Positions 1-64,000 of a stretch of DNA of 64,000 nucleotides are shown here, in pieces. A program made the translations under genes and the position numbers. The notes under the pieces are model-generated. The model had not been told where the DNA came from, made no database searches, and saw only the letters and a program-made list of their open reading frames with translations. The stretch covers positions 620,001-684,000 of the forward strand of contig CP079860.1 of assembly GCA_019339365.1 (NCBI GenBank), given 5' to 3'. The DNA comes from Vibrio neptunius. GTDB taxonomy: Bacteria > Pseudomonadota > Gammaproteobacteria > Enterobacterales > Vibrionaceae. The first letter of the stretch is position 1; every line of letters starts with the position of its first letter.

Positions 1-37
1 TTAGGTGGTAAAGTCTCCACCATACATGAGGTGTTCA

Positions 38-1197
<1,160 letters not shown>

Positions 1198-1200
1198 CCA

Positions 1201-2071
1201 CTACATTATGTATTTGTGATAAATATAAGTAAACCTTTCACCATCATCTTCATAATGTTCAAACGTGAAGTCAGACCCTAATTGCTCAAAGGCTAAGTCA
1301 ACCAAGGCATTCAAATCATCTTTAGTGATCAGTGGGACTGGCAATCTTAATTGAACAATCTTGTCAATATACTGAGTTGCATTGCTGACATTATGCGCAG
1401 CGAGAACCGACTGAAGATAGTCTGGATCAAAAGCAAGTAAGAATGTAGTTCTTGGAAAATCAGCGATAGCTTTAACTAATCGTAAAACTTGAAAGCATTC
1501 ACTTGGTGTAAGCCGATCAATATCATCCACTATAACAACAATTGGCCTGTCGATTTTACCTAAGCTTTCAGCTACTTTTTTTCTTCTGTGCTTGAATATC
1601 CAGTTTCTTCAATTCTGAAAGCGATTGAGTAGCTTCTCCGACACCTTTAAATATATTTTCAACAAGTGAACCGAAAGGCTCAACACCTGGTATTAGTTTT
1701 ACCACGCTAAAGAGTTTAGAGTAAGAAAGTAATTCTTTAGCTACTTGTAACCCATTTTCAGGATGATTAGCCAACCCTAACTGCGAAGTGAATTGCACCA
1801 AAAAGTCTTCAACCAACGATTTGGGCTTGCCATTAACCCAGGGATTGTACTGAACCACAATAGGTGGCATAGGTAGTTCTTCCAAATTTTGTTTTACAAG
1901 GTTGATGATGGAAGTTTTACCCGCCCCCCAAACACCTTCTATGGAAACAGTTAAACAAGGAGAATTGGCATCTAAAGCTGCAATTTTTGCTAGCGAGCGA
2001 CTAAAAGATGCGCGGTTAAGTTGATCTTGTCCCAAATCAATAATTGGTTGATCGTTATGATATGACGTCAT
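1201..2071 (-). pseudogene. KAP-family P-loop NTPase, frameshifted and cut by the IS
   Basis: Two leftward frames together encode the N-terminal part of a KAP P-loop NTPase. The first (start 2071, stop 1568) carries the Walker A motif GVWGAGKTS. The second, down to 1201, carries the Walker B motif VVIVDDIDRL and the sensor-like LLAFDPDYL. Removing one base from the T7 run at 1576-1582 (A7 on the coding strand) joins the two frames without loss, so this is a single gene. The C-terminal remainder is missing because the IS3 element entered here. KAP NTPases are membrane-associated; PifA of plasmid F, which excludes phage T7, belongs to the family. A role in phage exclusion is therefore plausible for the ancestral gene, but this copy is broken. 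Confidence 0.8.
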
Positions 2072-2307
2072 GCTATGGCTCTCAAAAAGCTACAAGCTCT
2101 TATATATTCTAGTTAAAAGGACAGATACATTAAACATACCAATGCACTCTGCTAGTCCGTTATAGCGACAGGGCGGGAGCACACTTCGCTCACTTCTCAA
2201 TCAAGCCGTATTCGAGCTTAAAATCTAAGTCGAATTTCCCGAAAACTGCCGAGAAAACACAAACTCCTCAGTTTGAAAAGTGACCAATATGTTTGCGGAT
2301 TGAACGA

Positions 2308-2637
2308 TTAAGTTAGTATGCTCTCACCCTGGTTATAGCGAACATACGCCTTTTTTACGTATTCAAAAACATGAATTGCTCGTCCAGTTTTAGAACTTTC
2401 ATAGATGGCTTTGTTTCCTCGTACCATCTCCATGTCACCAACCTGACCTTCACCGGTATAATGGAAAATCCCCTCTTCAGTGAAGTGATCTTCATAACCG
2501 TGTTTTTCACCAGCATCACCAGTAAATATAAATATGTCCTTTACAGATGAAGGGGTTGAGATTCCTCCTTGCCCTTAACCTTTGTACAAAGCATTAATCT
2601 CAGATTTACGATGGTAAATTTGTCCAATATTAAACAT
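2308..2637 (-). pseudogene. Remnant of a methyl-directed HNH endonuclease (ScoMcrA-like N-terminal domain)
   Basis: The leftward frame reads from an ATG at 2637 through FNIGQIYHRKSEINALY, meets an in-frame TAA at 2575-2577, and continues with GQGGIST, FIFTGDAGEKHGYED, IFHYTGEGQVGDMEM and RGNKAI. From memory of the family, this series of motifs is the N-terminal domain found in ScoMcrA-like and related HNH restriction enzymes that recognise modified DNA. The frame ends at 2308 with no HNH nuclease domain, so the gene is both stopped and truncated. The 236 bp between it and the KAP gene start (2072-2307) shows no convincing gene. The family assignment is by motif recognition and has not been searched. 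Confidence 0.6.
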
Positions 2638-2663
2638 TAAGCAAAACTCTACAATTTAGGTTA

Positions 2664-2846
2664 TCAACTATTGATCAGCACCATTTTGTAACTACCTCTA
2701 GTTAATATTAATGTTGGCATTTGTCTACAACGTTGATCCTTGTGAATATAAAACTCTTTCTTACCTACAGCTAAGATACGTTTGTTTAAGTAAGATTTTC
2801 CTTTTACCGCCACACCTACTGGTGCTGGTAACCATAGTTGAGACAT
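2664..2846 (-). CDS. Small protein of unknown function, coupled to the upstream gene
   Basis: A 60-aa frame with a good ribosome-binding site (agaggt, 5 nt before the ATG). It begins 13 bp after the stop of the 360-aa gene and so is probably on the same message. The product is basic and moderately hydrophobic at its start (MSQLWLPAPVGVAVKGK). I recognise no domain. It may be a complete small protein or the surviving N-terminus of a longer gene lost when the neighbouring restriction gene decayed. Confidence 0.42.
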   Translation of the reverse strand: MSQLWLPAPVGVAVKGKSYLNKRILAVGKKEFYIHKDQRCRQMPTLILTRGSYKMVLINS

Positions 2847-2859
2847 TGAGTACCTCTAA

Positions 2860-3942
2860 TTATGCATTTTGATCGAGTGTAAACTGACCAATTAACTTCT
2901 GACGACTATGCTCTAGTAGTTTATCCTGTAACCCCTCGTCCAATCGATAAACTTTATCATTGACCTCGATTATAGGCTGGTCACCAAATAACTCATCTGT
3001 AGACTTGGTTATTTTCCTCAAACACTTAGCTATGTTCTCTTGTATATCATCTGTCTCTACACCGTTCTCCTTCAGCTTTACACTCAAGTTGAACATCGCA
3101 TCTAAGTTTCCAGTATTTTCAATTGAACAAAGCTCCGCCGGCTCTCTCTCATTCACATACTTTTCAATATATATTGGCGCCGCAACATTGAAGATCCAGC
3201 CAACCAGGGCTATACCTGCCCCACTTCCAACGATCCGGGTTAATAAGCTGCCATTTTCGATATAGTCGATAGTTAAAGGGAAATCTACATTTGAGTAACC
3301 CAATAACTGACTAACCTCACTGTACACAACATTCAAAGCAGCTAACTTTTTAGTAAAGGCAACAACAGAGGGTACATTAGATAAATAGATCTCTAGTGAC
3401 TCACATCCATCAGGAGTTTGGATAGAATTGTGTTTATAAGATTCTAAAACTACATCAATGATCAACACCATATTGTCTGTGGCGCGCATCAGATCATTGG
3501 CGATGAACGCTAACGAATATGCAGTGTGAGGTGAATAACCTTTAACATAGCTGTTATACGTTTCACTATAACGCTCTAAAAGCTCTAGATACAAAGCAGA
3601 TAGCTCAAAGAGCCTGGAACTTTCACCAACAAGTTGCTGAAATCCTGTCAGTTGGGATTTGAGGGATTGATGACTTGTTATCAGCTCGAATATATGAGTC
3701 TCCCTACTATCTCTTTGTTTTGCGTTCGATATTGCTTGCTCCACCTTCCGTCTTTCACTATCAGCATCGTTGTTATTTGAAGCATGTGTGCGGTCAGTAG
3801 CCATAAAAGCTGTATAGCCGATACCAGAAACCACCTCGTGAATAGCAGCAAATGTGCGTACATGCTTTACAAATGGATCAGACTCCATAGTCAGCACTTG
3901 CTTAACTTTTTCCAACGAACGGTAATAATCTTTCTTAGTCAT
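2860..3942 (-). CDS. Unknown 360-aa protein with one probable membrane segment
   Basis: I do not recognise this protein. It is mostly helical and charged, with a probable membrane segment at about residues 238-258 (GSGAGIALVGWIFNVAAPIYI). The N-terminal region (residues 50-110) is rich in polar and charged residues and could be a coiled coil. No nuclease, NTPase or toxin motif is visible. It stands alone with the 60-aa gene behind it, between a restriction-gene remnant and the potassium channel, in a zone that looks like prophage or island cargo. A role in phage exclusion is inference from position only. Confidence 0.7.
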   Translation of the reverse strand: MTKKDYYRSLEKVKQVLTMESDPFVKHVRTFAAIHEVVSGIGYTAFMATDRTHASNNNDADSERRKVEQAISNAKQRDSRETHIFELITSHQSLKSQLTGFQQLVGESSRLFELSALYLELLERYSETYNSYVKGYSPHTAYSLAFIANDLMRATDNMVLIIDVVLESYKHNSIQTPDGCESLEIYLSNVPSVVAFTKKLAALNVVYSEVSQLLGYSNVDFPLTIDYIENGSLLTRIVGSGAGIALVGWIFNVAAPIYIEKYVNEREPAELCSIENTGNLDAMFNLSVKLKENGVETDDIQENIAKCLRKITKSTDELFGDQPIIEVNDKVYRLDEGLQDKLLEHSRQKLIGQFTLDQNA

Positions 3943-4027
3943 TCTGTTCTCTTTACTAAATCTAAAATAGGCGTAGGTTCAGTCATTTAGTACACTTTTT
4001 TCACATAGAAAAAGCTGGAATATCGCA

Positions 4028-4183
4028 ATGAAAGTAGATGAGTTACTTAGGGCACTTAAAGAAGTAAAGCTGACCTTGTTCGAGCTAATTTTCTTCTGGC
4101 ACATAGCACCTCATGTTGTCGAAGGCCTTCCAAAACTGCTTGCTGCACTTTTCCACTTATTCGTGACAACCGTAACAACTTAA
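4028..4183 (+). CDS. Possible small hydrophobic protein (51 aa)
   Basis: A short frame starting at ATG 4028 encodes a charged N-terminus (MKVDELLRALKEVK) and then a long apolar stretch, rich in Leu, Phe and Ala, to the stop at 4183. Such single-span peptides occur in small toxins and phage morons. The ribosome-binding site is weak and no relative is recognised. It lies on the strand opposite its neighbours, in an otherwise empty gap between 3943 and 4359. Confidence 0.3.
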   Translation: MKVDELLRALKEVKLTLFELIFFWHIAPHVVEGLPKLLAALFHLFVTTVTT

Positions 4184-4241
4184 ACCACACTAACTCGGAG
4201 CAAATACGCAAAAGCCACCCACTCTCATGGGCAGCTTGAAA

Positions 4242-4337
4242 CTAAAAAATCTTCTTAAACAACGGCGCTAACGCCTTGCCGATCACCTTAAAGTTGCGGC
4301 CAGTCTTGTGGTCTACTTTCTTTGCATGCATAGCCAT
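4242..4337 (-). CDS. Possible 31-aa basic peptide
   Basis: The frame from ATG 4337 encodes MAMHAKKVDHKTGRNF and a hydrophobic end rich in Lys, Leu and Phe. It lies immediately downstream of the potassium channel gene on the same strand, 22 bp after its stop. The composition (Lys-rich, amphipathic tail) resembles a small basic or membrane-active peptide. There is no domain or homologue I can name, so this remains a weak call. Confidence 0.25.
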   Translation of the reverse strand: MAMHAKKVDHKTGRNFKVIGKALAPLFKKIF

Positions 4338-4359
4338 ATAAATCCAATTTTGTAGTCAT

Positions 4360-5124
4360 TTACACATCCTTTTTTTCTATTGATTCCTTCAATAGCTCTA
4401 CTGAGGCTTTCAGCTCTGAGATCTCTGTACGTAAGTTAGTTACCACATGTGCATCTTGCTTGTCCGAATCTTCTTCTAAGAACCAAGATGCGACAAAGCC
4501 AGTAAAGGTACCAAATAGGCCTACACCCGCCGTCATCAGCACAGCCGCAACAATTCTTCCTTCATATGTCACTGGATAGAAATCTCCATAACCTACTGTC
4601 GTGATCGTCACAAATGCCCACCAAAGGGCATCACCTGCATTATGGATGTTTGAACCTTCGATGCCTTTCTCAAGTTGGAGCATAGCGATAGCACCAAAGA
4701 TAACGAGTATCACTGATACTGCTGAGACCAGGGAAAACGTGCCCTGAGTCTTGTTGCTAAACAGGTAGTAAAGAAGCATTTTGGTTGACCTAACAGCCCT
4801 TAACATTCGAAGGACTCTAACCACTCTTACGATTCTTCCGTAACGAAACATATCTAGCATTGGGATACTAGATAAGAGGTCTATCCATCCCCACTTCATA
4901 AATTGCTTCTTACTGTCGGCCCGTTTAAACCGAATGAAAAAATCCGTAAGAAACACCACACATATAATGTTGTCTGTAATTGCCAGAATTTCAGTCACAT
5001 CAGAAGGTAACTTGAACACGCTTTCAGCAAACAATGCTCCTAGAACGTATATTGATAGGACCAAAGTGAAAAACTGAAAGGGACCAAAATCAATGGCGTC
5101 CTTTTCTATTGATTCATTTGTCAT
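4360..5124 (-). CDS. Voltage-gated-type potassium channel subunit
   Basis: A 254-aa six-helix cation channel. The arginine-rich S4 helix (RYGRIVRVVRVLRMLRAVR) is at residues 95-113 and the K+ selectivity filter TVGYGD is at 176-181, between the pore helix and S6. A short C-terminal coiled coil (about 230-250) probably tetramerises it. I chose ATG 5124 because the frame's earlier TTG has no better signal, and ggataag lies just before the ATG. It follows the prophage repressor gene on the same strand, behind a strong terminator that ends only about ten bases before the start codon. Expression by terminator read-through from the repressor promoter is therefore possible. The place next to the repressor suggests a lysogenic-conversion or exclusion role, which is inference. 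Confidence 0.9.
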   Translation of the reverse strand: MTNESIEKDAIDFGPFQFFTLVLSIYVLGALFAESVFKLPSDVTEILAITDNIICVVFLTDFFIRFKRADSKKQFMKWGWIDLLSSIPMLDMFRYGRIVRVVRVLRMLRAVRSTKMLLYYLFSNKTQGTFSLVSAVSVILVIFGAIAMLQLEKGIEGSNIHNAGDALWWAFVTITTVGYGDFYPVTYEGRIVAAVLMTAGVGLFGTFTGFVASWFLEEDSDKQDAHVVTNLRTEISELKASVELLKESIEKKDV

Positions 5125-5134
5125 TTTCTTATCC

Positions 5135-5164
5135 AATAAAAAAGGCGACCCGAAGGTCGCCTTT
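5135..5164 (-). terminator. Rho-independent terminator between repressor and channel genes
   Basis: On the minus strand a 10-bp stem with a four-base loop (aaaggcgacc on the plus strand at 5141-5150, pairing with 5155-5164) is followed by a run of six T. It sits directly after the repressor stop codon and directly before the channel's ribosome-binding site. Confidence 0.85.
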
Positions 5165-5170
5165 GCGTTT

Positions 5171-5866
5171 CTACACCACCGCCTTCATGACGGTGGTAAC
5201 AACTTTTCCTATCACCGCGAACTCGTTGAGTTTCTCCTCGTTCACAATGAATGAATCATATTCTTCTTTGTTGTCTGAGATGACTTCATAGCCTTCTGCC
5301 ATGATGTCGTACTTCAGACGTTTGATGTAGACATGCTTACCAATTCGAACAACATACACGCCATGCTTAACTGGGTGTTCTAGCTCTCGAATATCGACAA
5401 GAACCTCATCGCCATCACTTAAGGTCCCTTCCATTGAGTCGCCATGGCAGATAATGATTCTGGCGGTTTCTTCGGTTAAACCAAACCGCTTTAACCATTC
5501 ACATGGGAGGAACTCGGTACGAAGTTGAAACTCAGCATCGTTCAATGTGCCAAAACCGCAGGATGCATAGACGTTATAGACGGGAACAGCACACATCTTT
5601 TCAATTTGAGAGACGGTATTCACGGTTTTTACGTTTGAGATTTCCGTCACATTATCAGGAATAACGTCATTACCATACTTTACGCGTAATTCAGCAATCA
5701 CTTCTTCATCAAAATTTGAGATGTGATATTCAAGCCCATTCCTCTGACCTTTTGCCCTACGGGACTTCCAGCCTGCTTTCTTTGCCTTTTGACTGAAACC
5801 TTGAGGAGTCGTGGGTAAACCTGCAATCCCTTGTAACTCAGTAGTCTTAAACCAAAATTTCACCAA
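5171..5866 (-). CDS. Prophage repressor: Mu-type DNA-binding domain plus S24 autopeptidase
   Basis: A 231-aa repressor in two parts. Residues 3-48 (FWFKTTELQGIAGLP, then a basic KKAGWKSRRAKGQRNG) match the winged-helix DNA-binding domain of Mu repressor and MuA rather than the usual lambda-type HTH. Residues about 92-230 are a LexA/CI-type S24 peptidase with Ser144 (HGDSMEG) and Lys182 (YIKRL). The likely self-cleavage site is the Cys-Gly pair at 103-104 in ASCGFG. By family knowledge it keeps lytic promoters off and is cleaved after RecA activation, so the prophage should be SOS-inducible. It is divergent from the early genes at 6033. Confidence 0.88.
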   Translation of the reverse strand: MVKFWFKTTELQGIAGLPTTPQGFSQKAKKAGWKSRRAKGQRNGLEYHISNFDEEVIAELRVKYGNDVIPDNVTEISNVKTVNTVSQIEKMCAVPVYNVYASCGFGTLNDAEFQLRTEFLPCEWLKRFGLTEETARIIICHGDSMEGTLSDGDEVLVDIRELEHPVKHGVYVVRIGKHVYIKRLKYDIMAEGYEVISDNKEEYDSFIVNEEKLNEFAVIGKVVTTVMKAVV

Positions 5867-6032
5867 ACACCCACAAATTAATATTGACCGAACCTAAAAA
5901 TCCGATCTAAGATTCCAAAAAATCAGCATAAATCCTAAAATGAAAGCAACATTCCCGATTAATGCCAATTAACACCGACTCACCAATGTATCACATGCGC
6001 GCTCTGCCGTGTAGTGATGTAGGGCACTGATT
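5867..6032. promoter_or_regulatory. Divergent repressor/early promoter region
   Basis: This 166-bp AT-rich gap separates the leftward repressor gene from the rightward early operon, so it must hold the opposing promoters and the operators. Short recurring pieces (aatcc / gattcc) occur around 5898-5960, but I cannot define an operator with confidence. An aggg ribosome-binding site precedes the early start at 6033. Confidence 0.55.
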
Positions 6033-6368
6033 ATGAATACGAAATATGCACTCCATGCTCGTTTTGGCACACCGATTGTGGCGTTGGGCGATATTTGCGA
6101 AGAGTTCTTCCATATCAACGCCGAAACCGCAAACGGTAAAGCAAACAGCCAGTCTTTACCTATTCCCACTTTCCGAATGGAAGATCACAAACGCAGCCCG
6201 TTTATGGTCCACCTTGATGACCTAGCCACTCATATTGATGCATGCCGCAAACAAGTCTTAACCGAACGGCAAGAGAAGGCGATTTTAGCCGCCCTTCGCA
6301 ATCCAAAAGCAGAACCATTCAAAAACCAATTTATAGATATCAACAACTTTAAAGGGGAGCAGCGATGA
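6033..6368 (+). CDS. PrtN-like (pyocin activator family) regulator
   Basis: A 111-aa protein beginning MNTKYALHARFGTPIVALGDICEEFF, with LPIPTFRMEDHKRSPFMVHLDDLATHIDACR in the middle. This pattern (N-terminal small helical domain, then a strand ending in LxDLAxxID) is that of the PrtN family. In Pseudomonas PrtN activates pyocin genes; in phages, relatives are the first gene of the early operon. Here it is the first gene transcribed away from the repressor, in the Cro position, and overlaps the next gene by 4 bp. It probably governs the switch to lytic growth, but whether it activates or represses cannot be told. Confidence 0.6.
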   Translation: MNTKYALHARFGTPIVALGDICEEFFHINAETANGKANSQSLPIPTFRMEDHKRSPFMVHLDDLATHIDACRKQVLTERQEKAILAALRNPKAEPFKNQFIDINNFKGEQR

Positions 6369-6580
6369 ACCAACCACTCATGACCACCATCGCTTGCCCG
6401 TACGTGACGGTAGCGCACTACTGCAATTTAACTGGCCTGGCCGAAGGCACCGTCAAGCAGTTTATTGATGAGGGGCGCATCATCATCAAGCCCAAGTCCA
6501 AGCCCAGAGAAAAGACGCTGATCAATATGGTGGCAATGACGGAAATCGCCGCCCGTGAAGCAATGGAACAGCTCGGTTAA
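6365..6580 (+). CDS. Cox/excisionase-like small DNA-binding protein
   Basis: A 71-aa protein with a MerR/excisionase-like HTH at about residues 12-45 (YVTVAHYCNLTGLAEGTVKQ, then a basic KPKSKPREK wing). Position and size fit P2-type Cox, which represses the lysogenic promoter and directs excision. It overlaps the previous gene (ATGA) and is followed by the CII-like gene, the order of P2-related Vibrio phages. The assignment rests on fold pattern and position, not on strong sequence identity. Confidence 0.55.
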   Translation: MNQPLMTTIACPYVTVAHYCNLTGLAEGTVKQFIDEGRIIIKPKSKPREKTLINMVAMTEIAAREAMEQLG

Positions 6581-6602
6581 CCCGTTGTAGAGAGTATCTG
6601 AT

Positions 6603-7148
6603 ATGGAAGCAACCCAAACAATGTGCGCGTTTCTGGCGGATGTACAACATGAATACAACGAGGCATGCAGCTTGTTTCGTCATCGTCATCGCAATGACCT
6701 GACGGATATAGCCAACGCCTGCGGCCTTCGCTCTAACATGCTGCGCAATAAGCTCAATACCGAGCAGCCGCACGTGCTTTCCTTACCAGAGATGATGGCA
6801 ATTTCTAAAGCCAGCAACGATTACGTGATTTTGGAAGTTGTGCTGCGCAAGCTTGATCTGGTTACCGCGCATATTGCCCAAGGTAGCGAGGCGGAAAGCT
6901 TCATCAAACGGGCTCTCAACAATTCCATTCTCGCAGGGGAGATGTCGCAACTGGCGATCGACAATGCCGGCAACCGAACGCTTCCTCGCACGACAAGAAA
7001 CTCAATCATCAAAACGGCGCAGGCTGGGATTAGCAACCTGATGCTACTTATCAACGATCTGGAAAGCCGCACCGGCAGTGCTCAGCCATTTTTTGCAATG
7101 GGGGTAGACCTTATTGCCAATGGCGCACCACTGTCGGGCCTTTCTTAA
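6603..7148 (+). CDS. Phage regulatory protein, CII (CP76) family
   Basis: A 181-aa protein with an N-terminal segment typical of the phage CII/CP76 family: DVQHEYNEACSLF, then LTDIANACGLRSNMLRNKLN, a helix-turn-helix near residues 33-54, followed by LSLPEMMAISKASND. Family members in P2-like Vibrio and enteric phages sit directly before the replication block and regulate the lysis-lysogeny decision. A ribosome-binding site (agag) precedes the ATG. It is the third gene of the early operon. Confidence 0.75.
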   Translation: MEATQTMCAFLADVQHEYNEACSLFRHRHRNDLTDIANACGLRSNMLRNKLNTEQPHVLSLPEMMAISKASNDYVILEVVLRKLDLVTAHIAQGSEAESFIKRALNNSILAGEMSQLAIDNAGNRTLPRTTRNSIIKTAQAGISNLMLLINDLESRTGSAQPFFAMGVDLIANGAPLSGLS

Positions 7149-7167
7149 CTTCTACAGGGGTGTAGAT

Positions 7168-7581
7168 ATGGATAACTTCCAACAACAACTGATCAAAGGT
7201 TCATTTGAGCAAATCGTTACTCGTTTTGAGGCAAGTAGTGAGGATCAACAGTTCGACATTCTGGTGCAGTTAGATGCCATTGCTAAAAAGTTACCACCCA
7301 TTGAGGTGTTTCGACCGCAAGAGGTCGTGCTGGCCGATATCCAAAACGCCATGCAGGGCGATCGGGCGCGGGTGTTTTTCTCGCATTCGTTTGTGAGCTG
7401 GTATCGCTCTTCGGCCAATAAACAGGCCAAGCCTCAGTTGCACCATTGGTCGCAACTGGATTTGAGCAATCGCCGCTTGTATTTGGAAATGCTGGGGCTT
7501 CGAGATTTAGGCCGTTGGGATGATGAAGCCCTACATCAGTTTGAACAGTACTGTTTGGCCGTTATAGGAGGCAAGGTATGA
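7168..7581 (+). CDS. Phage early protein of unknown function
   Basis: A 137-aa protein starting at ATG 7168; an earlier in-frame start would overlap the CII-like gene, and the ATG has a caggggtg ribosome-binding region. The product is soluble, with Trp-rich segments (SFVSWYRSS, HHWSQLDLSNRR, LRDLGRWDDEAL). I recognise no domain. It overlaps the next gene by 4 bp and belongs to the tightly packed early operon leading to the replication initiator. Confidence 0.65.
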   Translation: MDNFQQQLIKGSFEQIVTRFEASSEDQQFDILVQLDAIAKKLPPIEVFRPQEVVLADIQNAMQGDRARVFFSHSFVSWYRSSANKQAKPQLHHWSQLDLSNRRLYLEMLGLRDLGRWDDEALHQFEQYCLAVIGGKV

Positions 7582-7790
7582 ACACTCAATCCATCAATAT
7601 CCAACTTACCACTGTTGATGAGGCGCTGCATTGGCAGAACGTCGCCGCGCTTAACATCCATAAATTCCGCGCTAATCCTGTTGACGGGCAGGAGGATTTT
7701 CAAAGCGATCTTATCCGTATGTGGTGTGATGTTCACGCCCAAGCTGGCCTTGCGATTCTTTCGATGCAACAAGCCGCGGAGGTGGCGTGA
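7578..7790 (+). CDS. Small phage early protein of unknown function
   Basis: A 70-aa protein translationally coupled to its neighbours (ATGA overlap at the start; its TGA overlaps the next ATG at the end). It is acidic and mostly helical, without cysteine pairs or a clear DNA-binding motif. Function unknown; position suggests a role in early phage growth. Confidence 0.6.
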   Translation: MNTQSINIQLTTVDEALHWQNVAALNIHKFRANPVDGQEDFQSDLIRMWCDVHAQAGLAILSMQQAAEVA

Positions 7791-8017
7791 TGGAGTATTT
7801 TGCCCTGCGTGTGTTTGGTGATGGCGCGATAAAGCGCCACGAGCAAACCTTTGAACCAGAAGTGACTGAGCTTGGTGAGTTCGACTGTTTAGAGTCGGCA
7901 GTTGAACAAGCTTGTGCCCAACTCGACTGCAATCACCTATTGCGTGGTGTGCTGAGTCAGGGGGAAGGCGCTGGCGGTTACCTCATCCTCGATGCACAGG
8001 AGCTCGCCGCGGTATGA
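7790..8017 (+). CDS. Small phage early protein of unknown function
   Basis: A 75-aa protein beginning MEYFALRVFGDGAIKRHEQTF. I chose ATG 7790, which overlaps the previous stop (TGATG) and has gaggtgg as ribosome-binding site; a GTG one codon upstream is the alternative. It looks like a compact alpha/beta fold with a C-terminal strand (GGYLILDAQELAAV). No family recognised. Confidence 0.58.
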   Translation: MEYFALRVFGDGAIKRHEQTFEPEVTELGEFDCLESAVEQACAQLDCNHLLRGVLSQGEGAGGYLILDAQELAAV

Positions 8018-8262
8018 ATCTGAACAAACAAGAGCAGAAAGCGATTGAGGATATGCGATCTGTCTTAGACGCCATCACTCATCCTGAAGGCAAGGGGCTT
8101 GCCTGTCTGACGAGTGGTGAGCTGTCCAATATTGAGCGTGTGTTGGGGATCAATCTTTGGCAAGCAACCCTGAGTAAGAAGCAGGTCAAGCGGGCGGTGC
8201 GTGGCAAGGCGCGTTCTGTCATGACGGTTGGCTTTCAGGCAGGGGGCAACACGCCGCGATAA
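8014..8262 (+). CDS. Small phage early protein of unknown function
   Basis: An 82-aa protein that starts at ATG 8014, overlapping the previous stop. It is basic at its C-terminus (SKKQVKRAVRGKARS), suggesting nucleic-acid contact, but no known domain is evident. Short apolar helices and the LTSGELSNIERVLGINLW segment suggest a compact helical protein. Confidence 0.58.
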   Translation: MNLNKQEQKAIEDMRSVLDAITHPEGKGLACLTSGELSNIERVLGINLWQATLSKKQVKRAVRGKARSVMTVGFQAGGNTPR

Positions 8263-8311
8263 AGCACTGTTTTTTCCCTTTTCAAGTCAAAGAAAAAGTG
8301 AGGATGAAATC

Positions 8312-8593
8312 ATGACGGAAGATATCCACTACTGCCAAGGCGAATCCATTTATACCGAAAGCGGTAAATACGCGCTGCCCGCGACTTCGCCCTGCCATAA
8401 GCCGTGTAAAGATATGGCGGGGCTCAGTGATTATGACCCGAAAAAGACTGGGCGGGCGCGTTTTCTGCTGGCCAAGCTCCGAGAAAAACATGGCATTGGA
8501 AAGCGCGCTTCCAACAAGAACAAGCCCATGACGTTTGTTTGTACAGGTAGCGGCTGTATCGATGCCGATGGAACGGTAAACAACGCGCAATGA
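8312..8593 (+). CDS. Small cysteine-containing phage early protein
   Basis: A 93-aa protein starting at ATG 8312, preceded by a gtgagga ribosome-binding region about 10 bp upstream. Cysteines occur at CQGES, SPCHKPC, FVCTGSGC; the two C-x(3-5)-C pairs could bind a metal. No family recognised. It overlaps the Lar-like gene by 4 bp, so the two are coupled. Confidence 0.58.
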   Translation: MTEDIHYCQGESIYTESGKYALPATSPCHKPCKDMAGLSDYDPKKTGRARFLLAKLREKHGIGKRASNKNKPMTFVCTGSGCIDADGTVNNAQ

Positions 8594-8811
8594 GTCTCTT
8601 CATCCCGACCTTGCGCCTCCATCCTTGTAAGGCATGTCGAAGTAACGATGTGTTTTGCGAAAAGGCGCTAGAACAGTCAGAGCGTTACTTTGTGATCTGC
8701 TCTGACTGCGGGAAGACAGGCCCGGAGGGAATGACTTCACAGCAAGCGATATCGCTTTGGAATCATCCGCCGCAAGTGACCAAGCCGATTCGACGTTATA
8801 AGGACTATTGA
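8590..8811 (+). CDS. Lar-like zinc-ribbon protein
   Basis: A 73-aa zinc-ribbon protein. Cys pairs are in CKACRSND and ICSDCGKTGP, and the C-terminus carries the SQQAISLWN motif. This layout matches the Lar/restriction-alleviation-like family of small phage proteins. Whether it counters host restriction here is not shown by sequence. It is followed with no gap by the replication initiator. Confidence 0.65.
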   Translation: MSLFIPTLRLHPCKACRSNDVFCEKALEQSERYFVICSDCGKTGPEGMTSQQAISLWNHPPQVTKPIRRYKDY

Positions 8812-10638
8812 ATGAATACGCTGTTCGCCCGCAAATTCATGCCTAGGCTACCTCGCATTGTGCAAGACGATGTGAGGTTTGCTATTTATCGGAGAAAAAA
8901 ACGCACCAATGCCACTCGTGAAAACATGGATCGTTTTACCAATGATGCGGTCAAACATGGGTTGAAGTGCTCGCCATTTATTGAAGATAAGTATTCATTT
9001 GTCGATGAGCGTAATGGTGCCACCGATCGATTGAGAGTGCACAGCGGGGCGCGCAGCTCTGTCGAACTCAAGCACAGTGTTCTGATGAGTGATGATGCCA
9101 TTGAACACTTGGCGTTAAATCTAATCGAGCAATTTACGCGTTTGATGCAGCAGATAGAGATACTGGAGGAAGAGGAGGGCTATCTGGATGCACTCAAAAA
9201 ATCTTTCAAGGGTATCAGCAAGCAAATGAAGCAGGTTTACCTCTCTCCACCTCAAATCAAAAAGAAACACCCGAATTTAGAAGAGGCCGAGCGAGAGCTT
9301 GAACGTGCGATTCGCCGTTGTTTAGATGTGAACTACTTGGTCAGAAAGTTTAAGTTTCTACGCACTCAGTACATCGAGTATTCGCAGATCGCTTTGAACC
9401 GAGTGGGCGCTGGCAAAGGGCAACGTAAATACGTGTCTCGCCGTTCTTACGCTCGCTGGGAAAAGAAGCAAAAAGAGGCTCAAGCGTTCGTTGAGTCGAT
9501 GGCGGTTCTGAACGATGAAACGGGGCATTCGTTTGACTTGGCTGAAGTCGTTAAACGCACCATCGCCAACCCAGAAAACCGCAGAATAGAACTCGTGGTT
9601 CGCTCCCGGGGCGATGAAGAACGCGCCATTGAAATGGGTTACGAGGGGGTCTTTGTTAACTGGACGCTGCCGAGCAAATACCATCGTAAGTCAAGCAAAT
9701 GGAACGGCTGCACACCTAAAGAAGCACACGAAGTGTTGATGGCGAAATGGCGTTTGGCCCGAGCTTGGTTTAAGAAGCCGAACATGGCCATCGACTGGTT
9801 TGGCTTACGCGTTGCTGAACCTCATAAAGATGGTACGCCACATGCCCATATGTTCTTGTATGTTCACCCTGATCATAAACAAGACTTGATCGATATTATC
9901 GAGGGGGTCGCGACCGATGAAGACAAAGACGAGCTCTACATCGATGGCATATTCAACAAAAAGCCGCGTATTGATATTAAAGATTGCGACCCAGCTCAGG
10001 GTACCGCCACCGGTTACATCATTAAGTACATATCTAAGAACATCAATGGGGCTCACCTGCCTGAAGGTGATGCAAAGCGGTCTGCAATGTCTGCCACCGC
10101 TTGGGCCCGTATACATCGAATTAAGCAGTTCTCACAATCTGGTGCGCCACCTGTTGGGCTCTGGCGCCAATTGCGCCGAGCGACGCCTTTAGATACCGCG
10201 TTTGATGAAGAGCTGGAAGCCCTAAGAGACCATGCAAACCACTCTCGCTGGAAAGGTTTTTGCGAACTTGGTTTTAAGGCCAAGTTTGCGTATGAAGAAA
10301 AGTTCAATCAATACGGCGACAAGGTAAAGCGAGTCATTGGTATTGATTGGTTAGGGAAAGTAATCGCAACCTGCAGCGAGCACTATAGTCTGGTGAAGAA
10401 AAAGGACTTGGCCACGAGGCAAGCAAAGCGCGGAGCGCTTCCTTGGAGCACTGAAAATAAGTGTAACCAGACAGAAAAAATACCCATTTCACCACTTGAA
10501 CAAGCCTTGATGGACGTGACCGGATGGAGCGTTAAAGGGGTTCAATGCTTGCTCCGGCCCTTGTCGCTCGGAGCAAAGGTCCCGATAGACAAATATATGT
10601 CCGTTCAACTGAGAAATGGCCGGTTGGTGACGACCTAG
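8812..10638 (+). CDS. A: Rolling-circle replication initiator, P2 gpA family
   Basis: A 608-aa HUH endonuclease of the P2 gpA type. The metal-binding HUH motif is H344-A-H346-M-F-L-Y (in DGTPHAHMFLYVHP), and the paired catalytic tyrosines are Tyr402 and Tyr406 in GYIIKYISKN, with the spacing known for gpA. In P2 this protein nicks the origin, attaches covalently to the 5' end and starts rolling-circle replication. It is the largest early gene and the last of the coupled block. The P2 origin lies inside A; I did not identify the nick site here. Confidence 0.92.
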   Translation: MNTLFARKFMPRLPRIVQDDVRFAIYRRKKRTNATRENMDRFTNDAVKHGLKCSPFIEDKYSFVDERNGATDRLRVHSGARSSVELKHSVLMSDDAIEHLALNLIEQFTRLMQQIEILEEEEGYLDALKKSFKGISKQMKQVYLSPPQIKKKHPNLEEAERELERAIRRCLDVNYLVRKFKFLRTQYIEYSQIALNRVGAGKGQRKYVSRRSYARWEKKQKEAQAFVESMAVLNDETGHSFDLAEVVKRTIANPENRRIELVVRSRGDEERAIEMGYEGVFVNWTLPSKYHRKSSKWNGCTPKEAHEVLMAKWRLARAWFKKPNMAIDWFGLRVAEPHKDGTPHAHMFLYVHPDHKQDLIDIIEGVATDEDKDELYIDGIFNKKPRIDIKDCDPAQGTATGYIIKYISKNINGAHLPEGDAKRSAMSATAWARIHRIKQFSQSGAPPVGLWRQLRRATPLDTAFDEELEALRDHANHSRWKGFCELGFKAKFAYEEKFNQYGDKVKRVIGIDWLGKVIATCSEHYSLVKKKDLATRQAKRGALPWSTENKCNQTEKIPISPLEQALMDVTGWSVKGVQCLLRPLSLGAKVPIDKYMSVQLRNGRLVTT

Positions 10639-10699
10639 CGTGAGGCAAGTTCGCGACTTAGGGTATTGAACAAATCTGTCAGTCAGAAGGAGAGAACGA

Positions 10700-10936
10700 A
10701 TGCTAATGCCATGCCCCAAATGCGGGTGCAAAACCCGCATTGTCACTTCTCAGGAGATGACCAACGAAACAAGAAAAGCCTACTGGCAATGTATGAACTT
10801 TAACTGCGGCGTTCGCTTTCACACACTAACGTCTGTTGAAGGAATTATTGATACCGTTGGCCTACCGCCCGACCCAGACATGCAGCCTGAGTTGTGTAAG
10901 GGTGATGTGAATCAGATGGGTATTTTTGAAGTTTGA
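10700..10936 (+). CDS. ogr: Ogr/Delta-family late-gene activator
   Basis: A 78-aa zinc-finger activator. The four metal ligands follow the Ogr pattern, C-x2-C near residues 5-8 (CPKCG) and C-x4-C near residues 31-36 (QCMNFNCGVRF). In P2 and P4, Ogr/Delta proteins bind upstream of late promoters and recruit RNA polymerase through the alpha subunit. Here the gene follows the replication initiator rather than the tail genes. A strong ribosome-binding site (aaggagag) precedes the ATG at 10700. Confidence 0.88.
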   Translation: MLMPCPKCGCKTRIVTSQEMTNETRKAYWQCMNFNCGVRFHTLTSVEGIIDTVGLPPDPDMQPELCKGDVNQMGIFEV

Positions 10937-10990
10937 CTGTGTTGCTTGCTAAAAAAGCATTCATGTCGCGTATGAATTTGAGTTAGGTTG

Positions 10991-11386
10991 ATGTTAAAGT
11001 CGCGCTTTCGAATGTTCAAACTTAGGAATGTAGTTTTGAAGAATGTCATTTATTCAGTTGTTTGGGTGGTGATATCGTTGTTTCTCGGTCATGTGGTGAT
11101 CTCCATTAGTGGTATGCCAATACCTGAAGGTGTTATAGGAATGATGATACTACTAGCTTTCTTGGCTACAGGGCTATGTGACTCTACTAAGCTATCCTTC
11201 ACTAGCAACTTGCTAGTAAAAAACATTCCATTACTGATTACACCTGTATCTGTCGGATTAATGATCAAATGGGACTTAATTGAGTCTAACTTGAGCATAC
11301 TGCTAGCCAGCGTGTTTGGTGGAACAATGCTGACTCTCGTGGTTATGGCGATTTCAATCAATACTTTTGAGCGAGATAAAGATTAA
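10991..11386 (+). CDS. lrgA: LrgA/CidA-family membrane protein
   Basis: A 131-aa membrane protein with four hydrophobic helices. The family signature is visible in GHVVISISGMPIPEGVIGMMILL and in LLVKNIPLLITPVSVGLM. LrgA/CidA proteins are holin-like or act as transporters of pyruvate or glycolate-like solutes with their B partners. It starts at ATG 10991 (a TTG one codon earlier is possible). Its stop overlaps the lrgB start, so the two are coupled. A possible operator, attcat-N7-atgaat, lies at 10959-10977. Finding it inside a prophage between ogr and the late genes is unusual; it looks like cargo acquired by transfer. Confidence 0.82.
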   Translation: MLKSRFRMFKLRNVVLKNVIYSVVWVVISLFLGHVVISISGMPIPEGVIGMMILLAFLATGLCDSTKLSFTSNLLVKNIPLLITPVSVGLMIKWDLIESNLSILLASVFGGTMLTLVVMAISINTFERDKD

Positions 11387-12060
11387 TGTGGTTAATTTTG
11401 ACGTTGATTACATATGTAACTGCTAAGCAGATATGTAGGAAATTGGGGCACCCACTTCTTAATCCTCTTTTGTTAGGTGTCTCATTCATTATTGCTGTTT
11501 TACTTTTATTGGATGTGCCGTATTCCGAGTATTATGAAGATAATCGACTACTGGGTTATTTGTTGCAACCGGCAATAGTAGTGATGGCTTACCCAATCTT
11601 TTCTCAGCTAAGCACAATAAAGAAAAAGGCTCGGTTAATACTTGGGGCATGCTTCCTTGGGGCAATATTCTCGATGTTGTCAGGAGGGCTCATAGCATTA
11701 TCGCTCGGTGCCGATATTCCATTAGTGGTTAGTGTCTTGACTAAGTCGGTTACAGTCCCTATCGCGATGGCAACAACCTATCAACTAGATGGCGATGCTG
11801 CTGTCAGTGCTGTCCTTGTTTTATTTGCTGGCCTCATAGGAGCAATGACCGCTTACCCAATTTTTAATTTGTTGAGGATTAAAGGGAAAATTGCGAGAGG
11901 TCTTACAATTGGTGCTGCAGCCCATGCATTGGGGACGGCTCAAGTTCTAGATAAAAACCCAGAAGATGCTGCGTATAGCTCTTTAGCACTCGCATTGTGT
12001 GGCATTTTTACAGCAATATGTGCTCCAGTCGTGATGGCCTTTATAGTTATGTTTGCTTAA
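11386..12060 (+). CDS. lrgB: LrgB/CidB-family membrane protein
   Basis: A 224-aa integral membrane protein with about six to seven helices and the LrgB hallmarks SVTVPIAMATTYQLDGD and RGLTIGAAAHALGTAQ. It forms a pair with LrgA just upstream (TAATG overlap). In bacteria the pair affects autolysis and export of small organic acids. In this prophage it could tune lysis timing or host physiology; the sequence does not distinguish these. Confidence 0.88.
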   Translation: MWLILTLITYVTAKQICRKLGHPLLNPLLLGVSFIIAVLLLLDVPYSEYYEDNRLLGYLLQPAIVVMAYPIFSQLSTIKKKARLILGACFLGAIFSMLSGGLIALSLGADIPLVVSVLTKSVTVPIAMATTYQLDGDAAVSAVLVLFAGLIGAMTAYPIFNLLRIKGKIARGLTIGAAAHALGTAQVLDKNPEDAAYSSLALALCGIFTAICAPVVMAFIVMFA

Positions 12061-12135
12061 GAGCGAGTACAGTTAACCTATTAGAATAAAACGCACAAAA
12101 ACGATCTTCGACGATCTCTAAATCGCCCATCTAAA

Positions 12136-12167
12136 ACAGCCCTCGATATAGATATGTCGGGGGCTGT
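12136..12167 (+). terminator. Weak terminator after lrgAB
   Basis: The arms acagccc (12136-12142) and gggctgt (12161-12167) can form a stem-loop whose inner bases also partly pair. The downstream T content is modest (gctttact), so termination may be incomplete. Confidence 0.5.
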
Positions 12168-12338
12168 GCTTTACTAACCCTACCGAAACACGATCATTTA
12201 TAGGATCGCAAAATTGCAGTGTGGAATTTTAGCGCGGAGGGAGGGGTGAGTCCGAACGAGCGCTGAGCGCCCTATCCCATCCCCAAATTTCCACTCGCTG
12301 CCTATTTCCTTTTTATTCTTCGATTGGTGGGGTTTCTC
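12168..12338. promoter_or_regulatory. Late control region with a G-rich dyad; possible cos or late promoter
   Basis: The gap between lrgB and the tail operon contains a dyad whose outer arms are gtggaa (12221-12226) and ttccac (12289-12294). The left part is a G-rich stretch (gcgcggagggaggggtgag, 12232-12250), followed by gagcgctgagcgcc. A G-rich block followed by a GCGC-rich dyad is reminiscent of P2-type cos sites, and a late promoter is also required here. Neither assignment is proven. A pyrimidine-rich segment precedes the tail gene start. Confidence 0.35.
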
Positions 12339-13529
12339 ATGTGGTCACGACAACACGAGCACGCTAGATGGAATGGGCACAAGCTCAATATCCTGTCTAC
12401 CTCCTTTGATGGGGGTAAGCGCTTGCAAGTGAGTGAAATCCCCTACGCTGACCTACCGCACATCAAAGTCATGGGTACCAAAGCCCGAGCTTTCACCTTT
12501 GAAGTTGTGTTCGTGGGGGCGAGTTCGCTGGCTGATGCGAATGCACTCATTGATAACCTTGAAGCCAATCCGCAAGGGGAACTGGAGCATCCCTGGTTAG
12601 GTGAGTTGGTGCTAGTATTCGAGGAACATTCCCTCAGTATTAACACCAAGAAAGGTTTAGTGACGCTAAGCCTGAAGTTTGTTCGTGCCGGTAACTCACC
12701 TTCCATCACCGCAGCAAAAACAGTCCGTGCCAAGGCACAAGCCGACATCGTAGAGAGCCTTTCTCAGCAGTCATTTGTAGAAGAGGTTAAAGGGCTGGAT
12801 GTTTCTCAAATCAATGAAGTTCAAAGCAGCGCTACCAACGCGCTCACTGTGTTGGTTGATATTACTAACCGTCTGAACCTCGCTGATGATGCTCTGAAAG
12901 ACATTAACCTCGCGATCAATGAAGCCTTCTCTGCGGTGAGCAGCTTGAGCACTCACCCTGCCAAGTTCGCTGAACGGTTTTCTCGCGCAGTTGATACGGT
13001 GTCTGAAGGTGTTCAAGCAGAGCCAGATTCCGAGAGTGAAGCCGTTGATAACTCTCGCATTGCTCAAGCCTTGATACTTGGTCAAGTCAAACCCGAGAGT
13101 CCAACCCAGCACCACAACGTGCAGTTGGTCACGGGCGCGGTGAAGATGAGTAAAGACGTGACTAACCTCGAAGCGAATGACAGCTTTGAAATCGCCCTAA
13201 CCCAAAAGCAGCCAGAAATAATGGAAAGCGACCTCTCTGCCTTAGTGGCCAGTATTGAGGAGCGCATCAAGGAAACCACGCAAGTCTCGACCCAGAAAAG
13301 CATCCAACTCTACGACGCCCTCACATCGTTAAAAAGCAATGTGCAAACGCAACAAGACAAAATCGCTGAGGGAACCAAGGCACACCGAACCGTGCAGTCA
13401 CCTCACTTTAAATCAGCGCTGACCATTGCCCATGACGAATACACCAATGAGAAGGTGATCACCAAAATGAACGCCCTACAGCACCCTTTGTTTATCCGTG
13501 GCGATATCGCGGTAAGGGGTGGCCAATGA
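12339..13529 (+). CDS. DNA circulation protein N-like (Mu gp43-like) tail protein
   Basis: A 396-aa protein whose first 110 residues (WSRQHEHARWNGHKLNILS, LPHIKVMGTKARAFTFEVVFVG) match the DNA_circ_N domain of Mu gp43-like proteins, which connect tail tube and baseplate hub. The rest is helical. The start is ATG 12339. In Mu this gene follows directly on the tape measure; here the tape measure is at the other end of the prophage. It overlaps the next gene by 4 bp and opens a run of coupled baseplate genes. Confidence 0.8.
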   Translation: MWSRQHEHARWNGHKLNILSTSFDGGKRLQVSEIPYADLPHIKVMGTKARAFTFEVVFVGASSLADANALIDNLEANPQGELEHPWLGELVLVFEEHSLSINTKKGLVTLSLKFVRAGNSPSITAAKTVRAKAQADIVESLSQQSFVEEVKGLDVSQINEVQSSATNALTVLVDITNRLNLADDALKDINLAINEAFSAVSSLSTHPAKFAERFSRAVDTVSEGVQAEPDSESEAVDNSRIAQALILGQVKPESPTQHHNVQLVTGAVKMSKDVTNLEANDSFEIALTQKQPEIMESDLSALVASIEERIKETTQVSTQKSIQLYDALTSLKSNVQTQQDKIAEGTKAHRTVQSPHFKSALTIAHDEYTNEKVITKMNALQHPLFIRGDIAVRGGQ

Positions 13530-14464
13530 ACCAACTCACCATGCAAATTGATGGCCAGCCGCATACCTTTTACCAAGCGAACTTGAACTACTCAACAGAG
13601 CAATTGGCCCACACCTTCAATGGCTCAATTGAACCCATGAACATTGATCGCCCGTTGTCGGTGGAGTTCTTCCTCAACGACCAATCCATTTTCATCGGTC
13701 AGATAGATGAAGCGGAAAGCGAAACGGGCGCGAGCGAATTCACTATGCCAATAGCAGGCCGTTCCAAAAGCGCCAATATGATTGACTCACGCATCACCAT
13801 GGATGCGCTGTATAACCTCGATGTTGAAGCACTGCTCAGAAAGCTGGCCAAGCCATTTGGTTTAGGGGTAAAGAGCCTAGTTCAAGGCATGCCGAAGATT
13901 GAAGAGTTTCAGATCAACGCTGAGTCTCCAGTTGAAAATGTGGCTCAGCTGATCCGTGAACAAGGCTACATGCTGATTGAACGAAATGGAGTGCTGACCA
14001 TTGAGAACACCGCACATGCCACGATTGATAATGTTGGCCTTGAGGCAGGCAACAACATCAACAGCCTGAGCATAAAGCGCACCTTCAATAAACAGTTTCA
14101 TACCATTGAAGTACAGGGCCAGTGGGATGACGCCAGCGCCCAACTCACCAACCCAAACATTGAACGCTCGCGCACTATGGTGATCACCTCTGACCAACTG
14201 CAAAGCCGTGCCGCGTGTTTATCTCGCGCCAAATATGAGCGCAACCTAGCCATAGCCGAAAGCCTGACCGCTTCAACGTCTGTCGCCGAACTCTTTCCTC
14301 AGCTTGCGATTGATGGATTAAATCGGGTGATTCGAGTGATCGACAAGCAGCAAAGTTTCAGTGAAATGCTGGTGATTAAGTCACTTGGCTTATCGGTATC
14401 CGAAAGCACCGCGAGTACCTCCGTGGAGTTAATCAGACCGTTCAAGGAGCAATGCCGTGTCTAG
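13526..14464 (+). CDS. Baseplate hub protein (Mu gp44-like)
   Basis: A 312-aa homologue of Mu gp44, a phage T4 gp27-like hub. Typical features are the N-terminal beta domain (MQIDGQPHTFYQANLNY), the middle segment EALLRKLAKPFGLGVKSL, and the helical LIREQGYMLIERNGVLTI segment. It builds the ring to which the spike attaches. It is coupled at both ends (ATGA overlap upstream, 8-bp overlap with the spike gene). Confidence 0.85.
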   Translation: MNQLTMQIDGQPHTFYQANLNYSTEQLAHTFNGSIEPMNIDRPLSVEFFLNDQSIFIGQIDEAESETGASEFTMPIAGRSKSANMIDSRITMDALYNLDVEALLRKLAKPFGLGVKSLVQGMPKIEEFQINAESPVENVAQLIREQGYMLIERNGVLTIENTAHATIDNVGLEAGNNINSLSIKRTFNKQFHTIEVQGQWDDASAQLTNPNIERSRTMVITSDQLQSRAACLSRAKYERNLAIAESLTASTSVAELFPQLAIDGLNRVIRVIDKQQSFSEMLVIKSLGLSVSESTASTSVELIRPFKEQCRV

Positions 14465-15062
14465 TGCTCAGCGTCAGCAACAACAGCGCTTAATGGCCCG
14501 CATCAAGAACGTGATCGGAACCGGCACGGTCACAGGGGCAACCACGGGCATGCTGCAAATCAGAACCGCAACAGGCCGCACCAATGACCGCATTAAACGC
14601 GTCCACAACTACGGCTTTATGAGCCGACCATTGCCCGAAGCCAAAGCATACAACCTGTTTATCGGCGGAGTGATGGCCCGTGGGGTTACCGTCAATGTAG
14701 AAGATGAACGCCATCAAATCGACTTAAAGCCCGGTGAAGTCGCCATGCTCGATGACAAAGGAAACCTCATCCATCAAACCGAAGAAGGAATCAAGGTCTA
14801 CGCCACCCAAGGCAAGGTCGATGTGGTCGCCGCGAATGAAGTCTCTATCAAAGCGCCACAGGTGAACGTTATCGCTGAAAAAACCACGTTTTCCAAAGAT
14901 GTAGAAATCGGCGGCAACCTGAGTGTGGCGAAGAATACCGAAGTGAAGGGTTCCGTTATCGGGCAGTCTGGTACCTTCGGCGGCGTGAACGTCGAGACCC
15001 ACGACCACGATTATGAAGACAACAGCGCCATCAAAACGACAAGGGAGCCTAACAAAGCATGA
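14457..15062 (+). CDS. Baseplate spike / central puncturing protein (Mu gp45-like)
   Basis: A 201-aa spike protein. It has an N-terminal OB-like domain, a beta-helical middle rich in V/I/T/K repeats (KVDVVAANEVSIKAPQVNVI, then GGNLSVAKNTEVKGSVIG), and a C-terminal metal-binding tip with the HxH motif (THDHDYED). In Mu gp45 and related spikes the His pairs of three chains bind iron at the apex, which pierces the outer membrane. It overlaps both neighbouring genes. Confidence 0.88.
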   Translation: MSSAQRQQQQRLMARIKNVIGTGTVTGATTGMLQIRTATGRTNDRIKRVHNYGFMSRPLPEAKAYNLFIGGVMARGVTVNVEDERHQIDLKPGEVAMLDDKGNLIHQTEEGIKVYATQGKVDVVAANEVSIKAPQVNVIAEKTTFSKDVEIGGNLSVAKNTEVKGSVIGQSGTFGGVNVETHDHDYEDNSAIKTTREPNKA

Positions 15063-15460
15063 GCCATTTTAAATTGAATGCGGTGACCGAGTCCGTAGAT
15101 TCCAAACAAGGCCTAACTCACGCCGTACTGCAAAGCGTCTACAACGACGCTGAGTCAACCCAAAATGACCGCGCCCGAATGGGCAGCAATGAGCGCGGCG
15201 GCACTTGGAGTCATGAAATGATTGAGGTGGTCGGCTCTCGAGACTGGACACTCAAACGCGCCAAATTGACCGATGAAACCTTACGGCTTGCCAAACGCTT
15301 TTATGAAGATGCGCTCGATTGGTTAATTCAACAAGGCCACGCCAAAGCCATTGAAGTCACGGTCTGGAGAGAGCCACCGAACCGAATCGGCCGCCACGTC
15401 ATGATAACCCTGACAGACGGCTCAACATTTGATGTACCCCTATCGCAGGTCAGCCAATGA
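15059..15460 (+). CDS. Baseplate wedge protein (Mu gp46-like)
   Basis: A 133-aa member of the Mu gp46 family, functionally like T4 gp25. Features are the N-terminal strand segment, NERGGTWSHEMIEVVGSRDWTLKRAKLTDETLR and the C-terminal beta region (VEVTVWREPPNRI-like). It is a wedge subunit that helps initiate sheath assembly. Four-base overlaps with both neighbours show translational coupling. Confidence 0.85.
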   Translation: MSHFKLNAVTESVDSKQGLTHAVLQSVYNDAESTQNDRARMGSNERGGTWSHEMIEVVGSRDWTLKRAKLTDETLRLAKRFYEDALDWLIQQGHAKAIEVTVWREPPNRIGRHVMITLTDGSTFDVPLSQVSQ

Positions 15461-16500
15461 GTACCCAAATCAGCCTGGAAAGCTTAATCGCTCGGGCAGA
15501 AGCCAACCTAGTCAAAGCAACAGGCCAGAACAACCCGGCCATCAAAGCGATAGCCTCGGCCATTGCGGGTGTCAGCTATGGGCAATACGGCTATCAAGAT
15601 TTGCTTTTCAGGCAGCTACACCCTGAGACCTGTTCTGAAGCATGGTTATATCTACACGCTAACCGCCATAACACGCCGCGCCTGCTACCCACATTCGCAA
15701 CAGGCCGAGTGTCATTCACTGAGCTTGGCGGAACCGTCGTTATTAAGAAAGGCACACGTTTAACGCACGGCGATAACGAATACGAAACCATCAAAGAGCA
15801 ATACAGCAACGTGCCCATAGAAGTGATCGCCCTTGAATCTGGGACAGCAAACAATTTACCAAACGGCGCCAACCTCACCCTAACCGAAGGGGTGAGCGGT
15901 ATCGACCCTAATAATATCTTATCGCTTGGTATTGAAGGTGGTGCTGATATCGAAGAGCTAGAGCACTGGCGAGCGCGAGTGATTGTGGCATTCGAGAGAA
16001 ACGAGCTGATCGGCAAAGCGGAAGATTACCAAATCTGGGCAATCTCGGCACACGCCGATGTCGATTTTGCCTGGGCACTCGATAACACCCCCGAACGCGG
16101 TATGGTTGAGGTCTATGTCGGCGCGAGGGAGAACGACCCAAGCCTAAGCGGTGAAGTGGTCAAACTGGTTCAAGAGACCTTCGAAGCAAACCGACTCGCG
16201 GGTTGTCATCCGTTTGCTTATGTCCCAGAACAAGCGCCACTCGATATAGAGATTCAAGGCATTGAAGCCCCCGCAATCCGTGAAGCTGTGGTCACCGCCC
16301 TAGAGAACTTTGTCAAAGGCAAAATGGGCAAGATAAACCCGGAGACCAAAAGGCCTGAATCCATCACCAATACCGAAATCGTGCTAGTGATATCAACCGT
16401 GACCAACAACTTCATCGTCAGATCGCCCGTGGGGGAAGTGGCGATTGCCAACAACCAAATTCATGTACTGGGAAATGTTAAATGGACACTTCCGACCTAA
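15457..16500 (+). CDS. Baseplate assembly protein J-like (Mu gp47-like)
   Basis: A 347-aa baseplate J-like protein. The signature region is LESGTANNLPNGANLTLTEGVSGID, followed by IEELEHWRARVIVAFE and the domain ending in TNNFIVRSPVGEVAIANNQIHVLG. With the preceding and following proteins it forms the baseplate wedges. It overlaps the next gene by 19 bp. Confidence 0.9.
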   Translation: MSTQISLESLIARAEANLVKATGQNNPAIKAIASAIAGVSYGQYGYQDLLFRQLHPETCSEAWLYLHANRHNTPRLLPTFATGRVSFTELGGTVVIKKGTRLTHGDNEYETIKEQYSNVPIEVIALESGTANNLPNGANLTLTEGVSGIDPNNILSLGIEGGADIEELEHWRARVIVAFERNELIGKAEDYQIWAISAHADVDFAWALDNTPERGMVEVYVGARENDPSLSGEVVKLVQETFEANRLAGCHPFAYVPEQAPLDIEIQGIEAPAIREAVVTALENFVKGKMGKINPETKRPESITNTEIVLVISTVTNNFIVRSPVGEVAIANNQIHVLGNVKWTLPT

Positions 16501-17012
16501 TTCTAGAGTACAGCGAAGGGGATTTTGCCGACGCCTACCGAGGCTTATTGCCTAAAGGCGAATACTGGCAAGACACCGAAAACGCAGAGCTGGCCAATAC
16601 CATTAACGGTATTGCTAAAGACTTTAAGCAGACCCATGACGATATTGAACTGTCGCTATTAACGCGGTTTGAAGAGCAAGGGTTTGGCTGGAAGATCCGA
16701 GACTACCAAAGCCTGCTTGGAACAATGGGCTCAGAGGGTTTGGTTTATGACGACGTGAACAGACCCAACCTCATTTTGATAGACCTGCCCAATCTGGATA
16801 ATCGCGCAGCGATCAACGCGTTTGAAAACGTCCGCTTACCCCATACCGAGTTCCACTGGCTTTACCAACTCGAAGCTGAGGCCCAATTTGAACCGGTCGC
16901 CGTTTCAGCCATGAAACCTCTACTGAGTACTCAGTTAGAGATAGAGGCTGAAACCCAAATTTTGTGCCGCACGGCCCTCACATGGCAGCTAGAAATAGGA
17001 GACACCGAATGA
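16482..17012 (+). CDS. Baseplate/tail protein (Mu gp48-like, DUF2313)
   Basis: A 176-aa protein of the Mu gp48/YmfQ family, which corresponds to P2 gpI. The start YRGLLPKGEYWQDTENAELANTINGIAKDF is typical, and the C-terminus contains TAL-like strands (CRTALTWQLEIGDTE). It links the wedges to tail fibres. ATG 16482 lies inside the previous gene; its stop overlaps the fibre start. Confidence 0.85.
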   Translation: MDTSDLILEYSEGDFADAYRGLLPKGEYWQDTENAELANTINGIAKDFKQTHDDIELSLLTRFEEQGFGWKIRDYQSLLGTMGSEGLVYDDVNRPNLILIDLPNLDNRAAINAFENVRLPHTEFHWLYQLEAEAQFEPVAVSAMKPLLSTQLEIEAETQILCRTALTWQLEIGDTE

Positions 17013-17755
17013 GTGCACTGCAAGCGATCCCCACCGAACATGGGATAGAAATCTTAAACAGTGAGCTGAAAAATACCGTCACCAAGTATCGGCTTATTGG
17101 CGCGCTCACCCATAACGCCCCCAAACCATCACTGGAGACATTTTATCAAAGCACCATTGAGACCAGCTACTACGATGAGAATGGCGTATTAACCTTTGTC
17201 CTAAACCTGCCCGTTGAGCAGCACTTTGACGAGTACCTACACCAAATCCATGTCCTCGATAGCAACCATCAAGCCGTGATCGAGTGCTCGACACCCAAAG
17301 TCGCTCTACCGAAAGGCATCGGCGGCATGGTGACAATCAAAGTCGCCATTTCAGGTGAAGCTGGGCAAGTCATTTTTAAACACCTTGAGTACATCTCTGA
17401 AAGAGAGTTCACCGCCGCGACTGACGAAATCAACACAAGGATAACGAACCTCATCACGGGCTTTAGCGAGGGTCAAACCTGGAGGCTTGTAAGTCGAGAT
17501 TTAAACGTGACGTACACCAACTCCTATCACTATCCGATTCAGATCATCGCCTCCGTTTTCCACAATGCAGAACGGCTAGGCGGAACCGGGTTTCTGTTCG
17601 TTGATGGTGTAAAAATATCGTGGCACACCTCATCGATTTCAAACTCGGAACCCGCGAATGAAATATTCACCGCCATCATTCCTCCAGGCTCAACATACAA
17701 AGTGCAGGTGCCAAACACAAAGTGGAGGCTGAGCGCGTGGGCAGAACTTTATTAA
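17009..17755 (+). CDS. Tail fibre protein
   Basis: A 248-aa protein. The N-terminal half (about residues 8-150) is the phage tail-collar/tail-fibre attachment domain: IPTEHGIEILNSELKNTVTKYRLIGA, TFYQSTIETSYYDENGVLTFVLNLP. The rest is a beta-rich receptor-binding tip ending in KVQVPNTKWRLSAWAELY. ATG 17009 overlaps the preceding stop (ATGA). The fibre is short; the C-terminal half is the part that would decide host range. Confidence 0.8.
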   Translation: MSALQAIPTEHGIEILNSELKNTVTKYRLIGALTHNAPKPSLETFYQSTIETSYYDENGVLTFVLNLPVEQHFDEYLHQIHVLDSNHQAVIECSTPKVALPKGIGGMVTIKVAISGEAGQVIFKHLEYISEREFTAATDEINTRITNLITGFSEGQTWRLVSRDLNVTYTNSYHYPIQIIASVFHNAERLGGTGFLFVDGVKISWHTSSISNSEPANEIFTAIIPPGSTYKVQVPNTKWRLSAWAELY

Positions 17756-17764
17756 GGAACAACG

Positions 17765-18070
17765 ATGAAATATGTAATGAAAGATAATCAAGTCTTCGGC
17801 TACGACGCTCATCAGTCTGATTTGTACAACAACGCCCTTGCTGAAGGAGCGGTGGCGATATCGCACCATGAGGTTGACGCTCTCCTTAACCCACCTTTAA
17901 CCGCGCAGCAAAAACTCGACGAGCAGCAAGAACTGAGAGCACTGGCATACCGGGAAGAAAGTGACCCCCTGTTTATCGAATGGCAATATGACCGAACCGA
18001 CGAAAAAGAGGCCATTTGGCGTGACAAAGTCCAACAGATAAAACAGCGCTATCCACTAGACATCGACTGA
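17765..18070 (+). CDS. Tail fibre assembly-like small protein
   Basis: A 101-aa protein. The first half (MKYVMKDNQVFGYDAHQ, GAVAISHHEVDALLNPPLTAQQKLDEQQEL) and the ending EKEAIWRDKVQQIKQRYP resemble XkdW-like and fibre-chaperone C-termini. It directly follows the fibre gene with a strong ribosome-binding site (aaggaa). A terminator closes the operon 25 bp later. The exact family is uncertain. Confidence 0.6.
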   Translation: MKYVMKDNQVFGYDAHQSDLYNNALAEGAVAISHHEVDALLNPPLTAQQKLDEQQELRALAYREESDPLFIEWQYDRTDEKEAIWRDKVQQIKQRYPLDID

Positions 18071-18094
18071 CTCGTCAATCTCTCTCCTCGTGTC

Positions 18095-18123
18095 AACCCA
18101 GCTAGCCGCTGGGTTTGTTTTTC
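18095..18123 (+). terminator. Terminator of the baseplate/fibre operon
   Basis: The stem aacccagc / gctgggtt with loop tagcc (18095-18115) is followed by tgttttt, a standard Rho-independent terminator. Confidence 0.88.
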
Positions 18124-18228
18124 TGCCCTGCCAAACTTCTATATCCCTTGCTTAGAAAGGCCATCAGTACCCTTTAGCACTCGGCCCGATAGACTGGTTT
18201 TATAAGGCCCCCCGACAAGAGAACATCG

Positions 18229-18471
18229 ATGAACCTGACCGAGCTAAAAACATTACTCGCTTCCGTGCTCGACGTGACGGGCCTGAAGAAAACCCTCACC
18301 TCCATCAGTGCCACCGCTATCAGCTTTGGCGTCAACGACATCGCCCAGTTTATTGCGATTGGTGTCGGTATCGTGTCGGGGATCATGGCCATCCGTCACT
18401 ACCTCGTCGCGACCCGGCTAAATCAGGCCAAGCTCGATCAACTCAACGCGAATCGGGATAGCGAAACATGA
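18229..18471 (+). CDS. Putative holin
   Basis: An 80-aa protein with a clear transmembrane helix at about residues 38-57 (IAQFIAIGVGIVSGIMAIRHY), a weaker apolar segment before it (about 22-36) and a charged C-terminal tail. It starts the lysis cassette and overlaps the endolysin gene by 4 bp, the usual place of a holin or pinholin. With a SAR endolysin next door a pinholin is a sensible expectation. The family cannot be named from sequence alone. Confidence 0.68.
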   Translation: MNLTELKTLLASVLDVTGLKKTLTSISATAISFGVNDIAQFIAIGVGIVSGIMAIRHYLVATRLNQAKLDQLNANRDSET

Positions 18472-19004
18472 GCCTAAAAACCAAAGCCATCCAGGCCGTC
18501 GTCTGCTCGGTGGCCGCCGTTCTTGCCATTGTCTTTACCCTCGACGCAGAGCTCACAACCAGTGAAAACGGCCTGCGCCATATCGCCAACCAAGAAGGAT
18601 GCAGACTAACGCCTTACCAATGCAGCGCCGATGTGTGGACTGCTGGGCTCGGCCATACCCAAGGCGTTACGCAAGACACGCTACTCACTGAGCCGCAAGC
18701 CGCCGAGTACTTCGTCAAAGACATCGCCGCGGCAGAGCAAGTGGTCAACACCCACCTCATCCAAACACCAAGCCAAGGCGAATACGACATGATGGTCAGT
18801 TTTGTGTTTAACCTTGGCGCAGGCAATTTCACTCGCTCAACCCTACTGAAAAAATTCAACCTGGGCGATCGCACTGGTGCTTGCAATGAGTACACGCGAT
18901 GGGTGTTTGTGAATGGTAAAGATTGCCGACTCAAGAAAAGCAATTGTGCCGGTATTGCTAAACGCCGAAGCATCGAGCGAGACGTCTGCCTTAACGGCTG
19001 GTAG
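18468..19004 (+). CDS. SAR endolysin (GH24 lysozyme)
   Basis: A 178-aa T4-type/P21-type lysozyme that cleaves peptidoglycan. The catalytic triad region is NQEGCRLTPY (Glu), then DVWTAGLGHT (Asp and Thr). The N-terminal hydrophobic segment (about residues 8-25, Ala/Val/Leu-rich) has no clear cleavage site and fits a signal-anchor-release sequence, so the enzyme can reach the membrane by itself and be freed on depolarisation. Several cysteines may form regulatory disulfides. It overlaps the holin gene. Confidence 0.9.
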   Translation: MSLKTKAIQAVVCSVAAVLAIVFTLDAELTTSENGLRHIANQEGCRLTPYQCSADVWTAGLGHTQGVTQDTLLTEPQAAEYFVKDIAAAEQVVNTHLIQTPSQGEYDMMVSFVFNLGAGNFTRSTLLKKFNLGDRTGACNEYTRWVFVNGKDCRLKKSNCAGIAKRRSIERDVCLNGW

Positions 19005-19014
19005 GAAAGTAAGC

Positions 19015-19434
19015 ATGCTAAATCAATACCTTACTGTGTTTAAAGCCATTGGCTTTGCTGTTGTCCTTGCTGGTATTGCTTACCTTTCTTATGACTACGG
19101 CGTGAAAACTACCGAAGCGAAAGCCCTAAAAACGCAAAACGCCTTATGGGACAAAGTCGAACAAAAACAAGACGAGGCGTTTAAGTTGGCGGTCAAGCTC
19201 GCCAACCAAAAGCCCGATATTCGCATCAAGTTTAGAGAGATTGAGAAAGAGGTGATCAAATATGCTCAAACAAACCGCGATAAGCAGTGCGTGGTTACTG
19301 ATCCTGACTGGCTGCGCATCCGCGCCCAATCCGTGCGAGCGCATAATCGAGCAATCGGTATTCAGCCATCCACCCCCTCACTGATGGTCCCGCCACAACC
19401 GCTCCAGGTTACCAGCGAGACGCCGAAGTCCTAG
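19015..19434 (+). CDS. Inner-membrane spanin (Rz-like)
   Basis: A 139-aa protein with an N-terminal membrane anchor (residues 9-26, IGFAVVLAGIAYLSYDYG) followed by a long charged helix (residues 30-100) that would cross the periplasm. This is the layout of i-spanins. ATG 19015 comes 10 bp after the endolysin stop. The o-spanin frame is nested within it. The run of five C at 19373-19377 also affects this frame: with one C fewer, Rz would end soon after QPSTP. Confidence 0.78.
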   Translation: MLNQYLTVFKAIGFAVVLAGIAYLSYDYGVKTTEAKALKTQNALWDKVEQKQDEAFKLAVKLANQKPDIRIKFREIEKEVIKYAQTNRDKQCVVTDPDWLRIRAQSVRAHNRAIGIQPSTPSLMVPPQPLQVTSETPKS

Positions 19435-19520
19435 CGGAAGATGTCGCGAATATAGAAACCTGTGCGGAGAATGCACGGCAGTTAAAGGCGCTTCAAGAGT
19501 GGATAAAGGGTCAGAAGTAA
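19262..19520 (+). pseudogene. Outer-membrane spanin (Rz1-like), split by a frameshift
   Basis: A nested frame starts at ATG 19262 inside Rz. It encodes a lipoprotein signal with lipobox LTGC (residues 15-18) and stops at 19382-19384 after 40 codons. The next frame continues directly with LTDGPATTAPGYQRDAEVLAED, then ETCAENARQLKALQEWIKGQK to the stop at 19518-19520, which is the expected Rz1 ending. Removing one C from the run at 19373-19377 joins both parts into an 85-aa o-spanin. This is therefore a recent frameshift, a sequencing error, or slippage. A working lysis cassette needs the outer spanin to disrupt the outer membrane. Confidence 0.7.
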
Positions 19521-19523
19521 ACA

Positions 19524-19585
19524 AGCCCTTGCACTTGCAAGGGCTCTATTAACTACACGCAAGGGCGGGGTTCCGCCCTTATTTT
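19524..19585. terminator. Two back-to-back terminators between the lysis and lipoprotein genes
   Basis: A near-perfect hairpin (agcccttgca / tgcaagggct, 19524-19545) is followed by a second (aagggcgg-ggtt-ccgccctt, 19561-19580) with a short T tail (attttc). They separate the rightward lysis genes from the leftward lipoprotein gene and can act on both strands. Confidence 0.8.
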
Positions 19586-19610
19586 CACTACACCTAATCA
19601 ACTTGATATA

Positions 19611-20318
19611 TTATTTATCCTCAGCTGGCTCTTGCTGTGGTGTTAGCTCTTCACCTAGTGCCTTAAATTCCTCAAAATTCTTTAAAAAGCGTGAAGGCGT
19701 TGTAAATATAGATAAGTCAGCACCAAGCACTTCTGAGTGTTTTTTTTCAGCATCCGTCAATGCCTTGGGTTTTTCCTTTTTACTCTCTTTTTGAGCAACC
19801 GGATCAGAAGAGCTTGACTTGTACATCAAGTCAATTTCTTTTTGAATCAAAGGGGCAACAGCATGTAAAGTCTGCAGCTGTAAATACAAAAGTTGCTCTT
19901 TAGTAATCGCTTCATTCATATACATTTGACAAATAAAGTATGAGTTAGCAAGAAACAATTGCGTTCCTTGAGTTCTCTTGTTCAAAACAATATTACTTAA
20001 TGCAGCGGCTTTGATTGCTTCAAAGCCGAGGCTCTGCCCTTTAGAATCTTTAACGCCTGCGCTTGCTTTGAATAAATTAGATAAATCGACTCCAACTTCT
20101 GTCGGGGCTTCTGCACAAAAACGATTCGTTTTATAGTTAGCGAGTACCACTCTTCTTTCTGGAGTCAAAGCTAAGGTGCCAACAACCGATTCAGATGACC
20201 ACACTGAGGGACCCAGCGTATCCTCGATCACTGGCTGCTCGTAGGGCGAAGTGAATACACTACAACCCGACAATAGTGATACAAGAGCTAGCGGCATGAC
20301 TTTTCGTAGTTCAACCAT
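19611..20318 (-). CDS. Prophage lipoprotein of unknown function
   Basis: A 235-aa exported lipoprotein: MVELRKVMPLALVSLLSGC is a type II signal with lipobox LLSGC. Residues 25-165 are a mixed fold (TPERRVVLANYKTNRFCAEAP, GFEAIKAAALSNIVLNKRTQG, NSYFICQMYMNEAITKEQLLYLQ), followed by a charged low-complexity linker and a short tail. I prefer the start at 20318 because it gives a standard signal peptide; an earlier ATG at 20375 would overlap the portal gene. It lies downstream of terminase and portal on the same strand. Phage lipoproteins of this sort often block superinfection, but that is inference. Confidence 0.72.
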   Translation of the reverse strand: MVELRKVMPLALVSLLSGCSVFTSPYEQPVIEDTLGPSVWSSESVVGTLALTPERRVVLANYKTNRFCAEAPTEVGVDLSNLFKASAGVKDSKGQSLGFEAIKAAALSNIVLNKRTQGTQLFLANSYFICQMYMNEAITKEQLLYLQLQTLHAVAPLIQKEIDLMYKSSSSDPVAQKESKKEKPKALTDAEKKHSEVLGADLSIFTTPSRFLKNFEEFKALGEELTPQQEPAEDK

Positions 20319-20371
20319 ACAGAAATCCTTCTTCTTTATGTCAAAGAATAAGAATACATATTCATATAATA

Positions 20372-21361
20372 TCATTCGTGATCTGACTCTATTTTTGCAT
20401 ACTCTAGGCTCTTATATTCCCTAGGCAAAATAACCTCCTGCCCCACAACATCATTCAGCTCCTGCATCATATCAATCAGCGGTAAAAGCTCGTTCTTGTG
20501 AAACAGCCAATCAACCTTACTCAAATCGAGTGACGTAATGCTCTCTCGGCGGATGCTCATTAGCTCGATGGGTACTCGATGCAGGGCCAACACATCCGTC
20601 ATGGTCTGATTCTTCACATCTTTAAATGCATCTTTCGCCTCCACCTGCCCTATCGCTTTTAATTCAGGCGCTTTGGTATCTTTACCTTTCGCATTCACAA
20701 ACAGGTTCTTAAACGCCATGCCCTCTTGCGCCTGAAGCTGCTTCTTGATCTCCTCTTCCTGCTTGGTGGTCATGGTCGGCTCATTCATATACAGCAAATA
20801 GCCCGCATGATTCCCATTGCGAAAATACTGACGGCGGAACAGAGTCGCATCCTCATTGAGCCAAATAGACGTCAGGCCGCTCACATGACTTGGCAAGCCA
20901 TACAGCTCTTGAGCAATATCATAATCACCCAAGTGAAATACCTGCCCCTGTTTATAATCAATGCGCCCTTCGTCATCATAAGCGCGTGGTTTGTAGGTCC
21001 AGCCTAGGTCTTCCCGTCGACGCATATAAAGCGCGGGCAAGTGCTTCAACTTAACAGGCTCACCTAGCCCGCGGAAGTTACGCACCACCTGCAGGTAGCC
21101 ATTGCCAAACGTTAAATAGTCCTGGATAAAACGCTTGGCGTCCTGGCGCGGTAAAAGCTCGCTTAACGAAATCGCCAACACCAACGTATTACGCTTAAAC
21201 TCAATCGCACTGGCATGCATCGGATTAACCCGCAGCGCCTTAGCCAAGGTATCAAGCGGTATGGGCGGCTCATAGATGCCATCAATCAACGCCACTTCCA
21301 AATAGCTCAGAATATCGCTATTCATCACACTGACAGGTTTAGAAAATTCAATCTCAATCAC
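20372..21361 (-). CDS. Q: Portal protein, P2 gpQ family
   Basis: A 329-aa P2-type portal vertex protein, through which DNA enters and leaves the head. Characteristic pieces are YLEVALIDGIYEPPIPLDTLAK, NGYLQVVRNFRGLGEPVKLKHLPALYMRRR, HLGDYDIAQELYGLPS and LHRVPIELMSIRR. Length is close to the 344 aa of P2 gpQ. The start is GTG 21361 with a strong ggagaga site. It is transcribed leftward after terminase, and the pair is divergent from scaffold and capsid, the P2 arrangement. Confidence 0.93.
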   Translation of the reverse strand: MIEIEFSKPVSVMNSDILSYLEVALIDGIYEPPIPLDTLAKALRVNPMHASAIEFKRNTLVLAISLSELLPRQDAKRFIQDYLTFGNGYLQVVRNFRGLGEPVKLKHLPALYMRRREDLGWTYKPRAYDDEGRIDYKQGQVFHLGDYDIAQELYGLPSHVSGLTSIWLNEDATLFRRQYFRNGNHAGYLLYMNEPTMTTKQEEEIKKQLQAQEGMAFKNLFVNAKGKDTKAPELKAIGQVEAKDAFKDVKNQTMTDVLALHRVPIELMSIRRESITSLDLSKVDWLFHKNELLPLIDMMQELNDVVGQEVILPREYKSLEYAKIESDHE

Positions 21362-21382
21362 TTGCTCTCTCCGGCTATTTGA

Positions 21383-23101
21383 TTAAAAGAAGGCGACGCT
21401 GGTATCGCTGTCGGCATTCACATCTATGGGTTCCCATGCCAAAACGTGCATTGAGGCCCATGCTAAATCAGCGTGCGACCCTATCTTGCTCCGATTGGAA
21501 ACAAAGGTAACTTGTCCGCTTTTATCGGTCGTTTGCTGGCGAATCATCAAAAACGAATGCACCAGATCATCCCAATCGTCATCAAACAAAAAGCGCCCAT
21601 TGTTGATAATCTCGCGCGCCTTATACGCCATCATCCGCTTCACCTCCGGCGAGTAGTTCAGCTCAAGCAGCGATGGATAAAACTTACGCACCAGCTCCGC
21701 CACCGCAGAGCCAACGCCACTGGTATCAATGGCAAGATGAACCACATTGTACTTTTCGGTAATGCTGCGAATGGTTTCCGCTTGCTGCTCATAACTCGAC
21801 CCCTTCAAGCGCCGTTTTTCAATCGCCCGAAATACGCCGCCTTTGGTTTTGGGTTTCAAGGCCACCACTAAACCTGCATCGTCCGAGCCTTCACCCGTGC
21901 CGCCACCTCGTGGGTCATAACCAACCAACACCTCCGCATGGCCAACCGGCTTCGCTTTGCTGTGGTCGACATCACGCCAGTGCTCGGTATCGGTCTTACA
22001 CGCCAACAACGCCTTAAGTGAAAAGAACGAGGCGCTATCGTCCAAGAATTTGCAGCGCAGCAGGTTGTCGAACACCTCTTTGATCGGGTACTTACGCTTC
22101 AGCTTGGCCATGTTAAACAGCTTGTCGCCACCTTTGGCGATGGCATCATCCACCGTGATCATCTGACGGAAGATAGAGTCAGGCCCAAGCGCGCCCTCTT
22201 TGAGCGCCTTATGGCTAATATCAATGTTCTGCTCTTTTTTGCCAGACCACTTCGGATACGCTTCATGGGCCATGGTCGAAGGGGTCGAAATGTAGGTGGT
22301 GCGATACTTGGCCTGAATCGACATGCCGCCTGCGTAATCATCCAGCTCGCCAAAACGCGGGATCCAGAACACCTCATCCCAATACATATGGCCGTTAAAC
22401 CCCTGCGAAGTCGCGACATTGGTGGAAGCAAACACCAGATTGGCGCCATTGCTCAGCTCGATATCATCCTTGCCCTTCAAGTCGACCCCAGCCAGCTCGA
22501 GAGCAAACTGACGAATATAGTTCTTGAAGATATAGGCCTGCTTCTTCGACGCCGAAATAAACACCTGGTTATCGCCACTCAGCACCGCATCTTCAAACGC
22601 CTCAAAAGCAAAGTAGAAAGTCAGACCAATCTGGCGTGACTTAAGATAGAAACGGGTTTCGTTGATCTCCTCGTCAAGCTTATGAGCATGTATCTCTTGC
22701 TGATATTGGAACAAGGTCTGTTCTCGGTATTCATCCAGCCGCTCTTTCGTGATGCTGGCAATATCATTCTTAACCTTGTTCGGCTTACGACCCCGACGAC
22801 TATCTCCGCCACCGCCGCGGGCTGGTCGGTGATGTTTGTAGTGCTGTTCAAGCAGCATCGCCAGCTCACGTTCCTGACACTCCAGCTTGTGGTCAACCCA
22901 CATCAAGTAGGCAATACGCTGTCTGAGCATCAGTTCAACCGGTGCATCATCCCTAAGCTTTTTCCAATCAAACTGAGTGATCCACTTCTGAATGGTGCGC
23001 GTCGCCACACCGACTTGCTCGGCAATGTCCGGCGGCTTTCGTTGACGCAGGAATAATCCCAACGCTTTCGTCTGCTCGGCGGTGTATAATACGTCGCTCA
23101 T
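21383..23101 (-). CDS. P: Terminase large subunit, P2 gpP family
   Basis: A 572-aa packaging ATPase and nuclease. The N-terminus holds an HTH (VGVATRTIQKWITQFDW). The ATPase has an atypical Walker A-like segment (KSRQIGLTFYF) and Walker B (HMYWDEVF). The nuclease part has acidic positions in VGYDPRGGG and HLAIDTSG. I chose ATG 23101 because ggag lies nine bases before it; an ATG five codons earlier overlaps that site. It is divergent from the scaffold gene. Confidence 0.93.
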   Translation of the reverse strand: MSDVLYTAEQTKALGLFLRQRKPPDIAEQVGVATRTIQKWITQFDWKKLRDDAPVELMLRQRIAYLMWVDHKLECQERELAMLLEQHYKHHRPARGGGGDSRRGRKPNKVKNDIASITKERLDEYREQTLFQYQQEIHAHKLDEEINETRFYLKSRQIGLTFYFAFEAFEDAVLSGDNQVFISASKKQAYIFKNYIRQFALELAGVDLKGKDDIELSNGANLVFASTNVATSQGFNGHMYWDEVFWIPRFGELDDYAGGMSIQAKYRTTYISTPSTMAHEAYPKWSGKKEQNIDISHKALKEGALGPDSIFRQMITVDDAIAKGGDKLFNMAKLKRKYPIKEVFDNLLRCKFLDDSASFFSLKALLACKTDTEHWRDVDHSKAKPVGHAEVLVGYDPRGGGTGEGSDDAGLVVALKPKTKGGVFRAIEKRRLKGSSYEQQAETIRSITEKYNVVHLAIDTSGVGSAVAELVRKFYPSLLELNYSPEVKRMMAYKAREIINNGRFLFDDDWDDLVHSFLMIRQQTTDKSGQVTFVSNRSKIGSHADLAWASMHVLAWEPIDVNADSDTSVAFF

Positions 23102-23246
23102 TGCATTCGTCTCCATGCCAGCATAGTGCTACAGCCCCCGCCATTACTCAGCTCGTGCGCTTTCTATATTCACCATCTAGAACCAGCACAAATACAAAAA
23201 GACCTCGCCATTGGTTAGATTGAGAGCATCAATTTAGGAGACCACG
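23102..23246. promoter_or_regulatory. Divergent late promoter region between terminase and scaffold
   Basis: This gap of about 145 bp separates the leftward P-Q genes from the rightward head and tail operon, where P2 carries its divergent late promoters with Ogr sites. I could not find a convincing TGT-N12-ACA Ogr half-site pair. A ttaggaga ribosome-binding site precedes the scaffold ATG. Confidence 0.45.
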
Positions 23247-24080
23247 ATGTTCAAGTCTGAGCCCATTTGTATTTTGAAAGCCGGTCCCACTGTCGATGGG
23301 CGAACCGTGCCGCAAAAGGTCATCGATGATCTCGCCGAGACATACGACCCGAAAAAATACAGCGCCCTTATCAACGAAGAGCATTACCAATGGAGCTGGA
23401 AGTACGGCTCAGTGCTTTCTACCGAGAAGCGCGACGATGAACTCTGGGCTGTCATCAAACCCAACTCCATGCTGCTGCGCACAGTAGAAAACGGTCAGCT
23501 GCTCCATACCTCGGTGGAATACAAAGAAGATTTCGGCGACACAGGCAAAGCCTATCTGACCGGCTTGGCGCTCACAGACAACCCGGCCTCGCTAGGCACC
23601 ACGCAAATTCAGCTGTCGAACCAGTCACACGACAAGCACTACGTATCGACTGGGCAGACGGTCAGCTTAGCCGCCATATCAAGGCCAGCGCCAACGCCAT
23701 CAGAACAAAGCCTTTTTCACACATTTTCACGCTGGCTCAAGGGCAACGCCGACTCTGAGCAGCTCTCACAACAACAGGAAGACGACCTAATGAGCAAAGA
23801 AACCGAAGAGCTGCTTAAACAAAGCCTTGAGCAGAACCAAGCGCTAACCAGCCAACTTAGCCAGCTGGTGACTCACCTCTCCGCTCAAGATCAGGCTGAG
23901 CAAGAAGACACCAATGACGTGGAAGAGAGCCACGACCTCACCGAGTTAAAAGGCCAGGTAACTGAGCTTTCAAGCCAGGTCGAAACCCTCTCCGGTCAGC
24001 TCGAACAACTCCGCCAACTGACCGACGAACAACCGCGCGAACTGGCGGGCGCAGACGGCGAAGAAGACCCTTACCTCTAA
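23247..24080 (+). CDS. O: Capsid scaffold and protease, P2 gpO family
   Basis: A 277-aa scaffolding protein with an N-terminal serine protease domain. The catalytic triad matches P2 gpO in order: Asp17 (VDGR), His46 (NEEHYQ) and Ser89 (LHTSVEY). The C-terminal half is a coiled coil (about residues 185-265), the part that guides capsid assembly. The protease removes scaffold and trims capsid. It starts the rightward late operon. Confidence 0.92.
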   Translation: MFKSEPICILKAGPTVDGRTVPQKVIDDLAETYDPKKYSALINEEHYQWSWKYGSVLSTEKRDDELWAVIKPNSMLLRTVENGQLLHTSVEYKEDFGDTGKAYLTGLALTDNPASLGTTQIQLSNQSHDKHYVSTGQTVSLAAISRPAPTPSEQSLFHTFSRWLKGNADSEQLSQQQEDDLMSKETEELLKQSLEQNQALTSQLSQLVTHLSAQDQAEQEDTNDVEESHDLTELKGQVTELSSQVETLSGQLEQLRQLTDEQPRELAGADGEEDPYL

Positions 24081-24120
24081 GGCTTAGGTCACTCGTACAC
24101 GATTTAAATGAGGTAACCCC

Positions 24121-25158
24121 ATGCAAAAACAGACCAACAGTAAGCTCAACGCCTATCTACAAACCGTCGCGATCCAAAACGACGTCGACGATGCGACTGA
24201 GAAATTCAACGTCACCCCCAACGGTACGCAGAAAATCATTGCCGCGATCCGGGAAAGCAACTGGTTCCTCGGCAAAATCAATATCGTCGCCGTCAAAAAC
24301 CAGAAAGGGGAATCGATCGGCCTTGGCGTCACCGGCATGATTGCCAGCCGAACCGACACAACCGGCGAAGGCAAGCGCAAGCCCAAAGACTACTCCAGCA
24401 TGGGCGCGATGCCGTACATGTGTGAGCAGACCAACTTCGACACCGCGATCCGCTACGCCAAACTCGATGCCTGGGCGCACCATAAACACTTCAACACCCT
24501 GATCAGCAAAAGCAACCGCGAACAGATAGACGCCAACAAAATCACCATCGGCTGGTACGGTGAACGGGTCGAGAAAGACACCGATGCCGAAGCCAACCCC
24601 AATGGCGAAGACGTCAACAAAGGCTGGTTTCAGGCCATGCGCGAGCACAACGCCGAACGCCTTATCACAGAAGTAAAAGCAGGCTCTGGTGAAGTACGCA
24701 TTGGTCAAGGGGGTGACTACATCAACCTCGACCTTGCCGTGCTCGACACCAAAAACCTACTCCACCCCGCGTGTGAGAATGATGCCAACCTGATAGCGAT
24801 TATCGGCTCCGACCTGCTGGCCTACGACAAAGCCAAGTTCTACGAAGCGCACGGCAACACACCAAGCGAAAAAGGCAAGATCCAAGAGCTGCAAGTCATT
24901 GGTACCTACGGCGGCTTACCCGCGGTCAAAGTGCCAGGCTTCCCGTCTACCGGCATCCTGGTCACCAGTTACGACAACCTGTCTATCTACATTCAGGAAG
25001 GGTCGATTCGTCGCTCAATGGGAAAGAAAAACGACGAGAAAGACCAAATTGAAAACTTCGAATCAATGAACATGGCTTACGTGATTGAAGAAGTCGGTAA
25101 AGCGGCGGCGATCGAGTTCAAGAACGTCAAACTCAAAATTGGAAACGCTTGGGTATAA
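24121..25158 (+). CDS. N: Major capsid protein, P2 gpN family
   Basis: A 345-aa HK97-fold coat protein. P2 gpN-type landmarks are the N-terminal MQKQTNSKLNAYLQTVAIQN, NFDTAIRYAKLDAWAHHK, and the segments DYINLDLAVLDTKNLL and GGLPAVKVPGFPSTGILVTSYDNLSIYIQEGS. The first residues are probably removed by the gpO protease. The next P2 gene, the small terminase subunit M, is not at its usual place after this gene. Confidence 0.94.
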   Translation: MQKQTNSKLNAYLQTVAIQNDVDDATEKFNVTPNGTQKIIAAIRESNWFLGKINIVAVKNQKGESIGLGVTGMIASRTDTTGEGKRKPKDYSSMGAMPYMCEQTNFDTAIRYAKLDAWAHHKHFNTLISKSNREQIDANKITIGWYGERVEKDTDAEANPNGEDVNKGWFQAMREHNAERLITEVKAGSGEVRIGQGGDYINLDLAVLDTKNLLHPACENDANLIAIIGSDLLAYDKAKFYEAHGNTPSEKGKIQELQVIGTYGGLPAVKVPGFPSTGILVTSYDNLSIYIQEGSIRRSMGKKNDEKDQIENFESMNMAYVIEEVGKAAAIEFKNVKLKIGNAWV

Positions 25159-25179
25159 CGCCTGACGAACACCCCACCC

Positions 25180-25246
25180 ATGCAGGCTCTCTCGCTGCTT
25201 CATGTGTGCTGATGCACTGAATGATAATCGCGAGTGCGGCCTGCAT
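25180..25246. repeat. Imperfect inverted repeat between capsid and head-completion genes
   Basis: The arms atgcaggc (25180-25187) and gcctgcat (25239-25246) are perfect complements, and the next bases (tctctcgc versus gcgagtgcg) also largely pair. This gives an arm of about 16-17 bp around a loop of about 35 bases. It fills the place where gene M is expected in P2 order. It may be an mRNA structure tuning expression, or a scar of the gene move. No start codon inside the gap leads to a convincing gene. Confidence 0.6.
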
Positions 25247-25274
25247 CCCCTAACCCAGTGAATAAGGTGGCAGC

Positions 25275-25727
25275 ATGGCTGAGTATGTCGGCAACAAAAA
25301 CGAGATATATCGCTCTGAGTTACCTGCCCTTGGCAAGTATCCAGCGCTCGCCATCTCAGAGTTTCAGTCTCTGTTCCATTTCCAAAGCAATGAGACAGAG
25401 GCAGGCATTGTGCATCATGCAAAAGTATCGCGTCTGAAAGTGCATACAGAGCTCAAAGACACCCTAGCACCTTTTGCCGATTTAGCGGCATTGTCGCAAG
25501 CACGGTTTGATGATACGGAGTCCGGCGCAACGCTTTACCAACAAGCCGTGTTTGCGCTCACCGCCGCGCAACTGATCAGCACGCAAATGAGTGGCGATGC
25601 CAGCAAAGACGCAGCGGAAAGACAACAAGCCCTAACCGACAAGAAACAAGAATGTGAAGTCCAGTACCGACAAGCGGTAGACATGCTCATTCATGGCCAA
25701 GAAACCTACCGCTTTGAGAGGGTGTAA
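25275..25727 (+). CDS. L: Head completion protein, P2 gpL family
   Basis: A 150-aa head-completion protein. The region FADLAALSQARFDDTESGATLYQQAVFALTAAQLIS matches the gpL pattern in which residue blocks near the middle carry a Y-x2-A-V-x-A motif. It seals the filled head and prepares the neck. ATG 25275 is preceded by ataaggtgg. The stop overlaps the next start (TAATG). Confidence 0.82.
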   Translation: MAEYVGNKNEIYRSELPALGKYPALAISEFQSLFHFQSNETEAGIVHHAKVSRLKVHTELKDTLAPFADLAALSQARFDDTESGATLYQQAVFALTAAQLISTQMSGDASKDAAERQQALTDKKQECEVQYRQAVDMLIHGQETYRFERV

Positions 25728-26206
25728 TGAAAGCATTACAAAGCTTAACCGACCTATTCAAACAGCATGTCGTCGATGCCAACCGCTTCGATGCCTGGGC
25801 CGAAGACGGCGCGATTTTTTGCACACAAGGCGACGAGATAGACGGCTTTGAAGTCGAATACACCGCGATCCTCTTTATCCACAATGCCCAGCTCAACCCA
25901 GACAACCTGTTTATGCACATCGTCAGTTGGTTAAACCAGTATGACCAACACCGCAGCGAGAAAGGTTTAGCCATGCCGTCCTTCGCCATAGAACCACTCG
26001 ACAAAGGCCGCTACGACCTCAAACTCAAGCTCGATATTCGCGAAGAATACAACCTGGTCGAAGATGAGCAAGGCGACTGGAAACAAGCCGATGCACGCTT
26101 CCGTTGTGATAACCAGTTTGAAGCCGCCGCGAATGAACAAGAGTTAGGCGAACTGATTTACTTTGTTGGCCATGAGAATGATTTGCCATGTCAGAACTCG
26201 CACTAA
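25727..26206 (+). CDS. R: Tail completion protein, P2 gpR family
   Basis: A 159-aa P2 gpR-like protein: MKALQSLTDLFKQHV at the start, EYTAILFIHNAQLNPDNLFMHIVSWLNQYD in the middle, then YDLKLKLDIREEYNLVEDEQGDW. It acts in tail completion and head-tail joining. It is coupled to L before it and overlaps S by 19 bp. Confidence 0.87.
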   Translation: MKALQSLTDLFKQHVVDANRFDAWAEDGAIFCTQGDEIDGFEVEYTAILFIHNAQLNPDNLFMHIVSWLNQYDQHRSEKGLAMPSFAIEPLDKGRYDLKLKLDIREEYNLVEDEQGDWKQADARFRCDNQFEAAANEQELGELIYFVGHENDLPCQNSH

Positions 26207-26727
26207 AAACACCGGACCAGTTAACCCAAGTTGTTGAGAGCCTAGTACTCACAGCATCTGAAAAAGTAGACCTCAACAAACGCATGGCCAATCACGCCAG
26301 CCAGTTTTTCCGAGCCCAGATCCGCGCTCAGCGAGACATTGACAACACCCCATACCAAAGCCGAACACGAAGAAAGAAAGTCACGGTTCGGCAAGGGGTT
26401 GAAGGCGCACATACCGCCAACAACAAAAACATGTTGTTGGGGTTAGCACGCGCCATGCGAACCCGAGTGACGGAAGAGACGTTTGAAGTTGGGATCAAAG
26501 GCGTGGCTGGCGAAATCGGACGCGCGCACAACCAAGGCGCTCAGGTTTCCTACCAGCCGAGACTCAACGGCTTTTTCGATAGCAAGGTGGGGCGCTGGAC
26601 AGGCGGCACACTGACCAAACGACATTACACCATGCCCAAGCGAACCTTCATTGGTTGGACGCCAGCGCTAGAACGCGAGCTACTCGCCATGGCAGCAGAA
26701 CACTTTGCACGAGAGGAGGCAACGTAA
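26188..26727 (+). CDS. S: Tail completion / virion morphogenesis protein, P2 gpS family
   Basis: A 179-aa protein of the phage virion morphogenesis family (P2 gpS, Mu gpG): the Arg-rich middle (TPYQSRTRRKKVTVRQGVEG), NKNMLLGLARAMRTRV and the C-terminal MPKRTFIGWTPALERELLAMA are typical. It marks the point where P2-type head and neck genes hand over to Mu-type tail genes. Confidence 0.88.
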   Translation: MSELALKTPDQLTQVVESLVLTASEKVDLNKRMANHASQFFRAQIRAQRDIDNTPYQSRTRRKKVTVRQGVEGAHTANNKNMLLGLARAMRTRVTEETFEVGIKGVAGEIGRAHNQGAQVSYQPRLNGFFDSKVGRWTGGTLTKRHYTMPKRTFIGWTPALERELLAMAAEHFAREEAT

Positions 26728-26933
26728 TGGAAAAACCCACACTACCCACATTCACCATCAAGCCAAGAGCCGGCGTCACCGTCAAAGACCCAGAAACCCT
26801 TGAGCCACTGAAAAAGACGGGGGAAAGCAAACCACGTAACACCTATTGGCTACGTCGTGTCAATGATGGTGACTGCACGGTTGTTGAGCCTTCAACCAAA
26901 CAGACAACCATCAAGAAGGAGGCTAAATCATGA
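26727..26933 (+). CDS. Mu gp38-like small protein (DUF2635)
   Basis: A 68-aa protein whose pattern, KPRAGVTVKDPETLEPL followed by TYWLRRVNDGDCTV, is that of the DUF2635/Mu gp38 family found just before the sheath gene in Mu-like tails. Function unknown. The ATG overlaps the previous stop (TAATG), and gaggaggc is its ribosome-binding site. It overlaps the sheath gene by 4 bp. Confidence 0.82.
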   Translation: MEKPTLPTFTIKPRAGVTVKDPETLEPLKKTGESKPRNTYWLRRVNDGDCTVVEPSTKQTTIKKEAKS

Positions 26934-28075
26934 GCATTAGCTTCAGCGAAGTCCCTACTAATATTCGCGTACCGGGTTGCTTTATCGAGATCGATAACAG
27001 CCTAGCGAACAGTGCAGAAGACCAACAAGTCATCTTAGCCATTGGTCATGCGATTGCAGGTGCCAAAGTGGGGCCCAATACCGTCAAGTTGTGCATGGAC
27101 GAAACCCTTGCCGCCGCGTACTTCGGCAAAGAGGGCGCCACCTCAGAGATTGTCGAAATGGTGAAATACTTCCGCAAACAAGATCAAGTGATGCCCATTT
27201 ACGCGGTCAGTGTCGATTCTGGCGATATCACCAGTGCGCTGGCGGCGTTGGGCGACGTTCAATATCACCACATCCTGTGCTCACTCAAGGATGAAAGGAC
27301 GATTCGAGAACTCGGTGAGTTACTCGAAGAACGTTATGACGCCATGAACCAGATCCCCGGTTTGGCTTACATTCCAAAGAAAGGCACACATGCAGAGCTC
27401 GTCACCTTCGCCCCTGTCAGCAATTGCCCATTGATTAGCTTTATGCCTATCAATCAATTCTGTGATTCTACCAACAAAGCGCTCAGTGATGCCGCGGCCA
27501 TTGGTGCTTGGGTAGGGCAAATCGCCCCTTCACTGGCCATCGACCCTTGCCGACCTTTGCAAACGCTTAAGCTCAATGGCGTTTACTCAAAGGCAGCCAG
27601 TGAGTGGACCTTTGCCGAGCGCAACATGCTGCTTTATGAGGGCATCAGCACCTTTACCGTCAGCTCGGCCAAAGAAGTCATGGTTGAGCGCCCTATTACG
27701 GCGTACACCCAAAACGCCGCAGGCATTGCCGATAACAGCTACCTTGATGTGATGACCCCTGCTACCGCAATGTATTTTCGCCAAAAGCAACACTCACGCA
27801 TCCTGAGTAAATACGCGCGACACAAGCTGGCCAAAGATGGCACTAAGTTCGCCCGCGGCCAGGCTATCGTCACCCCCAGCATGCTTAAAACCGAGCTGCT
27901 CGCCCTCTATCGCGAGCTCGAGTACAACGGCATCGTTCAAGACTTTGACGGCTACAAAAAGTCACTCATCGTTGAGCTAGATGATAAGAACAAGCAACGG
28001 GCCAACTACCAAGATTCACCGCAGTTCGTTAATGGCCTCATCATTACCGCAGGTAAAGTTCAATTTAGGAAATAA
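26930..28075 (+). CDS. Tail sheath protein, Mu gpL-like
   Basis: A 381-aa contractile sheath subunit. The start (SISFSEVPTNIRVPGCFIEIDNSLA) and the end (YQDSPQFVNGLIITAGKVQFRK) are typical for Mu-like sheaths. It is shorter than Mu gpL (495 aa). The central domain includes PVSNCPLISFMPINQFCDST. It shows that the phage has a contractile tail. Confidence 0.93.
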   Translation: MSISFSEVPTNIRVPGCFIEIDNSLANSAEDQQVILAIGHAIAGAKVGPNTVKLCMDETLAAAYFGKEGATSEIVEMVKYFRKQDQVMPIYAVSVDSGDITSALAALGDVQYHHILCSLKDERTIRELGELLEERYDAMNQIPGLAYIPKKGTHAELVTFAPVSNCPLISFMPINQFCDSTNKALSDAAAIGAWVGQIAPSLAIDPCRPLQTLKLNGVYSKAASEWTFAERNMLLYEGISTFTVSSAKEVMVERPITAYTQNAAGIADNSYLDVMTPATAMYFRQKQHSRILSKYARHKLAKDGTKFARGQAIVTPSMLKTELLALYRELEYNGIVQDFDGYKKSLIVELDDKNKQRANYQDSPQFVNGLIITAGKVQFRK

Positions 28076-28078
28076 CTT

Positions 28079-28444
28079 ATGGCAACGAAAATCACTAGCC
28101 GCGCTGTCCTCAACGCCGGGTCATTAGGTCGCCTCCCCATCAAAGAAGGGGCTGAAATAGGCTTTGGCAACCTCAAACGTGAAGCCGTGTTGGGCGATGA
28201 TGGCGTCCTTGGCTACACCGAAGAGCACTCAGATGCGCCCTTTATCAAGGCGACCATCATCCACGCCAAAGACACCGACGAAGAAGCAATCGCTAATTTA
28301 GTGGATGAAAACATCACCTTAGAAACCAACAGCGGCAAAACCTACACGCTCAAAGAAGCGTTCTCAGCCGATCCTTTGTCGCTCAATGTCAAAGACGGCC
28401 AGCTTGAAATCTTACTTAACGGCACTGAGCTGATCCCACAGTAA
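28079..28444 (+). CDS. Tail tube protein, Mu gpM-like
   Basis: A 121-aa tube protein. Mu-type signature pieces are SLGRLPIKEGAEIGFGNLKREAV and HSDAPFIKATIIHAKDTDEE. It stacks in hexameric rings inside the sheath. It follows the sheath with 3 bp between genes. Confidence 0.85.
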   Translation: MATKITSRAVLNAGSLGRLPIKEGAEIGFGNLKREAVLGDDGVLGYTEEHSDAPFIKATIIHAKDTDEEAIANLVDENITLETNSGKTYTLKEAFSADPLSLNVKDGQLEILLNGTELIPQ

Positions 28445-28455
28445 GGAGTGAAACC

Positions 28456-29142
28456 ATGTTATCCATACTGATGAAACGCCAACCGCCGTTAAACACCGTC
28501 CAGATCAAGCAAGCCAAAGCAAGCACCACCACTCGCACGGCGTTTGCTGATAAACCCTGGCAAGAGACGCAAGCGATCTTAAAGCAAGACCTAAGCTACT
28601 TAAAAAGCCTAGCTGGCTCGAAAGAGAAAAACCCCTATAAACAACAACTGGTCGATAAATACCGCCCCTTAGTAGAAAAGCTCATCGCCACTCATCAGGG
28701 CAATTACGCCAACCTCGAAGTAATGTGGTGGTTCTACGTATGGCAAGTCGACCTCGGCCAGTTTGAAACCGTATACGCGGATTTCCGCTTGGCCATCGAC
28801 CGTGGTTTAGAGCCGCCCACCACCTGGCGCACCAACGGCCATACCGCCTTTTGTGACTTGGTCTTCAGCTACTCACACCAGGCGGTGCAGAACAACCAAC
28901 CGTTCACCAAAGACTACCTGATCCAAACCGTCAACGACCTCCAGTCTGGTCACCTTGCCACCAACGCACCACTCAAAGTGAAAATGTATCGCCTGGTCGG
29001 AGACTGGTACTTCGAAGACGGCGAGAAAACCCTCGCCCATGACTGGTTCGAACAGGTGATGAGGCTCGACCCGAAAAAAGGCGGTCGCAAGACCAAACTC
29101 AAAGACTTAAAACAGGAGCTCGGCAATGACAGCGCCAATTAA
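28456..29142 (+). CDS. M: Terminase small subunit, P2 gpM family, at an unusual place
   Basis: A 228-aa protein that resembles the P2 gpM endonuclease subunit: VEKLIATHQGNYANLEVMWWFYVWQVDLGQFETVYADFRLAIDRGLEPP matches the gpM region with V(M/W)LWRLDTGDI…A…YALKYGL, and the C-terminal tetratricopeptide-like tail (DWYFEDGEKTLAHDWFEQVMRLDP) also agrees. In P2 this gene is between capsid and L; here it lies between tail tube and tail chaperone. It overlaps the next gene by 17 bp. Assignment is by pattern and length and should be checked by profile search. Confidence 0.72.
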   Translation: MLSILMKRQPPLNTVQIKQAKASTTTRTAFADKPWQETQAILKQDLSYLKSLAGSKEKNPYKQQLVDKYRPLVEKLIATHQGNYANLEVMWWFYVWQVDLGQFETVYADFRLAIDRGLEPPTTWRTNGHTAFCDLVFSYSHQAVQNNQPFTKDYLIQTVNDLQSGHLATNAPLKVKMYRLVGDWYFEDGEKTLAHDWFEQVMRLDPKKGGRKTKLKDLKQELGNDSAN

Positions 29143-29632
29143 CCATCAGACCACCCTGCGCAGCGTGGACCTGCCTGTGCCGATAGAAAAAGACGGCAAC
29201 CCAATCACAACGCTCGATATCCAAAAACCCAACTCAGGCCACCTTCGCGGCCTGAGCCTGATTGACGTGTGCGAGATGCGCTTTGCCGCCGGTGAAGTGC
29301 TGTTACCCCGCATCACTAGCCTCAATGAACGCGATGTGATGAATATGCCCATTGAAAACTGGGCGCCAATCCTGACGACTATCGCCTCTTTTTTTCGTCA
29401 ATGTGGAACAGTGATAGACCATGTGGAAGACTATTACGCCGACCTTGCTGCCGTGTTCCATTGGCCACCCAGCGAAATAGACCAGCTCAGCTACGAAGAC
29501 CTATTGTTGTTCCGCGACAAAGCCCGCCAACGAACGGAAGAGCCAGAGAGCGACTCATCGCTCCTTTGTGCCTTAGACAAGGACCCAACCAATGAAGATG
29601 AGCCTATCCATCGTTATGGGCATCAAGGATAA
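29126..29632 (+). CDS. Tail assembly chaperone, Mu gp41-like E fused to P2 gpE-like domain
   Basis: A 168-aa protein joining two pieces that phages usually express by frameshifting. Residues 1-90 match the Mu gp41-like chaperone (SGHLRGLSLIDVCEMRFAAGEVLLPRITSLNERD). Residues about 105-140 match the P2 gpE extension (ADLAAVFHWPPSEIDQLSYEDLLLFRDKA). The join lies at a run of seven T (29389-29395). A +1 or -2 slip there gives the ending VNVEQ and a stop, which would be the short form. So here the long form is read in frame, and the short form would need slippage. Alternatively the run is miscounted by one base. It binds the tape measure. Confidence 0.75.
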   Translation: MTAPINHQTTLRSVDLPVPIEKDGNPITTLDIQKPNSGHLRGLSLIDVCEMRFAAGEVLLPRITSLNERDVMNMPIENWAPILTTIASFFRQCGTVIDHVEDYYADLAAVFHWPPSEIDQLSYEDLLLFRDKARQRTEEPESDSSLLCALDKDPTNEDEPIHRYGHQG

Positions 29633-31475
29633 AACCCAACCCATCCTAAAAGGCATGAGCAGCGAATCCGACCGCTACGCCAAGAAAATCGCAAAAGTGC
29701 AGAAAGCGCAGGCGGACGACGCCAGCGCCATGGCCATGATTGACCGCTTCAACGACATCAAGAAAGCCAAACAGAAAAATACCCTCGCCCTAAAAGCCGA
29801 GCAAGAGCAGCTCGATAAGCTGAAGAAAAAAGCCAAACAACTGCTGGCACCCAGCGCGGCACTGACGGCCAAAATCGCCAAGCAACAAGAAAAGCTAACC
29901 AAACTCAACAGCGAGCAAAAGCAACATCAGACCGGCTTAATGGACCTGCGCAAAAGCCTCAAAAAATCCGGCGTTTCTGTGTACAAGCTCGATAGCGAAT
30001 ACGACCGCCTCAACAAGAGCTACCAACAGCATGGCAAAGCGATCACCTCACTACAAAAGAAGTACACCAAGCTGCAAGGCATCATGAAACCGATGCAAAA
30101 GCTCAATAGCAAAATCAAGTTTCCCAAGATTGGTGGCGCGGTGGCGAGCAAAGGGGCCGCACTGCTAGGTGGACTGAGCCTGGCTGGCCTAGTCAACGAA
30201 GTGAACCAGGCCGCCAGCGAGATGGATGCACTGGCCAAGAAGTCAGCCACGCTGAAAATATCCATTAGCGAGCTGCAAGCACTACGCAAACAAGCCTCAC
30301 ACGCAGGCGTTGACGAAGATACCATGTCAACGGCCTTGACTCGCTTCACCAAACGCCTCGGCGTACTGCAACAAACGGGGAGCGGCGCTCTGGGCTCTTT
30401 CCTCAAAAAAAGTCGTAACTCCGCCTTCAAAGATTTGAAAGGTGCAGCGAATACCCAAGAAGCTTATGAAGCACTATTAGCATCCTTTGCAAAGCTGAAA
30501 ACCGCTCAAGAGCAAATGGCCTTTGCCGATGCGGCCTTTGGCCAAGACGGCCGTCAAATGCTCCTGCTACTGCGTGAAGGCACCGATGGCCTCGCCAAAT
30601 CGCGCAAAGAATTGGCCGAACTCGGCGGCGGCGCCAAAGCCGAAGACGCCGCCAAAGCAGAAGCCTACAACGACGCCCTGCAGCGCATTCAAGAAAGCAT
30701 CAAATCCATCAAGTACGCCGCCCTCGCCCCCATCATGGAAAAAGCCACCCAAGCCTTTAGTGAGTTCACTGAAAACTTTAAAGATGAGCAATGGCGAGAA
30801 GACACCATCACCAAAGTCACCCAAGCAGTGAAAGGACTCTACAACGGCCTCACCTTACTCGGCAAAGGCATCCTATTTGCACTTCAATACTTCCGCGAAA
30901 TCGTCGCTGGCGTTGTTCTCTTTAAAGCCGCCTTGATTGCCCTCAACGCCGTGATATTAAGTAACCCCCTTGGCCTTATCGTAGCAGGTGTAATGGCGGC
31001 GGTGGTGGCCATTACCTACCTAGTTGATAAATTCATTGGCCTAGACAAAGTGATGAAAGCCATCGGGGAAGGCATCAGCTGGTTGTGGGAAGAGTTCAAA
31101 AAGCTCATCAACAAACTGCCCGACTCGCTCATCCCTGAAGATTGGAAAATCGAAACCGAACAGGCAGGTGAACAAGCGGATAAATTAGCCGGGAAACTCA
31201 ACACGATAAAAGACAAAAACGTCAAATTAGGTATCACGACCAATGAAACCCATAACCGAACTGAAAAACAACGTTACAGTGATTACACCACAGGGAACTT
31301 CGCTACACAAAGCCAGTATCGCCCCTACCAACCGTTAGCCCCACAAACAATGAAAAGTAAATCTGAAGTCGAACTGCGCATCAAATCCGATAAGCCAGTT
31401 ACGGTCGACAAGGCTAAGAGCGAGAAGGGTACAGACCTGAATTTGGATGTGGGGAGTTTGGGGTGGAGTTATTAG
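29592..31475 (+). CDS. Tail tape measure protein
   Basis: A 627-aa tape measure protein that sets tail length. Long coiled-coil helices occupy about residues 45-170 (Lys/Gln/Leu-rich), followed by Gly/Ala-rich segments (GGAVASKGAALLGGLSLAGL), a TP901-type domain (residues 210-350), apolar spans near 425-490 (GILFALQYF, AGVVLFKAALIALNAVIL) that insert in the host membrane, and a polar C-terminus. In Mu-like tails gp43 comes next; here the structural genes stop and cargo begins. Confidence 0.9.
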   Translation: MKMSLSIVMGIKDKTQPILKGMSSESDRYAKKIAKVQKAQADDASAMAMIDRFNDIKKAKQKNTLALKAEQEQLDKLKKKAKQLLAPSAALTAKIAKQQEKLTKLNSEQKQHQTGLMDLRKSLKKSGVSVYKLDSEYDRLNKSYQQHGKAITSLQKKYTKLQGIMKPMQKLNSKIKFPKIGGAVASKGAALLGGLSLAGLVNEVNQAASEMDALAKKSATLKISISELQALRKQASHAGVDEDTMSTALTRFTKRLGVLQQTGSGALGSFLKKSRNSAFKDLKGAANTQEAYEALLASFAKLKTAQEQMAFADAAFGQDGRQMLLLLREGTDGLAKSRKELAELGGGAKAEDAAKAEAYNDALQRIQESIKSIKYAALAPIMEKATQAFSEFTENFKDEQWREDTITKVTQAVKGLYNGLTLLGKGILFALQYFREIVAGVVLFKAALIALNAVILSNPLGLIVAGVMAAVVAITYLVDKFIGLDKVMKAIGEGISWLWEEFKKLINKLPDSLIPEDWKIETEQAGEQADKLAGKLNTIKDKNVKLGITTNETHNRTEKQRYSDYTTGNFATQSQYRPYQPLAPQTMKSKSEVELRIKSDKPVTVDKAKSEKGTDLNLDVGSLGWSY

Positions 31476-31561
31476 TTATCAAGAAAAAGACAAAAAGCTG
31501 TCAAATTTTTACTTGGATTAAATCGGCCCTGCTATAACCCGTACTCTATCTTGGATAGTAA

Positions 31562-31577
31562 CTGTATGCCCGAACAG
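31562..31577. promoter_or_regulatory. LexA-box-like site 1
   Basis: CTGT-N8-ACAG is matched exactly (ctgtatgcccgaacag), but the spacer is GC-richer and less symmetric than in strong SOS boxes. It lies in the AT-rich gap 31476-31814 after the tape measure gene. The same gap holds three copies of the octamer gtatatac (31593, 31723, 31732) and no gene that I can support. Confidence 0.45.
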
Positions 31578-31763
31578 CATTTATCACCCCCTGTATATAC
31601 AACAAAAAACCACAATAAAAATAAAATACAACCTAAAACACCACAAAATACAGAACAAACAAAATTAAACTCCAAAAGATGACCTTAGAAATAAATCATT
31701 ATTGATTTGAAAGAAGCTAGATGTATATACTGTATATACTAAATACAAAATATAAAATTAGCA

Positions 31764-31779
31764 TTGTATGTTCATACAG
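31764..31779. promoter_or_regulatory. LexA-box-like site 2 before the toxin gene
   Basis: The sequence attgtatgttcatacagt (31763-31780) is a near-palindrome that fits the Vibrio/E. coli LexA pattern ACTGTAT-N4-ATACAGT with one mismatch. It lies about 35 bp before the start codon at 31815, where a promoter would be. The downstream pair of small genes may therefore be SOS-controlled. Confidence 0.55.
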
Positions 31780-31814
31780 TATTTTCTTTAACGTGATATG
31801 AAGTCTAAAAATCT

Positions 31815-32108
31815 ATGACTTTTGAAATTTCTAATGATGTTCGAAAAAAACTGGCCGTAAAACATGATGTCACTGAGCAAGAAGTAATAGAGTGTTTTGC
31901 AAACAGGGAATCCACTAAAAACTTCTTAAAAGATACGAGAGAAGAACATCTTACAGACCCACCTACACTATGGTTCGTATCAGAGACTGATACAGGGAAA
32001 AAGCTAAAAGTTGTCTTTATCTATTATAGCGATCTGGAAAAGTTTGTAATCAAAACAGCATATGCAGCAAATCCAGAAGAAATTCGCATCTTTAACAAAT
32101 TTGCTTAA
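31815..32108 (+). CDS. BrnT/RelE-like toxin candidate
   Basis: A 97-aa small basic protein. The pattern KHDVTEQEVIECFANRE, DTREEHLTDPPTLWFVSETDTGKKLKVVFIYY and FVIKTAYAANPEEIRIFNKF matches a family often annotated, misleadingly, as ADP-ribosyl-(dinitrogen reductase) hydrolase. The compact beta-sheet layout (V-x-F-I-Y strand, then T-A-Y-x-A) is like BrnT ribonucleases. It is followed by a CopG-type gene in the usual toxin-antitoxin order of brnT-brnA. Confidence 0.55.
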   Translation: MTFEISNDVRKKLAVKHDVTEQEVIECFANRESTKNFLKDTREEHLTDPPTLWFVSETDTGKKLKVVFIYYSDLEKFVIKTAYAANPEEIRIFNKFA

Positions 32109-32175
32109 TAATTATTATATCAATTAATAAACCCGATGAGTGACACTGATACAACGTGTCGCAGGAGAGTATGCA

Positions 32176-32520
32176 ATGAACACACCTAAGAAGATCGAAA
32201 GTACCGTTGAAGCATGGGAAGACGGTCAACTAGGCCGTGACGAACACTTTGTAGAAAAAGTAGAAATCAAGTCAGAGATAATTGATAAGTCTCTAGAATT
32301 ACAGCTAATTTCGATTCGCCTACAAAACGGATTGATTGAAGACCTTAAAAATATCGCTAAAATTCATGGTATTGGCTACCAACCACTAATCAAACAAGTT
32401 CTCAAACGATTTGTAGATGCAGAGCTTAAAATGATGCTGCGTGAGAAAGTCGCAGAAGAAACGAGAAAAGAAGCGGAAGAAGAAGCAGCTAAAAGCGAAC
32501 CGATTAAAGCTTGTGGCTAA
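32176..32520 (+). CDS. CopG/BrnA-like antitoxin candidate
   Basis: A 114-aa protein: EAWEDGQLGRDEHFVEKVEI at the start, then a ribbon-helix-helix-like segment (LQLISIRLQNGLIEDLKNIAKIHGIGYQPLIKQVLKRFVD) and a charged tail. This is the layout of antitoxins that bind DNA and neutralise the partner toxin. ATG 32176 is preceded by caggagag; earlier starts have no such site. It closes with a clear terminator. Confidence 0.65.
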   Translation: MNTPKKIESTVEAWEDGQLGRDEHFVEKVEIKSEIIDKSLELQLISIRLQNGLIEDLKNIAKIHGIGYQPLIKQVLKRFVDAELKMMLREKVAEETRKEAEEEAAKSEPIKACG

Positions 32521-32541
32521 TTTACCTTCAACAAGATACAA

Positions 32542-32566
32542 AACGCCCTACAAGGGCGTTTTTTAT
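32542..32566 (+). terminator. Terminator of the toxin-antitoxin pair
   Basis: The hairpin aacgccc-tacaa-gggcgtt (32542-32560) is followed by a run of T (ttttat). Confidence 0.88.
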
Positions 32567-32688
32567 ACCTAGTCACCTCTCTGGTAAAGCTCTAAGTTCT
32601 TCTAATAGCAAGGCTTAATAATATCTGTTCTTACAATTTTATTACGATAGCTGTCTTTTAAACTAGACACGATTAATTGCCCCAATTT

Positions 32689-33063
32689 TCACTCGAAGTA
32701 TATGTCTTTACTCCGGTCAAATTTTCTAACTATCGCACCAGCTTCCGATGGGTGCTGCTGAGGAGTCAACAAAGTATTCCAAAATGTATCATCCCAGCTA
32801 TCACCTTTCAGATAGAGATATCTACAGATTTTCACCAAATCCAATCGACTCCATTGACTAGCAGAAGAACGTACTTTTAGGTCATTTTCCAACTGATAAA
32901 ACGTTGGTATGGCCTTGGCTTGCCATGCTTTATCCAAAAGCTCATTTAACTCGTCAACTTTGTCAGATGATATGAGAAAGCTGTTAGCATAAACTTCATG
33001 CGGCATTTCTATAGTACTTCCATCGGTATCCTCAAAGAGCGGATACACGCCGTTGTACCAAGG
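32689..33063 (-). pseudogene. C-terminal remnant of an unknown gene, fused to a GNAT fragment
   Basis: A leftward frame encodes at least WYNGVYPLFEDTDGSTIEM and then a helical, acidic protein ending KFDRSKDIYFE. Its reading frame is already open at the junction near 33060, and no good start exists, so it looks like the C-terminal piece (about 120 codons) of another gene. It does not resemble the C-terminus of the GNAT protein whose N-terminal part lies directly upstream. Confidence 0.5.
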
Positions 33064-33404
33064 CCGCTTCCGCGCTGGTTGGCATCGACCGCCAAACGCG
33101 TGATTTTTAACGCGGGTAGCGTCGCATATCGGTTCGCCTTTGGGCAGTCATCTATAACATACGCATCGCCAAGATCGACCTCACTGCTTGTCAGCGTCAT
33201 ATAGGCTAATACTTTACCTGTTTCTTCATCGCTTTCATTGCGCTCAATGCAGACATAACTAATGCCAATCATTGACTCTTGAAAGTGACAAGCTTGTTTT
33301 TGTAGGAAGGTCTTTAAAGGAGCGAAGGCGTGATCGCCAGAACGAAACTTTTTGCAGTTATCTGAAGGGGAAAGTTTTCGAATCGAATAGTGAGCAGTTC
33401 CCAT
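33009..33404 (-). pseudogene. GNAT acetyltransferase toxin, truncated in its acetyl-CoA site
   Basis: The first about 115 residues match GNAT toxins of Vibrio-type toxin-antitoxin pairs: an N-terminal FRSGDHAFAPLKTFLQKQ segment, the strand GKVLAYMTLTSSEV, and ALKITRLAVDANQRGSGLGT, the acetyl-CoA-binding motif. Right after GLGT the protein departs from the family and stops 14 residues later, while the other frame opens into an unrelated sequence. No homopolymer is at the junction, so a deletion or recombination is more likely than a read error. Such toxins acetylate aminoacyl-tRNA; this copy should be inactive. Confidence 0.7.
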
Positions 33405-33418
33405 ATGGCAGGGAACGA

Positions 33419-33580
33419 CTATGCTTGCGCGGCGCGCATTTTAGCTAAGGCTTCACGACCACGTGCTAGCGCTTTCTTGGCATGTGGGTTAACTTTTGCT
33501 TCGCGAACCTGCTTTGCAAATTGCTTAGCATCTTCACCTGACAGCTCTAGTCGCCCAAATGTACTACTCTTTATTGCCAT
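33419..33580 (-). CDS. Antitoxin partner of the broken GNAT toxin
   Basis: A 53-aa protein (MAIKSSTFGRLELSGEDAK, then a basic tail). It sits 14 bp before the GNAT gene on the same strand, the order and spacing of GNAT toxin-antitoxin modules. I chose ATG 33580 because it gives the compact product; an earlier start adds a poorly conserved extension. It appears intact although the toxin is not. Confidence 0.6.
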   Translation of the reverse strand: MAIKSSTFGRLELSGEDAKQFAKQVREAKVNPHAKKALARGREALAKMRAAQA

Positions 33581-33745
33581 TATCGATGCCCTTTCGGTTA
33601 AAATGGTCACTCCGTGTCTGCCTGATCTCACTTCCTATCCGTGAGTCTGACAGACGCCTTAATTTTCTTTGATCCTGACGACGCTGTCAACGTTACTGGT
33701 TATTTTTTACACTGACCTCGGCCGACATAAGCCGACTACAACCAA

Positions 33746-33775
33746 TTGACACCTCTCAACAACCTACGCTAACCT
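33746..33775 (+). promoter_or_regulatory. Probable promoter of the first C4-like RNA
   Basis: ttgaca (33746-33751) lies 18 bp before taacct (33770-33775). The second copy has ttgact at 35096-35101 and taacct at 35120-35125 with the same 18-bp spacing, although the spacer and -35 flank differ. Conservation of only these two hexamers supports the promoter. Confidence 0.6.
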
Positions 33776-34087
33776 ACCACTGCACTGGCAAAATCCAGTG
33801 TCGGGATTGGTACCCCGTTTTTATTTCCACAGGCGCATAGACGCCAGCTTTTTGCTGGTTTTTTTATGTGCGGCTTCGGCACACCTAAACATGGTGGTTT
33901 TGCTTAACGATTAGGCAAAATACATCTGAATTATGGTGGGCTGGGCAGGGCAGCTTCGGCTGGCCGCGACCTGTGGAGCGGTAGTACCAACCTTGTTCAG
34001 TTCACCACCCGAAGATTGGTACCTTTGTGTGGTGATTCAAATTGAATCCACAGGAGGCCATCATGCCAAATCTAACCATTCTATCTA
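33768..34087. repeat. Immunity-leader repeat, copy 1
   Basis: This stretch is nearly the same as 35118-35441. Identity begins at gctaacctaccac and ends after the ninth codon of the antirepressor frame (atctaaa). It contains a promoter -10 box, a small terminated RNA, a short leader frame and the start of an antirepressor gene. The 1.03 kb between the copies carries an unrelated membrane-protein gene. Confidence 0.9.
33782..33865 (+). ncRNA. C4-like antisense RNA, copy 1
   Basis: A short RNA of about 84 nt is expected from the promoter at 33746-33775 to the terminator gccagc-ttttt-gctggt plus T tail (33843-33865). It begins with the hairpin cactgg-caaaat-ccagtg and carries the box gattggtacc (33805-33814). 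That box is complementary to gtagtaccaa (33981-33990) in the downstream message. This is the arrangement of phage P1/P7 C4 RNA, which represses an antirepressor message in trans. The family assignment is by structure and context. Confidence 0.65.
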
Positions 34088-34088
34088 A
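33933..34088 (+). CDS. Possible leader peptide before the truncated antirepressor (copy 1)
   Basis: A 51-codon frame begins MVGWAGQLRLAATCG and overlaps the antirepressor start. Short frames beginning MVGWAGQ are common in Icd/Ash-like phage leader regions. In copy 2 the frame begins with the same residues but shifts and stops after 27 codons. Its translation could couple to the antirepressor, as icd does in P1. Support is limited. Confidence 0.35.
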   Translation: MVGWAGQLRLAATCGAVVPTLFSSPPEDWYLCVVIQIESTGGHHAKSNHSI

Positions 34089-34098
34089 AAGATCATAA
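34063..34098 (+). pseudogene. Truncated antirepressor start (copy 1)
   Basis: ATG 34063, with a strong caggagg site, encodes MPNLTILSK, identical to the first nine residues of the intact antirepressor at 35418, then RS and a stop. The gene was cut exactly where the duplication ends. Confidence 0.75.
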
Positions 34099-34137
34099 GT
34101 GTGTGTCACATCAGTTACTTCTACTAATTGATGGGAC

Positions 34138-34986
34138 TCAGCTAACTGTTCTTAACTTACTGAAAAACATTTTATTTTTCCTAGCAATAAAAAACCCGAA
34201 TAACGCACCTAATGCTAGGAAAAACAAGTTAATAAATGTGCTGTATTCATAATCACCTATTACCACGGTGCTTAGGGTAATCACTGAAGCCCCAAAAAGG
34301 GTAGTAGCTGTAGAACCTATCAAAATTATTTTTAACGATTTACTAGAGTATTCCCAAGTTTCAGTAAGAAATTCCGAAAGCAAGCAATATGCAGTGGCAC
34401 ACCCGAAAATAACTAATAATTTAAACATATAGAGAGCTATATTCATTTTAGGTTTAGACTCGTCACGTCTATCTATATCTCTGATTCCTGCGATACGGGC
34501 GCTAGGTTCTATAGATTCCACTAAGCCCGAAGTGATGATTCTAATCATGTAGGAGTCTTCAGGGTTCATTAGAAACTTATCAATTTCAATGCTCTCCCTG
34601 TCAAATGAAAAACCAACCTTAAGAGATTTGGGAATATTTTGAATAACATAGACCTTTTCGATATTCCCACCTCGTAACTTAAATGTTAGAGCTTTTTCAA
34701 AATCGTTGGCGACTATTGGCTGGTTTCCTGAATTCACCACTCGATAGTCGAACATATAAGGCGTATCAACTTTTTTCCCATCAATATATACATCCAGATC
34801 AGGGGAGCCTGTCAATTGCTGTACAGAAGATAATTCAACTGACGAGACTAAGTTTACTGACAGTGACTTATCGTTACCGCTAGACTGCAAGAAATAAATA
34901 AGAATAGGTATCGCAACTGTTGCTATTAATGCCAAAATTGGAATGTAATTGGAGGTTCTATAGGATTTCGTAGCGTTCGTGTTCAA
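34138..34986 (-). CDS. Unknown membrane protein between the two immunity leaders
   Basis: A 282-aa membrane protein. One helix at about residues 14-33 (IPILALIATVAIPILIYFL), a large extracytoplasmic domain of about 150 residues rich in beta strands, then three helices near 186-205, 220-243 and 250-268, and a basic tail. I recognise no family. It lies opposite to the leaders, in the segment that separates two copies of the antirepressor control region, which is typical for exchangeable prophage cargo. A superinfection-exclusion or abortive-infection role is possible but unproven. An inverted pair tatcata/tatgata (near 35030-35060) lies before its start. Confidence 0.7.
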   Translation of the reverse strand: MNTNATKSYRTSNYIPILALIATVAIPILIYFLQSSGNDKSLSVNLVSSVELSSVQQLTGSPDLDVYIDGKKVDTPYMFDYRVVNSGNQPIVANDFEKALTFKLRGGNIEKVYVIQNIPKSLKVGFSFDRESIEIDKFLMNPEDSYMIRIITSGLVESIEPSARIAGIRDIDRRDESKPKMNIALYMFKLLVIFGCATAYCLLSEFLTETWEYSSKSLKIILIGSTATTLFGASVITLSTVVIGDYEYSTFINLFFLALGALFGFFIARKNKMFFSKLRTVS

Positions 34987-35117
34987 GATGGCCCCTTCAA
35001 ATCAATACTATACACATTGCGTATGACAACCATATCATAAATATCATAGGATTATGATAAAGCCATATAAACACAGTCCACTTACCATAATTTCGTTGAC
35101 TCCTCCCGTCATTCATA

Positions 35118-35441
35118 GCTAACCTACCACTGCACTGGCAAAATCCAGTGTCGGGATTGGACCCCCGTTTTATTTTCTCAAGGCGCATAAACGCCAGCTT
35201 ACAGCTGGTTTTTTTATGTGCGGCCTCGACACACCTAAACATGGTGGTTTTGCTTAACGATTAGGCAAAATACAACTGAATTATGGTGGGCTGGGCAGGG
35301 CAGCTTTATGCTGGCCGTTTCCTTGAGAGCGGTAGGTCCAACCCTGTTCAGTTCACCACCCATTGATTGGACCCTTTGAGTGGTGATTTAGCAAAACTAG
35401 ATCTCAAGGGGGCTAACATGCCAAATCTAACCATTCTATCT
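35118..35441. repeat. Immunity-leader repeat, copy 2
   Basis: The second copy of the unit at 33768-34087, in direct orientation. Differences are scattered in loops and in the small leader frame, but two-base changes in the three complementary boxes compensate each other (see findings). This copy leads into the complete antirepressor gene. Confidence 0.9.
35132..35215 (+). ncRNA. C4-like antisense RNA, copy 2
   Basis: The same layout as copy 1: promoter boxes at 35096-35125, hairpin cactgg/ccagtg, box gattggaccc (35155-35164), and terminator ccagct-tac-agctgg with a T tail (to 35215). Its box matches ggtccaa (35335-35341) in its own downstream message rather than the copy 1 target, so it should have a different specificity. 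Confidence 0.65.
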
Positions 35442-36026
35442 AAAGATATTCGTTTACTCGATAACTTGTACTCGTTAAATGATTTACATAAAGCGAGTGG
35501 TAGAGCACCTAAGCACCAACCAGCTCTGTTTATGCAGAACCAACAAACAAAAGCACTCATCTACGAAATTGAAGGTGATCTAGGAATTCCTAGATCAGTA
35601 GTGACACAGCGGGGCGGAGCAAACCGAGGAACTTGGGTCTGCAAAGAACTGGTCTATTCCTACGCCATGTGGATCAGCCCTAAATTCCATCTGCAAGTGA
35701 TTCGCGCTTTTGATGCCATGGTCACTGCCCCACTACAAGGTGTGACTCTCAGCGAAAAACAGGCGCGTTTCGCCCAATGCACCTTCAACCAAATGGACAA
35801 GCTGAAAGCGCGCTATCAGCTCACCAGACAGCAGCATCAAGTGATGGTGGAACAAGTTGCGGCAATGCGCACTTTCTGCGACCAAATGGAAGCTAACCTG
35901 AAAAGTTTTAAGTCCGACTTAGACGGTGATTTAGATATCGTGAACCATATTCATTTATACAAAGGAATGGTTCTAGAATATCAGGGCGCGAGAGAGCTGA
36001 AGGACTTCATCGAACGTGGTCATTAG
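35418..36026 (+). CDS. KilA-N-type phage antirepressor
   Basis: A 202-aa protein. Residues 10-100 form a KilA-N DNA-binding domain: LYSLNDLHKASGRAPKHQPALFMQ, then GTWVCKELVYSYAMWISPKFHLQVIRAFDAM. The C-terminal half is helical. Such proteins lift repression and start lytic growth. ATG 35418 is preceded by caaggggg. The control region before it is the C4-like leader. A terminator follows the stop. Confidence 0.85.
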   Translation: MPNLTILSKDIRLLDNLYSLNDLHKASGRAPKHQPALFMQNQQTKALIYEIEGDLGIPRSVVTQRGGANRGTWVCKELVYSYAMWISPKFHLQVIRAFDAMVTAPLQGVTLSEKQARFAQCTFNQMDKLKARYQLTRQQHQVMVEQVAAMRTFCDQMEANLKSFKSDLDGDLDIVNHIHLYKGMVLEYQGARELKDFIERGH

Positions 36027-36032
36027 CCCTAA

Positions 36033-36067
36033 AAAATGGCGACAGGCTTAAAAGTCGTCGCCATTTT
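36033..36067 (+). terminator. Terminator after the antirepressor gene
   Basis: aaaatggcgac (36033-36043) pairs with gtcgccatttt (36057-36067), closing a 13-base loop. The arm ends in T-rich sequence. Confidence 0.75.
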
Positions 36068-36308
36068 GTCGCCATTTAGAAAACACGACATTTATAAACT
36101 ACTGAAATATATACATTAAAATTTAAAGATTATAAAACGGGTGGATTTATAGCCGACGAAGACCAACAAAAGCAAACCGCATAATTCAGGCTATTGTAAA
36201 GCATGAAAGCAGAGGCTGGTCTCTGCTTTTTTGTTTTCTATGTTCATTCTGCCGTGGCAATTGAGATATAATCGCGCCATTCACAATCAATAGTTTCCCA
36301 TACAATCA
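36068..36308. other. Probable right prophage boundary; no gene seen, one terminator
   Basis: Between the antirepressor and the first host gene there is an AT-rich stretch with no supportable gene. A strong rightward terminator (aaagcagag-gctggt-ctctgcttt then T-rich, 36206-36235) lies here and suggests that a host transcription unit, perhaps an RNA gene or the end of a gene, once ended at this point. The right attachment site is likely in 36068-36205, but I found no tRNA-like sequence and cannot define att without the left end. Confidence 0.45.
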
Positions 36309-37010
36309 ATGAATAAAAGTTTACTGACCAATTTACTGGCACTGGCATTGCTGGCTGGTGGTTATCAAACCGACAACCAAATCGCGTTTTACGCTGGCCT
36401 GTTCGCTTTTTCTGGCGCTATTACCAATTGGCTGGCAATTCATATGCTGTTTGAGAAAGTTCCTGGACTTTACGGCTCAGGGGTCATTCCAGCCCGATTT
36501 GAAGAGTTTAAGAGTGCCATCAAAACCCTAATGATGGAGCAGTTCTTCACTGAGAAAAACATCGATCGATTCCTAAACAAGGAAATGTCAGGCAAGTCAC
36601 TAAACCTTGAACCCGTACTAGAAAAAGTCGATTTCAATCCAACGTTTGATTCGCTAGTGAATGTGATTGCTAATTCTTCGTTTGGCAGCATGCTGGCCAT
36701 GTTTGGTGGTGCAGAAGCCCTTCAACCATTAAAAGAGCCTTTTGTTGAGAAGATGCAGAAAGCCGTTGTTGAAATCAGTCAGAGTAACGTGGTTAAAGAA
36801 GCACTAAAAAGCCAACTTGAATCACCGGCTATGATGGAAGAAATTCAAGCGAACATTGAAAACATCATCGATCAGCGCCTCAATGAATTAACACCAAAAC
36901 TGGTCAAAGAGATCGTTCAGAAAATGATTAAAGAGCACTTAGGCTGGTTGGTCGTTTGGGGCGGTGTTTTTGGTGGCCTGATTGGGGTCGCATCATCATT
37001 CATCGCTTAG
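36309..37010 (+). CDS. DUF445-family membrane protein
   Basis: A 233-aa protein with N-terminal and C-terminal membrane segments (residues 7-45 and about 210-232). The DUF445 signature is AITNWLAIHMLFEKVPGLYGSGVIPARFEEFKSAIK. The middle is a long helical domain. The biochemical function is unknown in this family. It is the first ordinary chromosomal gene right of the prophage and is followed by a bidirectional terminator. Confidence 0.88.
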   Translation: MNKSLLTNLLALALLAGGYQTDNQIAFYAGLFAFSGAITNWLAIHMLFEKVPGLYGSGVIPARFEEFKSAIKTLMMEQFFTEKNIDRFLNKEMSGKSLNLEPVLEKVDFNPTFDSLVNVIANSSFGSMLAMFGGAEALQPLKEPFVEKMQKAVVEISQSNVVKEALKSQLESPAMMEEIQANIENIIDQRLNELTPKLVKEIVQKMIKEHLGWLVVWGGVFGGLIGVASSFIA

Positions 37011-37030
37011 GTAGCCCGATAAAAGATAAC

Positions 37031-37056
37031 AAAACGGGAAGCTAGCGCTTCCCGTT
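37031..37056. terminator. Bidirectional terminator
   Basis: A perfect hairpin aaaacgggaagc / gcttcccgtttt separates the convergent DUF445 and Lrp-type genes and has A/T tails on both sides. Confidence 0.9.
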
Positions 37057-37063
37057 TTATTAT

Positions 37064-37540
37064 CTAGAGTGTCGCGATCAAATCCGCATTCACACCAAAA
37101 CTGGTTTTATGCTCTTCGATGACCACTTCGCTTCGCGTCTGGATAACCCCGGGTAAAGTGCCAAGTTTGGTTGACATAAAATACTGGTACGCCTTCATAT
37201 CTTTGACTCGTACTTTTATCATGGTATCAAAGTCACCAGATAACGAATAACACTCTTCGATCTCAGGCATATCTTCGACGGCTTTGGCAAACTTTTCAAA
37301 AATCGAAAAGCTGGTCTGATCAAGACGGATATGAATGAAAACTTGCACATCTAAGCCAAGTTTTTCTGGATTCAGTTCAGCGTGATAACCTTTGATATAA
37401 CCCTCTTTTTCCAGTCGTTTAACGCGGTCAGAACACGGAGAAGTGGTCAGGTTCACCTGTTTAGCCAGTTCGACAACAGGAAGGCGCCCTTTAAGATTTA
37501 GGGTGCGAAGGATTTCACGGTCAATTCTATCTAAGTCCAT
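37064..37540 (-). CDS. Lrp/AsnC-family transcription regulator
   Basis: A 158-aa Lrp-type regulator. Winged HTH at residues 4-55 (LDRIDREILRTLNLKGRLPVVELAKQVNLT, SPCSDRVKRLEKEGYIKGY), then a RAM ligand-binding domain (residues 65-145, SLSGDFDTMIKVRVKDMKAYQYFM). It lies beside the proline catabolism genes and may respond to proline or leucine, as Lrp-type put regulators do; the ligand is inferred. Confidence 0.88.
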   Translation of the reverse strand: MDLDRIDREILRTLNLKGRLPVVELAKQVNLTTSPCSDRVKRLEKEGYIKGYHAELNPEKLGLDVQVFIHIRLDQTSFSIFEKFAKAVEDMPEIEECYSLSGDFDTMIKVRVKDMKAYQYFMSTKLGTLPGVIQTRSEVVIEEHKTSFGVNADLIATL

Positions 37541-37650
37541 TTAACGCTCTGATTCGATGTGTTTCTTTATACCTATCATAATCGAAACAAGGCAATGAAA
37601 CCTAACAAAGCAGCCGACTTAGACGCATTTTTATCGACAGTAATGGAAAC

Positions 37651-37881
37651 TTAAGCGGCTTCAACGTTCGAGAGCTCACCCTCTTCGACTAAGTCTGCCT
37701 GAGTGTTGCACACTCGGCAAAACGCCTGCTTTTCCATTTTTACGTAGTGTGCGCCCTGAAAGAGGGTGGCAAAGAAGCACGCCAAACTGTTTTTCACCGA
37801 GTTATGCTCTGCTTGGCATCGCTTCATAACCACTTTGTGGGCAGTCACTTTCTCGCAGCAATGGCAATATACCTGAGGCAT
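37651..37881 (-). CDS. Small zinc-binding protein of unknown function
   Basis: A 76-aa protein with two metal-binding Cys pairs, CHCC near residue 6 and CRVC near residue 55, plus a His-rich middle. It resembles short zinc-ribbon proteins common in Vibrio. The function is not known. It stands alone between the Lrp gene and putP. Confidence 0.7.
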   Translation of the reverse strand: MPQVYCHCCEKVTAHKVVMKRCQAEHNSVKNSLACFFATLFQGAHYVKMEKQAFCRVCNTQADLVEEGELSNVEAA

Positions 37882-38003
37882 TTTTTCTCTCCGTGATTGA
37901 AGGCTTTACTGATAGTCAACATATTAGTAAGGCCTTAGTTCCAATTGCTCAAATTTTCATTTTCAATTTGTGAACCAAGTTCAATTATTAATCAATCTCA
38001 TTA

Positions 38004-38030
38004 AAAAAGCCCCGAATATCGGGGCTTTAT
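38004..38030. terminator. Bidirectional terminator after putP
   Basis: The hairpin aaagccccga / tcggggcttt, with A-rich sequence on one side and T on the other, follows the put genes on the minus strand. Confidence 0.85.
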
Positions 38031-38048
38031 GTTGAGTGCGTTTGTCAC

Positions 38049-39535
38049 TTATTCTAGTTCAGTAAGCTGTTTTTCAAACTTCGCATGCTGTGCTTTCACA
38101 GATTCTTCTGGTTCACCTGTCATTAGGCTCACAACCACAATGGCGATAGTAGAGAAGATGATTCCCGGAACGATTTCGTAAACATCGAACCAACCGCCGG
38201 TTAGCTGCTTCCATACAACGATAGTTACACCGCCAATCACGATACCCGCAAGCGCGCCGTTACGGTTCATACGAGACCAATACAAGCTAAGGATCAGTGC
38301 CGGACCGAATGCCGCACCAAAGCCAGCCCAAGCGTAAGAAACCAGGCCAAGTACGGAACTGTCTGGCGTCATGGCAAGGATTAGCGCAACAATAGAAATC
38401 ACCACGACTGCAATACGGCCAACCATAACAATCTCTTCAGATGTCGCATCTTTTTCACCAGCTGCTTGTAGAAGTCTTCTGCCAATGCTGAAGAAGAAAC
38501 CAAAAGTTGAGAATCCGCTGTACTCATGATTGCAGCTAAGATCGCCGCTAAAAGCACACCAGCAACCACTGGGTGGAAGATCGAGTTCACCAATAGCATG
38601 AAGATCTTCTCACCATCATCAATGGATACACCAGAGTTGGTCACGTAAATCAGACCAACCAAACCAACCAGCATTGCACCAACCATCGACAATGCAGTCC
38701 AAACCACGGCAATGCGACGAGCGGTGGTCAAATCTTTGTTACTACGCGCTGCTTTGAAACGCGCCAGAATGTGTGGCTGACCAAAGTAACCTAGGCCCCA
38801 CGCAACCAAAGAGATGATCGCAATCGCTGACAACGGCTCACCTTTAGTATCATTCCACAATGTCAGAAGCTGAGGGTTGATGTTGGTTAGGTCAGCACTG
38901 AGTTGTCCAACACCACCTTCCATAGCAGCAATAGGCACAATCATCAGAGCTGCGGACATCAAAAGGCCTTGGACAAGGTCAGTCCATGATACCGCTAAGA
39001 AGCCACCAAACAATGTGTAAGAAACTACACAAACGGTACCGATAATAACTGCTGTGGTGTAATCCAGTCCGAATACTGTTTCAAACAGTTTTCCGCCCGC
39101 TACCAGACCGGAGCTGGTGTAGAAAAGGAAGAATAAAAGGATAAAGAAAGCAGAGATAACCTGAATCAGTTTCGAATTATCGTTAAAACGGCGTGAAAAG
39201 AATTCGGGTAAGGTCAAAGCGTCTGTCGTAATACTATACGTACGTAGACGTTTGGCACTGATTAGCCAGTTTAGCCAAGTACCCACTAGCAAACCACCAG
39301 CTAACCAGAAAGCCTCAATACCCGATGCATACGCATAGCCAGGCAAGCCAAGTAGCAACCAACCACTCATATCAGATGCACCCGCTGATAGCGCCGCAGG
39401 CCAAGGGCCCAATGAACGTCCACCCAAGAAGTAATCGGTGGAGTTTTTCGTTCGTTGGTATGCAATAACGCCTATTGCCAGCATCAGAATTAGATACGCA
39501 ATAAACGTGGTCGTAATAGCAAAGCTATTTTCCAT
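38049..39535 (-). pseudogene. putP: Sodium/proline symporter PutP, one-base frameshift
   Basis: The N-terminal frame (start 39535) encodes 12-13 membrane helices with typical SSS-family segments (SLGPWPAALSAGASDMSGW, FGGFLAVSWTDLVQG, STADSQLLVSSSALAEDFY). After LVKK it derails and stops. The second frame (to 38049) resumes with DATSEEIVMVGRIAVVV and the final helices. Adding one T to the T5 run at 38451-38455 restores a 495-aa protein of normal PutP length. PutP imports proline with Na+. It is last in the putA operon. Either the strain lost the transporter or the base count is wrong. Confidence 0.88.
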
Positions 39536-39611
39536 GTGTTTGTCCTCTTATAAAAGATCGCCTTCCATGAACGCCCTCACTTACACTGAGTGAGGGCTCT
39601 CTGAGAAAGGA

Positions 39612-40310
39612 TTAGTGGGCTTCACTCCCAAGCTCGAGCAAGGTCGCGTTACCACCCACTGCTGTTATATTTATTGTTCTCGTCCGCTCTGTGATAAAGC
39701 GAAGCGATAGGTATGGATCGTGTGCGACCGGAATCGCTGTCACATCCGTTTCAGAAACTAGGCCAACAATTGCACCTGAACGTTTCGCTAATTGACGGTT
39801 GATTGTTTGCTCAACCTCTTGATTCCCTATATATCCGACACTACGTACATCTGACTCCAACAATTGATGATAAGCATCAAGAGAAGCAAATTGTAATAGG
39901 TTCATAGGTAAAGAAGACTGCGTATAGGCAGCTTCCAAATTTTGAGTAAGTTGCGTGTCATCACTACATAAGATGACACTGTTACCCGCAATCAATGCAG
40001 CAGTCACCTGTGCAATCGTTGCTTGTTGTACTGACTGTGACGACTCATCTTGAATGATGAGTGCTACACCTCGACCTGCAGTATACAGTTCGTTTGTTTC
40101 CCCAGTAGGGCCTACCAGTTGATGCGTTTCAGCCAACATTGCTGAGGCGTGTTCAATATGGTATCCCATTACAGACGCTAAGTTCGGCTGTCTAGAATGC
40201 AAAGCCTGCTTGAAAGCAAGTAAACACTCACTTTTCGAATCAAAGTTAGTTAGATTCCAGTTTTCCCACGCTGAAAAAGCATCAGAAAAACGAGTGACTT
40301 GATGAACCAT
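39612..40310 (-). CDS. ALDH-superfamily domain protein (split-off PutA C-terminal domain)
   Basis: A 232-aa protein that resembles the non-catalytic ALDH-superfamily domain at the C-terminus of long PutA proteins. It has a Rossmann-like core (TIAQVTAALIAGNSVILCSDD) and ends RTINITAVGGNATLLELG, close to the PutA C-terminal TAAAGGNASLMTIG type. It lacks the catalytic Cys and Glu of ALDH. It lies between putA and putP in one operon. In long PutAs this domain covers the tunnel that channels the intermediate; here it is a separate protein. Confidence 0.75.
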   Translation of the reverse strand: MVHQVTRFSDAFSAWENWNLTNFDSKSECLLAFKQALHSRQPNLASVMGYHIEHASAMLAETHQLVGPTGETNELYTAGRGVALIIQDESSQSVQQATIAQVTAALIAGNSVILCSDDTQLTQNLEAAYTQSSLPMNLLQFASLDAYHQLLESDVRSVGYIGNQEVEQTINRQLAKRSGAIVGLVSETDVTAIPVAHDPYLSLRFITERTRTINITAVGGNATLLELGSEAH

Positions 40311-40332
40311 AATCTTTCTCCTTGCCTACAGA

Positions 40333-43300
40333 TTAAGAAAACGAAGTTTGCGTAAAGCGGAATAGGTAGTGCGGGCCGCCAGCTTTAGGCCCCGTACCTG
40401 AAAGGCCCTGACCACCGAATGGTTGCACACCAACAACAGCCCCCACCTGGTCACGATTGATGTAGCAGTTACCCACACGTGCATGTTTTTCAATCCAGCG
40501 GTAAGTGGTTTCATTGCGGCTATGAATACCCATAGTCAAACCAAAACCAGTGCTGTTAATACGCTCAACAATCTGATGAAGCTCGTTCGCTTTAAAGCGG
40601 ACAATATGCAAAATTGGACCAAACTGCTCTTCTTCAAGACAGGCAATATCGCGAATTTCAAAAGCACTTGGTGCCACGAAATCACCATGTTGATGTTCTT
40701 CACCCAAAGTCAACTCAGCCACTTTCTTTTCCGTCGCCGTCATACGCTCAATATGCTTAACTAATTTGGTTTTTGCTGTCGTATCAATAACTGGTCCCAC
40801 ATCCGTGGAATGCAGATAAGGAAGGCCTACGCTCAGTTCTTGCATGGCACCCTGAATCAGTGCAACGATGCGGTCGGCAATGTCTTCTTGCACATACAGG
40901 ACGCGTAGAGCACTACAACGCTGACCTGCGGAGGCAAACGCTGAACGAATAACATCACGTACAACCTGCTCAGGAAGTGCAGTACTATCAACAATCATTG
41001 CATTTTGGCCGCCCGTTTCAGCGATGAAAGGGACAGGCGCCGCATCACGAGACGCTAAGGTTTGATTGATTCGTTGCGCTGTTGCCGTTGACCCGGTAAA
41101 GGCGACACCAGCAATAGCAGGATGAGAGGTTAAGGCTGAGCCAATTTCAGCACCACGACCTGGCAACAATTGAATCGTGCCTGCTGGGAAGCCCGCTTCA
41201 TTCATTAACTCAACGGCACGGGCAGCAATCAAACTGGTTTGCTCTGCCGGCTTCGCGACCACAGTGTTGCCTGCGACGAGAGCGGCTGTAATTTGACCGA
41301 GGAAAATCGCCAGTGGGAAGTTCCAAGGGCTGATACACACAAACACGCCGCGCCCTTGACGATATATTGTACGTGCCTGTCCATCAAAACCGTCTAGGCG
41401 GATTTCACCCAAAGCGTCGACCTGCTTAGCGTAGTAGCGACAAAAGTCGACAGCTTCACGAACTTCATCAATGCTATCATGAATTGTTTTACCCGCTTCC
41501 TGGTGGCACAGAGCCACAAGTTCAGCAAGGTTGGCTTCCAGCAGCTCTGCCAGTTTGTCCAGCATAGCCGCCCTCTGCGCTTTATCACTGGTCTGCCATT
41601 CAGCAAACGCCTGCTGCGCACCATCAATAGCAGCGGAAACATGATCAAGAGTTGCGAAGGCAACCTGACCCACCTCAATGCGGCGATCATAAGGCGCAGT
41701 TACCGCTTCAACATTGATGTTTTCCTTGATCATGCTTTCGGCATGACCCTGACCATTGATGATCGGACCTGCCCGCCACTGATTCTTCAAGAAGCTTTCG
41801 ACAGACTGCTCAAATGGTTTGACTTCTGATTCAATATCCAGGTTCACACCATAAGAGTTTTGGCGCTCAGGGAAGACCTGCGGAGGCAGTGGTATCTTAG
41901 CGTTGTTCAAGGTATCGAACGCTTTTAGCATATCGACGGGGTGCTGAGTCAGCGTTTCTACCGGGCAACGGGCGTCGACTAAGCGGTGTACAAACGAACT
42001 GTTTGCACCGTTTTCAAGAAGGCGACGAACCAAATACGGCAACAGATCTTTGTGGCTGCCGACTGGCGCGTAGATACGCACAGATTGCTGATACGCTTCC
42101 ATCGCGTGGTTGTACAGGGAATCACCCATACCGTGCAAGCGCTGGAATTCGTAATCTTTGTGCTGAGCCATGACTGCAATAGACGTCACCGTCTGAGCGT
42201 TGTGGCTCGCAAATTGAGGGAAGATGTTACCACGCACATTCTCAGAAAGTAGGAATCGCGCACACGCTAAGTAAGCAACATCCGTCGCCTCTTTGCGAGT
42301 GTAAACGGGATAGTTATCGTAACCAGCTTGCTGAGACCATTTGATCTCACTATCCCAGTACGCGCCTTTCACTAGACGCAGAGGGATCAAATCTCCCTGC
42401 TCTTTTGCCAAGCCGTTAATCCAAACCAATACAGGCAGTGCACGTTTTGAATAGGCCTGAATCACCAAACCAAACTTGCCCCAACCTTTCACTAGGTCGC
42501 TGCGATATACTTTCTCGAATAACTTCAGCGATAGTTCAAGACGGTCGGCTTCTTCCGCATCGATGGTGATAGCAACATCAAGCTCAACCGCTCGGCGAAG
42601 AAGTTGCATCAAAGTATCCGCTAATTCCGTCAGAACACGTTCTTCGTTGGCCACTTCGTAGCGTGGGTGCAAGGCTGACAACTTGATAGACACTGAAGGC
42701 GCAGGGCTAGTGTCTAAGCCATATTTGTCGCGGCCAACCGCTTCAATCGCCATCAGGTAATCTTTGAAGTATTTATTCGCATCTGCTGTCGTCAGTGCAG
42801 CTTCACCTAACATATCGTAGGAATAGGTAAAGCCTTTATCACGCATGGTGCGACCGTTTTTCTGCGCTTCGGCAATACTTCGTCCTAGAACGAACTGGTG
42901 CCCCATCACTTTCATCGCCTGATGCATCGCTTTACGGATAACTGGCTCCGACATCTTACTGACTAAGCGGTTAACCGCAGAAACAGGGCTTTGTGACTCA
43001 GCTTCTGACAAACCCACCACTTTACCCGTCAGCATCAAACCCCATGTCGACGCATTAACAAATACAGAATCTGAATTCTTTAGGTGAGATTTCCAATCGG
43101 CAACACTCAGCTTATCTCGGATCAGCGCATCAGCCGTTGCAGAGTCAGGGATACGCATCAAAGCTTCGGCAAGACACATCAACAAAATGCCTTCTTGAGT
43201 ATCTAGGCTGTATTCAAGTAGCAAGGCGTCAATCATCTGGATTGATTTCTTATCAGCACGAATCGATTCGATAAGCTGGGTGGTCTTGTCGCTAATTTGT

Positions 43301-43452
43301 GCTTTTTCAGCATCAGTAGGGATTGCCAGAGGCAACAGTTGTTCAAGCCATTGGGATTCGTCCACCATGTAAAGTGGCGAGATCAATGACCATAACTTAT
43401 CAAGCGGCTGCTCGACAAACTCGGCATTCAACACATCAGTTGCTGTAAACAT
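40333..43452 (-). CDS. putA: Bifunctional proline dehydrogenase / P5C dehydrogenase PutA
   Basis: A 1039-aa enzyme converting proline to glutamate. The proline dehydrogenase barrel (about residues 80-500) shows LVKGAYWDSEIKWSQQ. The aldehyde dehydrogenase part (about 560-1020) shows the NAD-binding SPWNFPLAIFLGQ, the Glu in FIAETGGQNA and the catalytic Cys in FASAGQRCSALR. The N-terminal ribbon-helix-helix DNA-binding domain of E. coli PutA is absent, so regulation must come from others, such as the Lrp- or AraC-type genes beside it. The C-terminal domain is encoded separately downstream. Confidence 0.95.
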   Translation of the reverse strand: MFTATDVLNAEFVEQPLDKLWSLISPLYMVDESQWLEQLLPLAIPTDAEKAQISDKTTQLIESIRADKKSIQMIDALLLEYSLDTQEGILLMCLAEALMRIPDSATADALIRDKLSVADWKSHLKNSDSVFVNASTWGLMLTGKVVGLSEAESQSPVSAVNRLVSKMSEPVIRKAMHQAMKVMGHQFVLGRSIAEAQKNGRTMRDKGFTYSYDMLGEAALTTADANKYFKDYLMAIEAVGRDKYGLDTSPAPSVSIKLSALHPRYEVANEERVLTELADTLMQLLRRAVELDVAITIDAEEADRLELSLKLFEKVYRSDLVKGWGKFGLVIQAYSKRALPVLVWINGLAKEQGDLIPLRLVKGAYWDSEIKWSQQAGYDNYPVYTRKEATDVAYLACARFLLSENVRGNIFPQFASHNAQTVTSIAVMAQHKDYEFQRLHGMGDSLYNHAMEAYQQSVRIYAPVGSHKDLLPYLVRRLLENGANSSFVHRLVDARCPVETLTQHPVDMLKAFDTLNNAKIPLPPQVFPERQNSYGVNLDIESEVKPFEQSVESFLKNQWRAGPIINGQGHAESMIKENINVEAVTAPYDRRIEVGQVAFATLDHVSAAIDGAQQAFAEWQTSDKAQRAAMLDKLAELLEANLAELVALCHQEAGKTIHDSIDEVREAVDFCRYYAKQVDALGEIRLDGFDGQARTIYRQGRGVFVCISPWNFPLAIFLGQITAALVAGNTVVAKPAEQTSLIAARAVELMNEAGFPAGTIQLLPGRGAEIGSALTSHPAIAGVAFTGSTATAQRINQTLASRDAAPVPFIAETGGQNAMIVDSTALPEQVVRDVIRSAFASAGQRCSALRVLYVQEDIADRIVALIQGAMQELSVGLPYLHSTDVGPVIDTTAKTKLVKHIERMTATEKKVAELTLGEEHQHGDFVAPSAFEIRDIACLEEEQFGPILHIVRFKANELHQIVERINSTGFGLTMGIHSRNETTYRWIEKHARVGNCYINRDQVGAVVGVQPFGGQGLSGTGPKAGGPHYLFRFTQTSFS

Positions 43453-43540
43453 GCGTTTTCCTCAATCTCAAACCTGATAAACTCATCAGGGTTCTTACAA
43501 TGGCTTGCAGTGTATTTTGAGCGCGACCGGATTACTTGTC

Positions 43541-43572
43541 AAAAACTCCGAGTTTTTTGCTAAAAACTCTGA
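43541..43572. promoter_or_regulatory. Two 11-bp direct repeats upstream of putA
   Basis: aaaaactccga (43541-43551) and aaaaactctga (43562-43572) repeat with a period of 21 bp, two helical turns, which is the usual half-site spacing of AraC-type regulators. The first also forms a palindrome (aaaaactc-cg-agttttt). They lie about 90-120 bp before putA, with an AraC-family gene next upstream. Confidence 0.5.
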
Positions 43573-43640
43573 TTATTAACAAAACAAAAACAGAGTCACA
43601 TGCATATGAGCAAAATAATATATGGTTATTCTTTTCTTAT

Positions 43641-44455
43641 TTAACCAAATTGTTTCTTGTAACTGGAGGGAGACATACCTTGCAGACGAGAAAATGTATG
43701 GGTGAAAGTGCTTTGCCCAGAAAAGCCTGTTAGTTCAGCGACCTGGCCCAATGAGAGGTGGCCTTTTTCAATCAAGGATTTCGCCATGTCAATGCGCTTA
43801 CCCAAGACATATTGGTGAGGTGTGATACCCATTTGTTCTTTAAATAGATGATGAAACTGACTCTCTCCAAGAAACACACTACCAGCCAATTGAGCAACAG
43901 ATATCTTCTGACTCAAATGCTGTTCTATGTAGCGGTCAATCGCCTCCAGATCGAAACGAGACGCTTTGTGAGGGGTGACAAATGTCGACATATGGCGCTG
44001 CAGAAGAGCAATCACCGTGTCATTGCACGCGCGACTAAGAAGCAAGTCTTCTGGGCTAGAGTACATTTCCGCGACTAGCATCTGTATCAGTTTCTGGATT
44101 TGAACATCAAGCTGAAAGTAGGTATCGCGCTGATTGATTTCATTCAGCTTTTGTAGCATCAAAGGATCCCCCTCTGATGGAACCGGCATATTCAATACCA
44201 GAATGTCAGACTGGCCCACCACGCCACCAAAAGCATGACCTGAGCCAGACGTCACAACGCAACCCTGACCAGGCCCGACCAAGTTACCAAAACCGCTAAC
44301 CTCAAATTCTGCTTGCCCTTTCAGGCCAATGACGATCTGAGTATAACTATGGTCATGACAGTCCATATAAGATGGTAATGTCACCAGCTCAGCAGGCTTG
44401 GGTGACAAAAGTTTGGCATCATCGCCCAAAATAGGGGGAGCTTAAAGGAACTCAT
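43641..44455 (-). pseudogene. AraC-family regulator, one-base frameshift near the start
   Basis: The long frame encodes an AraC-type protein: an N-terminal cupin (HDHSYTQIVIGLKGQAEF, HAFGG) and two C-terminal HTH motifs (ISVAQLAGSVFLGESQFHHLF and LSLGQVAELTGFSGQSTFTHTFSRLQGMSP). It has no ATG in frame; the sequence upstream, after TAA, offers only TTG. ATG 44455 in another frame gives MSSFKLP, which joins if one G is added to the G5 run at 44434-44438, yielding a 271-aa protein. It lies upstream of putA on the same strand and may regulate it; no inducer is visible. Confidence 0.8.
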
Positions 44456-44915
44456 AGCACAGTTTTGTGATCTCAAGTGGTACTGGCTTCGCATGTTATA
44501 CCAAAAACTTCCCAATCCGAAATTTATCCTGGCGTATGCAATTGGGCACATCATCACATTATTTAAGTTTCGATAAACTGCATCATAAAGGTTAAAAAGT
44601 GAGCTCCATTTCGTTTCGGAAGAATGATCAAGTGCACATAAATTACGGTTTATGTCACTTCTAGCAACATTTCTTTTTGCAGATGTTCAATCTTCACTTG
44701 CATATTTCCCCAATCAACTCAAAATGATAGGTAGCATCCAAGTTTTATATACATTCAAATTAGATTCGTCTGCCCAAAAGTTGACTAATCTGTTAAAAAG
44801 AAAGATGCAGGGATAAAAGAAAACTTGGGAAAGGCAGGGATACATGGACTGTCAAAAGTTTGTCTTTTTTTGGTTTTACGTTGGTAATATGAAACGTTAA
44901 TTGTTGCAGGGAAAT
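44456..44915. other. Intergenic region, no gene seen
   Basis: An AT-rich stretch of 460 bp between the AraC gene and the first PEGA gene. It must hold the two divergent promoters. I found no RNA gene, repeat or terminator that I could support. A cagggaaat site precedes the PEGA start at 44916. Confidence 0.5.
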
Positions 44916-46031
44916 ATGATAACACGTCGCATCCCAGCGCTTTTAATTGCGCTAAGCCCTATATGGGTATCGACTTCGGTTTTTGCGGAAACGGCTGACT
45001 CTGCCGATCCTGTCGCAGCTATCGATGCTAAGTTAGAAAACAAACAAAGTGAACTACAAGCGTTAAGCACTGAGTTCGAAGGTGAATCCGATCGTTTACA
45101 ACAGCTTAGGACTGAACTGACTAAATACCAGCGTGAAGAGCAAGAGCTCAACGCGAAACGCAACCGCGCTAAGTCTGCACTGGACAAACAATATAATCGC
45201 CTGTTAGACGACCCGGAAGTTGATCTACTTTCTTTCCAGCAAGAGTACCAACAAGCGTGGTCTTCGGTGAAAGAAAACCAAACACAGATTCTTGAGCAAG
45301 AGCAAACCATTACAGAACAGGAAATGCGTTTGTCTCAGATCAAACAGAAACGCTCTCGCATTAACTCCGAGTTGTCTTATCTCAAAGAACAGAAAGTAGA
45401 AGCGCGCGTTAAACGACTCGATGCGGAACTGCGCGAAAGTGACGTTCTCAACACTGCGTTTAAAACTACGTGTTCTGCAACCATGACGCTAGGTGAATGT
45501 ACCAATCAGGGTAAATACCTAACCAAGCAACGTGCGGTGAATACCTTCAAAGCTAAGCTGCTTGATGGTCTGACGGAAGCAACCCTTGCTAAACAAAATC
45601 TAAAGGGCGTTCAGCTCAATGTGTTTGTTCAGGAAAGCCAAATTATTCGTTCGGGCTTCGAAGGCAACAACAGTTACTTTACTGAAATGCAAGCACAATT
45701 GCAGGCTCGTCCAGAAGCTTCAGCCGCTTGTAAATTACTGAATGTCTCGTCGCGTTACTGTCTAAATGGTGCACAAGTGACCAAAAAAGACCAAAGCAGC
45801 AGTAACAAAGAGAAAAGCTGGGCAAACATTACCGTTCGCTCCGACCAGTATGAAGATCGCGTCACCATTAATGGCGTAAACTATGGAAGCACACCTGTCG
45901 AAGTTGTCCTTCCTAGAGGCAAACATCAGTTCACAGTCTCTAAAGATGGTTATCAAACATACAACCGAACTATAGCCGTTAATGGCAATGACACAGTATG
46001 GGTCAAGTTACGTCCTGACTCAGATATTTAA
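44916..46031 (+). CDS. Exported coiled-coil protein with PEGA domain
   Basis: A 371-aa exported protein. Signal peptide at residues 1-25 (ending VFAE), a long coiled coil (about 30-175) rich in Glu/Gln/Lys, a middle domain with paired cysteines (TTCSATMTLGECTNQG), and a PEGA domain at about 300-365 (RVTINGVNYGSTPVEVVLPRGKHQFTV). PEGA domains are small beta repeats of surface or periplasmic proteins. The next gene is a clear paralogue with an added catalytic-type domain. Function not known. Confidence 0.78.
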   Translation: MITRRIPALLIALSPIWVSTSVFAETADSADPVAAIDAKLENKQSELQALSTEFEGESDRLQQLRTELTKYQREEQELNAKRNRAKSALDKQYNRLLDDPEVDLLSFQQEYQQAWSSVKENQTQILEQEQTITEQEMRLSQIKQKRSRINSELSYLKEQKVEARVKRLDAELRESDVLNTAFKTTCSATMTLGECTNQGKYLTKQRAVNTFKAKLLDGLTEATLAKQNLKGVQLNVFVQESQIIRSGFEGNNSYFTEMQAQLQARPEASAACKLLNVSSRYCLNGAQVTKKDQSSSNKEKSWANITVRSDQYEDRVTINGVNYGSTPVEVVLPRGKHQFTVSKDGYQTYNRTIAVNGNDTVWVKLRPDSDI

Positions 46032-46075
46032 CACACTTCTCTTTTCAGAAAGAGGGGGATTGCACAAAATTGACC

Positions 46076-46132
46076 AAAAACGCCATTTTGTCGTAAGTTA
46101 TCGCTTTATAACTTAAGAAAAAATGGCGTTTT
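46076..46132 (+). terminator. Long hairpin between the two PEGA genes
   Basis: aaaaacgccatttt (from 46076) pairs with aaaatggcgtttt (to about 46132), and an inner stem taagttat/ataactta occupies the centre. The structure ends in T-rich sequence, so it can act as terminator for the first PEGA gene. Confidence 0.7.
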
Positions 46133-46179
46133 CGTTTAGAATAAGCCCATTAGATAGAAAAGAATTGTAGAAATAGATA

Positions 46180-48009
46180 ATGCGAACTGGTTTACCAACG
46201 CTCCTTCTTGCTTTGTCACCTTGCTTCATCTCAGCTATTGTTTTGGCTCAGGAGGCTCGCGATCCTATTGTTGTTCTCGATCAACAGTTGTTTGACAAAC
46301 ATGAAGAGCTGAAAGCGGCAACACGAGCTCGGGATGAGCAAAATGCGAAATTTGAAGAGCAACAGCAGGTTGTCGCTCAGTTAACCAAGCTCGCCAAATC
46401 TCTGGACGAAACGCTAAACGAAGCCAAGACGAGCCTCGAAAACGATTACTCCAGAATGATTGAAGATCCTAATATTGATCTGGCTGCAACACAGAAAAAG
46501 TACCAAGACGCTTGGTCAAAAGTGAAACAGAATCAAAGTCAACGTCTATCTGGAGAACAAGAACTTCAAGAACGACAGCATCAATTGGATCTCGCCAATA
46601 GCGCAGTTGAAGCCATTGAACAAAGCATTGACGTTCTGGACCAGAACAAACTTCGTGCCCGCGCTGAACGCCTTCAGGAAGAACTCCAACAAGCGCATTC
46701 ATTGTCCGTCAGCTTTACTAACCGCTGCCAAGCAGACATGACTATCGCTCAGTGTGACCGTCAGACACGTGACCTTGCCCTGCAAAAAGCCGTTAAACAA
46801 TTTCAGTCAGAGCTGGTTGCCACGACCAGTGAACCACAAGTGGTTAAGTTAAATGCCAACAAGGTTCCTTTCAATATCCATGTACTCCGGTCTAGAGCCA
46901 AAGAATCTGGCTTTTATGATGGTGTTCGCTATCGAAGCCTGATGGATGTTGAAATGCAAGCTCGTCCGACACAAAGCGCTGCCTGTACGTTGCTCGGCAT
47001 CGACAAGCAATATTGCTTTGAGCCAGAGACGTTAAATGACAAAGACACATTGGTAAGCAATAAAGAAGTCGCTTGGGTCACCTTAACGATTCGTTCAAAC
47101 CTTTTTGATGATAAAGTCGCGATCAATGGCGTGAACTACGGCAGCACGCCTGTAGAAGTGATGCTTCCTGTCGGCCCACATATGATCACGGTCGAAAAAG
47201 AGGGTTATCGCTCCTTCAACCGTGAGTTGACCGTACGACGTGATCAAAACCTTCGTGCCGTATTGGTTGAAAAAGCCAACCCTCTACGCGAAGGGGATAA
47301 GTTTGCAGACTCTCTAGGCTCAGGCCTTCAAGGCCCTGAGCTCTCTACCATTCTTTCAGGTCAGTACATTCTTGGTGAACACGGTTCCAAACAGCTACAG
47401 CTTAAACACCCTTTTGGCTTCGGTACAACGCCCGTGACGGTTGGGCAATTCAAGACTTTTATTGATGCAACTAACTACCAAACGGATGCTGAATTAAAGA
47501 ACACCTGTACCGCCATTGTTAAAGGCGAAGTGACACCAATTGCCAAAGGTTACTGGCGAAATCCTGGATTTAAACAGGCGTCAAACTCACCCGTTGTTTG
47601 TGTCAGTCGAAATGATGCGCAAGCCTATGCTAACTGGTTGAGCAGCAAAACGAAGCACAGTTACAGACTACCCAGTGAAGATGAGTGGGAAATTGCCGCC
47701 CGAGCGGGTGCTGAAACTCACTATTGGTGGGGAGACCAGTTTATTCCAAACCAAGCCAACACGGGCTGGGGAGGCACGCCTTGGTCAAACAAAAGCACTT
47801 CACCAGTCAACGCTTTCAAGCCTAATCGCTTAGGTATTTATGATACTGTAGGCAATATATGGCAATGGACAAGTGATAGCCGTGGGCTACTCAAAGGTGG
47901 TGCGTGGAACTTCTCTCCAGACATGGCAGCAGCGCATCAACAGCTTTCCTTATCAAGCTCGTCAGCGGCCAACTATGTTGGTTTCCGTGTGGTACGTGAT
48001 ATCAACTAA
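46180..48009 (+). CDS. Exported PEGA protein with formylglycine-generating-enzyme-like domain
   Basis: A 609-aa paralogue of the preceding protein: signal peptide (residues 1-23), coiled coil (about 30-180), Cys-containing middle domain, PEGA domain (about 306-365) and a new C-terminal SUMF1/FGE-sulfatase domain (about 400-605). That domain shows VTVGQFKTFIDATNYQTD, NDAQAYANWLSSKTKHSYRLPSEDEWEIAARAG and LLKGGAWNFSPD, the usual fold marks. Many such domains bind or modify other proteins without making formylglycine. The role here is unknown. Confidence 0.85.
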   Translation: MRTGLPTLLLALSPCFISAIVLAQEARDPIVVLDQQLFDKHEELKAATRARDEQNAKFEEQQQVVAQLTKLAKSLDETLNEAKTSLENDYSRMIEDPNIDLAATQKKYQDAWSKVKQNQSQRLSGEQELQERQHQLDLANSAVEAIEQSIDVLDQNKLRARAERLQEELQQAHSLSVSFTNRCQADMTIAQCDRQTRDLALQKAVKQFQSELVATTSEPQVVKLNANKVPFNIHVLRSRAKESGFYDGVRYRSLMDVEMQARPTQSAACTLLGIDKQYCFEPETLNDKDTLVSNKEVAWVTLTIRSNLFDDKVAINGVNYGSTPVEVMLPVGPHMITVEKEGYRSFNRELTVRRDQNLRAVLVEKANPLREGDKFADSLGSGLQGPELSTILSGQYILGEHGSKQLQLKHPFGFGTTPVTVGQFKTFIDATNYQTDAELKNTCTAIVKGEVTPIAKGYWRNPGFKQASNSPVVCVSRNDAQAYANWLSSKTKHSYRLPSEDEWEIAARAGAETHYWWGDQFIPNQANTGWGGTPWSNKSTSPVNAFKPNRLGIYDTVGNIWQWTSDSRGLLKGGAWNFSPDMAAAHQQLSLSSSSAANYVGFRVVRDIN

Positions 48010-48029
48010 GATGACATACTGGTTGCTTC

Positions 48030-48051
48030 AAGGGGGATTTCCCCCCTTTTT
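48030..48051 (+). terminator. Terminator after the second PEGA gene
   Basis: The stem aaggggg-attt-cccccctt is followed by T residues. Confidence 0.85.
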
Positions 48052-48194
48052 CATGTGTTAAATTTAGATAGAATTTACTCCAAGCTCATCTGACACTGAG
48101 CTCAGTTGATTGATATAGCGTTGGATCGGGGGTTTTGGTTCCCACATACCACAAACCCTACTACGCACTCAACTTTCAGTGGTACTGAATAATG

Positions 48195-48219
48195 AATACG
48201 CCGCGTAAAGCGGCGTATT
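48195..48219. terminator. Hairpin after pdxH
   Basis: aatacgccgc (48195-48204) pairs perfectly with gcggcgtatt (48210-48219). It lies just beyond the pdxH stop on the minus strand. The T tail is weak. Confidence 0.6.
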
Positions 48220-48240
48220 GTTGATATTGGGAAAGGAATC

Positions 48241-48876
48241 TTAAGGAGCGAGTCGGTCGATATGCCATTCATTCTCGGCTTTTGAAAACAGGAATCTGTC
48301 GTGGAGACGGTGATCACCACCTTGCCAAAATTCAATACTTTCAGGCTTAATGCGAAACCCTCCCCAAAAAGAAGGAACAGGGATCTCACCTTGTGCAAAC
48401 TTCTGTTTTAGCTCCAAAAACTTACCTTCGAGTACTCCTCGAGTCGAAATTCGACTACTTTGTTTACTCGCAATAGCAGCGAGTTGACTCTCTTTTGGTC
48501 GTGAAGAGAAGTACTTAATATTCTCTGTAATACTCAGTTTTTCAGCGACGCCCGTAATGTGAACCTGACGCTCGAGTGGATGCCATGGAAAATGTAAGCT
48601 GACTCGCGAATTACCTTCAATTTGCTGCGCTTTGCGGCTACCTAGGTTGGTATAGAATACAAACCCCTGTGCATCGACATGTTTGAGCAACACAATTCGC
48701 TGGAAAGGCTGACCATGCTCGTCGACCGTCGCCACTGTCATTGCCGTCGGATCAGTGAGCTTAGCGTCAATCGCTTGTTGTAACCACAAGTCAAACTGCT
48801 CTACTGGGTTGGCTTTAAGGTCTTTTCTGCGTAACCCACCCTTGCTGTACTCACGGCGGATGTCTTCGAGTTCCAT
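48241..48876 (-). CDS. pdxH: Pyridoxamine 5'-phosphate oxidase
   Basis: A 211-aa FMN enzyme that makes pyridoxal 5'-phosphate. Family marks: [62 protein letters not shown] (FMN/phosphate binding), [17 protein letters not shown], and the C-terminal [28 protein letters not shown]. Length equals that of E. coli PdxH within a few residues. PLP is also the cofactor of the tnaA product found later in the window, but the genes are not linked in an operon. Confidence 0.97.
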
Positions 48877-49156
48877 CTTCTCTCCTGCGAAATTTTTTTG
48901 CTGATTGTGCGCTCATATATACATGAACACAAGCCTACGTGCCATCTTGTTATAGGCATTTTGGGCATTTGGAATACCATCTATTGGTAAATGACCCGTT
49001 ATTGAGAAAAATCATCATGTATACTTAGCACAACTGATTGATTGTTTTCTATTATTTAAGTACTTGATACAGAGTATCGTTCTAAAACTGCACCTTAACA
49101 TTTAATAGATTGGATAATAGAATCCAATATATACCCAGTAATAACAAGGAATCTCA

Positions 49157-50548
49157 ATGAGTCAGAGCCATTACAACAAGCTCTCGGATAACGAACTTGA
49201 TTATGTAGATGACAAAACGGCAGCGCTTTTACTCAATACGCCGAATAGCGCTCGCGTCATGCTCTGGGTGATGGTTTTATTCTTTGTCCTTGCTGGCATA
49301 TGGGCTTCTTGGGCTCAAATCGATAAAGTCACCGTTGGGCAAGGAAAGGTTGTGCCCTCTTCTCAAATACAGGTTGTCCAAAACCTGGAAGGTGGTCTGG
49401 TCAAAGAGATTCTTGTCCGTGAAGGTCAAGTCGTTCAAAAAGGCCAGCAGTTACTGTTAATCGATGACACTCGCTTCCGTTCAGACTTTCGTGAGCGAGA
49501 GCAACAAGTAGCCAACCTAACTGCAAGTGTACTGCAACTGTCAGCGTCGATTACGAGTGTCGCGATCAATGAAGATTTCAGCGAGAAGTCTTGGCAGCAA
49601 AGTGTCCAACTGGATTTCAGTAAGCTCGCTTTTCCTCCACAACTAGAAGAAACACAACCAACATTGGTTCAGCGTCAACGTGCCGAGTACAGTCAGGATT
49701 TAAACAATCTCCGAAATCAGATTTCATTGATCGATCAACAGGTCAAACAAAAACAGCAAGATTTGGTTGAGATTCAAGCTCGCGTAAAAAATTTACGTGA
49801 AAGCTACAACTTTGCTCGCAAAGAGCTGGAGATCACTCAACCACTGGCGGATGAAGGGGTGGTGCCTCGGATAGAGCTACTCAAGCTCCAGCGCCAAGTG
49901 AACGATACCCGCCGCGAAATGACCTCCAGTGAACTCAAAGTCCCTGTCCTCCAATCTGCGATTAAAGAATCCATGCTAAGCCGCATTGACGCTGCGCAAA
50001 AGTTCCGTTCAGAGCAACAAGAGAAACTCAATGAGGCTCAAGATAAGCTGTCATCGTTGACCGAATCGACCGTAGGCCTAGAAGACAGAGTCAATCGAAC
50101 CATTGTCATGTCACCCGTGACAGGCACCGTCAAAACGCTCAATGTCAATACAGTTGGCGGAGTGATACAGCCAGGCATGGACATTGTCGAAATCGTACCA
50201 AGCGAAGATACACTTCTGGTTGAAGCTAAGATAGCCCCTCAAGACATCGCCTTTCTTCGTCCAGAACTACATGCCATCGTCAAGTTTAGTGCCTACGACT
50301 TTACCAAATATGGCGGCTTGGAAGGCACTCTTGAACATATCAGCGCAGATACTACCACCGACGAAGAAGGAAACAGCTTCTATTTGGTAAGGGTTCGAAC
50401 CAAAGAAACGAGCCTGAATAACGATACGTCTTTGCCTATCATTCCAGGTATGACAGCTTCAGTAGACATCATCACAGGCAAAAGAACCGTGATGGAATAC
50501 TTACTCAAGCCGATTCTGGGCGCAAAAGACAACGCACTGAAGGAATAA
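49157..50548 (+). CDS. lapC: Type I secretion membrane-fusion protein LapC
   Basis: A 463-aa HlyD-family adaptor: short cytosolic start, one membrane span (about residues 36-55), lipoyl half-motifs (VVQNLEGGLVKEILVREGQVVQKGQ and TVKTLNVNTVGGVIQPGMDIVEI) around a long coiled-coil hairpin (residues 95-300), then a beta-barrel domain. It connects the ABC exporter to an outer-membrane channel to export a large repeat adhesin. It is the first gene of lapC-lapG-lapD-lapB, with an aagga ribosome-binding site. Confidence 0.9.
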   Translation: MSQSHYNKLSDNELDYVDDKTAALLLNTPNSARVMLWVMVLFFVLAGIWASWAQIDKVTVGQGKVVPSSQIQVVQNLEGGLVKEILVREGQVVQKGQQLLLIDDTRFRSDFREREQQVANLTASVLQLSASITSVAINEDFSEKSWQQSVQLDFSKLAFPPQLEETQPTLVQRQRAEYSQDLNNLRNQISLIDQQVKQKQQDLVEIQARVKNLRESYNFARKELEITQPLADEGVVPRIELLKLQRQVNDTRREMTSSELKVPVLQSAIKESMLSRIDAAQKFRSEQQEKLNEAQDKLSSLTESTVGLEDRVNRTIVMSPVTGTVKTLNVNTVGGVIQPGMDIVEIVPSEDTLLVEAKIAPQDIAFLRPELHAIVKFSAYDFTKYGGLEGTLEHISADTTTDEEGNSFYLVRVRTKETSLNNDTSLPIIPGMTASVDIITGKRTVMEYLLKPILGAKDNALKE

Positions 50549-50593
50549 CAATGCAAACAGTGGTAACTGCACGTAAGGTCAGAGTTAGCTAAG

Positions 50594-51256
50594 ATGAAAT
50601 ACTGGCTAGCGGCTCTGTTTTTCATTTTGGCTTCTACAGCCTCACAGGCGCTTAATACTCAAGAGCAGCGCTGGATTGAGGCTGTACGCAATACTTACGG
50701 AGATAGAGCAGGGAAACGAGTCGAAACCTGGCGCCGAGAAATGGAACAATTTAAAGGCCTTTCAGAAAGACAAAAACTGACGGAAGTGAACCATTTTTTT
50801 AACCAACTGAATTTCGTTAATGATGACCGTTTATGGGGCAAGAAAGACTACTGGGCAACGCCACTAGAGTTCCTTGGTAGCAATGCGGGTGATTGTGAGG
50901 ATTTTACTATCGCCAAGTATTTTTCTCTTCTCGAATTAGGTGTCTCAGATCAAAAACTCCGCTTGGTATACGTTAAAGCAATCACACTTAACCAGTTTCA
51001 CATGGTGCTTGCCTACTATTCCAAACCTAGTGCGGAGCCAATTCTGCTGGACAACATCGACCCGGAGATCAAAAAAGCGTCTAAACGTAGAGATTTATTA
51101 CCGATATACAGCTTCAATGGTAAAAACCTGTGGCTGATGAAATCAAAACAAGGACAACTGGCAGGAAAGTCATCCCGACTAAGCTTATGGAATGACCTTC
51201 GTGCCCGAGAAAAATCACTCAAACTGAATAAACCAATAGTCAATTACGATGAGTAG
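50594..51256 (+). CDS. lapG: Periplasmic adhesin protease LapG
   Basis: A 220-aa transglutaminase-like cysteine peptidase with signal peptide (residues 1-19). The catalytic triad is Cys101 (SNAGDCEDF), His136 (NQFHMVLAYY) and Asp153 (LLDNIDPEI). In the Lap system it cleaves the N-terminal anchor of the surface adhesin and releases the biofilm when c-di-GMP is low. It precedes its inhibitor lapD by 5 bp. Confidence 0.93.
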   Translation: MKYWLAALFFILASTASQALNTQEQRWIEAVRNTYGDRAGKRVETWRREMEQFKGLSERQKLTEVNHFFNQLNFVNDDRLWGKKDYWATPLEFLGSNAGDCEDFTIAKYFSLLELGVSDQKLRLVYVKAITLNQFHMVLAYYSKPSAEPILLDNIDPEIKKASKRRDLLPIYSFNGKNLWLMKSKQGQLAGKSSRLSLWNDLRAREKSLKLNKPIVNYDE

Positions 51257-51261
51257 GCAAT

Positions 51262-53172
51262 ATGACTTTATATAAACAGCTTGTCGCGGGAATGATTGCT
51301 GTATTTTTGATGCTGATGGCCTCAGTCTTCATCATTGAATTTAACACCACGCGCAATAACTTAGTGCAACAGCAGCGCTCAGAAGTAAATAACACCATCA
51401 ATACCGTTGGCTTGGCGCTGGCTCCTTATTTAGAGAACAAAGATCAAGTGGCAGTAGAATCTGTTATTAATGCTCTTTTTGATGGCAGCAGCTACTCAAT
51501 CGTTCGACTGATATTCCTCGACAACGGCGAAGAAGTCCTGCGCTCTTACCCTGTCAAACCTCTCGATGTTCCTGAGTGGTTTACCAGACTACATTTGTTT
51601 GAGAAGATTCATGAACGTCGCGTGGTGACGAGCGGATGGATGCAACTGGCTGAAGTGGAAATCGTTAGTCATACTGGGGATGCCTACACCCAGTTATGGA
51701 ACGCATTCGAGCGCCTAGTCATCGCTTTCAGCCTAATCTTCACTATCGGCCTTCTCGCCATCGCCTTCATTCTCAAACGTGCACTGCACCCACTTCAGCT
51801 CATCGTGGAGAAAATGGAGCAAGTCGCACAAAATCATTTTGGTGAACCGCTTCCAAGGCCAACAACAAAAGATTTAATCTACGTCGTCGACGGTATTAAT
51901 AGTATGTCAGCTCAAGTCGAGCTGTCGTTTAAAGCTCAAGCAAAAGAGGCTCAACAACTGCGTGAACGTGCCTACATTGATCCCGTCTCTGCTCTGGGCA
52001 ACCGTGCATACTACATGAGCCAACTTAACTCATGGCTTGGCGAAGGCGGCTTCGGTGGCGTCGCTATTTTAGAAGCCAGCTTTATTCATGAGCTATACGA
52101 AGAAAAAGGCTATGAGGCTGGTGATGGCATGGTTCGCGAACTCGCAGACCATCTAAAAGTTTCTTTGACGTCACCAGATGTGACTCTAGCTCGAATCTCT
52201 TCTGCGGAATTTGGCATTATTTTGCCCAATGTGGACGAAACCGACCTTAAACTCATGTCCGAAAGCATTGTCACCTATGTTCAGGATATCAACGCCGATC
52301 CAACAGGCATGGCCACCTCCAACCTATCACTCGGTGTTGTCTACAGTGAAACGACTAAAAACCCATCTGAAATTTTGACCATGTTGGACAACGCACTGGC
52401 AATCTCCAAATCGGACCCAGAAATAACTTATGGCTATGTCACAGGTGACAACTCTGAAAACTTGATGGGCAAACAGCAATGGAAAACCTTGGTTGAAGAA
52501 GCGATCAGTAACGATTGGTTCCAGTTCCGATTCCAGGCTGCCAATGACGAAGGAGGTAAGACTTATCATCGCGAAGTCTTTTCCGCAATTGAAAAGAATG
52601 GTGAACGCTTCAGTGCTAACCAGTACCTGTTTGCCTTAGAACAGCTCAATGCTAGCCACCTGTTTGATGAGTACGTGACCGAATCCATTATCAATCGCCT
52701 TGAGAAAGACGAATTTTCCGAGCCTGTAGCCATCAACATCTCGCAAAGCAGTATTGCTCAACCCAGCTTTATTCGCTGGATCACGCAAATGCTCAACCGC
52801 CACAAATCCGTGGCCAGTCTGCTGCATTTCGAAATACCAGAAAGCTGCTTCGTCAACACACCACACCATACCGCTTTATTCTGTAATGCAGTCCGTGGGG
52901 CAGGGGCAGACTTTGGGGTAGATAACTATGGACGTAACTTCCAGTCACTCGACTACATCAACGAGTTCCGTCCAGCGTACGTGAAGCTGGATTATCTGTA
53001 CACACACCATCTGGATGATGAAAAACAGAAGTTTACTCTAACATCCATCTCACGTACGGCGCATAACCTAGGTATTAAAACGATTGCGTCCCGAGTTGAG
53101 ACACAAACCCAATTGGATTTCTTGTCTGAACACTTTATTGATGTCTTCCAAGGCTTCATTGTAGATAAGTAA
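51262..53172 (+). CDS. lapD: c-di-GMP receptor LapD (degenerate GGDEF-EAL)
   Basis: A 636-aa inner-membrane receptor: membrane spans at about residues 5-25 and 150-170 around a periplasmic LapD_MoxY_N domain, a HAMP linker, a GGDEF-like domain with the active motif changed to SSAEF, and an EAL-like domain (about 390-630) lacking the EAL triad. Such changes mean binding rather than making or breaking c-di-GMP. With ligand bound it holds LapG and protects the adhesin. Confidence 0.92.
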   Translation: MTLYKQLVAGMIAVFLMLMASVFIIEFNTTRNNLVQQQRSEVNNTINTVGLALAPYLENKDQVAVESVINALFDGSSYSIVRLIFLDNGEEVLRSYPVKPLDVPEWFTRLHLFEKIHERRVVTSGWMQLAEVEIVSHTGDAYTQLWNAFERLVIAFSLIFTIGLLAIAFILKRALHPLQLIVEKMEQVAQNHFGEPLPRPTTKDLIYVVDGINSMSAQVELSFKAQAKEAQQLRERAYIDPVSALGNRAYYMSQLNSWLGEGGFGGVAILEASFIHELYEEKGYEAGDGMVRELADHLKVSLTSPDVTLARISSAEFGIILPNVDETDLKLMSESIVTYVQDINADPTGMATSNLSLGVVYSETTKNPSEILTMLDNALAISKSDPEITYGYVTGDNSENLMGKQQWKTLVEEAISNDWFQFRFQAANDEGGKTYHREVFSAIEKNGERFSANQYLFALEQLNASHLFDEYVTESIINRLEKDEFSEPVAINISQSSIAQPSFIRWITQMLNRHKSVASLLHFEIPESCFVNTPHHTALFCNAVRGAGADFGVDNYGRNFQSLDYINEFRPAYVKLDYLYTHHLDDEKQKFTLTSISRTAHNLGIKTIASRVETQTQLDFLSEHFIDVFQGFIVDK

Positions 53173-53182
53173 AAGGTTATCG

Positions 53183-55297
53183 ATGCAGGATCCTTTGTTA
53201 AATTCGCTGATTTACGTCAGCCGCTATTACGGTCTGGCTAACTCGCCAGAAGCCTTGATCAATGGTTTGCCTTTAACCGAAGGCAAGCTAACACCATTTT
53301 TGTTCCCTCGTTCGGCTGAGCGCGCAGGTCTGGTCGCTAAAGAAAATCGTTCCAAACTCGAAGATATTTCAGATCTCGTTTTGCCTGTGGTGCTGCTACT
53401 GAAAAGTGGTGACGCTTGTGTTCTCAATACTGTCAACAGCGAAAAAAGAGAAGCTGAAATCGTTACGGGCGAATCTGGTCTAGTACCCATTGCCATCCCA
53501 CTCGAGGAACTGGAAGAGCTCTATATTGGTCGCTACTTTCTGGTTAAGAAACAATTCCGTTACGATGAACGCTCTCCTGAAGTACTTAAGACGCGTGAAG
53601 GACATTGGTTCTGGAGTACAATCTGGCAGTCAAAAAACATCTATCGTGATGTGTTGATCGCTTCGATTCTGATTAACCTTTTTGCCATAGCCGCCCCTAT
53701 GTTCACTCGCTTGGTTTACGATAAGGTGGTTCCAAACCTTGCCTTTGAGACCTTGTGGGTGTTGGCCAGTGGTATTTTTGTTATCTTCCTGTTTGATCTC
53801 ACGCTTAAAATAATGCGCAGCTACTTTATTGATGTTGCGGGTAAAAAATCGGACATTTTGATTTCATCGAAACTGTTTAGCAAAGTACTTGGTATTCGCA
53901 TGGAGGCAAAACCACCTTCCGTAGGCGCTTTCGCTCGTCACTTGCAAGAGTTCGAGTCCATTCGGGAGTTTTTCACCTCTGCCACTATTGGCTCTTTGAT
54001 TGACCTGCCCTTTGCCTTACTGTTCCTTGTTTTGATTTGGCTAATGGCGGGCAGTCTGGTCTTAGTCCCCATAGCGGGGGTGCTAATTCTTATTATCTAC
54101 TCAGCACTGATTCAGGGGCCACTACGTCGAACCATTGAGGAGGGCTCTCGCCTTGCCTCGCAGAAATATGCGAACTTAATTGAGAGTTTATCCGGCCTAG
54201 AAACCGTTAAACTTTTTGGTGCACAAAGCCAATTCCAATTTCGTTGGGAAGAGGCGGTTGCACACATGGCAAATTGGAACATCAAGAGCCGACGGATCAC
54301 TGATGGTATCCAAAACACCGCAGGTTTTGTCCAGCAGGCTTCCAATATAGGCATGATTATCCTTGGTGTCTATCTGATCGCGGAAGGTGATCTCACCATG
54401 GGTGGTTTGATTGCGGCAACCATGCTCAGCGGACGGGCGATCGGCCCAATGGTTCAGCTTTCTTTGCTGTCTACTCGCTACAATCAAGCCAAGTCTTCAA
54501 TGACCATTATTGAACAAGTGATGGAAATGCCGGATGAACAGGAAGAAGGCAAGCGCTATATTCACCGTCCGATTGTTCACGGTAAGATTGAATTGGATAA
54601 AGTCACCTTCCACTATCCTGATTCGCCAATCGCCTCTATTCGAGATCTGAGCATTACGATTAATCCAGGTGAAAAAGTCGCTATCATTGGACGCATTGGT
54701 TCAGGTAAAACGACGCTTGAGCGTCTTATTCTTGGATTGTTTAAACCGACCGAAGGCCATGTACGTATTGATGATACTGACATCGAGCAACTCCATCATA
54801 TCGACATCCGGCGTAATATCGGCTGCGTGCCGCAAGACAGCCAGCTATTTTATGGTTCCATTCGTGACAATATTACTTTAGGTCGCCCATTGACCGACGA
54901 TCGCGATGTGATGGATGCAGCAAACCGCGCTGGCGTGACGGTATTTACTCAGCAAGATCCAGCAGGTCTAGAGCGTCAGGTCGGTGAAGGTGGTCTCCTG
55001 CTCTCAGGTGGTCAACGTCAAGCCATTACCATTGCACGCGCCTTCCTTGGTCGCCCACCAGTGTTATTGATGGATGAACCAACTAGCGCCATGGATAACC
55101 GCTCTGAGATGCACATTAAGCAACAGTTAGCGCAACTTAAACCATCGGAAACGCTGATCCTAATTACACACAAAACATCCATGTTAGATGTAGTCGATCG
55201 TGTCATTGTCATGGAAAAAGGCTGTGTCATCGCTGATGGCCCCAAAGCAGAAGTGCTAAACAACCTCAAACAAGGTAAAGTCAGAGCCGCTAACTAA
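53183..55297 (+). CDS. lapB: Type I secretion ABC transporter LapB
   Basis: A 704-aa exporter: N-terminal C39-like domain without catalytic Cys (residues 1-130), six-helix membrane domain (about 150-430), and ATPase domain with Walker A GRIGSGKTT, signature LLSGGQRQA and Walker B VLLMDEPTS. A non-cleaving C39-like domain is typical for exporters of RTX adhesins. The adhesin and the TolC-like channel are not in this window. Confidence 0.93.
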   Translation: MQDPLLNSLIYVSRYYGLANSPEALINGLPLTEGKLTPFLFPRSAERAGLVAKENRSKLEDISDLVLPVVLLLKSGDACVLNTVNSEKREAEIVTGESGLVPIAIPLEELEELYIGRYFLVKKQFRYDERSPEVLKTREGHWFWSTIWQSKNIYRDVLIASILINLFAIAAPMFTRLVYDKVVPNLAFETLWVLASGIFVIFLFDLTLKIMRSYFIDVAGKKSDILISSKLFSKVLGIRMEAKPPSVGAFARHLQEFESIREFFTSATIGSLIDLPFALLFLVLIWLMAGSLVLVPIAGVLILIIYSALIQGPLRRTIEEGSRLASQKYANLIESLSGLETVKLFGAQSQFQFRWEEAVAHMANWNIKSRRITDGIQNTAGFVQQASNIGMIILGVYLIAEGDLTMGGLIAATMLSGRAIGPMVQLSLLSTRYNQAKSSMTIIEQVMEMPDEQEEGKRYIHRPIVHGKIELDKVTFHYPDSPIASIRDLSITINPGEKVAIIGRIGSGKTTLERLILGLFKPTEGHVRIDDTDIEQLHHIDIRRNIGCVPQDSQLFYGSIRDNITLGRPLTDDRDVMDAANRAGVTVFTQQDPAGLERQVGEGGLLLSGGQRQAITIARAFLGRPPVLLMDEPTSAMDNRSEMHIKQQLAQLKPSETLILITHKTSMLDVVDRVIVMEKGCVIADGPKAEVLNNLKQGKVRAAN

Positions 55298-55312
55298 TCT
55301 GACAGAAACGAT

Positions 55313-55343
55313 AAAGCCGCTCAGTGTATATTGAGCGGCTTTT
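55313..55343. terminator. Bidirectional terminator between lapB and the chitinase gene
   Basis: aaagccgctca (55313-55323) pairs with tgagcggcttt around a loop of about eight bases. T follows on the plus strand and A precedes, so it serves both convergent genes. Confidence 0.88.
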
Positions 55344-55373
55344 CTTTATCTACGATAAGAAGAATAACCTAGA

Positions 55374-57902
55374 CTAACAGTTTGCTGGCCCTACCTCTTT
55401 CCAAACACCCCAGTCACCAGATTGAGAGGGATCATCACCTTGTGTCCACCACTTCGCTTCCCAGACTCTGCCACCATGAGTCACTCGGTCACCACCATTG
55501 TATACAGCGCCAGCATCCCAAGCGTTGGTACAAGTACCGCCACCGGTATCTTTTTTGGCAACAACGACCGTTGCCGAAGCCGATGATGTCGCTTTAGTAT
55601 CGCTGACAGTAACAGTAAATAGCAATGGCGTGTCTTGCTTATACTCAGCCGCCGTGAACGTCACTGTGGCGCCATTAATCGTCGCATCCAGTCCTGCAGG
55701 CACATCCCAGCTGTAGGTCAAGGTATCATTGTCAGCATCGCTAGAACCTGAGGCGTCCACCACCACCCTATCTCCAGCATTCGCTGTCGCTGGTGCTGAT
55801 ACGGCAGCCACTGGCGGAGTGTTGACAGGGCCAGTGTCTTTCGCTTGTACGGTCACCGCCACAGTGTCAGTACCCGTTGCACCTTCATTATCGGTTACCG
55901 TCAGTTTGAAAGTAAGCGTTTCTGTTTGCGCAACTTCTGGCACATCAAAGCTGACCTGTGCGGTGTTTGCACCCGTGAGTGGAACGCTAGTTCCTGAGAC
56001 TTGTTCCCAAGCATAGCTTGCAACACTGCCATCAGAATCGCTTGAGCCGCTGCCATCGAGTACAACCGATGCAGGTCCAGTTACCGAAACATCCGCTCCC
56101 GCCACCGCAACTGGAGCTCGATTCGCTGGTGTGCCACCAGCCAGCCCTTCATGCATGGCGTTGAGAATGTCACCATTGTCGGCATCAATTTCCCAAGAGA
56201 ACAAACCTGCCAGACCCAAACCACGCACATAAGCACCTTTTGCTTTCACTGAGCGATCATCATCAAATGTGATCAACTGTCCCGTTGAGCGATTCCAAAC
56301 CCAAGGCGCTTCAGCTTGTGCATCATAACCGTACTCGAAGCCATTGATACCCGTATTATCTGGACCAAGCATAAAGGATTTCACGCCTTTATAATCAATC
56401 ACACCATCTTCCCAGACACCTTGTGCCGGGCTACCTTTCAGCTTACCCGTACCTGTTCCTGTCATGGGGTCGTTAGGATCTGTGAGCGTATCTGGTGTCA
56501 CGCCTTCCCAACCACGACCATACATGGCAGTACCCACAACCAGTTTATTCGCTGGCACACCTTGCGCTAGTAGAAGCTGAATACCGTTATCCGTGGTGTA
56601 GGCAGGGCCCTTATACGGTTGGCCATTGTCGTCGACGCCAGAACCATCACACTGACCAGGGCGCATAAAGGTGCCGCAATACAGTGCCGTTTGATGGCCA
56701 GGAACATTGTTCCAACCACCGTAGAAGTCATACGTCATGGCAAAGATGTAATCCATGTACTGAACCGCTTCCGCATAATTCACATCTTCAATTTTGTCGT
56801 AACCCACACCAATTGCAGACGTCAGTTCATACGTTCTGCCTGTATCCGTTTCTAGCTGATCAAGCATAGCGCGAAGCTCTTGCATCAACGCAATGTACGC
56901 AGGACCATCGTTCACCGGATCACCTAAGTCAGGAGCCGCACCGCCACCGCCGGGGAATTCCCAGTCTATGTCCACACCATCATAGAACTTCCACGTCGTC
57001 AGGAAGCGCTTAACAGACGCGACAAACGTGTCTCGGTTTGCTCTGATAGTGAAGTCAAAGAATGGGTCTGATAACGTCCAGCCACCAATAGAAGGGACAA
57101 TTTTTAGATCGGGATTGCGTTGCTTTAGCGCCATGAGCATGGCGTAATTACCTTTGATAGGAGAGCTGTGTTCATGACCCGCTTGAGGGAAGCTCTTTTG
57201 ATACGCCGCCCATGGGTCATGAATCACCACTTCATAATCCGGCACCCCGTTACATGCGGTCATCAGTGCATTGTAGCTGTTACCACCGACTGATTTCAGT
57301 GATTCATTCGGGCCACAAATTGGAATAAATCCATATAAAATATGGGTCAGGTTATCGACAGGGATATTGTCTACCGTAAATTCACGACCATAGATTCCCC
57401 ACTCAACAAAGTAAGTGCCCACAACGGTGTTAGGGTCCGTATTGTAACTCTTGTTGTTTGGATCAACATTCATCTTCAAAGGAGCAAGGTGAGCACCGTC
57501 GGTGTCAGCAACCACGATTTCTGCAGGGGCGCTGGCGCTACAACCTGTTGCATCACAGGCTTCAATTGTCATCTGATAACGACCTCCAGTGGCATACTTA
57601 AAGCTTGCTGTCGTCTGACTGCCCGTAATGGCTCCGGTTGCCACCTGAACTCCATCAAAGTAAACCTTGTAGGTGTCCCCTGTTGTGCCACTCCATTGAT
57701 TAAACTTAATGGCAATATCCGCTTCATCGAAATATTTGACCATGTCGTTGTAACCAGAAGTGGTTTCCATCGCGAGTTCAATCTTCGAGAACTGAAGATT
57801 GTTTGAGCCATAAACATCAATACTTGGGGCTGTTGGTGCAGCCATCGCGGTGCCGGATAACGCCACAGCGATACTAGCGGCGCACAAAGTTATACGATTC
57901 AT
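55374..57902 (-). CDS. Secreted GH18 chitinase with PKD and chitin-binding domains
   Basis: An 842-aa exported enzyme that cleaves chitin. Order: signal peptide (1-21, ending GTAMAA), an N-terminal Ig-like chitinase domain (about 22-130), GH18 catalytic domain (about 160-590) with the motif DGVDIDWEF whose proton donor is Glu315, two PKD domains (about 600-690 and 697-780), and a C-terminal CBM5/12 chitin-binding domain (about 792-842; Trp-rich AWDAGAVYNGGDRV, EAKWWTQGDDP). I chose ATG 57902 because it gives a clean signal peptide, with gagagaat before it. Confidence 0.95.
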   Translation of the reverse strand: MNRITLCAASIAVALSGTAMAAPTAPSIDVYGSNNLQFSKIELAMETTSGYNDMVKYFDEADIAIKFNQWSGTTGDTYKVYFDGVQVATGAITGSQTTASFKYATGGRYQMTIEACDATGCSASAPAEIVVADTDGAHLAPLKMNVDPNNKSYNTDPNTVVGTYFVEWGIYGREFTVDNIPVDNLTHILYGFIPICGPNESLKSVGGNSYNALMTACNGVPDYEVVIHDPWAAYQKSFPQAGHEHSSPIKGNYAMLMALKQRNPDLKIVPSIGGWTLSDPFFDFTIRANRDTFVASVKRFLTTWKFYDGVDIDWEFPGGGGAAPDLGDPVNDGPAYIALMQELRAMLDQLETDTGRTYELTSAIGVGYDKIEDVNYAEAVQYMDYIFAMTYDFYGGWNNVPGHQTALYCGTFMRPGQCDGSGVDDNGQPYKGPAYTTDNGIQLLLAQGVPANKLVVGTAMYGRGWEGVTPDTLTDPNDPMTGTGTGKLKGSPAQGVWEDGVIDYKGVKSFMLGPDNTGINGFEYGYDAQAEAPWVWNRSTGQLITFDDDRSVKAKGAYVRGLGLAGLFSWEIDADNGDILNAMHEGLAGGTPANRAPVAVAGADVSVTGPASVVLDGSGSSDSDGSVASYAWEQVSGTSVPLTGANTAQVSFDVPEVAQTETLTFKLTVTDNEGATGTDTVAVTVQAKDTGPVNTPPVAAVSAPATANAGDRVVVDASGSSDADNDTLTYSWDVPAGLDATINGATVTFTAAEYKQDTPLLFTVTVSDTKATSSASATVVVAKKDTGGGTCTNAWDAGAVYNGGDRVTHGGRVWEAKWWTQGDDPSQSGDWGVWKEVGPANC

Positions 57903-58312
57903 AACTAATTCTCTCATTCCTTGTACATTTACCCGAAAAGTGGGGAAGTGATACCTATCATCGTAAGCCGCGTTTAACTGCCTGATGGCCAAATATTGAG
58001 GCGAAAGACTTATCGAAGGTCGGTATTCGCTGTTCTGCAGATACGTCGCAAGAACATCACTTTCAGTATTCGAGAGACTTTTTTTTTGATGAAAAAAATA
58101 AAGGTTGTTTTCGAGGCAAGATCAAAAAATAGCTGTATATAGGAAGCCTGTTGCATTACAAATAGGATTTCACCCCAAATTTATAAAATCTAACCATTTG
58201 CTAAAACATTCTTATTTGTCAGTAATTTAAACAATAATTAACCAAAACATTGAGGATCACTTTAGAACATGACGCCCCCTAAAGTAGATAGGGGGCAAGT
58301 TCTTTTCGAAGA
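57903..58312. other. Intergenic region between tnaA and the chitinase gene
   Basis: 410 bp, AT-rich, with the chitinase promoter presumably near 57910-58010. A GC hairpin, gccccct-N9-agggggc (about 58274-58296), lies just past the tnaA stop and may end that message; it lacks a clear T tail. No gene seen. Confidence 0.5.
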
Positions 58313-59710
58313 TTATTTGGACTTAAATCGCGCCGTGAAATGACGTAGAACAGGTGGCTCATACTCAAACTCTAAGCCCTTAAGTTCATGAGCACGCTCT
58401 TTAAGAGCAATAATCGCATCGGCAATGTAGTCCATATGATCATTGGTATACACACGACGAGGAATGGTCAAGCGCATCAGTTCCAATTCCGAGGCTTTTT
58501 GCTGGCCTGTTTCCGGATCACGCCCCAATAGCAGCGAACCAATTTCTACCGCCCGGACACCGGATTCTAGGTATAGCGCATTACACAAGACATGGGCCGG
58601 AAATTCCTCTGGAGGAATGTGGGGGAGAATCTTAGCCGCATCAACAAACACTGCGTGTCCGCCTGTAGGGTACTGAATGGGAATACCGCCTTCTCGCAGA
58701 CGCTCTCCAAGATATTGCACCTGACTGATCCGGTAGTGAAGGTAATCTTCATCTGCGCCTTCATAAAGGCCACGAGCCAAAGCTTCCATGTCTCGCCCAG
58801 CCATGCCGCCGTAAGTCACAAACCCTTCCATTGGAACACAACGCGTTTGCACAGCTTGGAACAGCTCTTGGTGATCACGAATACAACACAAACCTCCAAT
58901 ATTGACCATAGGATCTTTCTTAGCGGACATCGTCAACATATCACCGTATTGATACATCTCTCGTATGATCTCGAGGATCGACTTATCGTGGTACCCTTCT
59001 TCGCGCTGTTTAATAAAATAGGCATTCTCACAATAACGCGCTGAATCAATGACAACCGGGATATCATTCTTGCTTGCCAACTCATAAACGGCGCGCATGT
59101 TAGCCATAGAGACTGGCTGCCCCCCAGAGCTGTTACAAGTAACGGTAGTGATAATGGCACAGATGTTATGTGCACCGTACTGCTCGATGGTTGCTTTCAG
59201 TTTGTCGAGGTCGAAGTCGCCTTTCCAGTCATACGGTGTCGTTGTATCAAAAGCATGCCTGTCAACGACGTTAATCGCTTTGCCTCCATTCAACTCAATA
59301 TGCCCCGCCGTGGTATCAAAGTGATAATTGGAGATGAAAACCGGCTCTGTTCCGCCACGAACACTACGCATACGCTCAATCAAAGCTGGAAATAGAATTT
59401 GCTCCGCACCGCGACCTTGATGGGCTGGTACCGTTAGCTTATAACCAAAAAAATGTTCAACGGCCTGGCAAAGGTTGTAATAGTTACGACTCCCCGCATA
59501 AGACTCGTCTCCCATCATCAATCCCGCCCACTGATTGTCACTCATCGCACCTGTGCCAGAATCGGTCAGAAGGTCGATGTACACATCATCACTTTTTAAC
59601 AAGAAGGGGTTAAGGCCAGCCTCATCAAGAGCAGCGACTCGGTCTTGATAAGTGGTCATTTTGATCGGTTCAACCATCTTAATGCGAAAGGGTTCTGGAA
59701 TACGTTTCAT
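58313..59710 (-). CDS. tnaA: Tryptophanase
   Basis: A 465-aa PLP enzyme that converts tryptophan to indole, pyruvate and ammonia. The PLP lysine is in MSAKKDPM. Residues that tell tryptophanase from tyrosine phenol-lyase agree with the former: Asp in NYHFDTT, the [11 protein letters not shown] segment, and His in [10 protein letters not shown] chose ATG 59710 because the product then matches the usual N-terminus ([16 protein letters not shown]). A leader peptide gene precedes it; no tnaB permease is in view. Confidence 0.94.
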
Positions 59711-59810
59711 TGTTAATTTCCTATAGATAGATTTGTCCCTGCAGATAAGCTGCATCGGGTTTAAAGTGTTAAATTACAAATAGATGGCGCGAGTGCACCT
59801 TAGGAAATTA

Positions 59811-59909
59811 TTACGAGGTTGATACTTTGCTTAACAGTGATAGGCAGAAGTCTAGATTGTACCATGACGACAACACAAAACGGCTGTCTTGCATCCAAAT
59901 GCAATTCAT
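59811..59909 (-). CDS. tnaC: TnaC-like regulatory leader peptide
   Basis: A 32-aa frame with a good ribosome-binding site (gagagg) lies 100 bp before tnaA on the same strand. It includes SSWYNLDF, matching the TnaC core W-x-N-x-D of E. coli (KWFNIDN). In TnaC the Trp and Asp are needed for tryptophan-induced ribosome stalling, which stops Rho from ending transcription. The expected terminal Pro is not at its usual place, so the stall site may differ or the gene may be altered. Confidence 0.55.
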   Translation of the reverse strand: MNCIWMQDSRFVLSSWYNLDFCLSLLSKVSTS

Positions 59910-60211
59910 AGCGTGTTCCCTCTCGTAGGTTATAGACATAACAATCAATATAGCCATGACTACCCAAATTTACCATGAGACGTCACTCAAAATTTATAAA
60001 TTGCTCACTCTGTTGCTTGCAATGATCCCACCTCTGCTCAGCCGTTTTTTGCTCGCCATCAACAAGGATCGCTCTTAGCTCTGTTAATGACGGATACATC
60101 ACTACTGAAAGTTAAGTTTCCGTGAAATCTTATCACTTTGACATTCATCGAATTGAAATATTTGGACTTGCTAGGCAAAGTGTTGGCTGGGCAAATAAAA
60201 TGGATCAAGTC

Positions 60212-60865
60212 ATGAAGATCAAAACAACATTATTGGCCGCTGCGGCACTAAGCATCAGCGGAATGGCGGCGGCTGAGGTTACGATTACCGTCCCTGACAC
60301 CGTAGATGTATTGGTTGCAAACGACGCAAAACCAGAGCTGTCTGGTGGCTTCTTTTCGTCAAAGCAAACGCTGACCTTGCCTGACGGCGAAAACCAAATT
60401 TTATTCCGCTACCAACCTTACTTCACACAAGGTAAAGACCGTATTATTCTTGAAAGCGATCCGATTATTGCTACTTTTGACACCAAGAATACGGAACTGA
60501 CGTTCGACATGCCCAAATACCGCGATCAACGTGAAGCGGAGAAAGAGATCAAGCAAGTAGACTGGCAGCTCATTACAGCAAGTGGCAGCGCTTTGGCGGT
60601 AAAGCAGGATAAACTAGTCAAAGACGGTATGCAGATTGGCCGTAACTTCAAAATTGAATTGGCAGATTACAACCGCCGAGGAGGGGTGGCTGCTGTTTCC
60701 GCCGCCACAATTGGCGCCGCAGTGCAACCCGTCACTTTACCTGCTCAAGTCACCCAAGAAGGCATCAAAAGCGATTCGACTGCCGAGGAGATGCTGCACT
60801 TCTGGTATAACAAAGCCGACGCAGCAACACAGGCGCGCTTTAAACAATTCTTGCTAGAAAAATAG
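60212..60865 (+). CDS. Exported DUF2057-family protein
   Basis: A 217-aa exported protein of the DUF2057 family (YccT-like, UPF0319). Signal peptide ends MAAAEV. The core includes VPDTVDVLVANDAKPEL, LTLPDGENQILFRYQPYFTQGKDR and IIATFDTKNTELTFDMPKYRDQREAEKE. The C-terminus resembles LHFWYNKADAATQARFKQFL of the family. I chose ATG 60212 because it gives a normal signal; earlier starts add an unlikely extension. Cellular role unknown. Confidence 0.85.
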   Translation: MKIKTTLLAAAALSISGMAAAEVTITVPDTVDVLVANDAKPELSGGFFSSKQTLTLPDGENQILFRYQPYFTQGKDRIILESDPIIATFDTKNTELTFDMPKYRDQREAEKEIKQVDWQLITASGSALAVKQDKLVKDGMQIGRNFKIELADYNRRGGVAAVSAATIGAAVQPVTLPAQVTQEGIKSDSTAEEMLHFWYNKADAATQARFKQFLLEK

Positions 60866-60877
60866 TCGACGGCAGTG

Positions 60878-60906
60878 AGCCAGCGCAATTAAGCGCTGGC
60901 TTTTTC
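60878..60906. terminator. Bidirectional terminator
   Basis: agccagcgc / gcgctggct with loop aattaa and a T tail (ttttct) lies between the convergent DUF2057 and HD-GYP genes and overlaps the end of the latter. Confidence 0.85.
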
Positions 60907-62165
60907 TATAGCGGGGTGACCCGTGGAAATCTGATAGCATTGCATGTCGTTCTCTATTAAACACTCGAACACGACAGAATCCAGCTTGGCTTCATCCACT
61001 AATTGCTGCAATATTTGCATCGTTTCTGCAAGTGAAACACCCGGCCGATAAGGACGTGATTGGGTCAACGCCTGAAACACATCAGCGATGGCCACAATTC
61101 GACTCGGTTGATCAAGGTCTTTGGCTGTTTTCCCCAAAGGGTAACCGGACCCATCCAGTCTTTCATGGTGATTAGACGCCCAATCAATGACTTGGCTCGA
61201 TCGAAACATATTGGTCAGCGCATGTCGGGTATCCGTCGCATGACGCTTTATACAGGCGTATTCTTCCTCTGTTAACTCCGCTGGTTTATGGAGCACAGCA
61301 ACTGGCGTTTTCAGCTTTCCAATATCGTGCACTAACCCAGCCAAATACAACATACGTTGGGCTTTGGTCGAATACCCCAGTTGTTTGCCCAGAAACGAGG
61401 TTAACTCTGCAACATGACGAGAATGTTGGAACGTAAAAGTACTTTTTGCATCCACGATCTGCGCGAAAAACTCCGCCACCGCAATCGTATCTTCCAACCC
61501 CAATCGAGATGAAAAGAAAGGCACTGGCGGAAAGCGGCTGGCCATTGTCTCGATATAGCGAGATTCCATCGAAAACCAGAAATCATCATTGTCTATCAAC
61601 TCGCACATATGCTGAACCATATTCGGCTCAAACAAGATCCCAGCATTGGCGGTCAACTCCCCGATGATCAACGTTTTGTTGGCCTCGGTGATATTACCGT
61701 ATTGGTCTGGGAAAAAGCGGGAATAAAGGTGATCCACTCGATCAGAGATAAATATCAGACTGGCGAGTAGTTTATCGTTTTCTGACGCTTTGGTTTCCCC
61801 ATTCAGCTGCTCCCACCAAGTATGATGATACAAAACTGGCGGCGCTAGTCCGGCCAAAGGGGGCAAGCCTTTAACAGCTCATATCCTCTAACACAATGCT
61901 TTTTGGCGTTTTCCGGTGCCATCGACTTGAATAGATAGGAACGCTCATGAGACTGCGACACACCGCAATCATGGATCAATCCCAGAGAAAAAGCGATTTG
62001 AGCCTGCTCTTCCTCCCACCCCATCCGTTTAGCACATTGATACGCAATGTATGCCACCCGGTGACCGTGATTTAAATCATCGATCCCGACAGCATCGAGG
62101 GCTGAAGCGATTTCAAAAAGCACCTGACGTAAGTCTACGCTTACGTTATCAAGCAGCTCATCCAT
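60889..62165 (-). pseudogene. HD-GYP-type protein with two HD domains, one-base frameshift
   Basis: The first frame (start 62165) holds an N-terminal HD domain (NHGHRVAYIAYQCAKRMG, LIHDCGVSQSHE) and stops after ACPLWPD. The second holds the HD-GYP domain (FQHSRHVAELTSFLGKQLG, LVHDIGKLKTP, NHHERLDGSGYPLG). Adding one G to the G5 run at 61859-61863 joins them into a 425-aa protein. HD-GYP proteins break down c-di-GMP; the HHE-x-DGSGYP motif is complete. This may matter for the Lap system in the same window, but the two are not in one operon. Confidence 0.85.
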
Positions 62166-62395
62166 TCGTATTAACCTAACTGACTCATTTTTCTTATTTT
62201 AGGTCTATAAGGCTAAACGATTTCATTTCATAAAGACCACAAGTTATTTGGGACTATTTATATAATTGTGATTGGTATAACGTCTTGGGTGAATTTCGTG
62301 CTACATAGAAAATATTTTTTGCAACAAGAGGTTATGGTGATCTAAGCCTTACTCTGTTACGTTATCTGTTCATATTCAACTTGTTTAGGTCCCTT

Positions 62396-62934
62396 ATGTT
62401 CACAATCTCTATCGACTCTGAACTCGAACTCGCTCTTGTTCAAGAGTCATTCGCTGCTCAATACAGCGAATTGGTGTCCAGTCAAACTGAGTACTTATCG
62501 CAATGGTTGGCTTGGCCCCCTTCTGTCAATCCGAACAAGACTTTCGTCTATTCGTGCAACGTGTTTTACATGAATATGCAGACGGAAAGTCCATGACCTG
62601 CGCAATCATCTACAAAGGTAATATCGTCGGAAACTGCAGCTTTAACACCATAGATTACGATACAAAAACCGTCGAGGTTGGCTACTGGCTATCGCAACAT
62701 CAGCAAGGCAAAGGCATAGTGACACGGGTTGTGAACAAACTGATTGATATCGCGTTCAATGAATACCAAATGGAGAAGGTCCAGTTATCCGCCGCCAAAG
62801 ATAACCTCCCTAGCCGGCGAGTGGCTGAACGAGTAGGCATGACACTGGAAGGGATTATCACCAATGAGGAAAAAATTGGAGATCGAATTCTGGATCACGC
62901 CATCTACGGTATTCACCGCCAAAACACCCATTGA
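62396..62934 (+). pseudogene. RimJ/RimL-type GNAT acetyltransferase, one-base frameshift
   Basis: The N-terminal part (MFTISIDSELELALVQESFAAQYSELV) runs to QWLAWPP; the other frame continues FCQSEQDFRLFVQRVLHEYADGKSMT through EVGYWLSQHQQGKGIVTRVV (the acetyl-CoA motif) and the C-terminal KDNLPSRRVAERVGMTLEGI. Adding one C to the C5 run at 62516-62520 makes one 179-aa protein like ribosomal-protein serine acetyltransferases. Substrate not known. The 230-bp gap upstream holds the promoter only. Confidence 0.85.
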
Positions 62935-63032
62935 TGAGTAAATTGATTCCAACCACAGATTTATTGGTTGGCTAAGGTATTTCGCGTTGCTTGATGCTAG
63001 GATTGCAGCTTTATAAGGAAAGAGAGAACACC

Positions 63033-63461
63033 GTGTCTTCACTGTTAAAGCTGTTCTTAGTTGTCGTAACACTCAGTGCAGGCTTCTTTGCCGGTGACAT
63101 TTATCAGTGGTTTAAAAACCGTTCCCAAGTCAAACCTTTGTCAGAATATTGCTTACTCACTACTCAAGCTTGTGAAAACAACGATGTTCGTATAAAAGTA
63201 GACCGCGACATCAGTCACCCTTTGGTACCCACTGAAATCGTCGTTGATTGGCCCACCGCTCAACAAGACAGCCTGTTACTGACTTTGCAAGGCTACGAGA
63301 TGGAAATGGGTACCGCTGTATTTAAACTCAATAAGAACTCAACTGGTCAGTTTACCGGCCAAGTCATTCTGCCAGTATGTACAACGGACGCTATGACCTG
63401 GATTGGTGAAATCACTGATGGCCAACACAGTGTGAGTACCTCGATTAGGATGGAACAATGA
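63033..63461 (+). CDS. Membrane-anchored protein before the SCO1 gene
   Basis: A 142-aa protein with one N-terminal membrane anchor (residues 5-22, LKLFLVVVTLSAGFFAGD) and a beta-rich outer domain (EYCLLTTQACENNDVRIKVD, PTEIVVDWPTA, TGQVILPVCTTDAMTWIGEI). I chose GTG 63033, behind aaggaaag; an earlier ATG at 62994 or nearby would give a longer, less likely start. It overlaps the SCO1 start (ATGA) and so is made with it. A role in copper or oxidase assembly is inferred. Confidence 0.72.
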   Translation: MSSLLKLFLVVVTLSAGFFAGDIYQWFKNRSQVKPLSEYCLLTTQACENNDVRIKVDRDISHPLVPTEIVVDWPTAQQDSLLLTLQGYEMEMGTAVFKLNKNSTGQFTGQVILPVCTTDAMTWIGEITDGQHSVSTSIRMEQ

Positions 63462-64000
63462 GTAAAAATTGGTCTTTAATATTAGTCGCTGCCTTTGCGC
63501 TCGGTTTTGGTGTTAAAGCGTATTTGGATTCAAAGCCAACGGCCGACACCCCCGTGACAGCCAGCAAAGAAGTCGTCCTTTTTGGCAAAGATGACAAGGC
63601 CGTCAAAATCTTCGATCAGCAAGACCCTCGTGTGCGTATCGTATACTTCGGGTTTACACGATGCCCTGATGTCTGTCCAACCTCATTGGCTATGCTAGCC
63701 GGCGCACTTAATCAGGTGGATGACCAGGTGAAATCCCACTTCAGGCCTATATTTGTTTCACTTGATCCAGAGCGTGATGCCGCAGCAGATTCGTACAAAT
63801 ATGCTCAATACTTCCATTCAATGATTGAAGGTTTGTCGGCGCCACTCGATATCACCACGCCTCTGGCACATAAATACGGCGTTATTTTTCGTAAAACCAA
63901 ATTAGAAAACTCGGAGCTAAAGTATACCCTTGACCACAGCTCCTACTTTTATTTCCTAAAACCAGATGGCACATTAATTACTAAAGTGCCGCATACGCTG
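63458..64000 (+). CDS. SCO1/SenC-family copper chaperone, cut by window end
   Basis: The first 181 residues of an SCO1 protein, running off the end of the window without a stop. N-terminal membrane anchor (residues 5-22), thioredoxin-like fold with copper ligands Cys69 and Cys73 (FTRCPDVCPTS) and His160 (TLDHSSYFYFL), and VSLDPERD. SCO1 proteins deliver copper to cytochrome c oxidase. The start overlaps the previous gene's stop (ATGA). Confidence 0.93.
   Translation, partial: MSKNWSLILVAAFALGFGVKAYLDSKPTADTPVTASKEVVLFGKDDKAVKIFDQQDPRVRIVYFGFTRCPDVCPTSLAMLAGALNQVDDQVKSHFRPIFVSLDPERDAAADSYKYAQYFHSMIEGLSAPLDITTPLAHKYGVIFRKTKLENSELKYTLDHSSYFYFLKPDGTLITKVPHTL

Follow-up and report, generated by a model that had tools for sequence, protein, structure and literature searches.

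In phage P1 the antisense RNA C4 is described as acting through two boxes, a' on an upstream site and b' on the ribosome site itself (PMC5320573), and in both P1 and P7 the specificity of C4 is reported to be set by a few bases (PMC5320573, PMC12197685). For IsrK of Gifsy-1, the middle part of the RNA is reported to base-pair with the sequence that comes next in its own read-through transcript; the available text of that report likens the locus to seqA/CI of P4, not to C4 (PMC4825925). Profiles for C4 and isrK are said to pick up relatives of CI and seqA (PMC10111431), and the C4-like small RNAs of Acinetobacter baumannii are presented as expressed and apparently processed, with variable a' loops (PMC5320573). 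C4, IsrK, heteroimmunity and multi-copy C4 are already known. C4 is characteristically released by RNase P from a precursor transcript and represses the antirepressor, IsrK activates translation of its read-through message in trans, and heteroimmune units of the P1/P7 type leave each other's targets alone. Among the titles listed by literature searches, outside which most subscription journals lie, none concerns Vibrio families of such RNAs or a two-specificity prophage; this argues only weakly that none exist. Within that scope, the new elements are a prophage with two specificities, an exact heteroimmune partner, two-box covariation among paralogues and the scale of the phenomenon in Vibrio. 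C4 and IsrK, which a recent source still lists apart in its available sections (PMC12197685), would on our reading be parts of one two-box module.

Based on our observations, we propose that a Vibrio prophage carries two IsrK-C4 units, of which unit 2 would control a KilA-N antirepressor and unit 1 would represent another specificity without a gene of its own; we give this overall explanation a probability of roughly three in four. Both units lie at the right end of the prophage, whose gene content is P2-like, in the 64,000-nucleotide stretch of Vibrio neptunius DNA analysed here (the window, whose numbering is used throughout). The two leaders, which a preliminary description had recognized as copies of roughly 320 bp, occupy 33768–34089 and 35118–35444 and align over 327 bases with 85.9% identity; the section that begins with IsrK and ends at the start codon has 41 differences in 286 aligned sites. 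The units are spaced 1350 bp apart on the same, forward strand, and in each the order is promoter-like hexamers, IsrK with its terminator, C4, Shine-Dalgarno sequence and start codon. The hexamers (TTGACA 33746–33751 and TAACCT 33770–33775 in unit 1; TTGACT 35096–35101 and TAACCT 35120–35125 in unit 2) sit just upstream of the Rfam isrK starts at 33782 and 35132. That they are shared by the copies, as first described, can be seen by eye, but a generic promoter scan did not list them at either unit.

The covariance-model search proposed with that description places an IsrK-like RNA (RF01394) and a C4 RNA (RF01695) in each leader, all four matches being above the gathering score. IsrK-1 is a short terminated RNA at 33782–33865 (isrK match 33782–33864, 65.3 bits, gathering 50), with box a1 at 33805–33814, b1 at 33826–33833 and an intrinsic terminator at 33843–33859; IsrK-2 extends over 35132–35215 (match 35132–35214, 62.1 bits, gathering 50), with a1 at 35155–35164, b1 at 35176–35183 and a terminator at 35193–35209. 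The terminator scan found four in the region, against 2.2 expected in shuffles. Both IsrK sequences fold only moderately better than shuffled ones (z −1.69 and −1.93), and the best predicted fold of IsrK-2 is without the middle hairpin of the isrK family. The model c4-a1b1 (RF03163) remains below its cut-off at 33769–33821 and 35119–35171 (43.7 and 38.8 bits, gathering 46.7). C4-1 lies at 33929–34012 (65.7 bits, gathering 45; z −3.08), with b' at 33970–33977 and a' at 33981–33992, and C4-2 at 35279–35363 (68.1 bits, gathering 45; z −3.98), with b' at 35321–35328 and a' at 35332–35343. Model alignment and folds give the three-stem C4 structure with a' and b' in loops for both units.

The downstream targets follow immediately. 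In unit 1 the target spans 34014–34057, with a2 at 34014–34023 and b2 at 34047–34054 running into the Shine-Dalgarno sequence at 34052–34057; in unit 2 it spans 35365–35412, with a2 at 35365–35374 and b2 at 35402–35409 overlapping the Shine-Dalgarno sequence at 35406–35412. Behind unit 2 stands an intact antirepressor-type gene of 202 amino acids (35418–36026, forward strand) with a KilA-N domain (PF04383, 72.3 bits) and matches to PHROG families for transcription regulation and anti-repressors. In unit 2, a' and b' are complementary to sequences that precede an antirepressor gene, the match of b' lying at the ribosome site; in unit 1 such sequences are followed only by a gene stub (34063–34098, forward strand) of 11 codons, MPNLTILSKRS, and a stop. 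The terminated RNA of about 84 nt had earlier been taken for C4. The terminators were found by the scan; the assignment is rejected, since Rfam places isrK there and the antisense C4 is the structure that holds the former box B. With the short RNA being IsrK, RNA 1 should titrate C4 or activate, as is reported for IsrK of Gifsy-1 (PMC4825925), rather than repress a reporter bearing box B.

How does this locus compare with the described systems? It shares with C4 of P1 and P7 the covariance-model family, the pairing of the a' and b' loops with targets before an antirepressor gene, the location of b' over the ribosome site and a specificity that depends on a few bases, as far as the published descriptions consulted go. 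Unlike P1 and P7, the Vibrio prophage has two specificities, each behind a terminated IsrK-like RNA, and one of its units is geneless. The short terminated RNA with an antirepressor-type gene downstream resembles IsrK of Salmonella Gifsy-1 (RF01394), whereas here the gene behind C4 is the antirepressor itself, a difference drawn from the available part of that report (PMC4825925). An antisense RNA that pairs with one copy upstream and one copy downstream of itself is described for CI, seqA and seqC of P4 (PMC4825925); P4 relies on transcription termination before replication genes, whereas here b2 falls on the Shine-Dalgarno sequence. The Group 1 C4-like RNAs of A. baumannii are likewise many per genome, but their targets are not identified in the available text of that study (PMC5320573), whereas most of the sampled Vibrio units have their own IsrK copy and a Shine-Dalgarno target.

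We name the boxes in the order used for P1 (PMC5320573), so that A, B and C of the preliminary description become a1, a' and a2; these were found in both copies with the sequences given there. Side-by-side comparison of many units revealed a second compensating set, absent from that description, in which b1 belongs to IsrK, b' to the second hairpin of C4, and b2 lies over the Shine-Dalgarno sequence. The set b1/b'/b2 reads TCCACAGG/CCTGTGGA/TCCACAGG in copy 1 and TCTCAAGG/CCTTGAGA/TCTCAAGG in copy 2, so that it differs between the copies and pairing is kept. The claim that two-base differences preserve the A-B and B-C pairing was borne out: contiguous Watson-Crick runs inside each copy are 7 (a boxes) and 8 (b boxes), whereas neither C4 forms a run longer than 4 with the IsrK RNA or the downstream targets of the other copy. 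Few-base loop changes matched by target changes, the kind of difference that marks P1/P7-type heteroimmunity, are found between these related units. Relative to the C4 scaffold, the boxes of the two copies diverge 3.2-fold. The b' energies on the targets separate own from cross clearly (own −18.3 and −17.9, cross −9.5 and −9.8). The a boxes separate them weakly by energy, less well than by run length, both on the targets (own −9.3 and −11.2, cross −5.8 and −8.5) and with IsrK (own −15.3 and −19.2, cross −11.9 and −15.1). In particular, a' of C4-2 reaches −15.1 with IsrK-1 and −8.5 with target 1, against −15.3 and −9.3 for C4-1 itself. This closeness, together with a spacing of only 1350 bp on one strand, would suit a two-input switch in which the units regulate each other, with IsrK-1 titrating C4-2 or C4-1 repressing the KilA-N gene. 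The cross runs of no more than 4 nt in all boxes and the far weaker b' cross energies argue against such a switch, and we consider it improbable.

Is the pairing conserved beyond this pair? The comparison drew on 246 of 247 C4 units, taken from the matches listed; the 246 come from 50 Vibrio genomes, the 247 from 51 of the 55 C4-bearing genomes (G147, G081, G146, G175 and G223 lie outside the 246-unit set). Run lengths were determined for the 244 of 246 units with full flanks, which gave 163 after merging of identical a'/b' pairs, and the upstream slice, wide enough for b1 in units with short spacers, was applied to own and cross pairs alike. Own runs of at least 7 nt occur at a1 in 156, a2 in 136, b1 in 119 and b2 in 115 of the 163 units, which is 71–96% by box, against 4–12% for cross-pairing (494, 361, 360 and 176 of 4075 random cross pairs each, or 12%, 9%, 9% and 4%). 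The covariation for which the preliminary description had proposed to test homologous leaders is present, own pairing lying far above cross-pairing, and Rfam, pairing and these 163 units together support its claim of two C4-type units of different specificity in one prophage. In a duplex-energy permutation on 146 units (those left of 226 after merging and removal of short flanks), the observed mean was reached in 0 of 10000 permutations for all four boxes. Among 87 units of viral and named genome loci, kept from 105 loci after 22 places had been set aside as not C4-like, runs of 7 are reached by a2 in 73 and by b2 in 65; another parse gave no unit in L345, L347 and L348. Over the 244 units, 18 keep only the IsrK pairings by the run measure, some of these being small-protein units in which a2 still pairs with one G-U. 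In ten large sets of small-protein units, box divergence is only 1.0- to 1.7-fold that of the C4 scaffold. The idea that units of one genome avoid sharing a specificity was also considered and is unsupported: of 1525 pairs within genomes 40 are cross-compatible, as are 42 of 3000 pairs sampled from different genomes (218 of 246 units), and scaffold-matched pairs show no clear deficit of shared specificity within genomes. With hundreds of natural variants and their predicted on- and off-targets, the specificity rules of C4 become testable.

We infer from these features that transcription would start at IsrK, most transcripts ending at the IsrK terminator and some reading through. C4 would be cut out of the read-through transcripts; its a' loop may then bind a2, and its b' loop the b2 box on the Shine-Dalgarno sequence, so that the gene behind is shut off. 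The a1 and b1 boxes of IsrK could compete for C4 or re-open the message. In unit 2 the gene under control would be the KilA-N antirepressor. Since IsrK-1, its terminator and C4-1 look intact, C4-1 could act against a newly arriving phage of the old specificity by silencing its antirepressor; a V. profundi prophage offers an exact example of such a phage.

Among loci from named genomes, the one in V. profundi TP187 (L130) shares its a' and b' with copy 1, to which it aligns over 326 bp at 93.3% identity, compared with 84.7% over 275 bp for copy 2. Between C4 and the start codon, copy 1 and the V. profundi unit agree at every position (0 differences in 138 nt), and IsrK plus spacer shows 10 differences in 148. 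By contrast, identity between the tail modules of these prophages is 68.5% across 10.7 kb. The gene behind the V. profundi leader is a Rha-type antirepressor (PF09669), not KilA-N, and the S24-type CI of the window has no match at E 0.001 in the V. profundi genome (G123). Judged by their sequences, the two prophages share the unit-1 code but have different antirepressors and, within the scope of the searches, different repressors; they form a concrete pair for antisense heteroimmunity outside P1/P7. In the window, an ion-channel gene (4360–5136, reverse strand; PF00520, PF07885) adjoins the prophage CI repressor.

Unit 1 is an orphan, its stub being followed by an inverted gene of 282 amino acids (34138–34986, reverse strand). 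This gene has no match in Pfam, NCBIfam or PADLOC, a weak match to PHROG 29378, a family of unknown function, and one weak relative in 226 other genomes of the genus. The nine codons after both leaders are identical (MPNLTILSK); copy 1 stops two codons on and copy 2 continues. In the simplest history, the inverted gene and leader 2 appear to have entered the former gene of unit 1 at its ninth codon, which would have brought that gene under a new specificity. In other Vibrio phages, inverted genes stand just before such a leader (unnamed in PQ189285 and PQ189295, a PD-T4-9 system in PQ189358), which points to a slot where genes come and go. Three small inverted genes precede unit 1 in the window (32689–33631, reverse strand), one with an acetyltransferase-type PHROG match, which would place unit 1, too, behind an inverted-gene slot. 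A KilA-N-like unit in G106 mixes the sets, with the a2 core of copy 1 and the b2 core of copy 2, which shows that leaders recombine.

What, then, is unit 1? It may be a mere relic, a functionless leader of the former specificity left when the inverted gene and a new leader recombined in. The 11-codon stub, the gene turnover before leaders in other Vibrio phages and the mixed box sets all fit this reading, for which the chances are only just short of even. Both RNAs, the terminator and the six boxes are nevertheless intact, and the stretch from C4 to the start codon is unchanged relative to the prophage of another species; a recent swap would give the same intact picture. Alternatively, unit 1 might be kept as active immunity in trans against phages of the unit-1 code that the resident CI would not stop. 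We hold this tentatively, at somewhat less than an even chance: C4 and both downstream targets match exactly a V. profundi prophage with a Rha-type antirepressor, in a genome without a match to the window CI. Against it, C4-1 has full matches among 333 entries only to itself and to one foreign place, which is counted there twice, as G123 and L130. At most one foreign match is usual (the median per C4 is 1, with none for 118 of 246), so that, taken by itself, the V. profundi match may mean no more than a recent leader in common. The preliminary description had offered both readings; for action in trans there is now a candidate in V. profundi, the action itself being conjectural, and an immunity-swap relic is as compatible with the evidence, so that we regard the two as about equally likely.

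The V. neptunius genome has eight C4 matches. Six further IsrK-C4 units (L017–L022; C1 at 1926522, 2366126 and 2833505; C2 at 693224, 1206790 and 1217924) each belong to a roughly 1-kb repeat that includes a 164-aa protein, two of the six being shortened, and their isrK scores of 39.8–45.2 bits are below the gathering score of 50. The 164-aa protein matches nothing in Pfam, PHROGs or NCBIfam. In these six units the downstream sites are unpaired with their C4, and the C4 boxes diverge 8.9-fold relative to the C4 scaffold. In the 164-aa family as a whole (11 units), runs of 7 occur in nine units at a1 and nine at b1, and in none at a2 or b2. Because the 164-aa and IsrK-only units keep a1/b1 and lose a2/b2, some units seem to retain C4-IsrK pairing on its own. 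The IsrK-C4 pairing is broken in two of the eight units of this genome, with both boxes mismatched at C2:693224 and the a box at C1:2366126; leaders in which box A changes without box B, which the preliminary description had named as evidence against its reading, therefore occur as exceptions. These two broken pairings and the missing downstream pairings of the six 164-aa units count against the overall explanation, as do the weak discrimination of the a boxes by energy and the modest IsrK folds.

C4 is found in 55 of 227 genomes of the genus and in 24 of 369 sampled genomes of the class, this one included. Recounts at E 0.001 in eleven genomes gave 27, 23, 22, 21, 18, 16, 14, 13, 13, 8 and 7 matches, a few of them below the gathering score (2 of the 27). 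By single-linkage clusters, the genes downstream of 226 units are proteins of about 64 aa (146), an antirepressor cluster (29), proteins of about 54 aa (23), the 164-aa type (11) and 11 others, and 6 units have a short or no frame. The searches placed in no known family the small proteins behind the largest set (146 of 226 units), where the role of a phage immunity RNA becomes a question in itself. Five small proteins behind C4 units gave only sub-threshold matches in Pfam and NCBIfam; one used as query found 16 relatives, all unnamed Vibrio proteins. Neighbouring units recur. On the viral contig L061, two units 656 bp apart share b' and have different a sets, each pairing with its own a1 (7 and 6 nt) and a2 (7 and 7 nt); in G041, two units of the antirepressor cluster with different boxes are 784 bp apart. 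Adjacent same-strand pairs within 3.5 kb number 30, in 11 genomes, and 0 of the 30 are cross-compatible, against about 0.8 expected at the within-genome rate (218 of 246 units). We speculate, well short of conviction, that geneless IsrK-C4 units serve as an RNA immunity memory, in which an old C4 is retained when cargo and leader are exchanged, specificities accumulate and the lysogen is protected from phages of former or foreign specificity; in Vibrio, the same two-box code would have spread into families, with up to 27 largely orthogonal units per genome driving unannotated small proteins. This is an unlikely extension of the proposal.

Several further arrangements were observed. In G061 and G133 (L157, L163), C4 units are arrayed at intervals of about 2.2 kb, every unit accompanied by a small frame and an inverted gene for about 380 aa. 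In G133 and G201 (L161, L164), C4 small-protein units are flanked by genes on both sides, the starts of which look like those of what we take to be VgrG-type secretion genes. Leader-like places, numbering one to six, are also present on large plasmids of V. coralliilyticus, V. tubiashii, V. europaeus and others (H53–H65), mostly without an annotated gene under the match. Outside Vibrio, a genome of 1.5 Mb has four C4 matches within 1.4 kb on one strand (G489:C9:1700–3092).
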